DNA from: Geodermatophilus marinus
GTDB lineage: Bacteria > Actinomycetota > Actinomycetes > Mycobacteriales > Geodermatophilaceae
Length of the DNA: 64,000 nt
Reading direction: 5' to 3'
Assembly (NCBI RefSeq): GCF_003428645.1
Contig: NZ_QVQH01000010.1
Location: 62,001-126,000 of the forward strand
Made by a program: the position numbers and the translations under genes
Shown here: positions 1-64,000 of the stretch, in pieces
Layout: each line of letters begins with the position of its first letter
Numbering within the stretch: position 1 is the stretch's first letter
Notes under the pieces: model-generated
Databases searched by the model: none
Seen by the model: the letters and a program-made list of their open reading frames with translations, nothing else
What the model was told of the DNA's origin: nothing

Positions 1-1504
1 CCAGGGCGGTCTCCCGCACGTTCTGCGGGCCCACCTCGTAGGCCAGGCCGTAGAAGGTGGTGTTCAGCGACCGGGTCATGGCCTCGACGAGGGTGCACGC
101 CCCGCAGGAGACGCCGCCGGAGTTGCGCACCGGCGCCTCCCGGTCGGGGAACTCCTGCGGCGAGGAACCGTCCCGGCGCGAGGTGACGCTGATGCCCTGC
201 TCCAGCGCGGTGGCCAGGACGTAGGGCTTCATCGACGACCCCGGTTGGCGCTGCGCCTGCGCGTAGTCGTTGCCGGTGCCGCTCGGCCCGCCGTAGTACG
301 CGCGGACGGCGCCGGTCGTCGGGTCGATGGCGACGAGGGCCTCCCGCAGGTTCTCCGGCTCGCCGGCGGTCACGTCGGTGACCGCGGCGATGGCGGCGTC
401 CTGCGCGGCCTTGTCGACCGTGGTGGTGATCCGCAGGCCACCGGCGCGGATCTGCTGCTCGGTGTACCCCTTGGCCTCGAGCTCGCCGATCGCCCGCTGC
501 ACGACCAGGCCCTCCGGGCCGGCGGGGATGCCCAGCGACGAGCCGGTCTTGGGCAGCACGGGCGGGTAGGCGGCCGACTCGCGGGCGGCGGGCTCCATCC
601 AGCCCTCCTCGACCATCGCGTCGAGGACCAGCTCCCAGCGGTCCTGCGCGCCCTCCGGGTTGGCCTCCGGGTCGTAGGTCGACGGGCTGCGCACCAGGAC
701 GGCCAGCACCGCACCCTGCTCGGCGGTCAGCTCGCTGGCCGGGACGCCGAAGAAGGTGTTGGCGGCGGCCTCGATGCCGTAGGCGCCGCGGCCGAAGTAG
801 ATGGTGTTGAGGTAGTTCTCGAGGATCTCGTCCTTCGAGTACTGGTTGTCCAGCTTGATGGCCAGGAAGAGCTCCTGGAACTTGCGGCTGAACGTCTGGT
901 CGGCGGTCAGGAAGGCGTTCTTGACGTACTGCTGGGTGATCGTCGAGCCGCCCTGCGTCGAGCCGCCGGTGAGGTTGTTCCACGCGGCCCGGACGATGCC
1001 GGTGGCCGAGATGCCGGGGTCGTTGTAGAAGTTCCGGTTCTCCGCGGCCAGGATCGCCTGCCGCGCCGGCTCCGAGACCTCCTCCAGGCTGACGTTGGTG
1101 CGGTTCTCCGCACCCAGCCGGGCCATCTCGGTCGTGCCGTCGGCGTAGTAGACAACCGTGGTCTGCGCGTTCTGCACCGAGCCGGGGTCGGGGACCTCGG
1201 TGGTGGCGTACACGACGCCGACGAAGACCCCGAGCAGCACGAAGAGGCCGACGAGCGCGGCCAGTGAGGCCTTGAGCACGCGGCGCCGCCTCGGCCCGCC
1301 CTTCCGCGCGGGGCGCTTGCCCGTCGGGCGGCTGCCGGTGGGGCGGGACCCGCCGGTCCGGGACGCCGAGGTCCGTCCACCGCGCCCGGACGGCGGGCGG
1401 CGGGCGCTGCCGCCGCCGGCGTTCCCGGCCGTGCGCCCGGGGGACGGCCGGCGGACCGAGCCGCCGCGCGGGCCGACCGGTGAGGTCTCGTCGTGGGGAG
1501 GCAC
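1..1504 (-). CDS. ponA: Bifunctional class A penicillin-binding protein, C-terminus cut by window edge
   Basis: Peptidoglycan glycosyltransferase/transpeptidase that polymerises and cross-links the cell wall on the outer face of the membrane. About 501 residues are present and the frame runs off the left edge. After a basic, low-complexity cytoplasmic tail (residues 1-76) comes one membrane anchor (about 77-99), then the glycosyltransferase domain with ENRNFY (155-160) and GGSTITQQ (181-192 region), then the transpeptidase with the active-site SSMK (S423-K426) and an SLN motif further on. The KTG box would lie outside the window. GTG start chosen because AGAGAGG lies about 10 nt upstream. Lies downstream of DUF5318 on the same strand, as ponA1 does in mycobacteria. 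Family certain; the symbol is by analogy. Confidence 0.93.
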   Translation of the reverse strand, partial: MPPHDETSPVGPRGGSVRRPSPGRTAGNAGGGSARRPPSGRGGRTSASRTGGSRPTGSRPTGKRPARKGGPRRRRVLKASLAALVGLFVLLGVFVGVVYATTEVPDPGSVQNAQTTVVYYADGTTEMARLGAENRTNVSLEEVSEPARQAILAAENRNFYNDPGISATGIVRAAWNNLTGGSTQGGSTITQQYVKNAFLTADQTFSRKFQELFLAIKLDNQYSKDEILENYLNTIYFGRGAYGIEAAANTFFGVPASELTAEQGAVLAVLVRSPSTYDPEANPEGAQDRWELVLDAMVEEGWMEPAARESAAYPPVLPKTGSSLGIPAGPEGLVVQRAIGELEAKGYTEQQIRAGGLRITTTVDKAAQDAAIAAVTDVTAGEPENLREALVAIDPTTGAVRAYYGGPSGTGNDYAQAQRQPGSSMKPYVLATALEQGISVTSRRDGSSPQEFPDREAPVRNSGGVSCGACTLVEAMTRSLNTTFYGLAYEVGPQNVRETAL

Positions 1505-1735
1505 GAGGGGCCCCTCTCTGGTTCGATACACGGGGGACACGCCGACGGACGTCGGTCGTCCCAGGGTGGCGTCTTCAGGTGTGGCGCGGCGGGAGACCCG
1601 CGCAGCGGCCGCAGGGCGACGCCCCACCAGCCCCAACCAGTGAACACGGCAGCGCCTGTTCCCCGCCGTGACGCGGAACACGTGCACCCGGCACGTGCTC
1701 CCGGGGGGCGACCACTCCGTCGTGGCGGCCGGCGG

Positions 1736-2149
1736 CTACTCCGTCGCGGCCCGCCGGCGGCTGCGCCGACGCTGGCGGCCCGGGTCCGGCTCCGCACCCA
1801 GGACGTACGAGCAGTCGAGGTGGTTCCAGCCGCACCCGCGGCACACCTCGACGGCGTAGACGGTGAACTCCTCCTGGGCGGCGTCCATCCGCGCGAGCTC
1901 GGCCTGGGTCTTGGCCTGACCGGCCGCCGGCCCCAGTGCGTCACCGTAGACGTAGTTCACCCGGGTCAGCCGCTCCCGGCGGCACACCGGGCAGGCGACG
2001 TCGGTCTGCTCACCGTGGTACCGGGCGGCCCGCGACAGGTACGGGCTGGCGTCGCAGACCTCGGAGACCCCGGTGCGGCCGGCGTACACGCCGGCCAGGA
2101 CCGCTCGCCGCTGCAGCGAGTAGTCCACGACGGATCGACGTCCGGGCAC
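1736..2149 (-). CDS. DUF5318 family protein
   Basis: 137-residue protein of unknown function that in actinobacteria accompanies the ponA-type PBP. Two cysteine pairs, CPVC in the middle and CRGC towards the C-terminus, look like a four-cysteine zinc ribbon; the C-terminus is Arg-rich. A GTG start is supported by the -10 box TAGATT only 6 nt upstream, implying a leaderless mRNA. Transcribed in the same direction as the PBP with a 231-bp gap, and divergently from the padR gene. Family assignment rests on sequence style plus synteny; biochemical role unknown. Confidence 0.87.
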   Translation of the reverse strand: MPGRRSVVDYSLQRRAVLAGVYAGRTGVSEVCDASPYLSRAARYHGEQTDVACPVCRRERLTRVNYVYGDALGPAAGQAKTQAELARMDAAQEEFTVYAVEVCRGCGWNHLDCSYVLGAEPDPGRQRRRSRRRAATE

Positions 2150-2155
2150 GCGCTC

Positions 2156-2161
2156 AATCTA
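2156..2161 (-). promoter_or_regulatory. -10 box of leaderless promoter for DUF5318 gene
   Basis: TAGATT on the minus strand followed after 6 nt by the GTG start codon, so transcription should begin at or next to the start codon. No convincing -35 box seen. Confidence 0.5.
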
Positions 2162-2266
2162 CGCACCGGGTCCCCCTCCCGGGACCCCTCGCCGGTCGTG
2201 GGCGCCGCCCCGGCGGTCGCCGCCGGACACCGGCCGGTCACCTCCTGTTGTGGTGCCCGACCGATG

Positions 2267-2291
2267 TCGATGTATCGTCTCGATACATCGA
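2267..2291. promoter_or_regulatory. Palindromic operator of the PadR regulator
   Basis: Perfect 11-bp inverted repeat TCGATGTATCG / CGATACATCGA with a 3-bp spacer (TCT), 26 bp upstream of the padR GTG start. It contains the ATGT...ACAT dyad known for PadR-family operators. Placement between the divergent DUF5318 and padR genes suggests autorepression and possibly control of the wall operon. Confidence 0.8.
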
Positions 2292-2316
2292 GGTGCACGG
2301 GACGGGAGGGGGCGAC

Positions 2317-2976
2317 GTGCTCGAGTTCGCCATCCTCGGGCTGCTCCAGCAGTCGCCGATGCACGGGTACGAGCTGCGCAAGCAGCTCGCCCAGGTCCTC
2401 GGGGGGCTGCGGAGCATCTCCTACGGGTCGCTCTACCCCGCGCTCAAGCGTCTGCACGCCGCCGGGTACGTCACCACCGACGAGCCGGCACCGGGCGCCC
2501 TGCTCCCGGCCGACGCCCCGCCGCTGACCGGCCGGCGCGGCAAGGTCGTGTACCGGATCACCGCGGAGGGCAAGGAGCACTTCCACGAGCTGGCCGGCCG
2601 GTCCGGTCCGGAGGCCTACGACGACGGCGGCCTGTTCGGCGTCCGCCTGGCCTTCTTCCGGCACACCGCGGCCGACGTGCGGCTGCGCATCCTCGAAGGC
2701 CGCCGCCGCACCGTCGAGCGGCAGCGGGAGGGGCTGCGGGCCTCCCTGGCCCGCACCCGGGAGCGGTTCGACCGCTACACCCTGGAGCTCCAGCGGCACG
2801 GCCTGGACTCGGTGGACCGCGAGGTCCGCTGGCTGGCCGAGCTGATCGACCGCGAGCTGGTCGACACCGAGCGCACCCCCACCGACCACCCCGACCCCGA
2901 CCGGCCCCGGGACGACGGCGCCGGACCGGCCGGGACCGGCCCCGGCGAGGGGACCGGCAGACCCCGTCCCACCTGA
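2317..2976 (+). CDS. PadR family transcriptional regulator
   Basis: 219-residue winged-helix repressor. The N-terminal PadR domain starts at once (LEFAILGLLQQSPMHGYELR) and includes the SYGSLYPALKRL recognition segment; the wing region is followed by a helical dimerisation part rich in Arg (about 100-185) and a disordered Asp/Pro tail. GTG start chosen for the strong GGGAGGGGG ribosome site 5-13 nt upstream and because the domain begins here. The palindrome just upstream is its probable operator. In mycobacteria a padR gene also sits next to ino1, so inositol or wall metabolism may be a target (inference). Confidence 0.92.
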   Translation: MLEFAILGLLQQSPMHGYELRKQLAQVLGGLRSISYGSLYPALKRLHAAGYVTTDEPAPGALLPADAPPLTGRRGKVVYRITAEGKEHFHELAGRSGPEAYDDGGLFGVRLAFFRHTAADVRLRILEGRRRTVERQREGLRASLARTRERFDRYTLELQRHGLDSVDREVRWLAELIDRELVDTERTPTDHPDPDRPRDDGAGPAGTGPGEGTGRPRPT

Positions 2977-3072
2977 CCCCCCGGGGGGCAGCGCCGCCCC
3001 CGTCCACCGCCCGGACCGTTCGCGGTCCGACCGTCCACCGACCGCGAACCGGTCCGAACCAAGGAGATCTGC

Positions 3073-4152
3073 ATGGGAACCGTCAAGGTCGCCATCGTCG
3101 GAGTCGGCAACTGCGCCGCCTCGCTGGTGCAGGGGGTGCACTACTACCGGGACGCCGACGAGACGACGTCGGTGCCGGGCCTCATGCACGTGCGCTTCGG
3201 CGAGTACCACGTCTCGGACGTCGAGTTCGTCGCCGCCTTCGACGTCGACGCCAAGAAGGTCGGCCGCGACCTCTCCGAGGCGATCGTGGCCAGCGAGAAC
3301 AACACGATCAAGATCTGCGACGTGCCCCCGCTCGGCGTGCCCGTCCAGCGCGGCACCACCCTCGACGGGCTCGGCCGGTACTACCGGGAGACCATCGAGG
3401 AGTCCGACGAGCAGCCGGTCGACGTGGTCGCCGCGCTGCGCGAGTCCGGCGCCGACGTCCTGGTCTGCTACCTGCCCGTCGGCTCGCAGCAGGCCGCGGA
3501 GTTCTACGCCCAGGCCGCCCTCGACGCCGGGGTCGGCTTCGTCAACGCGCTGCCGGTCTTCATCGCCGGCACCCCGGAGTGGGCCGACCGGTTCACCGCC
3601 GCGGGCGTCCCGATCGTCGGTGACGACATCAAGTCCCAGGTCGGCGCGACCATCACCCACCGGGTGCTGGCCAAGCTCTTCGAGGACCGCGGCGTGCAGC
3701 TCGACCGCACGATGCAGCTCAACGTCGGCGGCAACATGGACTTCAAGAACATGCTCGAGCGCGAGCGCCTGGAGTCGAAGAAGATCTCCAAGACCCAGGC
3801 CGTCACCAGCCAGGTCAACCGCGACATGGGCCAGGGCAACGTGCACATCGGCCCGTCGGACCACGTGCCGTGGCTGTCGGACCGCAAGTGGGCCTACGTC
3901 CGGCTCGAGGGCCGCGCGTTCGGCGACGTCCCGCTGAACCTGGAGTACAAGCTCGAGGTGTGGGACTCCCCGAACTCCGCGGGGATCATCATCGACGCCA
4001 TCCGCGCGGCGAAGATCGCCAAGGACCGCGGGGTCGGCGGCCCGATCCTGTCCGCGTCGTCCTACTTCATGAAGAGCCCGCCGGTGCAGTACTCGGACTC
4101 CGAGGCCCGCGACGCGGTCGAGGCCTTCATCCGCGGGGACGTCGAGCGCTGA
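3073..4152 (+). CDS. ino1: Inositol-1-phosphate synthase
   Basis: Converts glucose 6-phosphate to myo-inositol 1-phosphate with NAD, the first step to inositol lipids and mycothiol in actinobacteria. 359 residues, the usual length for the short actinobacterial form. The N-terminal Rossmann motif is [13 protein letters not shown], and the mid part has the [15 protein letters not shown] and [11 protein letters not shown] segments of the family. AAGGAG lies 7 nt before the ATG. Downstream of padR, 96 bp apart, same strand. Followed by a cluster of hairpins that probably terminates transcription. Confidence 0.96.
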
Positions 4153-4153
4153 G

Positions 4154-4250
4154 AGGACCCCGTCCTCCTCACCCCTCGCAAGCTCGGGGTGAGCCTCGGG
4201 ACGGGGCCACCCTGCCCCCCACCGCTCGCAGGCTCGCGGCGGGGCCCGGC
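4154..4250. repeat. Two tandem copies of the post-stop hairpin repeat
   Basis: Immediately after the ino1 stop. Copy 1 (about 4154-4208) has nested arms GACCCCGTCC / GGGACGGGGCC around CTCACCCC / GGGGTGAG. Copy 2 (about 4210-4250) has the family core CCACCGCTCGCAGGCTCGCG. Related copies follow dnaN (32459), gnd (33544) and gyrB (40354). Probably acts as a terminator or mRNA 3' end. Confidence 0.7.
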
Positions 4251-4261
4251 AGCGAGGCCGT

Positions 4262-4295
4262 CCGGGCCCGCCCTCCGCACGGAGGGCGGGCCCGG
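4262..4295. terminator. Strong GC hairpin after ino1
   Basis: Perfect 16-bp stem CCGGGCCCGCCCTCCG / CGGAGGGCGGGCCCGG with a 2-nt gap (effective loop of about 4 nt). No U tract, as usual in high-GC actinobacteria. Confidence 0.65.
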
Positions 4296-4333
4296 TCGCG
4301 TGTCGGGCCCCCGCGCCCGGTCACGCGGCTGCC

Positions 4334-4339
4334 TACCCT
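4334..4339 (+). promoter_or_regulatory. -10 box of leaderless promoter for lipoprotein gene
   Basis: TACCCT ends 7 nt before the ATG at 4347. Confidence 0.5.
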
Positions 4340-4346
4340 GGCCGCC

Positions 4347-5114
4347 ATGCCCGCCTCGCGCCGCCGTCCCCTCGCCGCCGGCGTGCTGGCCCTCGGCCTG
4401 GCGGGCCCGGCGCTGCTCGCCGGCTGCGGCGGCGACGAGCAGCGCCCGGTGGGGGACCGGGTCACCGCCGAGGAGGCCGGCGTCCTCGGCGGCCTGCTCA
4501 GCCGCAACGCGGAGCAGGGCGGGGCGGCGTTCGTCGCCAGCGCGCCCTACGGCGCCGACGGCGTGCTGACCCTCACCGGGGAGGTCGACCTCGACGGCCG
4601 GGCCGGGCGGGCGCAGGCCGTCGCCGACCCCGGGAACGGCGGCCCCGAGCTGACCCGCACGGTCTTCTTCACGGCGGACGACGTCTGGCTGGGCGACGTC
4701 CCCGGGCTGGCCGACGTCCTGAGCGCCGCGGGCCTGCCCGCCGCCTCCTACGTGCGCCGCCCGCTCGCCGAGGGGGACGCCCCACCGCTGACCGACGTCC
4801 TGGTGCAGGTGGTGCTGGGTCTCGCCGCCGAGGAGGCCGACGACCCCGCGGCCTTCCTCGGCGGCGGCTACCGCTGGCAGGGCGACCGCTCCATCGACGG
4901 GGAGCTGACCAGCGTCTACGGCGCCGAGTCGGGGTGGACCGTGGCGGTCGACCGCAGCAGCGAGCTGCTCGTGCAGTTCGCGGCCCCGGTGGGCGGCACC
5001 GACGCGACGGTGACCCTCTCCGAGCACGGCCCGCGCACGATCGCGCTGCCACGGGACGAGGAGACGGTGGACGGCCCGGCGCACCCGGAGGTGGCGGCGA
5101 CCGTCGGCCTCTGA
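4347..5114 (+). CDS. Putative lipoprotein
   Basis: 255 residues. A short basic n-region, a hydrophobic stretch and a lipobox LLAGC (Cys about residue 28) mark it as an exported, lipid-anchored protein. The mature part has alternating beta-like segments (for example LTLTGEVDLDG) that recall the LppX/LprG lipid-carrier fold, but the match is weak and I do not assign a substrate. ATG start is set by the lipobox spacing and a TACCCT -10 box 7 nt upstream. Single gene, convergent with yqgE across a hairpin. Confidence 0.85.
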   Translation: MPASRRRPLAAGVLALGLAGPALLAGCGGDEQRPVGDRVTAEEAGVLGGLLSRNAEQGGAAFVASAPYGADGVLTLTGEVDLDGRAGRAQAVADPGNGGPELTRTVFFTADDVWLGDVPGLADVLSAAGLPAASYVRRPLAEGDAPPLTDVLVQVVLGLAAEEADDPAAFLGGGYRWQGDRSIDGELTSVYGAESGWTVAVDRSSELLVQFAAPVGGTDATVTLSEHGPRTIALPRDEETVDGPAHPEVAATVGL

Positions 5115-5132
5115 CCGGGGCCGGGCACGGGT

Positions 5133-5167
5133 GGAGGGGGCGGCCTCTTCCCCAGACCGCCCCCTCC
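5133..5167. terminator. Bidirectional hairpin between lipoprotein and yqgE
   Basis: 11-bp perfect arms GGAGGGGGCGG / CCGCCCCCTCC with a 13-nt loop between two convergent genes. Confidence 0.65.
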
Positions 5168-5241
5168 GAGGGCTTTCCTACCAGAGATCGGCACCGCGCG
5201 CCTCCCCTGGCCGCGCGACGCGCCGGATCGGGTGAGCCGGG

Positions 5242-5907
5242 TCAGTTCAGGGTCGGGTCGGCCGGCGCGGTCGACAGCACCGCCAGCAGCCCGCTCTGGC
5301 GGGCCAGCACCCGCCGCCACAGCTGCGGGCCGGAGAGGTCGCTGACGACGTCCTCCGGCGTCCCCGGGACGCAGGCCCACGCCCCCTCGGCGACCTCGCC
5401 GGCCAACTGGCCGGGCGACCAGCCGGCGTAGCCGGCGAAGACCCGCAGCCCGCTCACCCCGCCGTCGAGCTCCTCGGGGTCGGTGTCCAGGTCGACGAGG
5501 TAGACGTCGCCGGCCACCCGTCGCAGCCCCCGGTCGCCGAGCGCGGCGGCGGCGGGGGAGACGGCGAGGCACAGGGCGGTGTCCGTCTCGCAGGGGCCGC
5601 CGACGTGGAAGACGCCCGGCGGCACCGCGAGGTCGCACCAGCCCGGCAGCACGTCGCGGATCTCCACGCCGCTGGGCCGGCCGAGGACGACGCCGAGCGT
5701 GCCGCTGTCGTTGTGGTCGAGCACGTAGACCACCGCGCCGGCGAAGGTCGGGTCGGTCAGCGAGGGCATCGCGACCAGCAGCGACCCCGGTCGCACGTCC
5801 GCGACCGAGCCGATCGACACCGCGGGGACGGCGTCACGGCGCCGCCTGCCGGTCGCGGGACGGGCCGGCGGGCCGCTGTCGGGGTCGGGCGAGGACGGGG
5901 GAGTCAT
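5242..5907 (-). CDS. yqgE: YqgE/AlgH family protein
   Basis: 221 residues from the ATG at 5907. UPF0301 (YqgE/AlgH) proteins are widespread and of unclear function. The family opening GSLLVAMPSLTDPTF is present, followed by VVYVLDHNDSGTLGVVLGRP, a GG-P segment near the middle and a C-terminal GYAGWSPGQL motif. An upstream ATG at 5973 would add 22 residues, but the CACACT box 8 nt before 5907 and the lack of family sequence upstream favour the shorter form. Divergent from the MFS gene, the same pairing as in mycobacteria. Confidence 0.92.
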   Translation of the reverse strand: MTPPSSPDPDSGPPARPATGRRRRDAVPAVSIGSVADVRPGSLLVAMPSLTDPTFAGAVVYVLDHNDSGTLGVVLGRPSGVEIRDVLPGWCDLAVPPGVFHVGGPCETDTALCLAVSPAAAALGDRGLRRVAGDVYLVDLDTDPEELDGGVSGLRVFAGYAGWSPGQLAGEVAEGAWACVPGTPEDVVSDLSGPQLWRRVLARQSGLLAVLSTAPADPTLN

Positions 5908-5915
5908 CGCCGTCC

Positions 5916-5921
5916 AGTGTG
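5916..5921 (-). promoter_or_regulatory. -10 box of leaderless promoter for yqgE
   Basis: CACACT on the minus strand, 8 nt before the ATG at 5907. Confidence 0.4.
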
Positions 5922-5993
5922 CCCCACCCGGCGGCCCGGGGGAGGCTCCGGACACCTCCGTCTCGAACGTCACGGCCGCCGTCGCGGCGGCCG

Positions 5994-5999
5994 TAGGGT
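5994..5999 (+). promoter_or_regulatory. -10 box of leaderless promoter for MFS gene
   Basis: TAGGGT followed after 6 nt by the GTG start at 6006. Confidence 0.5.
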
Positions 6000-6005
6000 G
6001 AGCGC

Positions 6006-7271
6006 GTGCGGCAGGCCGGGACGTCCGCGCGGCACCTCCTGCCGCGGGCGGACTTCCGGCGACTGCTGGCCACCCGGCTGCTGGCCCAGGCGGGGGACGG
6101 CGTCCTGCAGGCGGCGCTCGCCGGGACGGTGCTGTTCAACCCCCAGCGGGCCGCCGACCCGGTGGACGTCGCGGCCGGCTTCGCGGTGCTCCTGCTGCCG
6201 TACTCGGTGGTCGGCCCGTTCGCCGGCGTGTGGCTGGACCGCTGGAGCCGGCGGCAGGTGCTGCTGTGGGCCGGGCCGGTGCGCGCGGTGCTCGTCGCCG
6301 CCCTGGCCGCTCTCGTGGCCGCCGGGGTGGCGGGGCCGGCGTTCCTGCTCGCCGGGCTGGCGGTGTTCTCGGCCAACCGCTTCGTGCTCGCCGCGCTGTC
6401 GGCCGCGCTGCCGCACACGGTGCAGCAGCCGTCCCTGGTGTCGGCCAACGCGCTGTCCACCACGGCCGGGGGCGTGGCGACCGTCGCCGGCGGTGCGGCC
6501 GCCGTGGCCGCGCTGCCCCTCCTCGGCGCGGGGGACGCCGGCTACGCGCTGGTCGCGCTGGCGGCGGCGGTGCCCTATCTCGCCGCCGCGGCCGCCGCGG
6601 CCGGCTTCCCGCGCCCCTACCTCGGCCCGGACGAGGGCGCCCGGTCGGCGGCCGGCGAGGTGCGCGACGTCGTGCACGGGATGGTCGCCGGCGCGCGGCA
6701 CGCGTGGTCCCTGCCTCCGGTGCGGGCCGCCCTCGGCGTCATCACCGTGCACCGGCTCTGCTTCGGGCTGGTGACCCTGATGACCCTGCTGCTGTTCCGC
6801 GCCACCCCGGGCGGTGAGGGCGGCCCGGTGCCCGGGGGGCTGACCGGTCTCGGGGTGACCGTCGCCGCCGGGGCGGTGGGGACCGTGGCCGCGGCGGCGG
6901 TGACCCCCGCGGCCGTTCGGCGCTGGGGCCGGTCGCCCTGGGTCGCAGGCCTGCTCGGGGGCGGGGGCGTGCTGGTCGTCGTCCTCGGGCTGCCGGCCCA
7001 GCTGACCGGGGTGGTGCTCGCGGCGCTGGTGCTGGGCTTCCTCGGGCAGGGCGTGAAGGTCTGCGTCGACACCACGCTGCAGGAGGTGGTGGACGACGAC
7101 GTCCGCGGCCGGGTGTTCTCCGTCTACGACACCCTGGTCAACGTCGCCTACGTGGCCGCGCTGGGGCTGGGCGCGGCCGTGCTGCCGCCGGCGGGGGTCT
7201 CGCCCCCGGTGCTGCTCGCGGTCGGCGCGCTCTACCTCCTCGCGGCCACCGCGACCGCCCTCCGCCGCTGA
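6006..7271 (+). CDS. MFS transporter
   Basis: 421-residue integral membrane protein of the major facilitator superfamily, with about 12 hydrophobic segments. The opening DFRRLLATRLLAQAGDGVLQ and the GVWLDRWSRRQVLL loop between helices 2 and 3 correspond to the MFS signature region of drug- and macrolide-exporter-like proteins. Substrate unknown. GTG start supported by the TAGGGT -10 box 6 nt upstream. Divergently paired with yqgE; the mycobacterial counterpart has the same partner. Confidence 0.92.
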   Translation: MRQAGTSARHLLPRADFRRLLATRLLAQAGDGVLQAALAGTVLFNPQRAADPVDVAAGFAVLLLPYSVVGPFAGVWLDRWSRRQVLLWAGPVRAVLVAALAALVAAGVAGPAFLLAGLAVFSANRFVLAALSAALPHTVQQPSLVSANALSTTAGGVATVAGGAAAVAALPLLGAGDAGYALVALAAAVPYLAAAAAAAGFPRPYLGPDEGARSAAGEVRDVVHGMVAGARHAWSLPPVRAALGVITVHRLCFGLVTLMTLLLFRATPGGEGGPVPGGLTGLGVTVAAGAVGTVAAAAVTPAAVRRWGRSPWVAGLLGGGGVLVVVLGLPAQLTGVVLAALVLGFLGQGVKVCVDTTLQEVVDDDVRGRVFSVYDTLVNVAYVAALGLGAAVLPPAGVSPPVLLAVGALYLLAATATALRR

Positions 7272-7295
7272 GCGCCCGCATCCGCCGGGGTGGAT

Positions 7296-7334
7296 GGAGT
7301 GTCCCGTGCGAGAGGACCTCGCAGGAGGCACTCC
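7296..7334. repeat. Imperfect copy of the GGAGTG hairpin, between convergent genes
   Basis: GGAGTGTCCCGTGCGAG / CTCGCAGGAGGCACTCC, arms with a few mismatches around a 5-nt loop. A perfect copy of the same sequence lies at 8328-8368, on the other side of the gene between them. Probably the shared terminator of the MFS gene and its convergent neighbour. Confidence 0.65.
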
Positions 7335-7336
7335 GC

Positions 7337-8278
7337 TCACGCCCCTGCGACGTGCGGGGCGAGCTCGAGACCGCAGGCCAGCGGCTCCGCGCGCAGCCGG
7401 CGCACCGGGAAGCGGAAGAGGACCAGGCCCACGGCCTGCAGCGCGTTCTGCCGCAGGAGGTCGCCGGCCCAGTCGGCGGCCGAGAGGTGGAAGGCGGCCC
7501 CGTCGGCCTCGGCTGCGACCCCGCGACGCCGCCACAGCGCGTCGACGAAGAAGGTGCCGCGCGGGGTCTCGACCGCGGCGCCCCACTCCGGTTCCGGGAG
7601 ACCGGCGGCCAGCACCGCCCGTCGGAGGTCCGCCTCGCCCACCGACCGCATTCCGCGCCGGGCATCGGCGACCGCCTGCCGCAGCCACGAGGTCGACCGC
7701 CGCCCCAGCGCGGCCACCTCGACCTCCAGGTCACCGACCGTGCACAGATCCCGCTGCAGGACGTCCGCGACGACGTGGTCGACGTCGGCACGGCGCCCGG
7801 CCGTCACGGCGACGTCCACCGCCGCACGCGCCGGCGGCGCCACGGCGAGCCGGTCGACGACCCGGTCCGGGGGCACCGGCCGCCGGCTCTGGTGGACGAC
7901 GACGAAGGCCCGCGAGAGCAGGTGCCGGCCGTGGGGGACGGTGATCTCCACCAGGCCGCCCTCGGTCGGGACCGCGTACCGACCTCGCACGCCGGCCACC
8001 CGGGACGCCCGACCGGCCTCGTCCACCCGGGCACCCCAGGCCAGCAGCGCGCTGCGGTGGGAGAGGACGGCCTCGGCCCCGGCGTAGCAGAGCGCGGCCT
8101 GCCAGCGCTGTCGACGTGTCAGCGGCCCCGAGTGGCTGACGAACACGCCGGGGAGCGGTTCCTGCCAGCGCCCCGACGCCACCGCCGTCCGCAGCCGGTA
8201 GTGGCTGATGCCCGCCTCCAGCAGGAGCCGCCGCGGGGCGACCGGGTGGCCGAGGTGGTGGATCGGGGGCAGTCGCAC
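7337..8278 (-). CDS. AbiEi-like antitoxin/DUF559-like protein
   Basis: 313 residues. The N-terminal third (HPVAPRRLLLEAGISHYRLR with a following GRWQEPLPGVFVSH) resembles the winged-helix AbiEi antitoxin domain used by many actinobacterial proteins. The C-terminal part (GTFFVDALWRRRGVAAEADG, then a hydrophobic FRFPVRRL strand) resembles the DUF559/Vsr-like nuclease fold, with acidic residues in place but no complete PD-(D/E)XK motif that I can confirm. No cognate AbiEii toxin gene adjoins it, so a true toxin-antitoxin role is doubtful. No clear RBS; ATG start taken as the longest frame. Confidence 0.72.
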   Translation of the reverse strand: MRLPPIHHLGHPVAPRRLLLEAGISHYRLRTAVASGRWQEPLPGVFVSHSGPLTRRQRWQAALCYAGAEAVLSHRSALLAWGARVDEAGRASRVAGVRGRYAVPTEGGLVEITVPHGRHLLSRAFVVVHQSRRPVPPDRVVDRLAVAPPARAAVDVAVTAGRRADVDHVVADVLQRDLCTVGDLEVEVAALGRRSTSWLRQAVADARRGMRSVGEADLRRAVLAAGLPEPEWGAAVETPRGTFFVDALWRRRGVAAEADGAAFHLSAADWAGDLLRQNALQAVGLVLFRFPVRRLRAEPLACGLELAPHVAGA

Positions 8279-8327
8279 CCGCGAGAGGGTGGCGGACCGG
8301 CTGGTTCCCCGGGCCCGCCGTCCACAG

Positions 8328-8368
8328 CGGAGTGCCCCGTGCGAGAAGAACTCGCACGGGGCACTCCG
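8328..8368. terminator. Perfect 18-bp hairpin
   Basis: CGGAGTGCCCCGTGCGAG / CTCGCACGGGGCACTCCG with loop AAGAA. It follows the CCA-enzyme stop and precedes the AbiEi-like gene, so it would stop CCA-enzyme transcripts. Second member of the family at 7296. Confidence 0.75.
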
Positions 8369-8374
8369 CTTGCG

Positions 8375-10141
8375 TCAGCTGCGGCGGGACCACCAGGCGC
8401 GCAGCTCGGCCTCGGCCTCGTCGGGGTCCAGCGGGCCGCGCTCCAGGCGCAGGTCCTTGAGGAACCGCCAGGCCTCGCCGACCTCGCGCCCCGGCGGGAT
8501 GCCGAGGACCTCCATGATCCGGTTGCCGTCGAGGTCCGGGCGCACGCGCGCGAGGTCCTCCTGCTCGGCGAGCTCCGCGATCCGCCGCTCCAGGGAGTCG
8601 TAGGTCGCCGCCAGGGCCGCGGCCCGGCGCCGGTTGCGGGTCGTGCAGTCCGAGCGCACCAGCTTGTGCAGCCGCGGCAGCAGGTCGCCGGCGTCGGTGA
8701 CGTACCGGCGCACCGCCGAGTCGGTCCACTCGCCCCGGCCGTAGCCGTGGAAGCGCAGGTGCAGGAACGTCAGCCGCGCGACGGCCTCGACGACGTCCTT
8801 GGGGTAGCGCAGCGCGGTCAGCCGCCTGCGCACCAGCTTGGCGCCGACCACCTCGTGGTGGTGGAACGAGACCCGGCCGCGCGGCTCGTGCCGGCGGGTG
8901 GCCGGCTTGCCCACGTCGTGCAGCAGCGCGGCCAGCCGCAGCACGAGGTCGGGGGACGCGTGCCCCGCATCGGCCCGTTCCAGGGCGATCGCCTGGTCGA
9001 GCACGGTCAGCGAGTGCGCGTAGACGTCCTTGTGCTGGTGGTGCTCGTCGATCTCCATCCGCAGCGCCGACAGCTCGGGGAGGACGACGCCGGCCAGGCC
9101 GGTCGCGACGAACAGCTCCAGCGCCGCGCGGGGGGAGTCCTGCAGCAGCGTCTTGGTCAGCTCGGTCTGCACCCGCTCCGGGGTGATCCTCGCCAGCTCG
9201 CCCGACATCGACATCATCGCCCCGACCACCGCGTCGGACGGCGTCAGCCCGAGCTGGGCGACGAACCGGACGGCGCGCAGCATCCGCAGCGGGTCGTCGG
9301 CGAAGGAGGCGGTCGCGGCCCCCGGGGTCCGCAGCCGCCGCGCCAGCAGGTCACCGAGGCCGCCGTAGGGGTCGGTCACGGTCCGGTCGGGTCCCAGGGA
9401 CACCGCCATGGCGTTGACCGTGAAGTCCCGGCGGGCGAGGTCGTCGACCAGCGAGTCACCCCAGGCCACCTCGGGGTTGCGCGACTCCCGGTCGTACCGG
9501 TCGGCGCGGAAGGTGGTGATCTCCAGCCGGACGCCGTCCACCTCGGCACCCACGGTGCCGAAGGCGATGCCGGTGTTCCACGTGGAACTGGCCAGGCCGC
9601 GCAGCAGGCGCAGGACCTCGGTCGGCCGGGCGTCGGTGGTGACGTCGAGGTCGCCGGGGACCGCCGGCCCCGCCGACCCGGCCGCGAGCAGGGCGTCGCG
9701 CACCGACCCGCCGACCAGGTGCGCCTCGAAACCGGCCTCGGCGAAGCGCTCCCCGAGCCGGGTGAGCACGGGGGAGAGGTCGACGAGCTGCCGCACCGTC
9801 TCCTGCACGGCGGGGGGCACGGCCTCGGCGGGGGGCACGGCCTCGGCGGGGGGCACGGCCTCGGCGGGGGGCACGGCCTCGGCGGGAGGCACGGCCTCGG
9901 CGGGAGGCACGGCCTCGGCGGGAGGCACGGCCTCGGCGGGAGGCACGGCCTCGGCGGGAGGCACGGCCTCGGCGGGAGGCACGGCCTCGGCGGGAGGCAC
10001 GGCCTCGGCGGGGGGCGCGGCACCGGCGGGGGCCGGGGGCGGCGCGGCAGCCGACGACGGCACGGCACCCCCGGGCGGCGCCGTCCCGGTGGACGGCGTC
10101 CCGGCGGCGACCGGGCGAGGACTCTGCGGCTGTCCGGACAC
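8375..10141 (-). CDS. cca: CCA tRNA nucleotidyltransferase with PPAEAV-repeat N-terminus
   Basis: Adds or repairs the 3' CCA of tRNAs. 588 residues. The first ~120 residues are a low-complexity Pro/Ala tail with 11 perfect PPAEAV hexapeptides. The enzyme core follows: LVGGSVRDALL, the metal site GDLDVTTDARP, RRDFTVNAMAV, then the DDPLRMLRAVRF RNA-binding segment and an HD domain (LLHDVGKP). Orthologous to mycobacterial pcnA/Rv3907c and likewise divergent from a mutT gene. The GTG start at 10141 was chosen because TACCCT lies 8 nt upstream; a start after the repeat cannot be excluded, as the repeat is not part of the conserved enzyme. Confidence 0.93.
   Translation of the reverse strand: MSGQPQSPRPVAAGTPSTGTAPPGGAVPSSAAAPPPAPAGAAPPAEAVPPAEAVPPAEAVPPAEAVPPAEAVPPAEAVPPAEAVPPAEAVPPAEAVPPAEAVPPAEAVPPAVQETVRQLVDLSPVLTRLGERFAEAGFEAHLVGGSVRDALLAAGSAGPAVPGDLDVTTDARPTEVLRLLRGLASSTWNTGIAFGTVGAEVDGVRLEITTFRADRYDRESRNPEVAWGDSLVDDLARRDFTVNAMAVSLGPDRTVTDPYGGLGDLLARRLRTPGAATASFADDPLRMLRAVRFVAQLGLTPSDAVVGAMMSMSGELARITPERVQTELTKTLLQDSPRAALELFVATGLAGVVLPELSALRMEIDEHHQHKDVYAHSLTVLDQAIALERADAGHASPDLVLRLAALLHDVGKPATRRHEPRGRVSFHHHEVVGAKLVRRRLTALRYPKDVVEAVARLTFLHLRFHGYGRGEWTDSAVRRYVTDAGDLLPRLHKLVRSDCTTRNRRRAAALAATYDSLERRIAELAEQEDLARVRPDLDGNRIMEVLGIPPGREVGEAWRFLKDLRLERGPLDPDEAEAELRAWWSRRS
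9818..10015. repeat. 18-bp tandem repeat, 11 copies, within cca
   Basis: Period exactly 18 bp; CACGGCCTCGG recurs at 9818, 9836 and every 18 bp up to 9998. Units differ only at a G/A position (GGGGGG versus GGGAGG). It is in frame and encodes 11 PPAEAV units near the N-terminus of the CCA enzyme. Copy number is probably variable. Confidence 0.95.
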
Positions 10142-10149
10142 GACGGTCC

Positions 10150-10177
10150 AGGGTAGTGGCGTCGGTCGCGCTACCCT
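10150..10177. promoter_or_regulatory. Back-to-back leaderless promoters for cca and Nudix gene
   Basis: TACCCT on the minus strand (10150-10155) is 8 nt before the cca GTG; TACCCT on the plus strand (10172-10177) is 6 nt before the Nudix ATG. Only 42 bp separate the two start codons. Confidence 0.5.
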
Positions 10178-10183
10178 CCTGGC

Positions 10184-10660
10184 ATGGCTGGGACGGGCGG
10201 GCGAGGGCGCCCCGGCCGCCGGTTGCGCCGGGTCGACGAGACCTCCGCCGGGGGCCTGGTGGTGGCCGACGACGGCGTGACCGGGCCCCGGGCGGCCCTC
10301 ATCGGCCGGACCGACCGCCGCGGCCGGCTCCTGTGGTCCCTGCCCAAGGGCCACATCGAGGAGGGGGAGACCCCCGAGGACACCGCCGTCCGCGAGGTCG
10401 CGGAGGAGACCGGGATCATCGGCGAGGTGGTCGCCCCCCTGGGCATCATCGACTTCTGGTTCGTGGCGGACGGCCGCCGCGTGCACAAGACGGTGCACCA
10501 CTTCCTGCTGCGCGCCATCGGAGGAGCCCTGTCCGACGCCGACATCGAGGTCACCGAGGTGGCCTGGGTCCCCCTCGAGGAGCTCAGCGCCCGGCTGGCC
10601 TACGCCGACGAGCGGGCACTGGTCGAGCGGGCCCCCGCCCTCCTCGCCGACAGCGCGTGA
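10184..10660 (+). CDS. Nudix hydrolase
   Basis: 158-residue MutT-type hydrolase of nucleoside diphosphate derivatives. The Nudix box is complete: [22 protein letters not shown]. It corresponds in position to mycobacterial mutT4/Rv3908, but the substrate (dGTP, NDP-sugar, diadenosine polyphosphate or other) cannot be read from the sequence. ATG start with TACCCT 6 nt upstream. Its stop overlaps the next start by GTGA, implying coupled translation with the DUF6049 gene. Confidence 0.94.
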
Positions 10661-12996
10661 CCGGGGGCACCAGGTCCCCGCAGGAGCGCTCCCCCGGAAC
10701 CGCCGGCGCCCGGCGGGCGGCGGACGCCCCGCGACCTGCCCGCCGCCCGCTGGCCGCGCTGGCCGCGGCGGTGCTCGCGCTCCCGGTGACCCTGCTCGCC
10801 CCGCCCGCGGCCGCCGCGCCGGGCCCGGTGGCACCCGACGACGCCGGCGACCCCGATCGGCCGGTGGCGGTCGACCTCACCCGCCTGGAGCCGCGCACCG
10901 TCTCCCCCGGGGTCCCCGTCACCGTGGCCGGGACGATCACCAACACCGGTGAGGAGGCGGTCACCGACCTCGACGTCCGGCTGCAGCGCGGCGAGCAGTT
11001 GACCAGCCGGGCCGCGCTCGTCGCCGCGGAGACCGACGACGACCCGGCGACGGCCGCGGCCACCCCGTTCACGGACCTGCCCGGCGAGCTGGCACCGGGG
11101 GACTCGACGGGCTTCAGCCTGACCACCACCGCCGAGGAGCTCGGCATCGCCGCCGAGGGTGTCTACCCCCTGGTCGTCAACCTCAACGGCGTGGGCGAGG
11201 ACGGCGAGCGGCAGCGGGTGGGGGAGCTGACCACCTGGCTGGTGCAGCCACCCGCCCAGCCCGCCGTCCCCACCGGCGTGGCATGGCTGTGGCCGCTGAC
11301 CGAGCGCACCCACCGCGACGCCGCCGGCCGGTTCGTCGACGACGGCCTGGCCGCTGCGGTGTCCCCCGGCGGCCGGCTGGACCGCGCGCTGGCCGCCGTG
11401 GAGCGGATCCCGGAGACCGCCGCCGTGGGCGCCGAGCCGGCCCCGGTCGCCCGGGTGACGCTGGCGGTGGACCCCGCGCTGGTCGAGGAGCTCGGCGTCA
11501 TGGCCGCGGGCCCCTACGACGTGGCCGGCCGGGAGGACGCCGGCGAGGGGACGGAGGAGGCCGGGGAGTACCTGGACCGGTTGCGTGCCGTCGCCGCCGA
11601 GCACGACGTCCTCGCCCTGCCCTACGGCGACGTCGACGCCGACTCCCTCACCGCCGCCGGCCTGTCGCAGGTGCTCACCCGCAGCCTGCCGGGCGCCGCC
11701 GGGGACGGTGCCACCGGCGAGGGCGCGGCCGGCGGGACGGCGGAGCCGGGCGGCGCCCCGGACGCGGAGCAGCCGCCGGTCGCCGGGGTGGGCTCCGACG
11801 TGCTGGGCGAGACCCTCGACGTCGAGCCGCGGACCGACCTCGCCTGGGCGGTGGGCGCCGCGCTGGCCCCCGACACGCTGGCCACCCTGCGCGCCGGGGG
11901 CGTCGGCGGTGTCGTCGTCCCGGCCGGCGCGCTGGACGACGGGACGGCGGCACTCGGCCTCACCGGAGAGGGGGCCGCCGCCCGCACCACGGTGCCGGGC
12001 GCCGACGGCGAGGTCCCGGTGCTGGTGTCCGACCCGCGGCTGGGCCCGCTGCCGACCCGGGACGGCGGGGGGCTCGCCGAGGGCGGGCAGCGCTTCCTCG
12101 CCGAGCTGGCGCTGCTGACCCTCGCCCCCGCGCCGGGCGGCACCGCCGGGCAGACCGTCCTCGTCGCGCCCCCGCGCGCGCTGGACGTCGACCCGGCCAC
12201 CGCCGCCGCGCTGATCGCCGACCCCGGGGTGCAGCCGTGGCTGCGGTCCCTGACCCTGGGCCAGCTCGCCGACGGGCCCCGGGCCGGGGCCGGCGAGCTG
12301 GTGGTGCCGGTGCAGCCGGGCGGCCTGCCCCTCGACGGCCTGGCCGACCTCGCCGCGGCCGTCGCGGTCCGCGAGGACCTCGCCGGCGCCGTGGCCGAGG
12401 ACCCCGCCACCGCGCTGGCCCCCTACGACGAGGCGATCGCCCGCGCCGCCTCGGCGGCCTGGCGGGACGAGCCCGACGGCTTCCGCGCCCTTGCCGCCGG
12501 GACCCGCGCCACGCTGGAGGCCCTGCGCGAGGACGTCACGCTGCTGGCGCCGGCCGAGGGCAGCTACAGCCTGGCCTCCAGCGAGGCCCCGCTGGTGCTC
12601 ACCGTGCAGAACGACCTGCCCTTCGCCGTCCGCGTGCTCCTGGAGGTGCGCGCCCGCGGCAACGCCGCGCTGACCGTGGAGGACATCGGCCCGCAGGTGC
12701 TCGCGCCCGAGCAGCGCACCACGCTGCAGGTACCGGCGCAGGTGCGCCAGTCGGGGCGCTTCGGGGTCGTCGCGACCCTCACCACGCCGGGCGGCGTGCC
12801 GCTGGGCGACCCGGTCGAGCTGCAGGTGAAGAGCACCGCCTACGGCTCGATCTCGCTGGCCATCACGATCGGCGCCGCGGCGCTGCTCGCGCTGCTCTTC
12901 CTGCGCCGCCTGGTGCGCTTCCTGGTGCGCCGGCGGCGGGGGACGCCGGAGGCGGACGACGCCCTCCCGCTGCCGCCCACCCGGAGCCCGGTGTGA
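10657..12996 (+). CDS. DUF6049 family exported membrane-anchored protein
   Basis: 779 residues. Signal peptide near the N-terminus (Arg-rich n-region, then [23 protein letters not shown]), a large extracellular region with beta-rich ends, and one C-terminal membrane helix ([18 protein letters not shown]) followed by a basic tail. The Rv3909 type protein that always sits between mutT4 and mviN in actinobacteria; probably involved in envelope assembly with MurJ (inference from synteny). GTG start overlaps the Nudix stop by 4 nt; its own stop overlaps the murJ start in the same way. Confidence 0.92.
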
Positions 12997-15116
12997 GCCC
13001 GACCGGCGACCGGCGGCTCGAGGACCGGCCGCCCGGCGAGCGCCCGCCCGCGGACCGGCCGGAGGAGGGCGGCCCCGGGCACGCCGACGCCGTCCGGCAG
13101 CGCGCCCGGCCGCTGCCCCCCGTGCCGCCGTCCACCGGGCCCCAGCGCACCGCCGAGCCGGGTCGCGCCGCCGGATCCTGGTCACCCCGGGGGCCGGAGC
13201 GGGCCGGCGCGGGGTCCGTGCGCTCCGGTCGCGGGACCCCGCTGCCCCCGCCGCCCTACCCCCAGGCGCCGGCGACCCCCGGTCCGGGCACCGCCGCCGG
13301 GCTCGCCGCACCCGCGCCGCGGCCGCTGCCGCCGGTGCCGCCGCCCGTCGCGCGGGCCCGCCCCCTGCCGCCGCCCCCGCCGCCGCGCCGGCCGGCCCGC
13401 TTCGTCCCGGGCCCCGACGACACCCAGCTCATCCCGGTGCTGCCGGCGGTGCCCCGGCGGGTCGACGAGAGCGACGAGGAGGCCGAGGCCCGGGAGGGCA
13501 CCCCCGGCGCGAGCACGGGCATCCTCCGGGCGGCCGGCACCATGGCCGTGGCCACCCTCGTCTCCCGGGTCACCGGGCTGCTGCGCACCATGGTCCTGGC
13601 CGCGGCCCTGGGCGTCGGCCTGGTCAACGACGCCTACAACACGGCCAACACCCTCCCGAACATCGTCTACGAGCTGCTGCTCGGCGGCGTGCTGACGTCG
13701 GTCGTCGTCCCGCTGCTGGTGCACGCGCAGGAACGCGACGCCGACGGCGGCGTGCGCTACGCCCAGCGGCTGGCCACCGTCGCCCTCAGCGGCCTGGTGG
13801 TGGTCACCGGGCTGGCGATCGCCGCCGCCCCGCTGCTGACCTCGCTCTACGGCATCTCGGGGGACCCGGACCAGGTGCGGCTGGCCAACTGGCTGGCCCG
13901 CATCCTCCTGGTCGAGATCGTCTTCTACGGGGTGGGCGCGCTCGCGCAGGCGGTGCTCAACGCCCGCGGGGTCTTCGGCCCGCCGGCCTGGGCGCCGGTG
14001 CTCAACAACGTCGTGGTCATCGCGACCGGCGCGCTGTTCATCGCCGCGAGCGGCCCCGGCGAGCTCTCCCCCGCGACGATCACGCCCACCCAGGTCTGGC
14101 TGCTCGGCATCGGCACCACCCTCGGCATCGCCCTGCAGGCGCTGGTCCTGCTGCCGCTGCTCCCCCGGGTCGGCGTCCCGCTGCGCCCCCGCTGGAACCT
14201 GCGGCAGACCGGCCTGCAGGAGGCGGGCTCGCTCGGGCTGTGGGTCATCGGCTACGTCGCGGTCAGCCAGATCGGTGTCGTGGTGGCCACCCGGATCGCC
14301 AACCAGGCCAACCGGGACGGCGGCCTGGGGTCCAGCGCGTTCGGCATCGCGAGCCTGCTGTTCCACATGCCCTACGGGATCATCGGCGTCGCGCTGCTCA
14401 CCGCCCTGCTGCCGCGGATGAGCCGCGCCGCCGCCCGCGCCGACGTGCCGGGCGTGGCCCGGGACCTCTCGCTCGGCACCCGGCTCTCGGCACTCGGTCT
14501 GCTGCCGGTCACCGCGGCGCTGACCGTCGTCGGCCCGGCGCTGGCGGTGGTCGCCTTCGCCCGCGGCAACACCAGCGTCGAGGAGGCCCGGGCGATCGGC
14601 GTCGCGCTGGCCATCGGCGCCTTCGGCCTGCTGCCGATGGCGGTCACCCTCCTGCAGCTGCGGGTCTTCTACGCGATGAAGGACGCGCGGACGCCCACGC
14701 TCATCCAGGTCGGCATGGTCGGCGTCCGCGTCCCGCTGCTGCTCGCCGTCCCGGCGGTCGTCCCCCCCGACGGTGTGGTCGCGGGCCTGATGCTGGTCAC
14801 CAGCCTCACCTACGTCGCCGGGTGGGTGCTCGGGAACCTGGCGCTGCGGCGCCGCCTGGGCGCGCTGCGCACCGGCGAGGCGGCGGGTCAGGTGCTGCGC
14901 GTGGCGGCGGTGTCACTCGTCGCGGCGCTCCTCGGGTGGGTCGCCGTCGAGGTGACCGAGGACGCCTTCGGGACCTCGGTCGCAGGCTCGCTCGGGACCC
15001 TCCTCGTCGGTACCGTGGTCGTCGGTGTCGCCTCCCTCGTCGGGATCGTGCTCGCCCGGGTGCCCGAGGTCCGGGAACCCCTGGCTCGGGCCAGGGCCCG
15101 GCTGGGTCGCCGGTGA
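12993..15116 (+). CDS. murJ: Lipid II flippase MurJ (MviN)
   Basis: 707 residues. About 180 N-terminal residues are a disordered Pro-rich cytoplasmic extension; the MviN core of 14 or so membrane helices then begins at ILRAAGTMAVATLVSRVTG, the family's conserved opening with the RVTGLLR arginine. Translocates the peptidoglycan precursor lipid II to the outer face. GTG start overlaps the DUF6049 stop (GTGA). In mycobacteria the protein continues into a pseudokinase and extracellular domain; here the frame ends after the transporter and those parts are encoded by the next gene, 70 bp on. Confidence 0.95.
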   Translation: MSPTGDRRLEDRPPGERPPADRPEEGGPGHADAVRQRARPLPPVPPSTGPQRTAEPGRAAGSWSPRGPERAGAGSVRSGRGTPLPPPPYPQAPATPGPGTAAGLAAPAPRPLPPVPPPVARARPLPPPPPPRRPARFVPGPDDTQLIPVLPAVPRRVDESDEEAEAREGTPGASTGILRAAGTMAVATLVSRVTGLLRTMVLAAALGVGLVNDAYNTANTLPNIVYELLLGGVLTSVVVPLLVHAQERDADGGVRYAQRLATVALSGLVVVTGLAIAAAPLLTSLYGISGDPDQVRLANWLARILLVEIVFYGVGALAQAVLNARGVFGPPAWAPVLNNVVVIATGALFIAASGPGELSPATITPTQVWLLGIGTTLGIALQALVLLPLLPRVGVPLRPRWNLRQTGLQEAGSLGLWVIGYVAVSQIGVVVATRIANQANRDGGLGSSAFGIASLLFHMPYGIIGVALLTALLPRMSRAAARADVPGVARDLSLGTRLSALGLLPVTAALTVVGPALAVVAFARGNTSVEEARAIGVALAIGAFGLLPMAVTLLQLRVFYAMKDARTPTLIQVGMVGVRVPLLLAVPAVVPPDGVVAGLMLVTSLTYVAGWVLGNLALRRRLGALRTGEAAGQVLRVAAVSLVAALLGWVAVEVTEDAFGTSVAGSLGTLLVGTVVVGVASLVGIVLARVPEVREPLARARARLGRR

Positions 15117-15186
15117 GCGGCGGGCGGCGCCAGGGCCGGGGCACCCCGGACCCGTTGGGCAGCGAACAGGGGGGCCGGCTGAGCCG

Positions 15187-16854
15187 ATGACGTCCACGAT
15201 CACCGGCCTCCCGGACCGCTACCGCCCCCTCGACGAGCTGGGTCCCCCCGAGACCACGGCGACCGGCGTCATCCACGCCTGGCGCGCCCGCGACCGGGTC
15301 CTCAACCGCGACGTCGCCATCCGCGTGCACACCCCCGGCGGCCACGCCGCCCGGGAGTGGATCACCCGCGCGCTCACCGCCGGCGGGCTGGCCACCCCGA
15401 CGCTGGCGATGGTCTACGACGCCGCCGAGGGCCACGACGGCCCGGGCGGCGCGGCCTACGTCGTCAACGAGTGGATCGAGGGGCGCACCCTGGCCGACCG
15501 GCTGGCCGACGGGCCGATGCCCGAGGCCGAGGCGCGCACCGTGCTGCGCCGGCTGGCCGAGGGCGTCGCGGAGGCGCACCGGGTCGGCCTGGCCGTCGGC
15601 GGGCTGACCCCCGAGGCGGTGGTCCTGCGGCCCAACGGGCTGGTCGGGCTGCGCGCGGTCCCGGCCGTCACCGGCACCATGCAGGGCGACATCGCCGCGC
15701 TGGGCGAACTGGTCGAGCACTGCCTCACCGCGGGTGCTCCCGGCCGGGCCGCCGGCCTCTCCCCGGACCTGGCCGCCCTCGTCCGCCGGGCCCGGTCGAC
15801 CGAGCCGGGCAGCCTGTCCAGCGTCGCGGCGATGGCCGCCCTGCTCGCCGAGCGCCCCCGCCGGCCCGTCGCCGACACCGCCCGCGGTGCCGACGAGAGC
15901 GACAGCGGGTGGCTCCGGCGGCTGCGGGAGCGGCGCGACGCCGCCGGTGGTCGGGCCGACGACCACGACGAGGCGGGGGACGCCGGCGTCCACCTCCTCC
16001 CCCCCGAGGACGACGACCCGGCCCCGACGCTGGCCGCGCGCGGCTCGCGGCGCCCCGCACCCCCGGCACCGCCGGCCCCCCCGCGCCGGGACGCCGAGGA
16101 GGACCTGCTGCCCCTCGGTGACGGGTTCGGCGCCGAGGCCGACGAGCGGTGGGCCGACGACCGCTGGGACGACGACCGCTGGGACGACGAGGAGGGGACC
16201 GGGTCGCTGCCGGAGAACCGCCGCCGGGCGCTGGTCATCGGCCTGCCGCTGCTGGCCCTCGCCGTCGTCGTCGCGCTGGCCTGGTGGGTCGGCAGCAACG
16301 TGCTGTCGGTGGCCGGCTCGGTCGAGGAGGCCGACGGCGCGGCCACCTCCCCGCCGGCCAGCAGCGCCCCGGCCGCGGAGCCCGAGCCGGCGGCCCCGCC
16401 GGCGGCCGGGCCGGCCGCCATCGCCGGGTCGGTGGTGTTCAACCCGTTCGGCGACGGGGAGCCGGAGAACGACGACGCGGTGGGCCTGTCCCACGACGGC
16501 GACCCGGGCACCGCCTGGTCGACGGTCACCTACCGGGGCTCGGCCGCGTTCGGCAACCTCAAGCCGGGCGTCGGCGTCCGCTACGACCTGGGCGACGCGC
16601 AGCCCGTCTCCGGGGTCTCGGTGACCACCACGACCCCGGGCATCGCCGTGGAGGTCCGCGCCGGGACCGCCGACACCACGGACCTCGAGGCGTACCCCAC
16701 CGTCGCCGCCGGCGCCGTCGACGGCACCACCGAGCTGGCCTTCCCCGAGCCGGTGGACGCCCGCTACGTGCTGGTGTGGATCACCTCGCTCGTGCCCGCC
16801 GAGGGCGGCTTCGAGGGCGACCTCGCCGAGGTGACGGTCACCCGGGCCGGCTGA
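15187..16854 (+). CDS. MurJ-associated membrane pseudokinase
   Basis: 555 residues. An N-terminal protein-kinase fold (about 1-225) lacks catalytic residues: the VAIK lysine is Arg (DVAIRVHTP), the HRD loop reads VGGLTPEAV and there is no DFG. Next come an acidic linker with a DDRWDDDRW duplication, one membrane helix (LVIGLPLLALAVVVALAWWV, about residues 350-370) and an extracellular beta-sandwich domain (AWSTVTY...VRYDLGDAQPVSGVSV...) resembling a discoidin/F5-8C carbohydrate-binding module. Equivalent to the C-terminal half of mycobacterial MviN, whose phosphorylated pseudokinase binds FhaA; here it is a separate polypeptide. ATG start has no strong RBS (GGGGGGCCGGCTGAGCCG upstream). Confidence 0.9.
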   Translation: MTSTITGLPDRYRPLDELGPPETTATGVIHAWRARDRVLNRDVAIRVHTPGGHAAREWITRALTAGGLATPTLAMVYDAAEGHDGPGGAAYVVNEWIEGRTLADRLADGPMPEAEARTVLRRLAEGVAEAHRVGLAVGGLTPEAVVLRPNGLVGLRAVPAVTGTMQGDIAALGELVEHCLTAGAPGRAAGLSPDLAALVRRARSTEPGSLSSVAAMAALLAERPRRPVADTARGADESDSGWLRRLRERRDAAGGRADDHDEAGDAGVHLLPPEDDDPAPTLAARGSRRPAPPAPPAPPRRDAEEDLLPLGDGFGAEADERWADDRWDDDRWDDEEGTGSLPENRRRALVIGLPLLALAVVVALAWWVGSNVLSVAGSVEEADGAATSPPASSAPAAEPEPAAPPAAGPAAIAGSVVFNPFGDGEPENDDAVGLSHDGDPGTAWSTVTYRGSAAFGNLKPGVGVRYDLGDAQPVSGVSVTTTTPGIAVEVRAGTADTTDLEAYPTVAAGAVDGTTELAFPEPVDARYVLVWITSLVPAEGGFEGDLAEVTVTRAG

Positions 16855-16943
16855 CGGCAGCACCCCACCACTCCACCGCACCCGCCCCGAGGACGGGGTC
16901 GCGGGGTGGGCCGGCGCGGCCCGGCGCCGGGGAATGGCGCCCC

Positions 16944-16949
16944 TACCAT
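16944..16949 (+). promoter_or_regulatory. -10 box of leaderless promoter for trxB
   Basis: TACCAT, 7 nt before the GTG at 16957. Confidence 0.5.
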
Positions 16950-16956
16950 CCTCGTT

Positions 16957-17979
16957 GTGCCGCCTGTGACCAGTGACCACCAGCCCACTCCCGGCCCCGC
17001 GGTGACCGCCGAGCACGCCGAGCCCGCGATCCCGCCCGCGGAGCACGACGGGGTCCGCGATCTGATCATCATCGGCTCGGGTCCGGCCGGCTACACCGCC
17101 GCCGTCTACGCCGCCCGCGCCAACCTGCACCCGCTCGTGTTCGAGGGCTCGCAGTTCGGCGGGGCGCTCATGACCACGACCGAGGTCGAGAACTTCCCCG
17201 GGTTCCCCGAGGGGGTCCAGGGCCCGCAGCTCATGGACGACATGCGCACCCAGGCCGAGCGCTTCGGCGCCGAGCTGGTCGCCCGCGACGTCACCGAGGT
17301 CGACCTGGCCGCGACCCCCAAGGTCGTCAAGGTCGGCGACGAGGTGCACCGGGCGCACGCCGTCATCGTCGCGACCGGGTCCAAGTACCGGTACCTCGGC
17401 CTGGACAACGAGGCGCGCCTGCTCGGCCGCGGTGTCTCGGCCTGCGCCACCTGCGACGGCTTCTTCTTCCGCGACCAGGACATCGTCGTGGTCGGCGGCG
17501 GCGACTCGGCGATGGAGGAGGCCACCTTCCTCACCCGCTTCGCCAAGAGCGTCACGGTCGTGCACCGGCGCCCGGAGCTGCGCGCGTCGAAGATCATGCA
17601 GAAGCGCGCCCAGGACAACGAGAAGATCCGCTGGGCACTGAACCGGACCGTCAGCGACGTCCTCGGCGAGGAGACCGTCGCCGGCGTCGAGCTGACCGAC
17701 GTCGACTCCGGCGCCACGGAGACGCTCCCGGTCGCCGGCATGTTCGTCGCCATCGGCCACGACCCCCGCAGCGAGCTCTTCGCCGGCCAGCTGAAGCTGG
17801 ACGACGAGGGCTACATCCAGGTCGAGCACCCGACGACGCGCACCAACATCGAGGGCGTCTTCGCCTGCGGCGACGTCGTCGACCACATCTACCGGCAGGC
17901 CATCACCTCGGCCGGGACCGGTGCCGCGGCGGCGATCGACGCCGAGCGCTGGCTGGCCGAGGCCTTCGGCGAGCGCTGA
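16957..17979 (+). CDS. trxB: Thioredoxin reductase
   Basis: 340 residues. FAD- and NADPH-dependent reductase of thioredoxin. FAD motif [19 protein letters not shown] near residue 35, redox-active CATC, NADPH motif [13 protein letters not shown], and the C-terminal GVFACGDV. The first ~33 residues are a flexible extension. The GTG at 16957 is preferred over in-frame upstream codons because TACCAT ends 7 nt before it. Partner trxA follows on the same strand. In mycobacteria sigM and its anti-sigma gene lie upstream of trxB; they are absent here. Confidence 0.96.
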
Positions 17980-18017
17980 GCCCCCGGCGCGAGCGCTGAG
18001 CCCCGGCGGCAGCCGGG

Positions 18018-18069
18018 CCCCGAACGCGCGCCGACCCGGTGCCGGGTGCGCCGCGCGCCCGGTTCGGGG
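18018..18069. terminator. Branched GC hairpin between trxB and trxA
   Basis: Nested pairing CCCCGAAC / GTTCGGGG, GCGCGC / GCGCGC and ACCCGG / CCGGGT. Separates the two thioredoxin-system genes, so trxA probably also has its own promoter. Confidence 0.55.
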
Positions 18070-18158
18070 CTCCCCGGAGCGGGCACCCACGCCATCGGGC
18101 ATAGCCGGCCGCCGCCGCTGGTTGTGCCCGGCGGACCCCCGACCACGAGAGGAAGACC

Positions 18159-18485
18159 ATGGCAGGCAACACCAAGACGGTCACCGACGCCAGCTTCGCC
18201 GACGACGTGCTGGGCAGCGAGAAGCCCGTGCTCGTCGACTTCTGGGCCGAGTGGTGCGGACCGTGCAAGATGGTCGCCCCGGTGCTCGAGGAGATCGCCG
18301 CCGAGCACGCCGACAAGCTCACCGTCGCCAAGCTCAACATCGACGAGAACCCGCAGATCGCCCGTGACTACCAGGTCATGTCGATCCCGACGATGACGGT
18401 CTTCCAGGGCGGCAAGCCGGTCAAGAGCATCATCGGCGCCAAGCCGAAGGGCGCCATCCTCTCCGACCTCGCGGACTACCTGTAG
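18159..18485 (+). CDS. trxA: Thioredoxin
   Basis: 108 residues, the standard size. Active site WCGPC in the FWAEWCGPCKM segment, cis-proline in SIPTM, and the ending beta strand with GG and KP residues. Small cytoplasmic disulfide reductant for ribonucleotide reductase and stress enzymes; recycled by the trxB product just upstream. GAGAGGAAG precedes the ATG at the right distance. Followed by a perfect 16-bp hairpin. Confidence 0.97.
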   Translation: MAGNTKTVTDASFADDVLGSEKPVLVDFWAEWCGPCKMVAPVLEEIAAEHADKLTVAKLNIDENPQIARDYQVMSIPTMTVFQGGKPVKSIIGAKPKGAILSDLADYL

Positions 18486-18494
18486 GGGCCGCCT

Positions 18495-18531
18495 CCAGGG
18501 CCGCCCCGGCTCGGCGCCGGGGCGGCCCTGG
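18495..18531. terminator. Perfect hairpin after trxA
   Basis: 16-bp arms CCAGGGCCGCCCCGGC / GCCGGGGCGGCCCTGG with a 5-nt loop, 10 nt after the stop codon. No U tract. Confidence 0.7.
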
Positions 18532-18576
18532 CGCGTCCCGGGCCGCCCCGGTGCGCCGACACCCCCTCGGGGGGAC

Positions 18577-18582
18577 CACAAT
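18577..18582 (+). promoter_or_regulatory. -10 box of leaderless promoter for cwlM
   Basis: CACAAT, 8 nt before the ATG at 18591. Confidence 0.4.
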
Positions 18583-18590
18583 CGACCGGG

Positions 18591-19751
18591 ATGGGAACCG
18601 ACAGCCGCATGCACCCGCTGCGCCCGGGGGACCGCGGCCCCGCCGTCGCCGACGTCCGGGCCGCCCTGCGGGCCCTGGAGCTCCTCCCGGCGGCCAACGG
18701 CGCCGGGCCCGGTGACCCCGGGGACCTCGAGCAGGCCGAGTACGACCGGGCCACCGAGCTCGCCGTCCGCCACTTCCAGCAGGTCCGCGGGCTCACCGTG
18801 GACGGCCTGGTGGGGGAGGAGACCTACCGGGCGCTGTCGGAGGCCCGGTGGTCCCTCGGCGACCGCCTGCTGCACCACGACCCCGAGCGCCCCACCCGCG
18901 GGGACGACGTCACGTCGCTGCAGGAGCGCCTGCACGAGCTCGGCTACGACGCCGGCCCCGTCGACGGGGTGTTCGGCGCCGACACCGAGCGCGGCCTGCG
19001 CGCCTTCCAGCGCGACTACGGGCTGACCTCCGACGGCACGTGCGGGCCGGCCACGTTCCGGGCGCTGCGCCAGCTGGGCCGCAAGGTCACCGGCGGCCGG
19101 CCGCAGCTGCTGCGGCAGAGCGCGGTGTTCGTCGAGAGCGGCCCGCACCTGATCGGACGCCGCATCGTCGTCGACCCCGGCCACGGCGGGCCGGACCCCG
19201 GCCACACCGTCGGCGAGACCACCGAGGCCGACCTGGTGCTCGATCTCGCCTCCCGCATCGAGGGGCGGCTGGCGGCCGCGGGCGCCACGGTGTACCTCAC
19301 CCGCGGCCGCTCGCAGAACCCGACCGGCGAGGAGCGCACCGCCTTCGCCAACGACGCGCGGGCCGACCTCTTCCTCTCCCTGCACGTCGACGGGCACGCC
19401 TCCCAGCACGCCCGCGGGGTGGCGAGCTTCTACTACGGCACCGGGTCGGGGGCGTCCTCCACGGTGGGCGAGCAGTTCGCGAACCTGCTCCGCCGGGAGG
19501 TCGTGGCCCGCACCGGGCTGGTCGACCTGGGCTCGCACCCCAAGACGTGGCAGATGCTGCGGGCCTCGCGGATGCCCGCCGTGCGGCTGGACTGCGGGTA
19601 CCTCAGCCATCCCGTCGACCGGCTGCTGCTGCTCGACGCCCGGCTGCGCAGCACGGTGGCCAGCGCCGTCCTGGCGGCCGTGCAGCGGCTGTTCCTGCCC
19701 GCCGAGGCCGACCCGCCGACGGGCACCTTCGTCCTCCCCGCGCGGGTCTAG
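18591..19751 (+). CDS. cwlM: N-acetylmuramoyl-L-alanine amidase family protein CwlM
   Basis: 386 residues: two peptidoglycan-binding repeats (about 5-85, with FQQVRGLTVDGLVG, and 95-165, with FQRDYGLTSDGTCG) and an Amidase_3 domain (VDPGHGGPDPG, then a Glu helix and SLHVDGH) that keeps the zinc ligands His-Glu-His. No signal peptide, so it should be cytoplasmic like mycobacterial CwlM, which when phosphorylated stimulates MurA rather than cutting the wall. Same position downstream of trxA as in mycobacteria. Whether this copy is enzyme or regulator cannot be told from sequence. Confidence 0.93.
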   Translation: MGTDSRMHPLRPGDRGPAVADVRAALRALELLPAANGAGPGDPGDLEQAEYDRATELAVRHFQQVRGLTVDGLVGEETYRALSEARWSLGDRLLHHDPERPTRGDDVTSLQERLHELGYDAGPVDGVFGADTERGLRAFQRDYGLTSDGTCGPATFRALRQLGRKVTGGRPQLLRQSAVFVESGPHLIGRRIVVDPGHGGPDPGHTVGETTEADLVLDLASRIEGRLAAAGATVYLTRGRSQNPTGEERTAFANDARADLFLSLHVDGHASQHARGVASFYYGTGSGASSTVGEQFANLLRREVVARTGLVDLGSHPKTWQMLRASRMPAVRLDCGYLSHPVDRLLLLDARLRSTVASAVLAAVQRLFLPAEADPPTGTFVLPARV

Positions 19752-19857
19752 CGGCCCCGCCCGGCCGGTGCGACGGGTGGGCGGGGCGCGAGTGACGGGT
19801 GGGGGCGGACCGGTCCGTCCGCCCGTGTCCCCCGCCCGGCCCGGCGGAGGGCCTCCC

Positions 19858-19863
19858 TACACT
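19858..19863 (+). promoter_or_regulatory. -10 box of leaderless promoter for aminotransferase
   Basis: TACACT, 6 nt before the GTG at 19870. Confidence 0.5.
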
Positions 19864-19869
19864 CGACGG

Positions 19870-21270
19870 GTGGCCTCTCTCCCGCCCGGCACCTCCCCGG
19901 GCCCCGGTGCGCACCCCCACCCGGCGCCGCGCCACCCGCGGCTCGACCCGCTGGCCGACCGGTACGCCGCACGCACCCACGGGATGAAGACCTCGGAGAT
20001 CCGGGCGCTGTTCTCGGTGGTGAGCCGCCCCGAGGTCGTCTCGCTCGCCGGCGGCATGCCCGCGGTCACCGCCCTCCCGCTGGACGCCGTGGGCTCGATG
20101 ATCGGGGAACTGGTCACGGGCATGGGCGCGCAGACGCTGCAGTACGGCTCGGGTCAGGGTGACCCGCGGCTGCGCGAGCGCATCTGCGACGTCATGGCGC
20201 TGGAGGGCATCACGGACGCCTCGCCGAGCGAGGTCGTCGTCACCGTCGGCTCGCAGCAGGGGCTGGACCTGGTGACCCGGGTGTTCTGCGACCCCGGTGA
20301 CGTCATCCTCGCCGAGGGCCCCTCCTACGTCGGCGCGCTGGGCGTCTTCGAGGCCGCCCAGGCCCGGGTCCGGCACGTGACCATGGACGACGACGGCCTG
20401 GTGCCCGAGGCGCTGGAGCAGGCGCTGCTCGAGTGCCGCGCCGCCGGGGACCGCGTCAAGTTCCTCTACACGGTGCCCAACTTCCACAACCCGGCCGGCG
20501 TCACCCTCTCCGAACCGCGGCGCCAGGCGGTCATGGAGATCGCCGACCGGTACGACCTGCTCGTCATCGAGGACAACCCCTACGGCCTGCTCGGCTTCGA
20601 CCGGGAGCCGATGCGGGCGCTGCGGGCGCGCGACGACCAGCGGGTCATCTACCTGGGCTCGTTCTCCAAGACCTTCTCGCCGGGCCTGCGGGTCGGCTGG
20701 GTGCTCGCCCCCCTCGCGGTGCGCGAGAAGCTGGTCCTGGCCACCGAGGCCCAGGTGCTCTGCCCGCCGTCGCTGACCCAGTACGCCGTGGCGCGCTACC
20801 TGGACACCCAGCCGTGGCGCGAGCAGATCAAGCTGTTCACCGAGCTCTACCGCGAGCGGCGCGACGCCACGCTGGAGTCGCTCGAGGCGCTCATGCCGGC
20901 GGGCACCACCTGGACCCACCCGGACGGCGGGTTCTACGTCTGGCTGAAGCTGCCGCACGGCCTGGACGCCAAGCTCATGCAGCCGCGGGCGGTCAACGCG
21001 CACGTCGCCTACGTCCCGGGCATCGGGTTCTACGCCGACGGCTCGGGCCGCGAGCACATGCGGCTGTCCTACTGCTACCCCGAGCCCGACCAGATCCGCG
21101 AGGGGGTGCGCCGGCTGGCCCGGGTCGTCGAGGCCGAGCTGGAGCTGCACGCCACCTTCGACGCCGTCGACACCGGCACCTTCCGGGCCGTCCGCGGGGG
21201 GACCCAGGTGCCGGGCGTGGACCCGTTCGTGGGACCCGCCAACAGCGACCGCTACGGGGACCGGGGATGA
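19870..21270 (+). CDS. PLP-dependent class I/II aminotransferase
   Basis: 466 residues, fold-type I. YTVPNFHNPAGVTLS carries the substrate-contact Asn, IEDNPYGLL the PLP-binding Asp/Tyr, and SFSKTFSPGLRVGW the Schiff-base lysine; GGFYVWLKLP lies in the C-terminal domain. This is the LysN/2-aminoadipate-type group often fused to GntR regulators, but no DNA-binding domain is present here. Amino-acid specificity unknown. GTG start by the TACACT box 6 nt upstream. The stop overlaps the ddl start (ATGA), so the pair is co-translated; supply of D-Ala-D-Ala precursors is a possible link (inference). Confidence 0.92.
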   Translation: MASLPPGTSPGPGAHPHPAPRHPRLDPLADRYAARTHGMKTSEIRALFSVVSRPEVVSLAGGMPAVTALPLDAVGSMIGELVTGMGAQTLQYGSGQGDPRLRERICDVMALEGITDASPSEVVVTVGSQQGLDLVTRVFCDPGDVILAEGPSYVGALGVFEAAQARVRHVTMDDDGLVPEALEQALLECRAAGDRVKFLYTVPNFHNPAGVTLSEPRRQAVMEIADRYDLLVIEDNPYGLLGFDREPMRALRARDDQRVIYLGSFSKTFSPGLRVGWVLAPLAVREKLVLATEAQVLCPPSLTQYAVARYLDTQPWREQIKLFTELYRERRDATLESLEALMPAGTTWTHPDGGFYVWLKLPHGLDAKLMQPRAVNAHVAYVPGIGFYADGSGREHMRLSYCYPEPDQIREGVRRLARVVEAELELHATFDAVDTGTFRAVRGGTQVPGVDPFVGPANSDRYGDRG

Positions 21271-22274
21271 GCGAGCCCACCACCACACCTGCCGCGGCAC
21301 CCGCCGCCGCGCCGCCGGACCGCGGGGACCCGCTGCGGGCGGTCGTCCTCGCCGGGGGCCTCACCTTCGAGCGGGAGGTCAGCCTCTCCTCGGGCACCCA
21401 GGTCTGGGAGGAGCTCAACCGGGTCGGCCTGGACGCCGAGCTGCGCGACGCCGACGCCGACCTGCTGCCCGGGCTGGCCGCCGCCCGCGCCGACGCGGTG
21501 TTCATCGCGCTGCACGGGGCGACGGGGGAGGACGGGTCGCTGCGGGCGGTGCTGGACCTCGCCGGCGTCCCCTACGTGGGCTCCCCGGCCGCGGCCTGCC
21601 GGCTGGCGTGGGACAAGCCCGCCGCGAAGGGCGTCGTCCGCTCCGCCGGCCTGACCACCCCCGACTGGGTGGCCCTGCCGCACAGCACGTTCCGCGAGCT
21701 CGGCGCCGGCGCGGTCCTCGACCTCATCGTGGCCCGGCTCGGGCTGCCGCTCATGGTCAAGCCCGCCTCCGGCGGGTCCGCGCTCGGCGCGCAGAAGGTC
21801 GCCCGTGTCGAGGACCTCCCCGCCGCGATGGTCAGCTGCTTCGCCTACGGCGACACCGTGCTCGTGGAGCGCTTCGTGGACGGCGTGGAGCTCGCCCTCG
21901 GCGTGGTGGACCTGGGGGAGGGGCCGCAGGCCCTGCCGGCCGTGGAGATCACGCCCGAGTCCGGCGTCTTCGACTACACCGCGCGGTACACCCCGGGCCT
22001 GACCGAGTACCACGCACCGGCGCGGGTGCCCGACGACGTCGCGGCCCGGGCCGCGGCGCTCGCCGTCGAGGTGCACCGGGTGCTCGGGCTGGCCGACCTG
22101 TCCCGCACCGACGCCATCGTCAGCCCGGACGGCGAGGTCCACTTCCTCGAGGTCAACGTCTCCCCGGGGCTGACGGAGACCTCGATGTACCCGATGGCCC
22201 TCGAGGCGGCCGGCCACTCGCTGGGCGACGTCCTCGCCCGGCTGCTCACCCGGCGGGCCGCCACGGCCCGCTGA
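21267..22274 (+). CDS. ddl: D-alanine--D-alanine ligase family protein
   Basis: 335 residues, ATP-grasp. Makes the D-Ala-D-Ala dipeptide of peptidoglycan if the assignment is exact. Family marks: LAGGLTFEREVSLSSG at the N-terminus, ALHGATGEDGSLRAVLDL, PYVGS, LMVKPASGGSALGAQK for ATP binding, and the C-terminal metal site FLEVNVSPGLTETSMYP. Typical proteins read GGxSxEREVSL, so the GLTFEREVSL variant is a mild deviation. Translationally coupled to the aminotransferase; ends at a strong bidirectional hairpin facing parB. A second, canonical ddl may exist elsewhere in the genome. Confidence 0.88.
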   Translation: MSEPTTTPAAAPAAAPPDRGDPLRAVVLAGGLTFEREVSLSSGTQVWEELNRVGLDAELRDADADLLPGLAAARADAVFIALHGATGEDGSLRAVLDLAGVPYVGSPAAACRLAWDKPAAKGVVRSAGLTTPDWVALPHSTFRELGAGAVLDLIVARLGLPLMVKPASGGSALGAQKVARVEDLPAAMVSCFAYGDTVLVERFVDGVELALGVVDLGEGPQALPAVEITPESGVFDYTARYTPGLTEYHAPARVPDDVAARAAALAVEVHRVLGLADLSRTDAIVSPDGEVHFLEVNVSPGLTETSMYPMALEAAGHSLGDVLARLLTRRAATAR

Positions 22275-22311
22275 GCGCCGACCCCGGCCGTGCCGGGGCC
22301 GCACGGGCGAG

Positions 22312-22345
22312 GAGGCCCGTTTCCGCTGTGACGGAAACGGGCCTC
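22312..22345. terminator. Bidirectional terminator between ddl and parB
   Basis: 14-bp perfect arms GAGGCCCGTTTCCG / CGGAAACGGGCCTC with loop CTGTGA, between convergent genes; unusual here for its AT-containing stem centre. Confidence 0.8.
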
Positions 22346-22365
22346 GTGTCGCGGGGACGGGCCGC

Positions 22366-23403
22366 TCAGCCCTCCGGGTGCCGCCCGGTGATGTCGGGGG
22401 CCATCTGGCCGATGATCCGCTGGAGGTCGTCGACGGAGCCGAACTCGACGACGATGCGCCCCTTGGCCCGGCCGATCTGGATCCGCACCTTGGTCTCGAA
22501 GGCGTCGGAGAGGCGGCCGGCGAGGTCCTCGACACCCGGGGCGTTGAACCGCCGCGGCCGGCGCTTGGCGGCCGGCTGCTCGGCGACGGCCAGCGCGACG
22601 GCCTCCTCGGTGGCCCGCACCGACATGCCCTCGGCGACGATCCGGGTGGCGAGCGCGTCCTGCGCCTCGGCGTCCGGCAGCCCGAGCAGCGCCCGGGCGT
22701 GCCCGGCCGAGATGACCCCGGCGGCCACCCGGGTCTGCACCTTCACCGGCAGCTTGAGCAGGCGGATGGTGTTGGTGACCTGCGAGCGGCTGCGCCCGAT
22801 CCGCTGGGCGAGCTCCTCGTGGGTGGCGCCGAACTCCTCGAGCAGCTGCTGGTAGGCCGCCGCCTCCTCGAGCGGGTTGAGCTGGACGCGGTGGATGTTC
22901 TCCAGCAGCGCGTCCCGCAGCAGCGCGTCGTCGGTGGTGTCCCGGATGATGGCCGGCACGCTGTCCAGCTCGGCCGCCCGGGCGGCGCGCAGCCGCCGCT
23001 CGCCCATGATGAGCTCGTAGCCGCCGTCGGTCCGCTCGCGGACGACGATGGGCTGCAGCAGGCCGAACTCGCGGACCGAGTGGGTGAGCTCCTCGAGCGC
23101 CTCGTCGTCGAAGACCTGGCGCGGCTGCCGCGGGTTGGGGACGACGTCGGCGACGGCCACCTCGCGCAGCTGGGCACCGGGGACGCCGACGGCCGCCTCC
23201 TCGGCCTGCCGGGCCACCGTCGCCGCGGCCTGCGCGGCCGGGGGGAGCAGGTGGACGGGGGCCGCGGTCGGCTCGGCGGCCGCCGCCGTGCTGCCCGGGC
23301 CGGCCGGCTCCGGCGGGGTGCCGGGAGCCGGCTGCTCGGCCGGCGGGGCGCTGGTCGGGATCAGGGCCGCCAGTCCCCGGCCGAGACCGCCGCGCTTGGT
23401 CAT
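22366..23403 (-). CDS. parB: Chromosome partitioning protein ParB
   Basis: 345 residues. CTP-dependent clamp that loads at parS and organises the origin. After the [14 protein letters not shown] leader and a Pro/Ala linker come the ParB N-domain ([35 protein letters not shown]), the HTH domain ([20 protein letters not shown]) and a C-terminal dimerisation part ([12 protein letters not shown]). Its ATG overlaps the parA stop by 4 nt (ATGA), and two parS sites lie just upstream of parA, so the Par system sits beside its own centromere and about 4 kb from dnaA. Confidence 0.97.
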
Positions 23404-24488
23404 GCTCGCTCCTCTGTGGTGCGGGACGGGGGAACCGGGACGGTGGCCGCGTCAGCGTCACCGAGGGCCAGGGACGCGGCCGGGGGTGCGGTCACCGCGG
23501 CCGGGCCCGACGGTGCCGGCAGCGGGGGGAGCGAGACGCCGCGCTCGGCGAGCTCGCGGGCCGCCTCGACGTAGCTGGTGGCACCCCGCGACCCCGGGTC
23601 GTAGGTGAGCACCGACTGCCCGTAGCCGGGCGCCTCCGAGACGCGGACGTTGCGGGGGATGACGGCGTCGAGCACCAGCGCGCCGAAGTGGTTGCGGACC
23701 TCCTCGGCGACCTGGTCGGCCAGCTTGGTCCGCCCGTCGTACATGGTCAGCAGGATGGTGCGGACGGCGATGCCCGGGTTGAGGTGCTGCCGGACCAGGT
23801 CGATGTTGTTGAGCAGCTGGCCCAGCCCCTCGAGCGCGTAGTACTCGCACTGGATGGGGATGAGCACCTCGTCCCCGGCCACCAGCGCGTTGAGGGTGAG
23901 CAGGCCGAGGGACGGCGGGCAGTCCACCAGCACGTAGTGCGGCCGGTCCTGCTCGGGGAGGGCGTGCAGGTAGGCCTCGATGGCCCGTCGCAGCCGGTAC
24001 TCGCGGGCGACCACGGAGACCAGCTCGATCTCCGCGCCGGCCAGGTCGATGGTGGCCGGGACGCAGCGCAGCAGCGGGCTCGCCGAGGTCGGGTGGACCA
24101 CCTCCGACAGCGAGCTGTCACCGACGAGGGCGTCGTAGATGGACGGCGTCCCGACGCTGTGCTCCACGCCCAGCGCGGTGCTGGCGTTGCCCTGGGGGTC
24201 GAGGTCGATGACCAGGGTCCGCAGGCCGTACAGCGAGAGCGCGACACCGAGGTTCACCGTGGACGTCGTCTTCCCGACGCCGCCCTTCTGGTTGGCGACG
24301 GAGATGACCCGGACCCGGCTCGGCGCGGGGAACGGCTCCTGGTCGGCGGCGTGCAGGACGCGGGTGGCCCGGAGCGCCTCCATGGCGATGGGGCTGTCGA
24401 AGTCGCCCGGTGTCGGACCGGCCACCCGCTCCCCGGCGGCGCTGTCGGCCGCGAGGCTGCTGCGCAGCCGCTGGCCCGGGTCGGTCAT
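23400..24488 (-). CDS. parA: Chromosome partitioning ATPase ParA (Soj)
   Basis: 362 residues. Walker-type ATPase that moves ParB-bound origins. Deviant Walker [16 protein letters not shown], switch motif [13 protein letters not shown], Walker [18 protein letters not shown]. The N-terminal ~65 residues precede the ATPase fold. The ATG at 24488 was chosen from a longer open frame because it is followed by sequence shared with actinobacterial ParA proteins and the region upstream holds the parS sites. A 3' tail of ~40 Ala/Pro residues follows the fold. Forms a two-gene operon with parB. Confidence 0.95.
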
Positions 24489-24509
24489 CCGGATCCCTCC
24501 CTGCCGATC

Positions 24510-24525
24510 CGTTTCACGTGGAACG
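24510..24525. promoter_or_regulatory. parS site 1
   Basis: CGTTTCACGTGGAACG, containing the actinobacterial parS core GTTTCACGTGGAAC, 22 bp upstream of the parA start. Confidence 0.9.
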
Positions 24526-24542
24526 GAGTCGAGCGACGCTGC

Positions 24543-24558
24543 TGTTCCACGTGGAACC
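24543..24558. promoter_or_regulatory. parS site 2
   Basis: TGTTCCACGTGGAACC; the inner GTTCCACGTGGAAC is a perfect palindrome one base off the usual core. Lies between parA and rsmG, 33 bp (start to start) from site 1. Confidence 0.88.
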
Positions 24559-24562
24559 GCGC

Positions 24563-25219
24563 TCACCGGCGTCCACGGGTCATGACCACCACGGTAGTGG
24601 CAGCCTCCCCGAGCTCCGCGCCGACAGCCCGCGCGGACACCCCACGCATGCCCGCCGCCTCCAGCTCGGGGAGCATCCCCGGCAGCTCCTCGACGGCGCG
24701 GGACCCGACCAGCGCGACCAGCAGGGTGCCCGGGGCCATGAGCCCGCGGCACCACCCGACCAGGCGTGGGAGCGCGGCGACCGCCCGGGCGGTCACGACG
24801 TCGACCGGGCCCACCGCGGCGCGCGTCGCCCGCTCCTCGGCGCGGCCGCGGACCACCCGCCAGGGGGTGCCGAGTTCCTCGACGACCTCCTCGAGGAACT
24901 CCACCCGCCGGGCCATCGGCTCCACCAGGGTGAGGGCGAGATCGGGCCGGGCCAGGCCCAGCGGGACGCCCGGCAGGCCGGCCCCGCTGCCGACGTCGAC
25001 CACGCGCGCCCCCTGCGGCACCGCCTCGGCCACCGCGGCGCTGTTGAGGACGTGCCGCTCCCACAGCCGCGGCACCTCCCGCGGGCCGATCAGCCCGCGG
25101 GTGACGCCGTCCGTGGCCAGCCGCGCCACGTACCGCTCCACGCCGGTCAGGGCGGCCCCGAAGACCGCCCGGGCCTGCTCGGGGGCCGGCGGCACCTCGG
25201 GGGCGACGGGCGGGGTCAC
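24563..25219 (-). CDS. rsmG: 16S rRNA (guanine-527-N7)-methyltransferase RsmG
   Basis: 218 residues. SAM-dependent methyltransferase of the 16S rRNA 530 loop; loss is linked to low-level streptomycin resistance. RLWERHVLNSAAV, the SAM motif VVDVGSGAGLPGVPLG, LVEPMARRVEFLEEV and the VTARAVAALPRLV segment are present. GTG start overlaps the jag stop (GTGA), so it is coupled to the jag-yidC operon. Its stop lies 5 bp from parS site 2. Confidence 0.96.
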   Translation of the reverse strand: MTPPVAPEVPPAPEQARAVFGAALTGVERYVARLATDGVTRGLIGPREVPRLWERHVLNSAAVAEAVPQGARVVDVGSGAGLPGVPLGLARPDLALTLVEPMARRVEFLEEVVEELGTPWRVVRGRAEERATRAAVGPVDVVTARAVAALPRLVGWCRGLMAPGTLLVALVGSRAVEELPGMLPELEAAGMRGVSARAVGAELGEAATTVVVMTRGRR

Positions 25220-25857
25220 TTCTCCCGCAGGACCACGACGCGGCGGTTCGGCTCCTCGCCCTCGGACTCGCTGCGCACGCCCGCGACCCGTGCGATGACG
25301 TCGTGGACGACCTTGCGCTCGAACGGGTTCATCGGCGCGAGGCGCTCGGGCTGGCCGCTGGTGGCGACCCGCCGGGCGGTCTCGCCGGCCAGGGCGGTCA
25401 GGTCGGACCGGCGCCGGGCCCGGAAGCCGCCGACGTCGAGCATCAGCCGGCTGCGGACCCCGGTGGACTGGGCGACCGCGAGCCGGGTCAGCTCCTGCAG
25501 CGCCTCCAGGACGGCGCCGTCCGAGCCGACCAGGTCCCCCAGGTCGCCACCGACGATGGCCACGCTCGCCCGGTCGCCCTCGACGTCGAGGTCGATGTCG
25601 CCGTCCACGTCGAGGATGTCGAGCAGCCGCTCCAGGTAGTCACCGGCGACGTCGCCCTCGCGGACCAGCAGGTCGTCGGCCTCGTCCGCCCCACCCGCCT
25701 CGTCCGCGTCGTCGACGAGCGCGGCCGCGCCGTCCTCGTCGGGGTCGGGCAGGTCCGGCTGCGCGACCGGGCCGTCCTGCGGCACGGGGCTGAGCACGGC
25801 GCCCGAGGTGGCCTCGGCGGTGGCGGCGGTGTCGGTGGGGTGCTGCGGAGCACTCAC
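25216..25857 (-). CDS. jag: Jag/KhpB-type R3H and KH domain RNA-binding protein
   Basis: 213 residues. An acidic, Asp/Glu-rich N-terminal half, then a KH-like domain (VSVAIVGGDLGDLVGSDG-type segment, GxxxG with a loop), and a C-terminal R3H domain (MNPFERKVVHDVIARV, then RRVVVL). Binds RNA, partner of KhpA in other Gram-positives; position after yidC is conserved. GTG start chosen for GGGAGGA about 6 nt upstream. Stop overlaps the rsmG start. Confidence 0.92.
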   Translation of the reverse strand: MSAPQHPTDTAATAEATSGAVLSPVPQDGPVAQPDLPDPDEDGAAALVDDADEAGGADEADDLLVREGDVAGDYLERLLDILDVDGDIDLDVEGDRASVAIVGGDLGDLVGSDGAVLEALQELTRLAVAQSTGVRSRLMLDVGGFRARRRSDLTALAGETARRVATSGQPERLAPMNPFERKVVHDVIARVAGVRSESEGEEPNRRVVVLREK

Positions 25858-25945
25858 GGGGGTCCTCCCAGATCGGTGAGGGGCGGCCGGGTTCTCCCGG
25901 TGGTCGGTGGGGCCGGCGCGCGCGCCGGTGCCGGTGGGGTGCTGG

Positions 25946-27070
25946 TCAGCGGCGCTTGCGCTTGCCCCGGTTGGCGGGGCCCTGACCGCCCCGGCCGGCG
26001 CCGCTGCGCGGCCGGTTCCCGCCGGTGCGGGGCGCGGGCGGCTGGCCGTTGGAGGCCGCCGTGGACCCGCCGGAGCCGGAGCCCGCGGGCGGCGTCGTGC
26101 CCTCCCCCTCGGCGGTGGCTGCGCCGGACCCGGCGTCGTCCTTGCCGAGGTCGACCGGCGGGGTCGCCGGGCGGCCGGGCTTGGGGCGGACCGGCTTGGC
26201 ACCGGGCTTCGGCGCGAGCGTGCGGGGGTCGACGGCCGGCTTGTCGGCGGCCGCCTTCGCCTTGGCCGCGGGGGACCCGGGCGGGGGCATCTTGCGCAGG
26301 ATGAAGAACTGCTGGCCCAGCGTCCACAGGTTGTTGGTGAACCAGTAGAGCAGGACGCCGATCGGGAAGAAGAAGCCCGTGACGAAGAGGCTGATGGGCA
26401 TGCCGTAGAGCAGCAGCTTCTGCACCATCGCCGCCTGGCCCTCGACGGGGCCGGCCCGCTTCATGGTCTGCTTCTGGGTCACGTACGTCGTCGTGCACAT
26501 GATCACGATGAGCACGAAGCCGACGACGCGGATGTTGAGCCAGCTCACGCCGTCGAGGGCGAGCAGCGCCTCGGCCTTCGGGCCGGTCATGAAGAACGAG
26601 GACGAGATCGGCGCACCGAACAGCGGCGCCCGCGCCGCCTCGTCGGTGAGCTCGTCGCTCCAGCCGTACAGCCCGGGAGCACCGGGCGCGAGCCGGCGCA
26701 GGACGTGGAACAGCGACAGGAAGATCGGGATCTGCGGCAGGATCGGCAGGCAGCCGGCCAGCGGGTTGACGCCGCGCTCCTTCTGCAGCGCCATCATCGC
26801 CTGGCTGAAACCCTGCTTGTCGCTGCCGTACTGCTTGCGCAGCTTCTGGATCTCCGGCTGGATCTCCTGCATCGCCCGCTGCGACTTGATCTGCTTGACG
26901 AACAGCGGGAACAGCAGGACCCGGATCGTCACCACCAGGAACACGATCGACAGCGCCCAGGCCAGGCCGGAGAGGCCGGTGCCCGCGGCGGGGTCCCCGA
27001 AGACGGTGTTCCACAGCGAGTGCCACCGGGCCATCACCCAGGAGATGGCGGTGTACAGCCAGTCAAGCAA
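25946..27070 (-). CDS. yidC: Membrane protein insertase YidC
   Basis: 374 residues. Inserts membrane proteins alone or with SecYEG. First helix near the N-terminus, [20 protein letters not shown] with the conserved hydrophilic-groove arginine, an EIQKLRKQY coiled segment, the [14 protein letters not shown] helix, and two or three later helices ([34 protein letters not shown]). The C-terminal ~100 residues are a basic Pro/Lys tail ending KRKRR, likely ribosome-binding. The start is an uncommon TTG (27070), supported by AGGAGG 6 nt upstream. It overlaps the end of yidD by 8 nt. Confidence 0.95.
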
Positions 27071-27377
27071 GGCCAGCCTCCTGCTGGGCGGGCCGGCGGG
27101 GCGCCGGCTCGTGGTCTCGGTCGGTGCGCGCCGGCGGGACGGGGTCGAACCCGCCGGGGTGCCAGGGCGCGCACTTCAGCAGCCGGCGCAGCGCCAGCCA
27201 TGTGCCGCGGGCCGCGCCGTGGACCTCGAGGGCCTCGACGGCGTAGGCGCTGCAGGTGGGGGCGAAGCGGCAGCGCGGGGGGAGCGCCGGGCTCACCGCC
27301 CGCTGGTAGAAGCGGACGGCGGCCAGCAGGGACCGCCGCACCGGGGTGCGGCCGGACGACCCTCGGGGCGAGCTCAC
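27063..27377 (-). CDS. yidD: Membrane protein insertion efficiency factor YidD
   Basis: 104 residues. Small membrane-associated protein: [16 protein letters not shown], then the family's cysteine segment [16 protein letters not shown] and [14 protein letters not shown]. Helps YidC insertion in other bacteria. Overlaps rnpA (start) and yidC (end), as in most genomes with the rpmH-rnpA-yidD-yidC order. Confidence 0.95.
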
Positions 27378-27772
27378 CGGGGGGCCGGTCCAGGTGTGCC
27401 CGCGCGCGGCGCGAGGAGCCGGTCGAGGCCGGAGGCGAGGTCGCGGCGCAGCCGGGCGGAGTCCGCGCCGGCGGCCTCGGGGCGGGCGCGCACCACCAGG
27501 TCGGCCGTCCCGGGGAGCCGGTGCAGCTCCTCGCGCACGGCCGCGCGCAGGCGCCGGGTGACGCGGTGGCGGACCACCGAGTTGCCGACGGCCTTGCCCA
27601 CCACGAAACCGGCCCGTGGGCCACCGGCTGCGCCGGCGGGGCCGGGCAGCGGCGTCACGGGCCGTTCGGGGAGGTAGTGGAGGACCATGGTCGGCCGTCC
27701 GGCGCGCCTACCGGACCGGACGACCGCGGTGAACTCCGGACGCCGGCGCAGGCGGGCCTGCGCGGGCAGCAC
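27374..27772 (-). CDS. rnpA: Ribonuclease P protein component
   Basis: 132 residues. Protein cofactor of the RNase P ribozyme for tRNA 5' maturation. [16 protein letters not shown] opening, [23 protein letters not shown] motif, and LVVRARPEA strand. GTG start, one base after the rpmH stop, so translation is coupled to rpmH. Slightly longer than usual, due to a Gly/Pro loop and tail. Confidence 0.95.
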
Positions 27773-27773
27773 C

Positions 27774-27911
27774 TCAGGCGGAGAGCTTCTCGCGGCCCTT
27801 GCGCCGACGGCCGGCGATGATCGCCCGGCCCGCGCGGGTGCGCATCCGCAGCCGGAAACCGTGGGTCTTGGACCGGCGGCGGTTGTTCGGCTGGAACGTG
27901 CGCTTGCTCAC
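27774..27911 (-). CDS. rpmH: 50S ribosomal protein L34
   Basis: 45 residues, nearly all basic: [20 protein letters not shown], then [22 protein letters not shown] start chosen because L34 always opens with M-(S/K)-K-R-T-F-Q-P; the open frame continues upstream but has no L34 sequence. First gene of the rpmH-rnpA-yidD-yidC-jag-rsmG operon, transcribed away from dnaA. Confidence 0.97.
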
Positions 27912-28512
27912 GAGGTACTCCCACTGACACGACGTCGACGGCGCGCACCGGCCGGCGGGCAGGCACGCGAGGGCCGCGGGTGGCGACGCTGTCTCGGGGT
28001 GACCGGCGCGTCGCGTCCGCGGAACTCCGACCAGCATAGCCGAACCGCGCCGCCCGGCGGCGGGCTCCGAGCCGACCCGGGCAGCCGACCCACCCCCGGG
28101 GTGCACCGCCCCCGGTGGTGGGGCCGACCGGAGCTGTCAGGACGCGCCGGTACCGGGGAGGCACCCCGCCCCCCCGGAGTTCACCGTGTCGTTGCCGGGC
28201 TGTGGACGAGGCTGTTAGCGTCGCCGTCGCCCGGCCCCGGAACCCCCGGTCCGGGACGGGCCGAACCGCCGGCTCGACCGACCGCCGCCGCATCGCCACG
28301 ATCCCGCCCGAACCCGCCTCCCACCTGCGACGACGCACCCGTGCGGAGCGGCTCGCGGAGCTGTCGGGCCGTCGTGCGCGGGTCGTTCACAGCCTGTGGA
28401 CAGCGATGTGGACGACCTGTGCCCAGACTCCCGCAGCGGGAGTCGGCGGCGGGCGCGAGGGCACGGCGCCGCGGCGGTGGCCGACGACACACGGGACAGG
28501 GAGGACGAGGCC
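27912..28512. other. rpmH-dnaA divergent intergenic region
   Basis: 601 bp with no credible gene. Must carry divergent promoters for the rpmH operon and dnaA. DnaA-box-like nonamers are visible at 28201 (TGTGGACGA), 28395 (TGTGGACAG) and 28407 (TGTGGACG), on the strand reading towards dnaA, which would suit dnaA autoregulation. I could not fix -10/-35 boxes. Confidence 0.6.
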
Positions 28513-30258
28513 ATGGCCGATGCCACGGTGGAGCTGGCGACGGTCTGGGACTCGATCCGCGCGCGGCTGGCGACGAGCCTGTCCCCGCAGCAGAACGCGA
28601 TGCTCAACCTCACCCGGCCGATCGGGTTGTTCGAGGACACCGCCGTCCTGGCCGCGCCCAACGAGTTCACCCAGACGGTGCTGGAGTCCCGGATGCGCCG
28701 GGTGCTCGCCGAGGCCCTGTCCGAGCAGCTGGGCCGCGACATCCGCGTGGCGGTGCAGCTGGAGGACGCCCCGGCCGAGCGGGCTCCCGAGCCGGAGCCC
28801 GAGCTGCCCACCCGCCGGCCGTGGGCCGCGGTCGAGGCGCAGCGCGCCGCCGAGGACCGGGAGTCGCAGGACCGCGCCGACGACGGGCGCAGCGCCTTCG
28901 GGGTGCGCACCGACGCCGCGCAGCTGGCCTGGGAGCGGGACCCGGCCCCGGCGCCCGAGCCCCCGGCCGACGCCGACGGGGAGCACTGGGCGGCGACCGA
29001 CTGGAGCCCCGCCGGTCGGCGGGGCGGCCGCGGTCCCCGGCCGGCGCAGCGCGACTGGGGCGGGGCGCCCGAGGACGACGGCCCCGCCGTCCTCCCCTTC
29101 GACCTCGAGCCCCCGGCCGGCGCGCCCGCGCCGGCCCCGGCACGGGGGCGCCGCGGGGCCGCGGCCCGCGACGGCGACGCCGTGCCGCTGTTCGGTGACC
29201 GCCGCGGCCCGGCGGGCGCCGCCGACCCGGGGCTGAACCCGAAGTACGTCTTCGACAGCTTCGTCATCGGCAACAGCAACCGGTTCGCGCACGCCGCGGC
29301 CGTTGCCGTCGCCGAGGCGCCGGCCCGGGCCTACAACCCGCTGTTCGTCTACGGCGACTCGGGGCTGGGCAAGACGCACCTGCTGCACGCGATCGGGCAC
29401 TACGCGGCGCGGATGTTCCCCAACGTCCGGGTGCGGTACGTGAGCACCGAGGAGTTCACCAACGAGTTCATCAACCTGGTGCACTCCGGCCGGGCCGAGG
29501 ACTTCCGCCGCCGCTACCGGGACATCGACTTCCTGCTCATCGACGACATCCAGTTCCTGGAGCGTGCCGAGCGGACGCAGGAGGAGTTCTTCCACACGTT
29601 CAACACGCTGCACAACGCCAGCAAGCAGATCGTGATCACCTCTGACCGGGCGCCGAAGAAGCTCACCACGCTCGAGGACCGGCTGCGGACCCGCTTCGAG
29701 TGGGGCCTGATCACCGACGTCCAGGCGCCGGACCTCGAGACCCGCATCGCGATCCTGCGGAAGAAGGCCTACGGCGAGCGGCTGCAGGTGGCCGACGCGG
29801 TGCTGGAGTTCATCGCCAGCAAGGTGCAGACCAACATCCGCGAGCTCGAGGGCGCGCTGATCCGGGTGACCGCCTTCGCCAGCCTCAACAAGCAGCAGGT
29901 CGACCTCTCGCTGGCCGAGCTCGTGCTCAAGGACCTGATCAGCGACGAGCAGGGCCCGCAGATCACCGCGGCGATCATCATGGCCGCCACGGCCGAGTAC
30001 TTCAGCGTGACCATGGAGGAGCTGCAGGGCTCCAACCGCAGCCGGACGCTGGTCAACGCCCGGCAGATCGCGATGTACCTGTGCCGGGAGCTGACCGAGC
30101 TGTCGCTGCCGCGCATCGGTGCCTCGTTCGGCGGCAAGGACCACACCACGGTCATGCACGCGGTCAAGAAGATCACCAACCTCATGAGCGAGCGGCGGGC
30201 CACCTACACGCAGGTCACCGAGCTCACCGCACGCATCAAGAGCCGCGCCCGGCAGTAG
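28513..30258 (+). CDS. dnaA: Chromosomal replication initiator DnaA
   Basis: 581 residues. Domain I (about 1-80, [16 protein letters not shown]...), a long Pro/Asp/Glu-rich linker domain II (about 90-240), the AAA+ domain III ([20 protein letters not shown], Walker [12 protein letters not shown], Walker [11 protein letters not shown]) and DNA-binding domain IV ending [15 protein letters not shown]. The ATG at 28513 follows GGGAGGACGAGG. The long domain II is normal in high-GC actinobacteria. oriC lies directly downstream. Confidence 0.97.
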
Positions 30259-31292
30259 CCGTCGGTCGTCGTCCGGGTCGCACGGCGGCCGGGGCCGGCG
30301 GACGACGACTGTGTTCCCCGCAGTCGCGGCCCGCCCGGACGACGCGGTCCCCGCACCAGTGGCCGGTCGCTGCCACACAGCGACGGCACGTGGCCGCGGG
30401 TGGCTGCCCGCGAGGAGCGGGGCCCGCAGGGTCCCCGACGAGCGGAGCGAGCGCACCGCTCAGCGCCGGCCGGGGACGGCACCTGGCCGCGGGTGGCTGC
30501 CCGCGAGGAGCGGGGCCCGCAGGGTCCCCGACGAGCGGAGCGAGCGCACCGCTCAGCGCCGGCCGGGGACGGCACCTGGCCGCGGGTGGAGGCCGGTAGG
30601 CCGACGGTGGACACGGCGACCACGGCACAGCGGTCGACGCAGCGCAGTCGACTTCTCCACACCTGTGGGAAACCGTGTGCACGGCGTCCGCCCACGTCCC
30701 GGCCGCGCAGACCGCGCCGACCGTCTCCCCGGGGGTCGACAGGTCGAGGAGTTGTCCCCAGGGATGTGCACACCCTGGGGGAATCCCGTACGTGCGACCT
30801 CACGCGCCGTCACCGACCGGCCGATCGTCCCCTGCACCGCCCCGATCGGCCGCCGCACGCGGCTGACCTGCACGTTCGCCGCCGACCGGTCTCCGCGCCC
30901 CGCACGCGCCCCCACCGCCGTGCACAACACCTGGGGACGGACCGGGGAACGACCAGGGGACGGCGGGTGGACGACGGGGGGCCGACGTGGACGACCATCG
31001 AGATGTCCACGTGTCGACAACAGGCGGACGCCGGCCACCCACAGCGCACCAACATGTCGACTTCGGGGCTGACCAGCGCGAACGGCCCCGATCCCCAGGA
31101 TCCACACCGGTGATGACGAGGATGAGGGAGAGAGATCGAGGATTTCTCGAACCACACTCTGGGTGGGGAAGCAGGGTCGAGAGGGGCTCCCGGGCACCTG
31201 GAAGAGGCAGCGGTTACCCACCTGTCCCCACCGCACGGCACGATGAACACCGCAGTGGAAGCGGTCCGACACGAGCAGGGGTGGGTCAGGTC
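30259..31292. other. oriC region (dnaA-dnaN intergenic)
   Basis: 1034 bp without a gene, in the standard actinobacterial oriC position. Degenerate DnaA boxes relative to TTGTCCACA include TTCTCCACA (30653), TGTGGGAAA (30664), TTGTCCCCA (30752), ATGTCCACG (31003) and CTGTCCCCA (31222). A 93-bp tandem repeat occupies 30382-30588. A relatively AT- and purine-rich patch at about 31110-31160, shortly before dnaN, is the best candidate for the unwinding element. Function of each box is inference; the location is established knowledge. Confidence 0.85.
30382..30588. repeat. 93-bp tandem repeat in oriC, two full copies plus partial third
   Basis: Units begin GACGGCAC at 30382, 30475 and 30568 (exact 93-bp spacing); copies 1 and 2 look near-identical (one G/C change in GCAC(G/C)TGGCC seen) and the third covers about 21 bp. 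Each unit has internal pairing potential such as GAGCGG...CCGCTC and GGGGCCCGCAGGGTCCCC. Confidence 0.93.
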
Positions 31293-32456
31293 ATGAAGTT
31301 CCGGGTGGCACGTGAGGTGCTCAGCGATGCCGTCGCCTGGACGGCCCGCAGCCTGCCGCCGCGGCCGTCGGTGCCGGTCCTGGCCGGGATCCTGCTCGAC
31401 GTCGACGGCAGCCAGCTGTCCGTGTCGGGGTTCGACTACGAGGTCTCGGCGCGCGCGGAGGTCGACGTCCAGGCCTCCGAGGGCGGCCGGGCGCTCGTCC
31501 CCGGGCGCCTCCTGGCCGAGATCACCCGGGCCCTGCCGCCGCACCCGGTCGACATCACCGCCGAGGGCCCGCGGCTGGCCATCTCCTGCGGCAACGCCCG
31601 GTTCAGCCTGCCCACGCTGCCGGTGGAGGACTACCCGTCGCTGCCGGCGATGCCCTCGTCGGCCGGGGTGGTCGACAGCGACGTGTTCGCCGAGGCGGTC
31701 GGCCAGGTCGCCGTGGCCGCGGGGCGGGACGACACCCTGCCCATGCTCACGGGCGTCCGGTTGGAGATCGAGGACGACCTGGTGACCCTCGCCGCCACCG
31801 ATCGCTACCGCCTCGCGGTGCGCGAGTTCGCCTGGCGGCCGGAGACCCCGGGCCTGTCGGCGGCCGTGCTGGTGCCGGCGCGCACCCTCGCCGACGCCGC
31901 CCGGACCCTCACCAGCGGCCCGGAGATCGTGCTGTCGCTGTCCTCGGGGGGCTCCGGCGAGGGCATCCTGGGCCTGTCCGGCAAGGACCGGCAGACCACC
32001 ACCCGGCTGCTGGACGCCGAGTTCGTGAAGTACCGGGCGATCATGCCGAGCGAGTCGAACGCGCACGCCGTCCTGCCGGTGGGGCTGTTCACCGACGCGG
32101 CCAAGCGCGTGGCCCTCGTCGCCGAGCGGGGCACCCCGCTGCGCTGCGAGTTCACCCCGGGCCAGGTCACCCTCCGCGCCGGCGGCACCGATGACGAGGG
32201 GCAGGCCGAGGAGCGCTGCGACGTCGAGTTCGAGGGTGACCCGCTGACCATCGGCTTCAACCCGACGTTCCTGCTCGACGGGCTGGCCGCGGTGCACACC
32301 GCCCGGGCGCGGATGGACTTCACCAGCCCGCTCAAACCGGCCGTGCTCTCCGGTGTGGAGGAGCCGGCCGCCGACGACGAGGCCGCCGCGGCCAGGCCGG
32401 CCGAGCGGCCCGGCAGCTACCGCTACCTGATCATGCCGGTGCGCCTGCCGGGCTGA
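31293..32456 (+). CDS. dnaN: DNA polymerase III sliding clamp (beta subunit)
   Basis: 387 residues. Ring-shaped processivity clamp, three similar domains. Starts MKFRVAREVLSDAVAWTAR; domain 2 contains LPMLTGVRLEIEDDLVTLAATDRYRLA, and the C-terminus ends YLIMPVRLPG, the family ending. ATG preferred over the GTG 12 nt upstream because clamps begin MKF. First gene of a plus-strand replication cluster; a post-stop hairpin repeat follows. Confidence 0.97.
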   Translation: MKFRVAREVLSDAVAWTARSLPPRPSVPVLAGILLDVDGSQLSVSGFDYEVSARAEVDVQASEGGRALVPGRLLAEITRALPPHPVDITAEGPRLAISCGNARFSLPTLPVEDYPSLPAMPSSAGVVDSDVFAEAVGQVAVAAGRDDTLPMLTGVRLEIEDDLVTLAATDRYRLAVREFAWRPETPGLSAAVLVPARTLADAARTLTSGPEIVLSLSSGGSGEGILGLSGKDRQTTTRLLDAEFVKYRAIMPSESNAHAVLPVGLFTDAAKRVALVAERGTPLRCEFTPGQVTLRAGGTDDEGQAEERCDVEFEGDPLTIGFNPTFLLDGLAAVHTARARMDFTSPLKPAVLSGVEEPAADDEAAAARPAERPGSYRYLIMPVRLPG

Positions 32457-32458
32457 GA

Positions 32459-32514
32459 GGGGCCCTCCTGCCCCCACCGCTCGCACGCTCGCGCCGGGCC
32501 CTGCAGGAGGGCCG
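32459..32514. repeat. Post-stop hairpin repeat after dnaN
   Basis: Outer arms GGCCCTCCTGC / GCAGGAGGGCC; core CCCACCGCTCGCACGCTCGC. Begins 2-3 nt after the dnaN stop. Same family as at 4154, 33544 and 40354. Confidence 0.75.
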
Positions 32515-32606
32515 CAGCGGGGAACCGGCCGGCGCCCGGCGCGCGCCCACCGGCGGGGGCGAGCACGATGACCACGGGAGATCGCCGACGAGGGAGGGGC
32601 ACCGAC

Positions 32607-33539
<933 letters not shown>

Positions 33540-33543
33540 GGAA

Positions 33544-33593
33544 GGACCCCCCTGCCTCCACCCTCGCGCAGGCTCGCGGTGGGCAGGGGGGCC
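33544..33593. repeat. Post-stop hairpin repeat after gnd
   Basis: Arms GGACCCCCCTGCC / GGCAGGGGGGCC around CCACC...GGTGG; core CTCGCGCAGGCTCGCGG. Begins 5 nt after the stop. Confidence 0.75.
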
Positions 33594-33623
33594 GTTCCGG
33601 CACCTCGCCGCGGGGAAGCTGAG

Positions 33624-34826
33624 GTGCACGTCCGCCACCTCCAGCTGGTCTCGTTCCGCAACTGGGACCGGGTCGACCTCGCGCTGCAGCCGGGGCCGAC
33701 GGTCGTCGTCGGCCGCAACGGCGAGGGCAAGACCAACCTCGTGGAGGCGGTCGGCTACCTGGCCACGATGGGCAGCCACCGGGTCTCCGGGGACGCGCCG
33801 CTGGTCCGCCACGGCGCGGCGCAGGCCGTCGTCCGGGCGGCGCTGCGCCGCGAGGACCGGGAGCTGCTGGTGGAGGTCGAGATCAACCCGGGCCGGGCCA
33901 ACCGGGTCCGGGTCAACCGGGCCCCGCTGCAACGCCCGCGCGAGCTGCTCGGCCTGGTGAAGAGCGTGCTGTTCGCGCCGGAGGACCTCGTCCTGGTACG
34001 CGGTGACCCCGCCGAGCGCCGCCGCTTCCTCGACGACCTGCTGGTCAGCCGCACGCCGCGGCTGGCCGGCGTGCGCAGCGACTACGACCGGGTGCTCAAG
34101 CAGCGCAACGCCCTGCTCAAGACCGCCCGCCTCGCCCGCGGGAAGGCGATCGAGACCCTCGACGTCTGGGACGGGCACCTCACCGACCTCGGCGGCCAGC
34201 TGCTCGCCGCCCGGCTGCGGCTGGTCGCCGACCTGTCCCCGCACGTGGCCCGGGCCTACGCGCAGGTCGCCGGCGCGGACGCCGCCCGGGCGGCGCTGGG
34301 CTACGCCAGCACGGTGCCCGCGGCCGGCGACGGGACGCCGCTGCCCGAGGGCGCCGCCCTGCCCGACCCCGCGGCGCTGACGGCCGCCCTCGCCGCGCGG
34401 ATCGCCGAGCGGCGCGCCGACGAGGTCGACCGCGGCATGACGCTGGTCGGCCCGCACCGCGACGACCTGGTCATCTCCCTCGGCGCGGTGCCGGCCAAGG
34501 GCTACGCCAGCCACGGTGAGTCGTGGTCGCTGGCCCTGGCGCTGAGGCTGGGGTGCTTCGCGCTGCTGCGGGCCGACGGCGACGAGCCGGTGCTCGTGCT
34601 CGACGACGTCTTCGCCACCCTGGACACCGACCGCCGGACCGCGCTGGCCGCCGTGGCCCGCGGGGCCGAGCAGACCCTCATCACCGCGGCCGTGCTCGAG
34701 GACGTGCCCGCCGAGCTGCGGCGCACCGTGGTCCAGGTCGCCGGGGGCCAGGCGGTGCCGCTCGGGCCCGCGGCGGCCGAGGATGGACCCGTGGACGGTG
34801 CGGTGCTCGAGGAGCGGGCGCGGTGA
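33624..34826 (+). CDS. recF: DNA replication and repair protein RecF
   Basis: 400 residues. SMC-like ATPase for gap repair and RecA loading. VHVRHLQLVSFRNWDRV opening, Walker A GRNGEGKTNLVEAV, MTLVGPHRDDL, SHGESWSLALALRLG signature and Walker B VLVLDDVFATLD. GTG start fixed by the family opening. Its TGA overlaps the dciA GTG (GTGA), so the two are coupled. Confidence 0.96.
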   Translation: MHVRHLQLVSFRNWDRVDLALQPGPTVVVGRNGEGKTNLVEAVGYLATMGSHRVSGDAPLVRHGAAQAVVRAALRREDRELLVEVEINPGRANRVRVNRAPLQRPRELLGLVKSVLFAPEDLVLVRGDPAERRRFLDDLLVSRTPRLAGVRSDYDRVLKQRNALLKTARLARGKAIETLDVWDGHLTDLGGQLLAARLRLVADLSPHVARAYAQVAGADAARAALGYASTVPAAGDGTPLPEGAALPDPAALTAALAARIAERRADEVDRGMTLVGPHRDDLVISLGAVPAKGYASHGESWSLALALRLGCFALLRADGDEPVLVLDDVFATLDTDRRTALAAVARGAEQTLITAAVLEDVPAELRRTVVQVAGGQAVPLGPAAAEDGPVDGAVLEERAR

Positions 34827-35335
34827 GCGGGCAGACCGGCGACGGCCCGGCCGGGCGGCCCAGCGACATCGCCCGCGCGGCGCTGGAGGCGGCGCGGGCG
34901 GCCTCGGCCGCGCGACCGCGTCCCACCCGGCGGCGGATCGCCGGGCCGCGGCGCGCCTGGACCGGCGCCCGCCCGGGGGACGACGACCCGCAGCCCCTCG
35001 GCCGGCTGGTCGACAAGCTGGTGGCCGACCAGGACTGGACGGAGCACACCCGGGTGGGCACGGTCTTCGGCCGCTGGTCGGCCCTCGTCGGTCCCGACAT
35101 CGCCGCGCACTGCGCGCCGCAGACCCTCACGGAGGGGGAGCTGCTGGTCGTCGCCGAGTCCACCGCCTGGGCCACCCAGCTGCGGCTGCTGGCCCCGACG
35201 ATCCTGGGCCGGCTGCGGGCCCAGGTCGGCGGGGACGTCGTGACCCGCCTGCGCGTTGTCGGACCGACGGCCCCCAGCTGGAAGAAGGGCCCGCGGTCGG
35301 TCCGCGGGCGGGGCCCTCGGGACACGTACGGATAG
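34823..35335 (+). CDS. dciA: DciA/DUF721 family protein
   Basis: 170 residues. DciA-type proteins act with the replicative helicase DnaB; DUF721 between recF and gyrB is a constant actinobacterial neighbour. The conserved domain is the second half: LVDKLVADQDWTEHTRVGTV, then ALVGPDIAAHC and a strand-rich ELLVVAESTAWATQLRLL. The first ~70 residues are disordered and Arg/Ala-rich. GTG start overlaps recF. Confidence 0.93.
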   Translation: MSGQTGDGPAGRPSDIARAALEAARAASAARPRPTRRRIAGPRRAWTGARPGDDDPQPLGRLVDKLVADQDWTEHTRVGTVFGRWSALVGPDIAAHCAPQTLTEGELLVVAESTAWATQLRLLAPTILGRLRAQVGGDVVTRLRVVGPTAPSWKKGPRSVRGRGPRDTYG

Positions 35336-35377
35336 GAGCCGGCCGGGAACGGCCGCTCCGGGGAGGACGGTGCAGGG

Positions 35378-36286
35378 ATGGGCAGTCCGCGCGACCGCGA
35401 CGGCTTCGAGGACCGGCCGGACGACGGCAGCGGCTGGCGGGAACCGGTCCACCTCGGCAAGGACGGCGCCGACGGGCCGCAGGCCGACCGCCCGGACGCG
35501 GACCGCCCCGACGCCGACCGCCCGCCGCGCGAGGAGCCGGCCGCCTGGCAGCCCCCGGGCTGGGACCTGCCGCCCGCCGCGCCCGCACCGCCGCCGGAGA
35601 CCGGCGAGCGGCCGGCGACCCGCCCGGGGTTGTTCGGCCCCCGCCGGCCGCGCACGCCCGGCGAGGTGGAGCGGGTGTTCGCCTACCAGGGGGACCCGGT
35701 CGGCGCCCAGGGCTGGGCGGTGCAGCACGGCTGGACGGTGTCGGACGGCAGCGCCCCCGAGGACGCCCGGCTGGCCGAGCTGGTGCGCACGGCCCCGGTC
35801 CGCGCCACCAAGGACCACCGGCCGGCCGGGGTCATGCGCGGCCGCTACGGGTCCCTGGAGCTGGTGGCCTTCGACGTCCTCTACGCCTCGGGGCGCTACG
35901 CCGTCCCGGAGTACGCGGTGACCGCCGCCCCGGTGCTGGGCACCGTGCTGCCGCTGCGGCTGTCCCCGGCCCGGTTCTGGAAGCACCGCACCGGCGGGCT
36001 GGTGCACGTGCCCAGCGGCGACGCCGAGTTCGACGCGCGGTGGGTGCTGCTGGCCGCCGAGGACGGCCCGGTCGCGCAGCGGCTGGTGCAGGACCCGGCG
36101 CTGCGCGGGCTGCTGCTGGGCAGCGACGACGGCGACGAGTTCTGGACGGCGGCCGGCACCGGCGAGGGCGGCTGGGGCGGGGGGATGGTCGCCGCCATCC
36201 GCCCCGACGGGCACCGGCCCGAGCTGATCGAGCACCACGCCCGCCTGCTCGGCGCCCTCGTCGGCGCCCTGTCCGCGGCGGCGTGA
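35378..36286 (+). CDS. Hypothetical protein, conserved-looking C-terminal domain
   Basis: 302 residues, no recognised family. The first ~95 residues are acidic and Pro-rich with a PDADR duplication. The rest is a folded, beta-rich part (VFAYQGDPVGAQGWAVQHGW, ...LELVAFDVLYASGRYAVPEYAV..., AEFDARWVLLAAEDG) that resembles uncharacterised actinobacterial proteins adjoining ABC exporters. No signal peptide or membrane helix. Its stop overlaps the ABC gene start (GTGA), implying they work together. The family cannot be named without a search. Confidence 0.8.
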   Translation: MGSPRDRDGFEDRPDDGSGWREPVHLGKDGADGPQADRPDADRPDADRPPREEPAAWQPPGWDLPPAAPAPPPETGERPATRPGLFGPRRPRTPGEVERVFAYQGDPVGAQGWAVQHGWTVSDGSAPEDARLAELVRTAPVRATKDHRPAGVMRGRYGSLELVAFDVLYASGRYAVPEYAVTAAPVLGTVLPLRLSPARFWKHRTGGLVHVPSGDAEFDARWVLLAAEDGPVAQRLVQDPALRGLLLGSDDGDEFWTAAGTGEGGWGGGMVAAIRPDGHRPELIEHHARLLGALVGALSAAA

Positions 36287-38085
36287 CCGCTCCGCCGGAG
36301 CCCGCCCCGCCGGTCGTGGCCGAACCGGCCGCGGGGGTCCGGGAGCTGCTGCCGCTGCTGCGGCCGCACCGGACCCCGCTGCTGCTGGCGGCGGGGCTCT
36401 CGCTGGTCGCGGCGGCCGCCGCCCTGGCGCAGCCGGCGCTGGTGGCCCGGGTCATCGAGGCCGTCGGCGCCGGCCGGCCGCTGCTGCCGGTGGTGCTGCT
36501 GCTGGTCGCTGTCCTCGTCGCCGCGGCCGCCCTCGGTGCGCTGCAGCAGTACCTGCTGCAGCGCACCGCCGAGGGCGTCGTCCTCACCACCCGCCGCACC
36601 GTCGCCGACCGGCTGCTGCGGCTGCCCGTCGCCGAGTACGACCGTCGCCGCACCGGCGACCTCATGTCGCGGGTCGGGGCCGACACCACGCTCCTGCGGG
36701 CGACGGTCACCTCGGGCGTGGTGGAGATCGCCGGCTCGGTGGTGGTCGGCGTGGGCGCGCTGGTGGCCATGGCGCTGGTCGACGTGTGGCTGCTGCTGGT
36801 CACCGTGGGCGCCGTGCTCGTGGGGCTGACCGTGGTGGTGTCGGTGTCGCGCCGGGTGCGCCGGCTGTCCCGGCAGGCACAGGAGGCGGTCGGCACCATG
36901 AGCGCCGCCGTGGAGCGGGCGCTGTCGGCGGTGCGCACCATCCGGGCCAGCGGCGCCACCGCGCGCGAGGTCGGGGTCGTCGGCGACAGCGCGGCCCGGG
37001 CGTACGCCGCCGGGGTGCGGGTGGCCCGGCTGGAGGCGCTGGTCGCGCCGGCCGGGTCGATCGCCGTCCAGGGCGCCTTCCTGGCCGTGCTCGGCCTCGG
37101 TGGCTACCGGGTGGCGACCGGCTCGATCGCCGTGTCCGACCTGGTGGCGTTCATCCTCTACCTGTTCCTGCTGGTCATGCCCCTGGGCCAGGCGATCGGC
37201 GCGTGGACCCAGTTGCAGACCGGGCTGGGTGCGCTGGCCCGGATCCAGGAGGTGCTGGCCCTGCGCCCCGAGGAGGACGACCGGCCGGAGCGGTCCGCGA
37301 CCGGCCCGGTCCCGGGTGTGCCGGCGGCCCCGCCGCCCGGCGTCCCCCTGCTGGAGCTGGTGGACGTCGACTTCGACTACCCCGACGGCACGGCGGTGCT
37401 GCGCGGGGTGTCGCTCACCGTGCCCGCCGGGTCCCGCGTGGCGCTGGTCGGGCCCTCGGGGGCCGGCAAGTCGACGCTGCTGGCGCTGGTCGAGGGCTTC
37501 TACCCGCTCAGCGGCGGGTCGCTGCGCTGGGCCGGGACCGACGTGCGGGACCTGCCGCGGGCGGCGCTGCGCGCTCGGCTGGGCTACGTCGAGCAGGAGG
37601 CCCCGGTGCTGGCCGGGTCGCTGCGGGACAACCTGCTGCTGGCCGCCCCGGAGGCCACCGACCCCGAGCTGTGGGCGGTCCTGGCCGACGTCGGCCTCAC
37701 CGACGTGGTGCAGCGCTCGCCGCGCGGGCTGGACGTGCCGGTGGGCGACGACGGGGTGCTGCTCTCCGGCGGCGAGCGCCAGCGGCTGGCCATCGCGCGC
37801 TCGCTGCTGGCCCGGCCGGCGCTGCTGCTCCTCGACGAGCCCACCGCCAGCCTCGACGCGCGCAACGAGCAGCTGCTGCGCCGCACGCTGGCCGCGGCGG
37901 CCGCCGACCGCGCGCTGCTCGTGGTCGCCCACCGGCTGTCCACCGTGCTGGACAGCGACCAGATCGTGGTGCTCGACGGCGGCCGGGTGGTCGCCCGCGG
38001 CACCCACGAGGAGCTGCTCCAGGAAAGCCCCCTCTACCGCGAGCTCGCCGCCGCCCAGTTGCTCGCCGGACCGGCGACCGGCTGA
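36283..38085 (+). CDS. ABC transporter ATP-binding/permease protein (exporter)
   Basis: 600 residues, a half-transporter. Six membrane helices in the first ~310 residues (LLLAAGLSLVAAAAALAQPA onwards; YDRRRTGDLMSRVGADTTLLR between helices 2 and 3) and a nucleotide-binding domain with Walker A GPSGAGKST, signature LSGGERQRLAIARS, Walker B LLLLDEPTASLD and H-loop VVAHRLST. Probably works as a homodimer to export a lipid or drug; substrate unknown. Coupled by GTGA to the preceding hypothetical gene. A gap of 218 bp to gyrB follows. Confidence 0.93.
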   Translation: MTAPPEPAPPVVAEPAAGVRELLPLLRPHRTPLLLAAGLSLVAAAAALAQPALVARVIEAVGAGRPLLPVVLLLVAVLVAAAALGALQQYLLQRTAEGVVLTTRRTVADRLLRLPVAEYDRRRTGDLMSRVGADTTLLRATVTSGVVEIAGSVVVGVGALVAMALVDVWLLLVTVGAVLVGLTVVVSVSRRVRRLSRQAQEAVGTMSAAVERALSAVRTIRASGATAREVGVVGDSAARAYAAGVRVARLEALVAPAGSIAVQGAFLAVLGLGGYRVATGSIAVSDLVAFILYLFLLVMPLGQAIGAWTQLQTGLGALARIQEVLALRPEEDDRPERSATGPVPGVPAAPPPGVPLLELVDVDFDYPDGTAVLRGVSLTVPAGSRVALVGPSGAGKSTLLALVEGFYPLSGGSLRWAGTDVRDLPRAALRARLGYVEQEAPVLAGSLRDNLLLAAPEATDPELWAVLADVGLTDVVQRSPRGLDVPVGDDGVLLSGGERQRLAIARSLLARPALLLLDEPTASLDARNEQLLRRTLAAAAADRALLVVAHRLSTVLDSDQIVVLDGGRVVARGTHEELLQESPLYRELAAAQLLAGPATG

Positions 38086-38195
38086 GCGGCCCCGGGACGG
38101 CGTGTCGGCGCCGGGGGCAGCACCGGTGGTGGCGGGCGAGCCGCGAGCGGCGCAGACACGACGTCAGGGCACGGACGGCGACGTTCTTGTCGTAG

Positions 38196-40349
<2,154 letters not shown>

Positions 40350-40353
40350 CGAA

Positions 40354-40409
40354 GGACCCCCGTGCCCCCCACCGCTCGCACGCTCGCGGCGGGCCCCTGC
40401 ACGGGGGCC
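40354..40409. repeat. Post-stop hairpin repeat after gyrB
   Basis: Arms GGACCCCCGTGC / GCACGGGGGCC with core CCCACCGCTCGCACGCTCGC, identical over 20 bp to the core after dnaN. Lies between gyrB and gyrA. Confidence 0.78.
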
Positions 40410-40453
40410 ACCTGACGTCCGCGTCCTCAGCACGAACCGGAGAGACCTGAACT

Positions 40454-43400
40454 GTGACGGAGACCCCCGCGCGCGACCGGATCGAACCGGTCGACCTCCA
40501 GCAGGAGATGCAGCGCAGCTACATCGACTACGCGATGTCGGTGATCGTCGGCCGGGCGCTGCCCGAGGTCCGCGACGGCCTCAAGCCGGTGCACCGCCGC
40601 GTGCTCTACGCGATGTACGACCAGGGCTTCCGCCCCGACCGCGCGTACGTCAAGTGCGCCCGCGTCGTCGGCGAGGTCATGGGCAACTACCACCCGCACG
40701 GCGACTCGGCCATCTACGACGCCCTCGTGCGGCTGGCCCAGCCGTGGTCGATGCGCTACCCGCTCATCGACGGCCAGGGGAACTTCGGCTCACCGGGCAA
40801 CGACCCGGCCGCGGCCATGCGGTACTGCCTCACCGGTGACGCGATCGTGCGCACGGTCGACGGCAGCGTCACCCTCGACGAGCTCGCGGGGGGCATGGCC
40901 CCGAACAGCGAACGCGAGCTCGGCACCAAGGTGCTCGACCGCAACGGTGACCCGGTGCTCGCCAGCACGGTGTTCCACTCCGGCACCCATCCGGTGAAGC
41001 GGGTGACCACCACGGGTGGCTACGCGGTCACCGGCACCGGTAACCACCCGCTGCTCTGCCTGGTCAGCGTCCTCGGGGTGCCCACCCTGCTCTGGAAGCT
41101 GATCGACGAGATCCGCCCGGGTGACCGGGTCGTCCTGCAGCGGTCCCCGCGGCCGGAGCTCGACGTGCCGGGCGGCGTCGACGCGGACTTCGCGCTGCTG
41201 GCCGGCGCCTTCGTCAGCGAGGGCTTCGTCTCCGGGGACCGCGCCGGCTTCAACAACGCCGACGGTGGGTTCTTCGCCGCGGTGGTGCAGGCCTACGACG
41301 CCTGCGTCGGCGGCCCGCGCTACGTCTCGCGGCGCACCATCGCCTCGGGCAGCACCCTGCACGAGCTCGACGTCCAGGACCTCGACCGGCTGCGGGACAC
41401 CGAGCTCGCCGAGATGGTCGGGCAGCGCAGTGCGGCCAAGCGGGTGCCCGCCGTGATCTGGCGCTCGCCCGCCGGGGTGCGCCGCCTCTTCCTGCAGGCG
41501 CTCTTCGAGGGCGACGGGTCGTCGTCCCTGCTGCCCCGCAACACCATCCAGATCAGCTACTCGACCCGCAGCGAGCGCTTGGCGGGTGACGTCCAGCAGC
41601 TGCTGCTGGAGTTCGGGGTGGTCTCCCGGCTGTGCCGGTACGGCAACGGCGAGATCAAGGTCGTCATCAGCAACCGTCGGGACGCCCGGCTCTTCGCCGC
41701 GAACGTCGGCTTCTGGGGTCGCAAGCAGGCCAAGCTGCAGGCCGAGCTGGCGCAGGTGCCCGCCGAGAGCACCGCGATGTCGGCCGACCACGTGCCCTTC
41801 GTCGCCGATTTCCTGCGGGCCACGGGTGCGGCACGGTGGACCGAGCGCGACTGGCTGCGGCGGCACAACGTCGATCGGATCGAGCGCTGGGAGCGTGACC
41901 GCCCGCTGATCGAGGCGCACGTCACGAACCCCGAGGCGCTCGAGGTCGTGGCGCCGCTCGTCGACGGGCGGTTCGCCTACGCCGAGGTGGCTTCCGTCGA
42001 GGACGCCGGCGAGGCGCCGGTCTACTCGCTGAAGGTGGAGACCGCCGACCACTCGTTCATCACGAACGGGTTCGTCAGCCACAACACCGAGGCCCGGCTG
42101 ACCCCGCTGGCCATGGAGATGATGGCCGGCATCGACGAGGAGACCGTCGACTTCCAGCCCAACTACGACGGCCGCAACCAGGAGCCCCTGGTGCTGCCCT
42201 CGCGGATCCCCAACCTGCTGATCAACGGCTCGGCCGGCATCGCGGTCGGCATGGCCACCAACATGCCCCCGCACAACCTCCGCGAGGTCGCCGACGCGAT
42301 CTTCTGGATGCTCGAGCACCCGGACGCCGAGCCCGAGGAGGCGCTCACCGCCTGCATGCAGCGCATCCCGGGGCCGGACTTCCCGACCCACGGGCTGATC
42401 GTCGGACGCGACGGCATCGAGGACGCCTACCGCACCGGTCGCGGCTCGGTCCGCATGCGCGCGGTGGTCACCGTCGAGGAGGACACCCGGGGCCGGGTGC
42501 AGCTGGTCGTGACCGAGCTGCCCTACCAGGTCAACCCGGACAACCTGGCCGAGGCGATCGCCGAGGCGGTCAAGGACGGCCGGCTCCAGGGGATCAGCGA
42601 GATCGCCGACGAGTCCTCCGACCGGGTGGGCCGGCGGCTGGTCATCACGCTGCGCCGGGACGCCGTCGCCAAGGTCGTGCTCAACAACCTCTACAAGCAC
42701 ACCCAGCTGCAGACCACCTTCGGCTGCAACATGCTCTCGATCGTCGACGGCGTCCCGCGGACGCTCCGGCTCGACGAGCTGATCCGCAACTACGTCGCCC
42801 ACCAGGTCGACGTCATCCAGCGGCGCACCCGCTACCGGCTGCGAAAGGCCGAGGAGCGCGCGCACATCCTGCGCGGCTACGCCAAGGCGCTCGACCACCT
42901 CGACGACGTCATCACGCTGATCCGCAACAGCGAGTCCGCCGACGCGGCCCGCACCGGCCTCATGGAGCTGCTCGACGTCGACGAGGTCCAGGCCACCGCC
43001 ATCCTGGACCTGCAGCTGCGCCGGCTGGCCGCCCTCGAGCGCCAGCGGATCATGGACGAGCTGGCCGAGATCGAGGCCCGCATCGCCGACCTGCAGGCGA
43101 TCCTCGCCTCGCCGGAGCGGCAGCGGCAGATCATCCGCGACGAGCTCGCCGAGATCGTGGACAAGTACGGCGACGACCGGCGCACCAAGTTCGTCGCCAA
43201 CGACGGTGACGTGTCGATGGAGGACCTCATCGCCGAGGAGGAGGTCGTCGTCACCATCACCCGCACCGGGTACGCCAAGCGCACCAAGAGCGACCTCTAC
43301 CGGTCGCAGCGACGCGGCGGCAAGGGCGTGATGGGGGCCCAGCTCAAGCAGGACGACATCGTCGACCACTTCTTCGTGGGGTCCACCCACGACTGGATCC

Positions 43401-44182
43401 TGTTCTTCACCAACAAGGGCCGGGTCTACCGGGCGAAGGCCTACGAGCTCCCCGAGGCCAACCGCACCGCCCGCGGCGCGCACGTGGCCAACATCCTGGC
43501 CTTCCAGCCGGACGAGAAGATCGCCCAGGTCATGCAGATCAAGGACTACGGGGTCGCCCCGTACCTGGTGCTGGCCACGGCGAACGGGCAGGTCAAGAAG
43601 ACCCGCCTCGGCGACTTCGACTCCCCCCGCAGCGGCGGGGTCATCGCCATCAACCTGCGCGACGGCGACGAGCTGGTCGGTGCCGCGCTCATCGGTCCCG
43701 AGCAGGACCTGCTGCTGGTGACCCGCAAGGCCATGAGCATCCGGTTCAAGGCCGACGACGCCACCCTGCGCCCGATGGGCCGGGCCACCGAGGGGGTGCG
43801 CGGCATCTCGCTGGTCCCCGACGACTCGCTGCTGTCGATGATGGTGGTCGAGGAGGGCGTCGACGTCCTCGTCGCCACCGAGCGCGGCTTCGCCAAGCGC
43901 ACCGGCATCGAGAACTACCCGCCGCAGGGGCGCGGCGGCAAGGGCGTCCTCACCGCCGACCCCAAGGCCCGGAAGGGCTCGCTGGTCGGGGCGCTGTCGG
44001 TGCGGCTCGGCGACGAGCTGTACGCCATCACCTCCGGCGGCGGCGTGATCCGGACCCCGGTCAACGGGGTGCGCCACAACAAGGACCGGGCCACCATGGG
44101 TGTCAAGCTCATGAACTTGCCGGAGGACGTGACGATCGTGGCGATCGCCCGGACGACGGACAACGACGAGCCCGCCGCCTAG
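40454..44182 (+). CDS. gyrA: DNA gyrase subunit A with in-frame intein
   Basis: 1242 residues as translated; 822 after removal of a 420-residue intein (residues 125-544). The N-extein ends at the catalytic tyrosine (AAMRY, Y124) and the C-extein resumes [13 protein letters not shown]. The rest is a normal GyrA: breakage-reunion domain, coiled coil and a C-terminal DNA-wrapping domain with the QRRGGKG GyrA-box. Start is GTG, 13 nt after GGAGAG. Active GyrA requires splicing because the active-site tyrosine is next to the junction. Quinolone-region residues lie in the N-extein (HGDSAIYD). Confidence 0.97.
40826..42085 (+). other. GyrA intein with LAGLIDADG homing endonuclease
   Basis: Begins with Cys ([13 protein letters not shown], block A), has [10 protein letters not shown] (block B) and ends [17 protein letters not shown] then FVSHN before Thr of the C-extein, so all standard splice residues (Cys1, TxxH His, penultimate His, Asn, +1 Thr) are present. 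Block C reads [11 protein letters not shown] and block [12 protein letters not shown], two LAGLIDADG-type motifs with acidic residues kept, so the nuclease may be active. Length and insertion site match GyrA inteins of mycobacteria, whose mini-form is the Mxe GyrA intein. Confidence 0.96.
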
Positions 44183-44197
44183 GCTGAGACCGATGAC

Positions 44198-44247
44198 ACG
44201 GGAGGCGCAGCCACCGGGCCCGGTGGGCCGGGCGGTGCGCCTCCCGT
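44198..44247. terminator. Hairpin terminator after gyrA
   Basis: 12-bp arms ACGGGAGGCGCA / TGCGCCTCCCGT with further pairing in the loop (GCCACCGGGCCCGGTGGGC). 16 nt after the TAG stop. Confidence 0.7.
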
Positions 44248-44350
44248 CGTCCGAGCACCGAAGTGACCGGCGCCCCGGCGTCCCCGGCAGCGCGCCGGGG
44301 TCGCGGGGTGCGAGGGAGCGGCCCACGCCGCTGGGGAACGGGAGACTGGC

Positions 44351-45124
44351 ATGAGCGACCGGACGCAGGGTTCGGTGCGCACCGGGTCCCGGGCCGGGGA
44401 GACCGCCCCGGTCACGGGAGGGCCCCCCGGGGCCGGGAAGGGCGCGACCGGCTCGGTCGCCCCCACCGACGGGGCGCCCGCGGCGACGTCCTCCTCCCCG
44501 GCCACCGGCACCCAGCGGGCCACTCCGGCCACGGGTGCGCAGCGGGCGGCCGAGCCCGCCGTCGCCGACGGCACCGCCCCGGTCGGGCCGCCGGCCGGCT
44601 CCGTCCCGCTGGCCAAGGGCGCCTCCGCGGCCGGGACGGCCACGCCGGCCGCCGCCGGGCCCCCCTCCGCGGGTGCGCCGGCCGGCGCGCCCGCGACGGG
44701 CACGGCCGAGGCCACCGCCCCCGCGGCCCGCCCGGCCGGTCGCGGCCGGCCCGCCCGCGGGCCCCGCCGGGCCCGCCTGCAGCTGCGGCACATCGACACC
44801 TGGTCGGCGCTGAAGATCTCCCTGGTGCTCTCGATCGCGCTGTTCTTCATCTGGATGGTCGCGGTCGGGATCCTCTACGGCGTGCTCTCGGGCCTGGGCG
44901 TCTTCGACACCCTCAACGACCTGTTCGGCCAGCTCGGCACCGCCTCCGGCGCCGGCGGGGACGGCGAGGTCATCACCCCGGGCATCGTGTTCGGCGGTGC
45001 GGCCGTGGTCGGGGCGATCAACATCGTGCTCATGACGGCGCTGTGCACCGTGGCGGCGTTCATCTACAACATGTGCTCGGACCTGGTCGGCGGCCTGGAG
45101 GTCACGCTCTCCGAGCGCGACTGA
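44351..45124 (+). CDS. DUF3566 transmembrane protein
   Basis: 257 residues. A long Ala/Gly/Pro/Thr-rich cytoplasmic N-terminus (about 1-140), then a DUF3566 domain: RLQLRHIDTWSALKISLVLS, helix FFIWMVAVGILYGVL, a loop, and a second helix FGGAAVVGAINIVLMTALCTV, ending in an NMCSDLVGGLEVTLSERD-like tail. Conserved next to gyrA in actinobacteria (Rv0007 type); proposed envelope or division role only by location. ATG start; GGGAGACTGGC precedes. Confidence 0.92.
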   Translation: MSDRTQGSVRTGSRAGETAPVTGGPPGAGKGATGSVAPTDGAPAATSSSPATGTQRATPATGAQRAAEPAVADGTAPVGPPAGSVPLAKGASAAGTATPAAAGPPSAGAPAGAPATGTAEATAPAARPAGRGRPARGPRRARLQLRHIDTWSALKISLVLSIALFFIWMVAVGILYGVLSGLGVFDTLNDLFGQLGTASGAGGDGEVITPGIVFGGAAVVGAINIVLMTALCTVAAFIYNMCSDLVGGLEVTLSERD

Positions 45125-45191
45125 GGCACGCCCGCTCCCGGCCCCCCTCGTCAGGGCCCGGGAGCGGGCAGGTACGCTTGTCGAGGTCCAC

Positions 45192-45265
45192 GGGCCTGTA
45201 GCTCAGGCGGTTAGAGCGCATCCCTGATAAGGATGAGGCCGGAGGTTCAAGTCCTCCCAGGCCCA
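45192..45265 (+). tRNA. tRNA-Ile(GAT)
   Basis: 74 nt, acceptor GGGCCTG / CAGGCCC, D-loop, anticodon GAT (45226-45228) in the CTGATAA loop, T-arm GGAGG-TTCAAGT-CCTCC. No CCA encoded in full. Confidence 0.98.
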
Positions 45266-45359
45266 CCCGTGTCCCGGCGTCACCGGCGTCGTCCTCCGGT
45301 GAGGGCGGTGCCCGCCGCCTCCGGCCGGAGGCGGTGACCCCCTCGAGGAGGCACCTGGC

Positions 45360-45503
45360 GTGATCAAGAAGCTGGCCCTCGCGGCCGCCGCCCTCGGCGC
45401 GGTCACGCTCGTGCGCAAGCGCTCGGCCGAGAAGGCCGAGGCCGACCTGTGGCACGAGGCCACCCGCGGGCCGCAGGGGGTCAGCAACCCGACCGTCCGC
45501 TGA
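45360..45503 (+). CDS. DLW-39 family small protein
   Basis: 47-residue protein too short for usual gene-length cut-offs. It has a hydrophobic N-terminal stretch (IKKLALAAAALGAVTLV), an Arg/Lys/Glu middle and the DLWHEATRG signature, ending NPTVR. Conserved between tRNA-Ile and tRNA-Ala in actinobacteria; function unknown, possibly membrane-associated. GTG start with GAGGAGG 10 nt upstream. I rely on the DLW motif and the locus for identification. Confidence 0.9.
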   Translation: MIKKLALAAAALGAVTLVRKRSAEKAEADLWHEATRGPQGVSNPTVR

Positions 45504-45537
45504 CCCCTCCCGGCCCGCGCCCCGCGCGCCGGCCCCC

Positions 45538-45610
45538 GGGGACGTAGCTCAATTGGCAGAGCACCGCCTTTGCAAGGCGGGGGTTAGGGGTTCGATTCCC
45601 CTCGTCTCCA
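45538..45610 (+). tRNA. tRNA-Ala(TGC), host of the integrative element
   Basis: 73 nt, acceptor GGGGACG / CGTCTCC (one G-U pair), anticodon TGC at 45571-45573. The 3' part from the anticodon loop on (45569-45610) is inside the 43-bp attachment core, so the element restores a complete tRNA. Confidence 0.97.
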
Positions 45611-46763
45611 CTCCTCTGACGTGCGGATTCGCCTCCGTCGGGGGCTCTGTCGGGCCCTCCGACGGGGTCTCAGTCCGCAAAAAGTCCGCAACTTGTCCGC
45701 GGGATGCGGCGCGTAGGGCGTCCAGCCGGTCAGCCACGTCGTCCAGGTCGTCGTCGAACAGGTCGGTGTAGCGGTCCAGGGTCATGGCCGCCGAGGCGTG
45801 CCCGAGCATCCGCTGCACCGCCTTGACGTTGGCCCCCGCCTTGATCGCCAGAGATGCTGCGGTGTGCCGGAGTTCGTGCGGCGTGAGCCCGGGCTCACCG
45901 ATGGCCCGTGCCGCGGCGTCGAACCAGGCGGACCGGGCGTTCCGGTTGCGCAGCACCGCGCCCTGCGGCGAGGGGAAGGCCAGCTCGTCGGCAGGGCGGG
46001 TCACGACCGTCCGAGCGAGTTCATCGACGAGGAACCGCGGCAGCGGCACCGAGCGGCGGCCGTGGGTCTTGGGAGTGCCCCACACCAGGCGGGAGCCGTC
46101 GACCTCGGTGACAGCCTCCTCGACGAGCACCCGCCGGCGCAGCAGGTCGAAGTGCCGCACCCGCAGCGCCGCCAGTTCCGACCAGCGCAGCCCGCAGTAG
46201 CCGAGCACCAGGACGGCGACCCGGCCGGGCCCGGCGGCGTCGGCGAGCGCCTCGAGCTGCTCGGCGGTCAGGTACCGGCGGCGCTTCTCCTGCATCGGGG
46301 GCAGGGCGACGCCGAGCGCGGGGTTGACCGCCAGGCGCCGGTCGCGCACCGCGAGGCCGAGGATGCCGGACAGGACGCCCTGCGCCTTGCGGACCGAGGC
46401 CCCGGCTAGGCCCCGGTCGGAGAGCTCGGACAGCCAGGCCTGCACATCGCCGTGAGTCACCCGGATCAGCGCGACATTGCCCCAGCGCGGCAGAACGTGG
46501 GTCTTGAGGACGTCGGCGTAGCGGGCCCGGCTGGTGGGCTTGAGGTTGATCTTCCCGGCGAGCCAGACGTCGGCCAGCTCGCCAACCGTCGTCCTGGCCC
46601 GCTTGGGGTCGACGTAGGTGCCCGTCTGCACAGCCGCGGTGACCTCGTCGAGCCACCGCTGGGCGTCGACCTTGCGCTTGAAGTGGCGGGCGTGCTCCTT
46701 GCCGTGCTCGTCGCGGTACCGCGGCCGGTACGTTCCATCAGGCCTTCGCGCGATCGACGCCAT
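45549..46763 (-). CDS. int: Tyrosine-type site-specific integrase
   Basis: 404 residues. Catalyses integration at the tRNA. An N-terminal AP2-like/SAM-like region (IARRPDGTYRPRYRDEHGKEH), core-binding domain (residues ~55-150) and catalytic domain with Arg193 (GLRWSEL), His296-Arg299 (HELRH), His322 (LGHAS) and nucleophile Tyr332 (RYTDLF). The frame runs through attL: residues from about 385 on are encoded by the 43-bp core and the last five or six by the host tRNA-Ala gene, read antisense. Stop is inside the tRNA. Adjacent to attL, as usual. ATG start without a clear RBS. Confidence 0.96.
   Translation of the reverse strand: MASIARRPDGTYRPRYRDEHGKEHARHFKRKVDAQRWLDEVTAAVQTGTYVDPKRARTTVGELADVWLAGKINLKPTSRARYADVLKTHVLPRWGNVALIRVTHGDVQAWLSELSDRGLAGASVRKAQGVLSGILGLAVRDRRLAVNPALGVALPPMQEKRRRYLTAEQLEALADAAGPGRVAVLVLGYCGLRWSELAALRVRHFDLLRRRVLVEEAVTEVDGSRLVWGTPKTHGRRSVPLPRFLVDELARTVVTRPADELAFPSPQGAVLRNRNARSAWFDAAARAIGEPGLTPHELRHTAASLAIKAGANVKAVQRMLGHASAAMTLDRYTDLFDDDLDDVADRLDALRAASRGQVADFLRTETPSEGPTEPPTEANPHVRGVETRGIEPLTPALQRRCSAN
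45569..45611. repeat. attL core (left 43-bp direct repeat)
   Basis: Identical to 59783-59825. Starts TTTGCAAGG in the anticodon loop and runs to one base past the tRNA 3' end. Confidence 0.97.
45672..45700. repeat. Candidate integrase arm-type sites, left
   Basis: Three direct GTCCGC repeats at 11-bp spacing: AGTCCGCA (45672), AGTCCGCA (45683), TGTCCGC (45694). They lie inside the integrase gene. The same repeat, spacing and orientation occurs near attR (59645-59674). Confidence 0.65.
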
Positions 46764-46900
46764 CTTCGATCACCCGTCTCTCCTCGAGCCCCGGCCGAGC
46801 CCTGCGCTCGTCTCGAGGGTGAGCTTGCCGTCGATCCCCGTCTCTCTCGACGGCTGCAGCACGATCTGTGGACGGCGGTGTGCGCCGGGGATCGGAGCGG

Positions 46901-47128
46901 TCACCGCCGGGCACCCGCTGTGGGGGAGACCTGGTCGTCGTGCTGGGCGTCGATCCAGCTGCGCAGGTCGTCGGAGCGGTAGAGAACGCGGCGGCCGAGG
47001 CGGAAGCTGCGCGGACCGGTGCCCAGGTGGCGCCAGTACCGGAGGGTGGCCACCGGGGCGCGGAGGAGTTCGGCGGCTTCGGTGATGGTGAGCAGTTCGG
47101 GCTCGCGACGGGCGGGATCGTCAGACAT
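46901..47128 (-). CDS. xis: Excisionase-type helix-turn-helix protein
   Basis: 75 residues with a MerR/excisionase-type winged HTH: LLTITEAAELLRAPVATLRY, then RHLGTGPRSFRLGRRVLYRS and WIDAQ. Small DNA-binding excisionase that directs the integrase to excision in actinobacterial elements. Same strand as int, 137 bp upstream of it, with the relaxase gene 162 bp further upstream, so the three could be read as one operon. ATG at 47128. Confidence 0.9.
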   Translation of the reverse strand: MSDDPARREPELLTITEAAELLRAPVATLRYWRHLGTGPRSFRLGRRVLYRSDDLRSWIDAQHDDQVSPTAGARR

Positions 47129-47290
47129 GGCTGGCTCCGGTGGACTCGGGTGGGCTGTGCTCCGTCACGAGAGAAGGCGCCATTTCGGCGCTATTGGTGA
47201 CAGCCGACCATCGATGGCTCCCGAAATTCTCCAGTTCTCCTCCTGTTGCCGGTGTCCGGGCCTGCGGCCGGCCGGTGGAGACGGCCCTGC

Positions 47291-50092
47291 TCATCGACCG
47301 ATGCCCGGCGCGGCGCCCCTACGGACGAGGGATGGTCCCCGCCGCTCCGCCTCGGGCCGGGGGACGCTCGGTACCGGCGCGACCGGCCGCGGAGGAGCGG
47401 CTGCCGCCCGATCGCGCGAGTAGTCCTGGCGGTCTCGGGCAGCCTCTCGCGCGGCCAGCTCGGCGGCGTGGCCGGGGCCGAGGTCGGCCCGCCCGCGGCC
47501 GAAGACGGCGATCCACTGCACCCGAGCCTCGGCCACGTTGGCAGCGACGAGGTGCGCGGTGTTGGACAGCCGTCCGCGGGTCATGCCGACGTAGGCCGAT
47601 GCCGCGCCAGTCTGGTCACCGATCACCACGTGCGCGGCGGAAACGGTGTTCCCCTGCACGCCGTGCGCGGTGCTGGCGTAGGCCAGTTCCACGTGCTCGG
47701 TTACGTAGTCGGCGGGCAGCACCCGGACCCGTGTGCCGGCCGGGGTGACATCGCCGCGGGGGACGTTCCCGGTGGCCGTGCCGGCGGTGACCAGCAGCCC
47801 ACCGCGTCGGCCGACCGCGGTGACGGTCCACGTGTCCCGATTGGCCACCTCCAGGCTTCGGTCGTTGCGCCGGGTGGCGATCCGGTCGCCGGCGCTGATC
47901 CGCTGACCCGCCCGCGTGGTCACGACCAGGGTGTCGTCGATGCGGCCGTCAGCCACCAGCCGGTTGCGGATGGCGGCGTTGAGCTCGGTGACCTGCTCGC
48001 GGGTGTCCGCGACCACCGCGACGTCGGCCGCCTGGGGGTCGTGGGCGGCGATCGCGGCCAGGGCGTCGCGCAGCGCTGCGTGGTCGGGGTGCAGGTGGAT
48101 CCGGCCGTGGGCGAGGAGGGCGTCGAACACCGCTCCGGGGGTGTCACCCCGCCGCATCGCCAACGTCAGCTCGGCGTATTCACCGTCCGGAACCGACTGG
48201 CCGGTGCTGTCGGTGCGGGTGAAGCGGTGCACCGACTCCAGGGTCAGGCAGGCGGCCGGGTCGACGTGTGCGGCGGCCAGGTCCAGCACTCCGCCGCGGC
48301 CGACCGCGGCGAGCTGGTGGCGGTCCCCCAGCAGTGCCAGTCGCGCCCCGGCCTCGTCGGCGACGGTGAGCAGCGCGCGGGCGGTGTCCTGGTCGAGCAT
48401 GCCGGCCTCGTCGACGATCAGCAGATCGTCAGGCCGCAGCCGGGTGTCCTCCGCGGGCCGGGTGTGGATGCGGCCGGTGACCGGGTCGACCTCGCCGGGA
48501 GCGAGTCGGGTCCACTCGCCGTGCTCGTTCCAGCGCCAGCCGTGGGCGAAGACGAGGGACGCCGCCGATCCGGTGGTCGTGCCGACTTCCGCGCGGGCCG
48601 CTTGGGCGGCCTTCAGCGTCGGGGTGACCACCACCAGGCGCTGTCCCTGCCCTTCGAGCACGGCGCGCGTGGTGGCCAGCGTGGTGGTCTTGCCCGCCCC
48701 GGCCGCGCCCTCCACCACGACCAGCCTCCGGTTGCCTGCCAGGACGGCGACCGCGGCGGCCTGGCCGGGGTCCAGGCCCCGGACAGCGCCGGCCGGCAGC
48801 GCCGACAGCGGCGGTTTACCCAGCGGTTGCCGTCCGGCGCGGGCGGCGAACCGGGTGCGCAGGTCGGCCTCCACGTCGAGCACCGGCCGCGAGGTCCATG
48901 ACCGGACGTGTTCCGGCACCCCCTCCCGATCCACCAGGGGAACGCAGCGGTCGAGGGCGCGGGCGGTGAGGTCCTCGGCCAACTCGAGGCGCACCGCGGG
49001 GTCGGCGATGATGCCCTCGGCGGCGATCAGCCGCTCGACGTCGCCGCGGACGTCGGCGGCGTTCCAGGCCGAGCGGCCGGCGGCCAGTCGGGTCAGCACG
49101 GTGCCGGCGGCAGCTTCGCGATCGAGCCCGCCGACCGGGGTCGGCACCAGCGAGACGGGATGGGTCCGATCGCGATAGCCCAGTGACGCCAGCTCGGCTC
49201 GCCACCTCGCCACGAGGTCGGCGCCGGAGCGGGGGATGACCTTGTCCGGTCGCCCCTCGGCCCAGGCGCGGGCATCCCAGGCTCGCCGCAGCGCCGGACC
49301 GGGCTGTTCTCCCGGGTGCGCCGCCATCCAGTCGCGTTCGTAGCGGTCCAGGTTGCGCCCGATCTGCGCCGCCCGTGCGCTGAACGGGCCCGCATACTCG
49401 GCGAGCTCCTGTATTTCTCCAGTCGCATCCAGGGTGTAGCCGTGCGCGGCGAGCGCGGCCCGGAACTGCGGATCGCAGGCGACCGCGGCGTGCCCGATCC
49501 CGTTGATGGCGGCGAGGAAGTCGCGGACGCCGACGGTGTGCAGCCCGCGCCATTGTTCGGCGGCGAACACCCGGGCGCCGATCTGCAGGTGCAGATGCCG
49601 GTGCGGGTCTCCGGCGCGGGAGGTGTAGTGCCGCACCGTCACCGCCTCCAGGATCTCCACCGGCACCTGGACCTGGCCGCCGCGCGGGCCGACCCGGGTG
49701 GTGGCGTGGTCGGCGAGCCAGCCGATGATCTGGGCGGCGGCGCGGTCCTGCGCGGCGTCGTAGGCGTCCGCGACGTCGTCGTGCATCGCGGCGGCCAGCG
49801 ACCAGGACTTCGGGCCGTTGACCACCACCTCGACGAACCGCACCGCCTGGGCGTCGGTCCGCAGCCGCCCCCGTGGGTCGCCGGTGTCCGGGTCGCGACC
49901 GGCCACCCAGGTTTCGTAGGTCTCCCCCGTGAGCGGTGTCCGCTCGGCCAACCGTCCGTCGCAAGCCACGAAGCGGCGGGCCAGGCCGGTGCCCTCGGTC
50001 AGGTAGTAGTCATCGGCCCGGCTGCGGTCGGCCTCCAGGTACGCCCGAGCGGCCGCCGCTGACCCGGCGTACACCTTCATTCCACCGCGCAT
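47291..50092 (-). CDS. MobF-family relaxase with TraA-type helicase domain
   Basis: 933 residues from ATG 50092. Nicks oriT and unwinds the strand during mobilisation. Catalytic tyrosines in DDYYLTEG (about 27-34), the metal triad HRHLH (H164, H166, H168) of the HUH fold, then a RecD-like helicase with Walker A EGAAGAGKTTTL, VDEAGMLDQ and LLGDRHQLAAVG. An earlier GTG (50104) adds four residues; a later ATG (50080) is also possible. Absence of a T4SS or TraG/FtsK-like coupling protein nearby makes the element mobilizable rather than self-transmissible. Confidence 0.93.
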   Translation of the reverse strand: MRGGMKVYAGSAAAARAYLEADRSRADDYYLTEGTGLARRFVACDGRLAERTPLTGETYETWVAGRDPDTGDPRGRLRTDAQAVRFVEVVVNGPKSWSLAAAMHDDVADAYDAAQDRAAAQIIGWLADHATTRVGPRGGQVQVPVEILEAVTVRHYTSRAGDPHRHLHLQIGARVFAAEQWRGLHTVGVRDFLAAINGIGHAAVACDPQFRAALAAHGYTLDATGEIQELAEYAGPFSARAAQIGRNLDRYERDWMAAHPGEQPGPALRRAWDARAWAEGRPDKVIPRSGADLVARWRAELASLGYRDRTHPVSLVPTPVGGLDREAAAGTVLTRLAAGRSAWNAADVRGDVERLIAAEGIIADPAVRLELAEDLTARALDRCVPLVDREGVPEHVRSWTSRPVLDVEADLRTRFAARAGRQPLGKPPLSALPAGAVRGLDPGQAAAVAVLAGNRRLVVVEGAAGAGKTTTLATTRAVLEGQGQRLVVVTPTLKAAQAARAEVGTTTGSAASLVFAHGWRWNEHGEWTRLAPGEVDPVTGRIHTRPAEDTRLRPDDLLIVDEAGMLDQDTARALLTVADEAGARLALLGDRHQLAAVGRGGVLDLAAAHVDPAACLTLESVHRFTRTDSTGQSVPDGEYAELTLAMRRGDTPGAVFDALLAHGRIHLHPDHAALRDALAAIAAHDPQAADVAVVADTREQVTELNAAIRNRLVADGRIDDTLVVTTRAGQRISAGDRIATRRNDRSLEVANRDTWTVTAVGRRGGLLVTAGTATGNVPRGDVTPAGTRVRVLPADYVTEHVELAYASTAHGVQGNTVSAAHVVIGDQTGAASAYVGMTRGRLSNTAHLVAANVAEARVQWIAVFGRGRADLGPGHAAELAAREAARDRQDYSRDRAAAAPPRPVAPVPSVPRPEAERRGPSLVRRGAAPGIGR

Positions 50093-50141
50093 TCTCAATG
50101 TCACCCAACAATGACCAACAGGTCACCCTAGAAACGGCGAT

Positions 50142-50162
50142 GGGCCCCGCGAAGCGGGGCCC
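50142..50162. promoter_or_regulatory. GAA-loop hairpin upstream of relaxase, candidate oriT element
   Basis: Perfect 9-bp stem GGGCCCCGC-GAA-GCGGGGCCC, 50 bp upstream of the relaxase start; a second small hairpin CTACC / GGTAG (50166-50181) follows. Could be part of oriT or a terminator for a leftward transcript; sequence alone does not decide. Confidence 0.4.
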
Positions 50163-50164
50163 GG

Positions 50165-50606
50165 ACTACCTCTATTGGTAGCATGCGTGCCGTCTCTCGC
50201 AAAGGCTAGATGCTTTCTAAGGGAAGACTTGTCGAGTGGCCAGCCGTTGACTGGCTTGGATTCGTTCGAGTTGCGATGGGCGACGCGTTAGACGATGTGG
50301 CCAGTGGCTGATTCTTTCGTTGGTGTCGCAGCGTTGCGGCGACGGGATCCTGGCATCCCACGGCCGTACGTCGCTTGTGGACAGGCGAAACCGGCTGCAC
50401 CCGTTCGATGGAGCTTGTAGGCGGGCGAACGAGACCGCGAACGGGGTTCGGCACTGTCCCGATCCGCCTTCGGTCGCGACCGCTCGCAACGGTGATCTGA
50501 TTAGCGGTGAGGTCAAGTCGAACGCCGGAAGCAAGGGCAACGTCGAAACCTGTGGATAACCGGACCATGTGTGGAAAGGTTCGCGAGGTATTGCTCCCCC
50601 GATCGC
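50165..50606. other. Gene-less, AT-richer segment in the element
   Basis: About 440 bp with visibly more A/T than the surroundings and no credible gene on either strand. Contains TGTGGATAA at 50551-50559, the exact complement of the DnaA box TTATCCACA. Could hold oriT, an old decayed gene or a replication site for the circular form. Confidence 0.5.
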
Positions 50607-50612
50607 TAGGTT
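50607..50612 (+). promoter_or_regulatory. -10 box of leaderless promoter for the zinc-ribbon gene
   Basis: TAGGTT, 6 nt before the ATG at 50619. Confidence 0.45.
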
Positions 50613-50618
50613 GCTGAT

Positions 50619-50816
50619 ATGGCAGCTGCTAATGCGGTCCCGCGGTGTCCGCAAAGCGGACGCAAGCAGTCGCAACCTTGGGACGAGTGGGGTGTCACGG
50701 AAACAATCACTTGCCTTGTTTGCGGCCACTCGGTCAAGTTTCGGGTCAGGGCGACGGACAAGCCCCCTTGGGGAAAGGTGATGCCGCATCGCCTCGACGG
50801 AACACCCACGCGTTAA
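50619..50816 (+). CDS. Small putative zinc-ribbon protein
   Basis: 65 residues, not matched to a family. Cysteines at CPQSG, then CLVCGHSVKF, look like half or all of a treble-clef/zinc ribbon; the C-terminus has PPWGKVMPHRL. TAGGTT 6 nt upstream of ATG fits the leaderless pattern of this genome, which is the main reason to accept it as a gene. Encoded in the element next to the relaxase; small zinc ribbons of this kind occur in mobile elements, so a regulatory role is possible. Confidence 0.55.
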   Translation: MAAANAVPRCPQSGRKQSQPWDEWGVTETITCLVCGHSVKFRVRATDKPPWGKVMPHRLDGTPTR

Positions 50817-50963
50817 CCCCGCCTCTCCTCAGCCCTTCAGGGTCGGCGGATCACGGTGCTCGCCGCCGTGAACTGTGCTGCCACCACTTCGGCACGTCGA
50901 TGGCATCCGTATCCTCCTAGGGAATCAAGGTCGGCCCGCTGGAATCCGAAGGAAGGACTGCGC

Positions 50964-51314
50964 GTGCTGAGCTTCGAGGAAACGATGGCCCTCGGTCAGG
51001 CGCAGTACCAGGACGTGATTGACCGGCTCACAGCCGTGGGGTGGCCCACGGCCTTCACGCAGACCGGTGGCATGAACGCCGCCCTGGAGATCCGCTTGGA
51101 CGGGGGCTTCAGCCTGCTGGTGACCGATGCCGCCGACAGCCTCGCGTGGGCCCGCGACGAGCACGACGGGTGGACGGTCGGGCTGTATGCGCCCGAGAAC
51201 CAGTACGACGGCGACTGCATGGCTTACGCGGTCAGCGACGACTCCAGCGTCGAGGCGCTCGAGTCGCTGATCCGCGGGTTGCTGCGCTCGGCCGCGAACC
51301 AGTCCGGCGCCTGA
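50964..51314 (+). CDS. Hypothetical protein, element cargo
   Basis: 116 residues, no recognised family. LSFEETMALGQAQYQDVIDR helix, then a beta-rich part (GGMNAALEIRLDGGFSLLVT, WTVGLYAPENQYDGDCMAYA) and a C-terminal helix. Resembles short immunity-like or DUF1871-like folds only loosely. GTG start with GAAGGAAGGAC upstream; an upstream ATG in frame lacks an RBS. Convergent with the next gene, 5 bp apart. Confidence 0.72.
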   Translation: MLSFEETMALGQAQYQDVIDRLTAVGWPTAFTQTGGMNAALEIRLDGGFSLLVTDAADSLAWARDEHDGWTVGLYAPENQYDGDCMAYAVSDDSSVEALESLIRGLLRSAANQSGA

Positions 51315-51319
51315 CGGCT

Positions 51320-52015
51320 TCAGAACAGCGGATCCTGGACCGCCGGCGCCGTCCGACCTCGCGATCGGGCGGGCCGTGACTGGATGAATGTCTGCCGCGC
51401 AGCGAGTATGGCCTCGGCCAAGGACATGGTGTCCCCGATCGACCGGCCAGCGACAAGCAGCAAGTCCGGGCGCGCTGGATCTATATCGAAGCGGCAGCCA
51501 GTGGGTTCGATGAGGCCGGCGAGGGCTTGGGCTCGGTACCGCGTGGCAGCGAACAGGACCACCGGGTGGTCCGACCAGGCCCTCTCATCGCAGTGACCCC
51601 GGCAGCTGGCGGCCGGGACCATGCCGACCGCGGCAAGGGCGTAGACCAGTCCCGCGATTCCAAGTTCAAGGCCATCAAGCGGCGGTTCCTCGGAGACGAC
51701 GGGCTCCAGCACAGCCCGCTCGGCCGGTCCGACATCCTCACGATCGCCGTCCAGGCCGGTCTCTACGACGTGTGCGATCCGATCGAAGTCCTCCGGCGTT
51801 TCAGCCAGGTCGGCGACTGCCGTCGCGAGACGGCGCTCCTCGCGGACCATCGACCGTGCCTCACCGAACGGGACATCCGTGATGGTCCAGACGTCGCGGA
51901 AGAATCCGATGCCCTCTTCATCGATCTCTGACCGCTTCGGCATCCAGTAGGTGGCCGCTGCCGGCAACTGCACCGTGCCCGAGACCTCGGTCCTGGGGAA
52001 CATGCCCCAGAGCAT
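51320..52015 (-). CDS. Hypothetical protein, element cargo
   Basis: 231 residues, no recognised family. Acidic central helices (SMVREERRLATAVADLAETPEDFDR-type segment), a hydrophobic GIAGLVYALAAVGMVPAASC stretch followed by RGHCDE (a possible metal or catalytic Cys/His cluster), then an alpha/beta C-terminal part. The start could be 52015, 52003 or later (51942). The only cargo gene on the minus strand; may be an independent module. Confidence 0.72.
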   Translation of the reverse strand: MLWGMFPRTEVSGTVQLPAAATYWMPKRSEIDEEGIGFFRDVWTITDVPFGEARSMVREERRLATAVADLAETPEDFDRIAHVVETGLDGDREDVGPAERAVLEPVVSEEPPLDGLELGIAGLVYALAAVGMVPAASCRGHCDERAWSDHPVVLFAATRYRAQALAGLIEPTGCRFDIDPARPDLLLVAGRSIGDTMSLAEAILAARQTFIQSRPARSRGRTAPAVQDPLF

Positions 52016-52289
52016 TGATCAGCTGGCCGAAGAATTCGAGGCCCCGCGGCCGGAGGCCTGCCGTCAGCACTGCTGAGCTGACCGACCTGCCCAGCCGACC
52101 GCCTCCCCTCAGATCCGCCTGTTCGCGGCCGATATGTACGTGATGGAGGCGGGTGACGGCAGATCCGTAGTGACCAGCCGCTGTTCGCGCTCCCCATGTT
52201 CCAGATGCAGCTAGCGCTGCGGCTCGGGTCCCGGCGATGCCGACACCCACCACGGCACGCGGAGACGACGACGAGCGGAGGGACCGACC

Positions 52290-52943
52290 GTGACACCAGA
52301 AGAGCTCGAGGCCGAGTTCCTCCGGCTGACCGCGACCGGGGAGATGGACAAGATCCTTCGCATGCTTCGCGCGCGGCGCGACCAGCTCCCCCGAGAGGTC
52401 GTCCGCGAAATCCTCCAAGAGGCCTGCCTGGAGGTGGTCAAGCGTCAGCAGGCCGGCGGGCGGATCACCAACGTGGCCGGCCTGCTCGTAACGATCGGCC
52501 GGCGGCTGGTCGACAAGGCCTGGCAGCAGGTGGGGGAGGGCCGTGAGGTCGATGAGGCTTTCGCCCGCCGGGAACGTGAGACGGGCGCCTGGCAGCACGA
52601 CGACGCCTGGCACGCCGCCGTCGAGCGGGCCATGGAGTACGTCTTCAAGGCCGTCGCGAACTGGCCCGTCGACAACCACCGGCGGACGCTGCTTCTGATC
52701 ATCGAAGCGGCCGGCAACGGAATGCAGCTGACACCCCGGGACCTGGACGCCAACCTCGGCTGCGCCAAGGGCACCGGCCGGGTGTGGCGCGACAGGGCCT
52801 ACGAGCGGCTGCGCGCGCAGATCGAGGCCGACGGGATGTCCTGGGAAGCCATCGCCGACCTGCTGCCGGGGAGCCAGGACACCGACCTCGCTGACCATCA
52901 CCACACCGAGCCAGACGACGACGCCGACGAAGAGGAGATCTGA
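52290..52943 (+). CDS. Sigma-70-like / HTH regulatory protein
   Basis: 217 residues. A helical N-part (EILQEACLEVVKRQQAGG... RITNVAGLLVTIGRRLVDKA) resembles sigma region 2, and a C-part (LTPRDLDANLGCAKGTGRVW, then RDRAYERLRAQI) looks like sigma region 4 HTH, followed by an acidic tail. No anti-sigma gene nearby. GTG start with GGAGGGACC upstream. It heads the cargo operon: only 2 bp separate its stop from the ParB-like start, so it probably regulates or belongs to that system. Could also be a dedicated DNA-binding subunit. Confidence 0.72.
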   Translation: MTPEELEAEFLRLTATGEMDKILRMLRARRDQLPREVVREILQEACLEVVKRQQAGGRITNVAGLLVTIGRRLVDKAWQQVGEGREVDEAFARRERETGAWQHDDAWHAAVERAMEYVFKAVANWPVDNHRRTLLLIIEAAGNGMQLTPRDLDANLGCAKGTGRVWRDRAYERLRAQIEADGMSWEAIADLLPGSQDTDLADHHHTEPDDDADEEEI

Positions 52944-52945
52944 CC

Positions 52946-54523
52946 ATGGAGGCAAACCTGTCCGGAACACTCATCTCCGACCTGCGGACCCTGTTCGACG
53001 AGGTTGCGCTGCTGTGCACCGATGTCGACCCCCTGCTCTCCGGCGACCTCGCCGAGGTGCGCGACGAGCTGTCCGACGAGGAGCTGCACCACCTACTGAC
53101 CGAGGTGCTCGTGCACATCCGTGGCGGCGGCCAGCCCACCGACGCTCAGAAGACGACCCTGGCCGCGCAGGTGCGCGGGCTCATCCGGGACGCCATCCGC
53201 ACGCGCCGGCAGCCCCGACCGACTCCTTCGCTCGCGGCCGTCGAGGAGGAGGCCGGTCCGGCGCACAGCGGTGCCACCGACCCTTCGGCCCGGCGGCATC
53301 TGGAGCTCTACGGGGCAGCCGGCATGGAGGTCCGCCCGGTCCGGCCGATGCCGACCTTCCTGGGGAGCGACGTGCCCCTGACCGAAGGGTTCGCGGACAC
53401 GCTGGAGATCGCCTTCTGGGAGGACAACCTCCGCCTGAAGCTCGACCTCGACGACTTCCGCCGCAGGGAAGGCCGTGCTCCCGAACCGGACGAGCTGCGT
53501 CAGATGCTCTGGCCGAAGGGCGCCCTGCCGAAGGAGGACATCTACAAGATCCTTCCGCTGGCCGACGACATCGCCGCCCGTGGCGTACAGACGCCTCCGG
53601 TGATCGACTATTGGGGCACGGCGTGGGACGGCAACCGACGCCTCGCCGCCTGCCGCTACATCTTGGCCAGCGACGAGTACACGCCGGAGCAGAAGGCACG
53701 AGCCCGCAGGATCCGCGTCTGGCAGACCGACGAGCACGCCACCGAGGACCAGATCCAGGCGATCGTCACGTCGCTGAACTTCGGAGACGACTTCAAGGTG
53801 CCCTGGCCGGAGTACGTCCGTGCCCGCCAGGTTTACGACACCTACATCGCGCGGCGCGACAGCGAGGCGAGCCTGCGCGTCCTGACCGAACGCGACGAGA
53901 CCAAGATCCGGGCGGCGGTCGGCCGGTTCTTCGGCATCAAGACCCAGGAGGTGACCCGCTACTGCAAGATGGTCGTCTGGGCGCTCGACTTCGAGGACTA
54001 CCACCGCGAACAAGACCGTGACGAGAGTCAGATCGCCAACCGCACCAACGCGCTGTTCCAGTACTTCTACGAACTGGACTCTGGTCGCGGCGACGACAAG
54101 CTGGCCGTCAAACTCCGCGACGACGAAGGCTTCCGGGACATCGTCTTCGACCTCATGTTCGACGGCAAGTTCAAGAACTGGGCGCAGATCCGGGACCTGC
54201 GCCGGGTGTACGACAACCCGGAGGCACTCGATGAGCTGAAGCAGGCGCATCGCGAGACGGACAGCACGATCGGTCGGGCGGCGGTCAACCGCGCGATCGA
54301 CATCGCCCGCCAGCAGAGCACAGCCCTGCGGCAGGCCGGCCGGGCCGACGAGTTGGCCCGCATCACCAAGTGGCTCAACGAGGACGTGACCCTGGCGGTC
54401 CTGCGCAAGCTCGACCCCGAGGTCCTGCGAGAGTTCCGGGACGCCGCCCGAGCGGTCGACGGGATGATCAGCTCGCTGGTGGAAGGCTCCGCTGCGCCGC
54501 AAGCGGCACCGGGGGCGGCATGA
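52946..54523 (+). CDS. ParB/Srx-fold protein of the cargo cassette
   Basis: 525 residues. N-terminal ~85 residues form a small helical region (SGTLISDLRTLFDEVALL, ELSDEELHHLLTEVLVHIRG), then after a linker a ParB N-terminal-like domain with DYWGTAWDGNRRLAACRY (D228-G-N-R-R232), the counterpart of the GERR motif of ParB and DGQQR of DUF262 nucleases. The C-terminal half is helical. Likely an NTP-binding or DNA-recognising component. Stop overlaps the SNF2 start (ATGA). Function inferred from fold and context only. Confidence 0.78.
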   Translation: MEANLSGTLISDLRTLFDEVALLCTDVDPLLSGDLAEVRDELSDEELHHLLTEVLVHIRGGGQPTDAQKTTLAAQVRGLIRDAIRTRRQPRPTPSLAAVEEEAGPAHSGATDPSARRHLELYGAAGMEVRPVRPMPTFLGSDVPLTEGFADTLEIAFWEDNLRLKLDLDDFRRREGRAPEPDELRQMLWPKGALPKEDIYKILPLADDIAARGVQTPPVIDYWGTAWDGNRRLAACRYILASDEYTPEQKARARRIRVWQTDEHATEDQIQAIVTSLNFGDDFKVPWPEYVRARQVYDTYIARRDSEASLRVLTERDETKIRAAVGRFFGIKTQEVTRYCKMVVWALDFEDYHREQDRDESQIANRTNALFQYFYELDSGRGDDKLAVKLRDDEGFRDIVFDLMFDGKFKNWAQIRDLRRVYDNPEALDELKQAHRETDSTIGRAAVNRAIDIARQQSTALRQAGRADELARITKWLNEDVTLAVLRKLDPEVLREFRDAARAVDGMISSLVEGSAAPQAAPGAA

Positions 54524-56286
54524 CCATCGCCGAGTGCCGGGCGGACGGCCGTCTGCTTCGCTTCACCGCCGTCCGGTCGTCGGACCTGACACCGCTCCTC
54601 CGGGAACTGCGGCGCCAGCTCGGCTATGGGACGGTCCGACGCGCCGGCAGCGCACTGACGGCTCCGGCCCGACAGCTGACGTGGCTGCTGGAGCCGGGTG
54701 CCGCAGAGCGCATCGGCGTACGGCTCGATCCCAGCGCCGTGCGGGCTCTCGGGGTCCGGCGTCACGCCCATGCGGTCCACGCTGGCTATAGGGGACGAGT
54801 GCGCGACCTGCGGGACAACGGCGTCGAAGCCGCGCGGACACGGCTGGCGCGGAGGCCGACCCGGCAATGCATCGACGCGCTCGATGAGCACCAGATCGTC
54901 AACCTCGCGGCGATGACCGATCCCGACGGCTACGGGATGTGCCTCTTCGATGAGCAGGGAGCCGGCAAGACGGTGTCCGTCATCTACGCCTTCGACCGCC
55001 TGGTCGACCTCAACATCCACGACTGGATGCTGGTCGTCGCACCGAAATCCATGGTCGGCGAGTGGGCAAACGCCATCAGGGAGTTCATGGGGGACCGTTA
55101 CCGCGTGGCGGTGATCGCCGGTTCTGCGGCCGAGCGCCAGCAAGCCCTGGCCTCCGGAGCCGACGTGCTGGTGGCCAACTACGAGGCCGTGGCCTCGGTG
55201 GGGGACGCGCTCGTCCGACAGCTGCGCCGGAACCCCGACCGGGCCCTGCTGGTGGTCGACGAGTCGTTCAACGTCAAGAACCCGGATGCACGCAGGACGC
55301 GTGACCTCGAGTCGATCCGCGACTGGTTCGGCCGGGTCTGGATGCTCTGCGGCACACCGGCGCCGAACAGCGCACACGACATCGTTGCGCAGATCGACCT
55401 GGTTGACTTCGGCCAGACCTTCGACGGCGTGGTGATCCCGAAGGACCGCGCCGCGGCCGTGCCGGTCGTCCGGCGGGCCTTGGACGAACGCGCCATCTAC
55501 TTGCGCAACCTGAAGGCCGACGTCCTGCCCGAGCTGCCCGGCAAGGTCTTCACCCGCGTCGTCGTGCCGCTCGCGCCGACACAGAGCCAGCTGTACACCA
55601 GTGCCCTCGGCAGCTTGATCGCCGACGTCGAAGCACTCGACGAGGCCCAGTTCCTCCGCAACCTCGGCGACTTCCTCAGCCGTCGCATGGCACTGCTGCG
55701 CATCGCCTCTAACCCGTCCGGCATCTTCCCCAACTACGACGAGATCCCCGGCAAGCTCGCGGCACTCGATGACATCGTGGACCGGCTGGTCGTCCAGTCC
55801 GGCGACAAGCTGGTCGTCTGGTCCTGCTTCACGGCCTCGCTCGACGCCATCGTCCGCCGCTACGAACACCTGGGCGCGGTCCGTTACGACGGCACCGTGA
55901 CAGCCATCGAGGCGCGACGCGCGGCGGTTCACCGCTTTCAAACCGACGCTGACACCCGGGTATTCGTTGCGAACCCGGCAGCGGCCGGCGCCGGCCTCAC
56001 TCTGCACGCTGCTCGATACGCCGTCTACGAGTCCTTCACCAACCAGGCGGCGCACTATCTGCAGAGCCTCGACCGCATCCACCGGCGCGGCCAGAAGCGG
56101 CAGGTCGAGTACCTGGTGCTGCTGGCAGAAAGCTCCATCGAGCCGCACGAGTTCGACCGGCTGGTGGCGAAGGAGGAGCGGGCCAGAGATCTCCTCGGCG
56201 ACGCGGTCGAGCCTCCTGTCACGCGCGAACGCTTTCTGACCGAGCTGCGGGGCAGCGAGCAGGGCGCGACGGTGGGGGCGCCGTGA
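54520..56286 (+). CDS. SNF2-family helicase/translocase
   Basis: 588 residues. Walker A CLFDEQGAGKTVSV (K150-T151; a DEQGAGKT variant of the usual DEMGLGKT), DEAH-box VVDESFNVKN, LCGTPAPNS, then the second RecA lobe with NPAAAGAGLTLHAA and LDRIHRRGQKRQV (motif VI). Motor is apparently intact. About 120 N-terminal residues precede the motor with no known domain. ATG overlaps the ParB-like stop; its own stop overlaps the PD-(D/E)XK start (GTGA), so three products are co-translated. Double-strand DNA translocation in restriction or repair is the probable role. Confidence 0.93.
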   Translation: MTIAECRADGRLLRFTAVRSSDLTPLLRELRRQLGYGTVRRAGSALTAPARQLTWLLEPGAAERIGVRLDPSAVRALGVRRHAHAVHAGYRGRVRDLRDNGVEAARTRLARRPTRQCIDALDEHQIVNLAAMTDPDGYGMCLFDEQGAGKTVSVIYAFDRLVDLNIHDWMLVVAPKSMVGEWANAIREFMGDRYRVAVIAGSAAERQQALASGADVLVANYEAVASVGDALVRQLRRNPDRALLVVDESFNVKNPDARRTRDLESIRDWFGRVWMLCGTPAPNSAHDIVAQIDLVDFGQTFDGVVIPKDRAAAVPVVRRALDERAIYLRNLKADVLPELPGKVFTRVVVPLAPTQSQLYTSALGSLIADVEALDEAQFLRNLGDFLSRRMALLRIASNPSGIFPNYDEIPGKLAALDDIVDRLVVQSGDKLVVWSCFTASLDAIVRRYEHLGAVRYDGTVTAIEARRAAVHRFQTDADTRVFVANPAAAGAGLTLHAARYAVYESFTNQAAHYLQSLDRIHRRGQKRQVEYLVLLAESSIEPHEFDRLVAKEERARDLLGDAVEPPVTRERFLTELRGSEQGATVGAP

Positions 56287-56714
56287 GCGCCCCCACCCTG
56301 GTCACCGGTCGGCCGAGCCCGGCACACGAAGCCCGGGTCGACCTCCTCGCGACGCTCGCGAGACTGGCGGGACACGTGGCTCCTATCGATGCCCTTCCCG
56401 ACGGCAGCCGGCCAGACGTGGCCCTGGTTCGGCCGGGAGACCGCTCCCTCTTCCTCGGCGACGCCAAGGCGACCGAGACCCCCCGGAGTGCTGAGACCCT
56501 CAGGCGGCTACGGCAGTACACCGCCTTCCTCGGCCAGTACGTGGCGGCCGGCGGCCTCGGCGTGTTTGCACTGGCCGTCCCCACCGTCGAGCGGTACGGC
56601 TGGCTCCGAGTCCTCCAGGACGTCTGCACCGAAGTGGTGAACGGCCCGGCCGAAGCTCGCCTCGATGTCATCGACGCCGGATGCGCCGTCGTCTGGGAGG
56701 CGTTCCTCCCCTAA
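56283..56714 (+). CDS. Small PD-(D/E)XK nuclease-like protein
   Basis: 143 residues. DGSRPDVALVR (D45) followed by SLFLGDAKATETP (D60-A-K62) and a helix RRLRQYTAFLGQY fits the PD-(D/E)XK core (PD...DxK, then alpha helix), with Asp in the second acidic position. Shorter than most restriction enzymes, so it may need partners. GTG start overlaps the SNF2 stop. It could also be a Hjc-like or degenerate nuclease. Gap of ~100 bp follows before the methyltransferase. Confidence 0.72.
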   Translation: MSAPTLVTGRPSPAHEARVDLLATLARLAGHVAPIDALPDGSRPDVALVRPGDRSLFLGDAKATETPRSAETLRRLRQYTAFLGQYVAAGGLGVFALAVPTVERYGWLRVLQDVCTEVVNGPAEARLDVIDAGCAVVWEAFLP

Positions 56715-56801
56715 GCCTCGGCTCCCGGCGGCGCCCACCATCACGATGCGTGACGGAGCCGACTCTCCGACGAGAACATCGACGATGTCATTTCCCCCGG
56801 G

Positions 56802-56807
56802 TAGTGT
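56802..56807 (+). promoter_or_regulatory. Possible -10 box for the methyltransferase-Vsr gene
   Basis: TAGTGT, 8 nt before GTG 56816; would make the methyltransferase independently transcribed. Confidence 0.4.
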
Positions 56808-56815
56808 CCAACCAT

Positions 56816-58483
56816 GTGAACTGCCCTGACGCTCCGCTCCGTGTCGCCGACCTGTTCTGCGGGGCCGGCGGCCTGAGCCAGGGCTTCAAGGAGGCTGGCT
56901 TCGAGATCGCTCTGGGCCTGGACCGGGACAAGGACTCCTGCGAGACCTTCGCCCACAACCATCCCGGCGCCGTCGTTATCCGGAAGAGCATCACTGACGT
57001 CCCGCCCCAAGATTTCCTTCAGCTCGCGGGCGGCAGGATCGACGTCATCGTCGGCGGGCCAAGCTGTCAGGGCTTCTCGACCGCCGGGCGGCTCGGCCGG
57101 CTCGGTCGGGACGCCGAACCGGACGCCGAGCGCTGGGTCCGCCCGGACGACATTCGGAATGACCTCTGGCGCCACATGCTGAAGGTCGTCGAAGCGGTTA
57201 AGCCCAAGGCCTTCCTGCTGGAGAACGTCCCTGGACTCGTCTACTGGAAACAAGGGTCTCTCGGCGAGACGGTCCTGCAGGCGTTCAAGGACCTGGGCTA
57301 CGCCGTCGACCTCAAGATCCTTCTGGCGGCCGACTTCGGTGTGCCGCAGCGCCGCCGTCGGCTCTTCGTGGTCGGCGTTCTCGGGGACGCCAAGTTCAAC
57401 TGGCCCGTCGAGACCCACATGGGCGGTTGGCGTCGGGACACGCTGCACCTGTGGGAGGCCCGCCGTGTCCAGAGCGGCAAGCTGCCGCACATCAGTTGCT
57501 GGGAAGCCATCCGCGACCTGCCCCCGCTGGGCGGCGAGGCCGGAAGCTCTGAGAGCACGTACGGTCGCCGGACCTCAACGTCTCCTATTGCCACCTGGCT
57601 GCGGCGTCGAAGCCGGGTCCTGAGAGACCACGAGGTCGCTCCACTGAGCGATGACCACAGGCAGCTGCTCGAGTTGGTGCCCCGCGGAGGCACCTGGCGG
57701 GACATCCCGCCACATCTGTTGCCTGACCGGTTCCGGGGGATGCGGCGTACGGACAGCACCAATCTCTACGGCCGCCTCGACCCGTCCCTGCCGGCGTACA
57801 CGATCAACACGCAGTTCGATAACCCGAGCACCGGTTGCTACACGCACCCCTTCGAGGACCGTGCCCTGACGGTGCGTGAGGGTGCTCGGCTGCAGACCTT
57901 CCCCGATACCTACGAGTTTGTCGGGAAGCTCACTTCGCGCTACCGACAGATCGGCAACGCCGTCCCCCCACTGCTGGCTGCAACCCTTGCGGACGCGCTC
58001 GCCGATCAGTTGCTCGATGGTGCCCGCCCCCCCTGGCGTGTCACCATCAAGCCCATGCAGCCGGCGTACAAGCCGCCGACCGACCAGACGCGCGCACGCA
58101 TGCGGCGGCAAAGACGAGTGGACACGGGTCCCGAAGTCGCCGTCCGGAAGGCACTGCATGCCCGAGGGCTCCGGTTCCGGAAGGGTTATGCGGCCTTGGC
58201 TGATCGGCGCTCAGTTGACATCGCCTTCCCGAATCAGCAGGTCGCCGTATTCATCGACGGATGCTTCTGGCATGGCTGCCCACAGCATGAGCGCGCCACC
58301 AAGTCCAACACCGTCTGGTGGGCCGACAAGATCGCGGCGAACAAGCGCCGCGACGCCAAGACGGTGCGCGACCTGGAAGCGCAGGGCTGGGCCGTACTGC
58401 GATTCTGGGAGCACGAGCAGCCCGAGCACGTGGCCGACGTCGTCGCGCAGACGATCGCTAGGCACAGGGAACCGGCTGCCTGA
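56816..58483 (+). CDS. C5-cytosine DNA methyltransferase fused to Vsr endonuclease
   Basis: 555 residues from GTG 56816. Methyltransferase part: motif I DLFCGAGGLS (12-21), motif IV GGPSCQGFS with catalytic Cys84 (usual GGPPCQ), ENVPG (136-140), QRRRRLFVVG, and RQIGNAVPP (motif X). Vsr part, about residues 430-550: VDTGPEVAVRKALHARGLRF, DIAFPNQQVAVFIDGCFWHG, NTVWWADKIAANKRRD. Methylates cytosine at an unknown site and, if active, nicks T:G mismatches arising from 5mC deamination. Fusion into one chain is unusual. A GTG at 56804 or a longer frame back to 56681 is possible. Follows the SNF2/PD-(D/E)XK genes. Confidence 0.92.
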   Translation: MNCPDAPLRVADLFCGAGGLSQGFKEAGFEIALGLDRDKDSCETFAHNHPGAVVIRKSITDVPPQDFLQLAGGRIDVIVGGPSCQGFSTAGRLGRLGRDAEPDAERWVRPDDIRNDLWRHMLKVVEAVKPKAFLLENVPGLVYWKQGSLGETVLQAFKDLGYAVDLKILLAADFGVPQRRRRLFVVGVLGDAKFNWPVETHMGGWRRDTLHLWEARRVQSGKLPHISCWEAIRDLPPLGGEAGSSESTYGRRTSTSPIATWLRRRSRVLRDHEVAPLSDDHRQLLELVPRGGTWRDIPPHLLPDRFRGMRRTDSTNLYGRLDPSLPAYTINTQFDNPSTGCYTHPFEDRALTVREGARLQTFPDTYEFVGKLTSRYRQIGNAVPPLLAATLADALADQLLDGARPPWRVTIKPMQPAYKPPTDQTRARMRRQRRVDTGPEVAVRKALHARGLRFRKGYAALADRRSVDIAFPNQQVAVFIDGCFWHGCPQHERATKSNTVWWADKIAANKRRDAKTVRDLEAQGWAVLRFWEHEQPEHVADVVAQTIARHREPAA

Positions 58484-58571
58484 CCAGCCTCGGCCTGCTC
58501 GATGGTGTGACGGCGCATGCGCCCCGGCTCGCCGCGGGGTTTCCGTCGGTGGCACCCTGTAGACAGGTGGG

Positions 58572-58601
58572 TGTGGACGTCCTTGTGGACAGCGTGTGGA
58601 T
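58572..58601. repeat. Three TGTGGA(C/T) direct repeats
   Basis: TGTGGAC 58572, TGTGGAC 58584, TGTGGAT 58595, spaced 12 and 11 bp, just upstream of the RBS of the next gene. Could be an operator or DnaA-like boxes. Confidence 0.5.
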
Positions 58602-58616
58602 GAAGGAGGGGTGACC

Positions 58617-58829
58617 ATGTCGATCGCAGAGAGCAGCGCGTCTGTCGAGGTCAGTGAGCTCACCCCCGAGGAAGCCCGCGCGGCCTTCGACCGAATCGCC
58701 CACGCCGCGATGGACGTGAGCGGCGAGGAGTTCCTCGCCGCCCTCGATGAGGGCAAGTTCGATGACGTCGACCCCGATGACCACCCCGGGCTGCTCGACG
58801 TGCTCATGGCTCTTCCCCTCGTACGCTGA
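58617..58829 (+). CDS. Small acidic protein
   Basis: 70 residues. SIAESSASVEVSELTPEEAR, a helix ending MDVSGEEFLAALDEGKFDD, then VDPDDHP and a final LLDVLMALPLVR. ATG follows AAGGAGG (58603-58609), a strong RBS. Similar short proteins with an EFL..DEGKFDD-like segment occur in actinobacterial mobile elements. Only 6 bp before the next gene, so the pair may act together. Confidence 0.75.
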   Translation: MSIAESSASVEVSELTPEEARAAFDRIAHAAMDVSGEEFLAALDEGKFDDVDPDDHPGLLDVLMALPLVR

Positions 58830-58835
58830 CGCCTC

Positions 58836-59405
58836 GTGCCGGGAGCTTCGCCGTATCAAGCGGTCGAGGCGTTCCTGGCCCCTCTAGAACGAGCGATTGC
58901 CTGCCTAGGCAGCGGAAAGATCGTTGTCTCGCCTGGCGGGCGCGCGGCGACGGACAAGACGCATCTCTGGCGGCTCAATGGCGGAGACGGCCTTGTCCTA
59001 CGTGGTGACGCGGCCGGCTGCCGGTTCCTGGCGTCCATGCACTACCGGATCATCCCAACCGACCCCGAGAAGTACGACGTCGAACAGGGGCGCTGGCGGG
59101 TCACGACGTCGGCCTACCTGTATGAGTTCCGGACGCCGGACAACGCGAAGCTGTGGGCGATGCACTGGCACCCGGCTGGCAAGAGCCACGCCACCTTCCC
59201 GCACCTCCACCTGTACACCGTCCGCTCCGAAGGGCACTTCGTCACGCCGCGACAGACCCTCGAGTCGGCGGTGCAGTGGTGCATCGAGATGGGAGCAGAG
59301 CCGCAGAACCCCCAGTGGCGCACCGTGCTGGCCGAGTCGGAGGGCATCCACCAGCTCTACCGATCGTGGTCGGAGGACCCGCCGCCGCTGGCAACTGACC
59401 GGTGA
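58836..59405 (+). CDS. Hypothetical protein, possible TumE-like
   Basis: 189 residues, family not certain. N-terminal helices (AVEAFLAPLERAIACLG), then an alpha/beta part with LWAMHWHPAGKSHATFPHLH: several His spaced like those of TumE/DUF6516-type toxins (..DN..H..FPHHKH), followed by a helix TLESAVQWCIEM. GTG start without RBS, 6 bp after the small acidic gene, suggesting coupling. Whether the pair is a toxin-antitoxin module is untested. Last gene before attR. Confidence 0.7.
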   Translation: MPGASPYQAVEAFLAPLERAIACLGSGKIVVSPGGRAATDKTHLWRLNGGDGLVLRGDAAGCRFLASMHYRIIPTDPEKYDVEQGRWRVTTSAYLYEFRTPDNAKLWAMHWHPAGKSHATFPHLHLYTVRSEGHFVTPRQTLESAVQWCIEMGAEPQNPQWRTVLAESEGIHQLYRSWSEDPPPLATDR

Positions 59406-59483
59406 TGCCGGGCCTCACCTCGCGGAATCCAGAGCGTGGGTTGGTCAGCCGAGGGTCCACCCCGCTTCCCATAACCCGCCCTC

Positions 59484-59574
59484 CTCCGACCGCGCGGCGC
59501 CGGGGGAAGGGTGGGCCGAAGGCCCATCCCGAAGGGACGCGCAAGCGCCCTTCCGGCGGCCGGCGCGGTCGGAG
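59484..59574. other. Highly structured segment (four-way junction)
   Basis: Outer stem CTCCGACCGCGC / GCGCGGTCGGAG, then a perfect junction with no unpaired bases: P1 GGAAGGG / CCCTTCC (59505-59511, 59548-59554), P2 TGGGCC-GAA-GGCCCA (59512-59526), P3 TCCC-GAA-GGGA (59527-59537), P4 CGC-GCAA-GCG (59538-59547). A further closing helix ACCCGCC / GGCGGGT is possible (59474-59480, 59593-59599). Strand and function unknown: RNA gene, oriT-like cruciform or attachment-linked structure. Confidence 0.6.
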
Positions 59575-59644
59575 ATAATCCCGCGGGGCTGGGGCGGGTG
59601 CCGCCTCCGGGAGCGGCGTCTGACGCTGCTGCCGCCGGCCCCGC

Positions 59645-59674
59645 AGTCCGCACACAGTCCGCAGATGGTCCGCA
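59645..59674. repeat. Candidate integrase arm-type sites, right
   Basis: Three direct repeats AGTCCGCA (59645), AGTCCGCA (59656), GGTCCGCA (59667) at 11-bp spacing, same orientation as at 45672-45700. They lie about 109 bp inside attR. Confidence 0.65.
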
Positions 59675-59782
59675 AAACGGCCGAAATCGGCCGACGGCGC
59701 CCGGCAACAGCCAACGGTGAAAGGCCTGTTCAAGACGGGTTTCCAGTCACAGCCCACTGTGCCAAACCGCCCCTCGGACGAT

Positions 59783-59825
59783 TTTGCAAGGCGGGGGTTA
59801 GGGGTTCGATTCCCCTCGTCTCCAC
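59783..59825. repeat. attR core (right 43-bp direct repeat)
   Basis: Perfect copy of 45569-45611; contains only the 3' part of tRNA-Ala, no functional tRNA. The 461-bp gap around it (59406-59866) has no gene. Confidence 0.97.
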
Positions 59826-59866
59826 CGCACCGCCCCCCACCGCAGCACCGACGGCGGGAGCAGCGC

Positions 59867-60721
59867 TCACGTCGGTGCGCCCGCCGCGTCCCGGACTCCT
59901 GCCGGCTCCTGCTGCCGCGCGCGCAGGAAGTCCAGCAGAACGCCGGCGAACAGCTCCGGTGCGGTCGTCATCGCGACGTGCCCCTGGCCGGGCAGTTCCA
60001 CCACCCGGGCGCCGGGGAGCGCACCCGCGACCAGCCGGCTCGCGGCCGCCAGCTCCGGCGAGCTCTCCGTGCCGGCCATCAGCAGCACGGGGATCCCGAG
60101 GCCGGCGAACCGGGCGCCGTCGAACCGGTACTCCTCCTCCGCCCGGGTCTCCCGCACGACGGTGTGGGCCGCCGCCACCCGGCCCGCCCAGGACGGGTCC
60201 GCCCGCATGAGCGCCAGGTGCTCCGGGGGCACCCCGGCGACCTCGCTCAGCATCGACAGGACGACCTCCTCCCGGCGTCCCTCGGCGAGCAACCCCTCCA
60301 TCCGCTCCCGCCACCCCGGCGGCGAGACCGCCTGGACGGCGGGCTCGTAGAGCGCCAGGCGCCGGATGCGGTCGGTCAGCAGCGCCGCCTCCAGGGCGCA
60401 GTGCGCGCCGTAGGAGTGGCCGAGGACGTCGACCGGCGTCCCCGTGGCCCCGGCGACGGCCTCCACCACCGCCGCCACGTCCTCGGCCTCGCGCTCGAGG
60501 GCGTAGGACCCGGCGTCGCCGCTGGCGCCGCGCCCGCGCCGGTCCACCGCGTGCATGGTGACGTGCGGCTCGAGCAGCGGGCGGACGGTCCGCCACCGGG
60601 TGCGGTCGGCGGTCGTGCCGTGCACGAGCACCAGGGCCGGTCCCCGGCCGCGGCTCTCCCACGCGATCGGCGTGCCGTCGCGGGACGTGACCGACACGAG
60701 CGGCGGTTCGTGGGCGTCCAT
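59867..60721 (-). CDS. Alpha/beta hydrolase
   Basis: 284 residues. Fold marks: VLVHGTTADRTRW after the first strands, nucleophile elbow GHSYGAH, acid near the C-terminus, and the catalytic His in GQGHVAM. Esterase, peptidase or other hydrolase; substrate unknown. ATG start with GGAGGGAG 8 nt upstream. First chromosomal gene after attR, so not element cargo. The next upstream gene on the same strand is the HD/LuxR regulator, 74 bp away. Confidence 0.92.
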   Translation of the reverse strand: MDAHEPPLVSVTSRDGTPIAWESRGRGPALVLVHGTTADRTRWRTVRPLLEPHVTMHAVDRRGRGASGDAGSYALEREAEDVAAVVEAVAGATGTPVDVLGHSYGAHCALEAALLTDRIRRLALYEPAVQAVSPPGWRERMEGLLAEGRREEVVLSMLSEVAGVPPEHLALMRADPSWAGRVAAAHTVVRETRAEEEYRFDGARFAGLGIPVLLMAGTESSPELAAASRLVAGALPGARVVELPGQGHVAMTTAPELFAGVLLDFLRARQQEPAGVRDAAGAPT

Positions 60722-60795
60722 CGTGGTCTCCCTCCGGGTACCCCGTGGCAGGGAGCCTTCTCGCCGCGGGTCCCCGCCCGCATCGGGCGGACGCC

Positions 60796-62337
60796 CTATT
60801 CCCCGAGCAGGCCGTGCTCGACGGCGAAGAGCGCCGCGGCGGGCCGCGTGGTGACGCCGGCCTTGCGGTAGATGTGCTCGACGTGGTGGCCGACCGTCTT
60901 GGCCGAGATCCACAGCCGGCCGGCCACCTCGCGGTTGGACAGCCCCCGGGCGACGAGCCGGAGCACCTCGACCTCGCGGTCGGAGAGCCCGGCCGGCCGC
61001 CGGGTGGGCCGCGGGCTGCGGTGCCGGTCGTCGGCTCCGGCCAGCACCGCGTCGGCCGCGGACCCGTCCAGCCGGCCACCGGTCACCTCGGCCCGGAGGA
61101 GGTCCCGCGCCCGTGCGCGGTCGTGCGCCGGTCGGTGCGGGCGGTCCTCGAGCAGCGCCGTCCACACGTCGGCGGCCGCCAGCAGCCGCGCCCCCCGGGG
61201 CAGCTGCGCACCCCGGCTGCCGCGGTGGTACCCCGACCCGTCGAGGCGCTCGTGGTGCGCGCCGGCCAGCGCGGCGACGGGACGCAGCCCGCGGCACCGG
61301 CCCAGGACCCGCTCGGACAGGTACGGGTGCAGCCGCACCCGCTCGGTCGCCTCGACGCCGAGCGGGCCGGGCTGCTGCCACACGCCGGCCGGCACGCCGA
61401 CCGTGCCCAGGTCCGCGACCAGCGCGGCCCGGTGCAGCACGGCGAGCTCGGCCCCGGGCAGCCCGCAGGCGCGGCCGGCCGCGCGGGCAGCGCCGGCCAG
61501 GCGCGCCGAGCGGCCGCGGCGCCACGGCGAGCGCATGTCCGCGAAGTCGCCGACCGCCGCCAGCGCCCCGTCCAGGGCCTCCGGGCCGAGCCGGTGCACC
61601 GGCCCCGGCTCGGCCGCCAGCACGTCCTCCCACGGCTCGCCGCCCGGGTCGGGCACGCCGACCCGCCGGACGGCGTCGACCACCGCGGGGTCGTAGGCGC
61701 GGCCGCGCCGCCGCCGCAGGACGTCCACCGCCGCGTCCGGGCCCGCGCGCCGCCGCCAGAGCACCGCGTCCCGCGCCACGACGACCACGCGGACCGCGAC
61801 CGGCACCGCCTCCCCGGCCAGGCCGTCCGGCAGCCCGTGCCCGTCCCAGCGCTCGTAGGCGTGCGCCAGGGCGTCGACGACGCCGGGGGCCAGGCCGAGC
61901 CGGGCGGCCAGCCGGGCTCCCACCTCGCAGTGCGACACCTCCGACCGCGCCGATCGCAGCACCTCCCCGACCAGCCGCGCCCGGCGCGGCAGGGCAGCGC
62001 CGCGGCCGGTCTCGCGGACGACGGTCCGGAGCACCTCGCCGGGGGAGCCCATGTAGGCCGGGGCCACCTCGGCGACGAAGCGCAGGTCGTCCCCGCCCGC
62101 GAGGCGCGCGGTCGCGGCGGCGTCGGCCGTGCAGCCGAGGAAGCGGAGCAGGGCGACGTAGTGGACGTCGGAGGCGGTGGCCGGGTCGAGCCCGAGGTCG
62201 GCGGCCACCGCCGTCGCCAGGCGGCAGGTCTGCAGCGCGTGCTCCATCGGCTGACCCGTGGCGAGGTCGGTGGCCAGCGAGATCGCCGCGATCAGCTCCG
62301 TCGTCCGCAGACCGCCGTTCGCCGGGGACGAGACCAC
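60796..62337 (-). CDS. HD-domain LuxR-type regulator
   Basis: 513 residues. Two HD/HD-GYP-like domains and a C-terminal LuxR HTH (LSDREVEVLRLVARGLSNRE, KTVGHHVEHIYRKAGV). The second HD-GYP domain keeps GAHHERLDGSGYHRG, but the expected HD dyad reads AALVADLGTVGVP (His missing), so phosphodiesterase activity is doubtful. GTG start supported by GACACT 6 nt upstream. Probably regulates the adjacent alpha/beta hydrolase gene (inference). Confidence 0.88.
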   Translation of the reverse strand: MVSSPANGGLRTTELIAAISLATDLATGQPMEHALQTCRLATAVAADLGLDPATASDVHYVALLRFLGCTADAAATARLAGGDDLRFVAEVAPAYMGSPGEVLRTVVRETGRGAALPRRARLVGEVLRSARSEVSHCEVGARLAARLGLAPGVVDALAHAYERWDGHGLPDGLAGEAVPVAVRVVVVARDAVLWRRRAGPDAAVDVLRRRRGRAYDPAVVDAVRRVGVPDPGGEPWEDVLAAEPGPVHRLGPEALDGALAAVGDFADMRSPWRRGRSARLAGAARAAGRACGLPGAELAVLHRAALVADLGTVGVPAGVWQQPGPLGVEATERVRLHPYLSERVLGRCRGLRPVAALAGAHHERLDGSGYHRGSRGAQLPRGARLLAAADVWTALLEDRPHRPAHDRARARDLLRAEVTGGRLDGSAADAVLAGADDRHRSPRPTRRPAGLSDREVEVLRLVARGLSNREVAGRLWISAKTVGHHVEHIYRKAGVTTRPAAALFAVEHGLLGE

Positions 62338-62343
62338 CGCACC

Positions 62344-62349
62344 AGTGTC
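62344..62349 (-). promoter_or_regulatory. -10 box of leaderless promoter for HD/LuxR gene
   Basis: GACACT on the minus strand, 6 nt before the GTG at 62337. Confidence 0.4.
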
Positions 62350-62481
62350 GCGCCGGCGTCGACGCCGGCGCGACGGCCCGGGGACCTCCGGCCCTGGACG
62401 GCGGCCACCGGGACCGCCACGGTCGGAAGCCGCCACCGGCCGGCCGGTGGGGCGGGCCGGGGCTCTCCCCGAGGAGGAGCC

Positions 62482-62976
62482 ATGGCCCGCATGACCATGG
62501 ACTGCCGCAGCATGCCCAGCGACGACAACTGCACCGTGCTGATCGCCGGTGAGGAGGACGAGGTCCTCGAGCTCGCCGCGCAGCACGCGGTCAGCGCGCA
62601 CGGCCACGCCGACGGCCCGGAGCTCCGGGACGGGCTGCGCCGGGCCATGCGCCCCGAGCACGAACTCGAGCTGGAGCAGGGCGCCTTCCTCCAGCTCGTC
62701 GAGTTCCACGCCGCGGACCTCGACGGGTTCCGCAGCGCCGCCGAGCAGTGGCGGGAGCGGATCGGCCGAGAGGCCACGGCCCGCTGGGCGGTGGTGGGCG
62801 CCGACCGGGACCGGTCGGGCACCTACGTCGAGGTGGTGGCCTTCCCCGACCACGCCTCGGCGATGCGCAACTCCGAGCACCCGGTGACCGCCGACTTCGC
62901 CAAGCGCCTGCAGGAGGTCGTCCAGGGGGAGGCGTCCTTCCGCGACCTCGACGTCGTCGAGGTCCTGCGCATGTGA
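62482..62976 (+). CDS. DUF1059 domain protein with C-terminal dimeric alpha/beta barrel-like part
   Basis: 164 residues. The N-terminal ~55 residues are DUF1059 (MARMTMDCRSMPSDDNCTVL, then ELAAQHAVSAHGHAD). The C-terminal part (LQLVEFHAADLDGFRSAAEQ, YVEVVAFPDHASAMRNSEHP) resembles the dimeric alpha/beta barrel fold of small actinobacterial monooxygenase-like proteins. Function unknown. ATG with GAGGAGGAGC just upstream. Confidence 0.85.
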   Translation: MARMTMDCRSMPSDDNCTVLIAGEEDEVLELAAQHAVSAHGHADGPELRDGLRRAMRPEHELELEQGAFLQLVEFHAADLDGFRSAAEQWRERIGREATARWAVVGADRDRSGTYVEVVAFPDHASAMRNSEHPVTADFAKRLQEVVQGEASFRDLDVVEVLRM

Positions 62977-63024
62977 GCAGGCCGGGGACGCCGTCCTGCC
63001 CGCCTCCTCTGCCGGCGCCAGTGG

Positions 63025-63030
63025 GAGAGT
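63025..63030 (+). promoter_or_regulatory. -10 box of leaderless promoter for ppiA
   Basis: GAGAGT, 7 nt before the GTG at 63038. Confidence 0.4.
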
Positions 63031-63037
63031 GGAGGGC

Positions 63038-63574
63038 GTGACCGAACAGACCCAGCCTGCACGGCGTGCCGTCCTGCACACCAACCAGGGCGACATCACC
63101 GTCGACCTGTTCCCCGACCACGCGCCCAAGACCGTGGCCAACTTCGCCGACCTGGCCGAGGGCCGCCGCGAGTGGACCCACCCGCAGACCCGCGCGACGA
63201 CCACCGACCGCCTCTACGACGGCACGGTGTTCCACCGGATCATCGACGGGTTCATGATCCAGGGCGGCGACCCGCTCGGGCAGGGCATCGGCGGCCCGGG
63301 GTACCAGTTCGGCGACGAGATCCACCCCGAGCTGGCCTTCACCAAGCCCTACCTGCTGGCGATGGCCAACGCCGGGCCCGGCACCAACGGCTCCCAGTTC
63401 TTCATCACCGTCGCCCCGACGACCTGGCTGACCGGCAAGCACACCATCTTCGGCGAGGTCGCCGACCAGGCCAGCCGCGAGGTCGTCGACCGCATCTCCA
63501 AGGTCCCGACCGCCCGGGGTGACCGGCCGGTGGAGGACGTCGTCCTGGAGTCGGTCGAGGTGCAGCGCAGCTGA
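63038..63574 (+). CDS. ppiA: Peptidyl-prolyl cis-trans isomerase, cyclophilin type
   Basis: 178 residues. GDITVDLFPDHAPKTVANF, LYDGTVFHRIIDGFMIQGGD (with catalytic Arg), NGSQFFITVAPTTWL and KHTIFGEV cover the active site. Cytoplasmic, no signal peptide. GTG 63038 chosen over 63029 because of the GAGAGT box 7 nt upstream. In mycobacteria ppiA also follows the tRNA-Ile/tRNA-Ala cluster, so the element has been inserted between them. Confidence 0.95.
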   Translation: MTEQTQPARRAVLHTNQGDITVDLFPDHAPKTVANFADLAEGRREWTHPQTRATTTDRLYDGTVFHRIIDGFMIQGGDPLGQGIGGPGYQFGDEIHPELAFTKPYLLAMANAGPGTNGSQFFITVAPTTWLTGKHTIFGEVADQASREVVDRISKVPTARGDRPVEDVVLESVEVQRS

Positions 63575-64000
63575 CCACCGGCCCGGACGACGGGGGCGCC
63601 GGCCCCGGCCAGCCGCAGCCGGCGCCCCCGACACCCACCTGCTACCGGCACGCGGACCGGCCCACCCGGATCTCCTGCACCCGGTGCGGGCGGCCCATCT
63701 GCCCGGAGTGCATGACCCCGGCCTCGGTCGGGTTCCAGTGCCCGGAGTGCGTGCGCGAGGGGCAGGCCTCGGTCCGCCGCCCGCGCCCGACCCCGCCGCT
63801 GCGCCGCGCCGGACGGCGGTTCGGCGTGGTGACCGTCTCGCTCATCGCGGTCAACGTCGCCGTCTTCGTGGTGACCGCGGTCTCGGCCGGGCTGGCCGGG
63901 GCCAGCCCGCTGGACAACCAGCTCTCCCCGCTGTTCGCCCGCTTCTCCCAGGTCCCGGTGCTCGTCGCGCTCGGGGAGGACTGGCGGGTGCTCACCGCGG
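63571..64000 (+). CDS. Rhomboid family intramembrane serine protease, N-terminal part
   Basis: 143 residues to the window end. An N-terminal zinc ribbon (CYRHADRPTRISCTRCGRPI, CPECMTPASVGFQCPECV), a basic segment and the first membrane helix (FGVVTVSLIAVNVAVFVVT) identify the actinobacterial rhomboid with B-box-like domain; the catalytic Ser/His lie beyond the window. No ATG, GTG or TTG in frame precedes the ribbon, so the start may be CTG at 63571, overlapping the cyclophilin stop (CTGA). Confidence 0.82.
   Translation, partial: MTTGPDDGGAGPGQPQPAPPTPTCYRHADRPTRISCTRCGRPICPECMTPASVGFQCPECVREGQASVRRPRPTPPLRRAGRRFGVVTVSLIAVNVAVFVVTAVSAGLAGASPLDNQLSPLFARFSQVPVLVALGEDWRVLTA

Follow-up and report, generated by a model that had tools for sequence, protein, structure and literature searches.

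A conserved cassette of sigma-like, ParB-fold, SNF2, PD-(D/E)XK-type and C5 methyltransferase-Vsr genes on a mobile element of Geodermatophilus marinus: a candidate restriction-modification-like system

Introduction

Five closely spaced open reading frames on the plus strand of a Geodermatophilus marinus contig (positions 52290-58483 of the 64,000-nucleotide stretch analysed here, the window) encode an ECF-sigma-like protein (SIG), a ParB/Srx-fold protein (PARB), an SNF2-family ATPase (SNF2), a small protein of the PD-(D/E)XK type and a fusion of a C5-cytosine methyltransferase with Vsr. Do these genes belong together, are they a system already described, and what might they do? An earlier note, made from the DNA alone, had proposed a new restriction or defence cassette.

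Results

The ORFs, their order and the tight packing described in that note were all confirmed: SIG and PARB are separated by 2 bp, PARB and SNF2 overlap by ATGA at 54520, SNF2 and the small protein gene overlap by GTGA at 56283, and the methyltransferase-Vsr frame, open from 56681, has an in-frame GTG at 56816 that leaves a gap of 101 bp after the small protein gene (Table 1). Its domain calls also proved correct, with the refinement that the first gene has sigma2 and sigma4 regions and so more than a helix-turn-helix.

Table 1. Features of the cassette and of the element that carries it
Feature	Position	Strand	Evidence
att repeat, 3' end of tRNA-Ala(TGC)	45569..45611	+	repeat comparison, inside tRNA-Ala
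Tyrosine integrase of the element	45549..46763	-	PF00589, E 4.5e-23
HTH_17/MerR-like small protein, probable excisionase (role inferred)	46901..47128	-	PF12728, E 1.3e-11
TrwC-type relaxase with helicase domain	47291..50104	-	PF08751, E 3.5e-54
SIG, ECF-sigma-like, 217 aa, sigma2-like and sigma4-like HTH	52290..52943	+	family profile, AF2
PARB, ParB/Srx-fold protein, 525 aa, DGNRR at 228-232	52946..54523	+	family alignment, AF2/Foldseek
SNF2-family ATPase, 588 aa, Walker A DEQGAGKT from residue 144, DRIHR motif	54520..56286	+	Pfam, tree
Small PD-(D/E)XK-type protein, 143 aa, PD 44-45, DAK 60-62	56283..56714	+	motif in alignment
C5-cytosine DNA methyltransferase fused to Vsr	56816..58483	+	PF00145, PF03852
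Second att repeat, 43 bp identical to the first	59783..59825	+	repeat comparison

The cassette lies inside a 14.2-kb element bounded by identical 43-bp repeats at tRNA-Ala and equipped with an integrase and a TrwC relaxase, an element that is integrative and probably mobilisable. The GC content is 62-70% in the cassette half (50-60 kb) and 72-76% in the integrase-relaxase half (45-50 kb), the latter resembling most of the remaining window. A search of 31 genomes for the joined flanks matched the left flank with the tRNA in at least 18 same-genus relatives; no empty site could be established because the right flank is without a match in these relatives. No repeat of at least 16 bases was found at the tRNAs near two of the related loci described below, L039 and L054.

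Relatives were collected by scanning a genome collection with an SNF2 alignment. The window's SNF2 falls in a clade, A1, of 24 loci carrying ten phylum labels, in 23 of which SIG, PARB and SNF2 follow one another in that order; the remaining locus, L050, whose contig is cut off, is counted in the denominator, and L069, with a short SNF2 ORF and no partners, is counted in neither A1 nor a second clade, A2. In 15 of the 23, SIG and PARB are spaced by -7 to 23 bases. A small nuclease-like gene is present in 16/24 A1 loci and a C5 methyltransferase within 9 kb in 20/24. Seven loci with downstream sequence have no small nuclease-like gene (L041, L045, L051, L052, L055, L060 and L067); the cyanobacterial L041, L045 and L055 also have no C5 methyltransferase within 9 kb, as is the case for L047, the contig of which begins just upstream of SIG. 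Copies of the cassette occur on three IMG/VR contigs. The scarcity of such a gene set elsewhere, which the earlier note had named as a possible objection, was thus not observed. Because its core recurs in very distant bacteria, the five-gene set is, on this comparison of sequences, a real travelling unit and not a chance neighbourhood.

Gene content tracks the SNF2 tree. In clade A2 (nine loci) SIG is found in none and the small nuclease is absent, and in clade B (43 loci) ParB genes and a small nuclease surround SNF2, accompanied by a radical SAM enzyme in 34 and a DndB/DpdB-like gene in 12. Clade B carries candidate modification genes of its own. Plain BLAST with the window's PARB gave matches in 32/34 clade A and 4/43 clade B loci, and with the window's small protein in none of the 43 clade B loci. 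The PARB and small-nuclease profiles were iterated and thereby took in clade B; the link between clades A and B rests on these iterated profiles and on weak matches to Rhizobium-type loci (E 7e-6 at best for PARB; E 3e-5 and 4e-5 by phmmer for the small protein). Neighbours of the A1 loci include three integrases, two AbiEii, two N6 methylases and a TIR protein (98 scanned among 146; first 25 of 107 families); no enrichment in defence islands is claimed because these counts, taken from A1 loci alone, come without a background rate.

Searches with single genes reached less far. As a single sequence, PARB found no relative in genome contigs, plasmids or phages; among 397 genomes of the order it gave its own genome and one weak match at E<=0.001 (G283, E 9.1e-4), and in the phylum sample 30 of 396 genomes matched at E<=0.05, its own included, the weak matches in both samples being provisionally taken as noise. 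The PARB family profile at E<=1e-8 recovered its own genome alone in the phylum (1/396) and order (1/397) samples, with misses possible because at most three first-look candidates per genome were scored. The PARB relatives of L039 and L062 gave nothing in plasmids, nor that of L062 in phages. SNF2 matched 383 plasmid records, all below 60% identity, and clade B was reached through the best records from Alphaproteobacteria among them; a plasmid search with the methyltransferase was dropped as too unspecific.

The methyltransferase (PF00145, E 4.2e-61) and Vsr (PF03852, E 8.5e-17) domains also score above cut-off with TIGR00675 and TIGR00632, and methyltransferase motifs I, IV (GGPSCQ), VI, VIII and X are present, giving the predicted modification enzyme with intact motifs that restriction-modification in the broad sense calls for. 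Vsr-like matches occur in 7/24 A1 and 1/9 A2 loci. The position and strand of the methyltransferase differ among loci, and in the window, L038 and L054 the enzyme belongs to another C5 type and is fused to Vsr. Together with the 101-bp gap ahead of the gene in the window and the 4/24 A1 loci that have no C5 methyltransferase within 9 kb, this would fit an orphan methyltransferase-Vsr pair that merely adjoins SIG, PARB, SNF2 and the small protein, which would separately help the element with DNA repair or segregation. Such an arrangement seems improbable, however, given that a C5 methyltransferase lies near 29/34 clade A loci as against 1/43 clade B loci and that 18 of the 22 A1 methyltransferases outside the window, wherever located, have a relative with at least 57% identity in another A1 locus. 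The distances of SIG, PARB and SNF2 correlate at r 0.86-0.90, those of the methyltransferase with these three more weakly (0.52-0.61).

As single sequences neither SIG nor PARB has a convincing Pfam match, and both were identified through family alignments and models. The SIG family profile (alignment A3, 22 rows, omitting the SIG of L044 and L056 with their long N-terminal extensions) matches ECF sigmas across the sigma2 and sigma4 regions (1or7_A, E 1.5e-7); the AF2 model of SIG (pLDDT 83.8) has ECF sigmas as its best Foldseek matches, none at E<=1e-3; and Pfam Sigma70_r4_2 is found at E<=0.1 in 15 of the 22 family members. SIG has the pair of regions by which an ECF sigma is recognised, and a true ECF sigma would make the cassette a regulated module for element maintenance or gene expression, with SIG activating the operon or element genes and PARB acting as a DndB-like regulator. 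The window's SIG keeps a glutamine where 1or7 has Q in region 2.2, a residue that its relatives lack, and so it may have a role with RNA polymerase. Yet that position is A in 14/22 rows and Q in 1/22, the window's own, SIG is missing from all nine A2 loci, and a regulatory module would leave the nuclease motif and the methyltransferase unexplained; we give this reading little credence, and for SIG a role as a subunit that recognises DNA is more probable than one as a free transcription factor.

For PARB, the AF2 model (pLDDT 85.7) retrieves with Foldseek the ParB-N structure 5k5d and the CTP/CDP-bound ParB structures 7bnr and 6sdk, at probabilities of 0.99-1.00 and a best E of 2.8e-3, none reaching E<=1e-3. 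The modelled ParB-N fold and the GxxR nucleotide-binding motif place it in the ParB/Srx superfamily, and the motif DGNRR is present in 24/24 rows of its family. The catalytic E in the GERR motif of ParB CTPases is replaced by N in all 24 rows, which leaves use of CTP by PARB uncertain. SNF2 matches PF00176 (E 2.4e-22) as well as PF00271 in the Pfam scan, and EQGxGK[TS] is present in 39/39 clade A SNF2 proteins, the window's included. The small protein has no match in Pfam or PADLOC and no convincing one in the PDB; in its alignment (A5, including 14 of the 16 A1 and 15 of the 43 clade B small proteins) P44, D45 and K62 are invariant in 32/32 rows and position 60 is D or E in 32/32, which makes it a candidate nuclease with an intact PD-(D/E)XK motif.

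No system of this composition was found in PADLOC (library of 2023) or in the literature searched. The earlier note had left room for a match to a published system by HMM search; PADLOC, run on nine element proteins (the relaxase, integrase and HTH protein were checked by Pfam alone), returned generic SNF2 and methyltransferase matches only, and SIG, PARB and the small protein each had no match at E<=0.1. When the 24 PARB relatives were compared with PADLOC, nine families each gave a weak match to a single member (PDC-M38A the strongest, E 1.3e-4).

Several known systems share parts with the cassette. DISARM, which consists of DrmA, DrmB and DrmC with DrmMI/DrmMII and DrmD/DrmE, likewise joins a helicase-type motor to a C5 methyltransferase in one defence locus; SNF2 partly matches DrmD, and DrmMII matches the methyltransferase at E 1.9e-75, bettered by the generic MTase_II models of PADLOC (E 3.3e-97). 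The cassette, however, has SIG, PARB and the small PD-(D/E)XK protein instead of DrmA, DrmB and DrmC. DISARM, which the earlier note had already set aside, was rejected, there being no PADLOC match to the DrmA helicase, DrmB (DUF1998) or DrmC (PLD) among the nine proteins. In PADLOC the SNF2 core scores best against ZorD of Zorya (E 4.4e-29) and DpdE of Dpd (E 2e-25), in matches limited to the helicase core and with no Zorya or Dpd partner gene among the nine proteins; the NCBIfam ZorD model scores 38.9 bits against a cut-off of 1500, and Zorya was rejected as the ZorA/ZorB motor pair with ZorC/ZorD was not found in this set. Type I and III restriction-modification were rejected on finding no HsdR/M/S or Mod/Res among the matches listed for the nine proteins in Pfam, NCBIfam and PADLOC (ResIII scores 18.7 bits, cut-off 22.5). 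The Dnd, Ssp and Dpd systems (DndB/DpdB) resemble the cassette in that a member of the ParB/Srx superfamily is encoded next to genes for modification and restriction, but no Dnd or Ssp modification gene is present among the nine proteins and the modification predicted here is C5 methylation. The PADLOC candidate PDC-M38A matches clade B ParBs weakly (E 6.6e-9 and 1.9e-5, over about 150 residues of its 715-position model) but not the window's PARB. MORC/MutL-linked restriction-modification operons share with the cassette genes for a SWI2/SNF2 helicase, a cytosine methylase and Vsr-type proteins, which Iyer (2008; PMC2292703) describes in related neighbourhoods; the word ParB is absent from that paper. 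A MORC-type reading was rejected, as one type-B GHKL query found no GHKL ATPase near any of the 34 clade A loci.

Discussion

From its encoded parts, we consider it likely that the cassette is an ATP-dependent restriction-modification-like defence system of new composition, carried on an integrative element that can probably be mobilised. The sequence itself shows which parts are present, that their motifs are intact and that their linkage is conserved; restriction-modification of some kind is firmer than the order of steps, which is a guess. The methyltransferase would mark self sites with 5-methylcytosine and Vsr would repair T:G mismatches arising from deaminated sites. SIG and PARB may form a recognition and loading unit on unmarked incoming DNA, where PARB, as a ParB-type nucleotide-gated clamp, would close on the DNA and recruit or license the SNF2 translocase, which would in turn deliver or activate the small PD-(D/E)XK nuclease for cutting.

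Restriction-modification is favoured by the presence of a motor, a nuclease motif and a modification enzyme in one tight set, by the SIG-PARB-SNF2 order, the correlated distances, the C5 methyltransferase linkage in clade A and the ParB and sigma folds, and by the Vsr-like matches, the mobile setting in the window and the IMG/VR copies. Against it stand the seven A1 loci with no small nuclease-like gene, some of which also have no C5 methyltransferase, the N for catalytic E in PARB, the region 2.2 glutamine of the window's SIG and the mixed neighbours. Of the cassette first proposed in the earlier note, the conserved, linked gene set stands, with a small nuclease-like gene that is not universal; restriction or defence itself is what we infer. 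That the same machine, once triggered, attacks host or rival-plasmid DNA in abortive infection or competition between elements, with methylation as the antitoxin, would suit carriage on an integrative element with a relaxase and on viral-labelled contigs, but no sequence feature distinguishes it from restriction and it appears the least probable reading of all.

More tentatively, and with rather less conviction than for the cassette itself, clades A1, A2 and B may represent a superfamily of restriction machines sharing a core of ParB clamp, 'EQG' SNF2 motor and small PD-(D/E)XK nuclease, plugged into differing modules: C5 methylation and a repurposed sigma as sequence reader in A1, C5 methylation with another reader and another nuclease in A2, and in B modification by a radical SAM enzyme and a GHKL ATPase, sometimes with a DndB/DpdB-like protein.

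With the cassette comes a gene set that is conserved, has spread horizontally and is without a system match in the PADLOC library of 2023. It unites two families, sigma-type proteins and ParB clamps, neither of which is to our knowledge familiar from restriction systems. It yields testable predictions in a methylome motif, dependence on ATP and CTP, and a site-reading subunit, and its sister clade B hints at a possible radical-SAM DNA modification not yet known. Should the superfamily reading be true, a sigma factor would have been turned into a restriction specificity subunit, clade B would make a new DNA modification, and nucleotide-gated ParB clamps would be a general licensing device for restriction.

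An integrative element carrying a five-gene cassette

The five open reading frames for a sigma-factor-like protein (SIG), a ParB-fold protein (PARB), an SNF2 protein, a small PD-(D/E)XK-type protein and a C5 methyltransferase-Vsr protein (P0005) are laid out as the earlier note had described them. They lie in a 14.2 kb element bounded by two identical 43-bp repeats, the left half of which holds minus-strand genes for an integrase, a small HTH protein and a TrwC relaxase. Four small cargo ORFs scanned in the element gave no match in Pfam, NCBIfam or PADLOC. The surrounding chromosome is GC-rich, mostly 70-80%, and within the element the left half has 72-76% GC against 62-70% in the right half that bears the cassette. 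The element is integrative and probably mobilisable. The 3' end of tRNA-Ala recurs in a second copy (41-43 bases at 90-100%) about 4-16 kb from the tRNA in three genomes of the same genus (G781, G170 and G312), so that this gene looks like a repeated integration site. At two related loci tRNA genes lie about 0.6 kb or less from the cassette and give the look of an island at a tRNA; a repeat was sought at both and not found.

Coordinates of features in the window and at related loci (L-numbers)
Feature	Locus	Position	Strand	Remark
tRNA-Ala(TGC)	window	45538-45611		includes first repeat as its 3' part
43-bp repeat	window	45569-45611		first copy
Cargo ORF	window	50949-51311	+	
Cargo ORF	window	51320-52015	-	
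Five-gene cassette	window	52290-58483	+	
Motif IV region	window	57053-57079		P0005 residues 125-133
Cargo ORF	window	58617-58829	+	
Cargo ORF	window	58836-59405	+	
43-bp repeat	window	59783-59825		second copy
Clade B loci	L032-L035, L072-L114	L032:6499-16742		example
A2 loci	L058, L059, L061-L066, L071	L062:6297-12578		example
SIG-family gene	L055	16868-17443		off cassette position
SIG-family gene	L073	1310-1990		off cassette position
Large ORF	L067	11823-14444		874 aa, downstream of cassette
Large ORF	L047	5785-8325		847 aa, downstream of cassette
tRNA gene	L039	7143-7232		near cassette
tRNA gene	L054	14275-14348		near cassette

Conservation of the gene set

A scan of genome contigs with PARB alone as query returned no relative. 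Plasmid relatives of SNF2, aligned and used to search genome contigs, gave 237 confirmed relatives, the best 80 of which were kept and represent 77 loci. The tree of 84 SNF2 proteins, built by a quick method with an unsure root and unsure long-branched outgroup rows, contains three groups, each on one side of a branch, with SH-aLRT support of 97 for A1 (25 rows, the window included), 93 for A2 (9 rows), 98 for B (43 rows) and 100 for A1 and A2 together (clade A). Gene content was scored from ORFs and profile matches, no gene finder being used. Among the 24 A1 loci besides the window, one of which (L050) is on a contig that starts inside SNF2, SIG and PARB are each present in 23, the small nuclease gene in 16 (L040 has a fragment at the contig end), a C5 methyltransferase within 9 kb in 20 and a Vsr-like match in seven. 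Ten phylum-level labels are represented among these loci (Actinomycetota, Pseudomonadota, Planctomycetota, Cyanobacteriota, Melainabacteria, Acidobacteriota, Nitrospirota, Bacillota, Chloroflexota and Binatota), although many come from MAGs and some labels may be wrong; the PARB family is rare within the window's own phylum and order. The large ORFs downstream of the cassette in L067 and L047 have no Pfam match at E<=0.1.

All nine A2 loci have the methyltransferase and PARB, and neither SIG nor the small nuclease was found in any of them. Upstream of PARB, 9/9 loci have an ORF of 265-304 aa; after SNF2, 8/9 (the ninth contig ends) have a downstream ORF of 395-444 aa, the two being grouped across loci by position and length. 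The downstream ORF has a C-terminal PD-(D/E)XK look-alike in the two sequences inspected; Pfam gave Cas4 at E 0.0096 for one such ORF and nothing else. This A2 set of methyltransferase, 265-304 aa ORF, short PARB, SNF2 and 395-444 aa ORF is very tightly packed.

The IMG/VR collection holds PARB relatives on five contigs and SNF2 relatives at 28 loci. Three A1-type contigs encode SIG, PARB, SNF2 and the methyltransferase, and the small nuclease is present on two of these; one of the three is identical to L060 in SNF2 and methyltransferase after rounding and is thus not independent of it. On three A2-type contigs PARB and SNF2 are accompanied by a P0005-like ORF (in one only a partial 37% match). 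Type B is represented by eight loci with a radical SAM gene, while L129 lacks that gene but has ParB and the small nuclease, and L134 and L137 have ParB only (L142 being a second SNF2 piece on the contig of L134). As a natural control, ten loci with a more distant SNF2 (L136, L138-L141 and L143-L147) have neither PARB nor the small nuclease.

The component proteins

SIG alone has no convincing Pfam match. A profile of its family (22 rows) aligns with ECF sigma factors across both sigma2 and sigma4 (1or7_A, E 1.5e-7, profile positions 48-203), and ECF sigmas top the structural ranking of its AF2 model (pLDDT 83.8), but none at E<=1e-3. The glutamine of region 2.2 in ECF sigmas matters for RNA polymerase contact; this position is alanine in 14/22 rows and glutamine in one, which favours a DNA-reading part for the family over a working sigma factor. 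The argument is weaker in the window, because the sole glutamine is that of its own protein.

ParB-N structures likewise top the ranking of the PARB model (pLDDT 85.7; 5k5d at E 2.8e-3, probability 1.00, and CTP-bound 7bnr), with none at E<=1e-3, and its top BFVD matches are viral proteins, several of them named ParB or DdrB-like, with eight matches at E<=0.001. The PARB sequence profile found no ParB in the PDB, weak matches being to designed proteins only. The motif DGNRR (residues 228-232) is kept in 24/24 rows. The glutamate of the ParB GERR motif is a catalytic residue, and since it is asparagine in all 24 rows, CTP hydrolysis by PARB is suggested to be slow or absent.

The window SNF2 (Pfam E 2.4e-22) has the SNF2 motifs. 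In the small protein H15, P44, D45 and K62 are invariant and residue 60 is D or E in 32/32 rows; as its profile has no convincing PDB match, identification as a candidate nuclease rests on motif and position. Both domains of P0005 exceed curated cut-offs and the methyltransferase motifs are present. Motif IV, usually PPCQ, is GGPSCQ here, and GGPSCQ, GGPACQ or GGPCCQ occurs in 19/23 A1 methyltransferases, the window's included.

Co-inheritance and proposed mechanism

Pairwise distances within A1 correlate at 0.86 for SIG-PARB, 0.88 for SIG-SNF2 and 0.90 for PARB-SNF2 (27 rows each), against 0.51-0.60 for these three with the small nuclease (18 rows), 0.52-0.61 with the methyltransferase (23 rows) and 0.47 between the last two (17 rows); the rows are related, and the permutation p-values therefore make the correlations look more significant than they are. 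Outside the window, 22 A1 methyltransferases were compared, each the best match to P0005 in its locus; for 18 of them another A1 locus has a relative at >=57% identity, even though these genes vary in position (upstream or downstream) and strand; L042 (35%) and L052 (43%) are among those without. A different type, with Vsr fused to it, is common to the window, L038 (Mycobacterium colombiense) and L054 (Nocardia caishijiensis) (52-69%). From these correlations and this pattern of relatedness we conclude that SIG, PARB and SNF2 form a core that travels together and that the modification enzyme is exchangeable.

Beyond the gene set, motifs, folds and linkage demonstrated here, we infer a restriction mechanism in which self DNA would be marked by 5mC, SIG-PARB would read and clamp the DNA, SNF2 would be the ATP-driven motor, the PD-(D/E)XK protein would cut and Vsr would guard against mutation. 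The SIG-to-PARB distance of -7 to 23 bases in 15/23 A1 loci (several longer overlaps being an artefact of choosing the first start codon) fits a stoichiometric complex. Against the mechanism, however, the small nuclease is missing in seven A1 loci, three of which, all cyanobacterial (L041, L045 and L055), also have no C5 methyltransferase within 9 kb. An Eco57I-type enzyme is encoded upstream in L041.

A sister set and the novelty of the cassette

In clade B all 43 loci have at least one ParB-family gene alongside SNF2 and the small nuclease (ORFs and profiles), and a C5 methyltransferase is present in 1/43. Plain, stricter BLAST with the window's PARB reached 32/34 clade A loci against 4/43 of clade B, and with its small protein no clade B locus. 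The B layout is ParB-nuclease-SNF2-ParB. A single Rhizobium set used as BLAST query (E<=1e-5) found a radical SAM enzyme in at least 34/43, a GHKL ATPase in at least 19/43 and a DndB/DpdB-like gene in at least 12/43, the counts being lower bounds because of contig ends; each was found in 0/34 clade A loci. In the Rhizobium set the latter protein matches DndB (PF14072, E 7.7e-8) in Pfam and DpdB (E 8e-19) in PADLOC; further matches are Radical_SAM (E 1.2e-5, under its gathering score), HATPase_c_3 (E 6e-11) and PIN_8 (E 5.6e-19).

PADLOC gave generic SNF2 and methyltransferase matches and weak candidate-family matches for the cassette and its relatives, and nothing else. No such gene set was recognised in the literature covered (including PMC12839542, PMC10853773, PMC2292703, PMC5512222 and PMC3710099), most subscription papers and bioRxiv preprints being outside its scope. 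We rate the cassette as a new form of restriction-modification, and clade B may encode a new DNA modification that shares the same restriction core.
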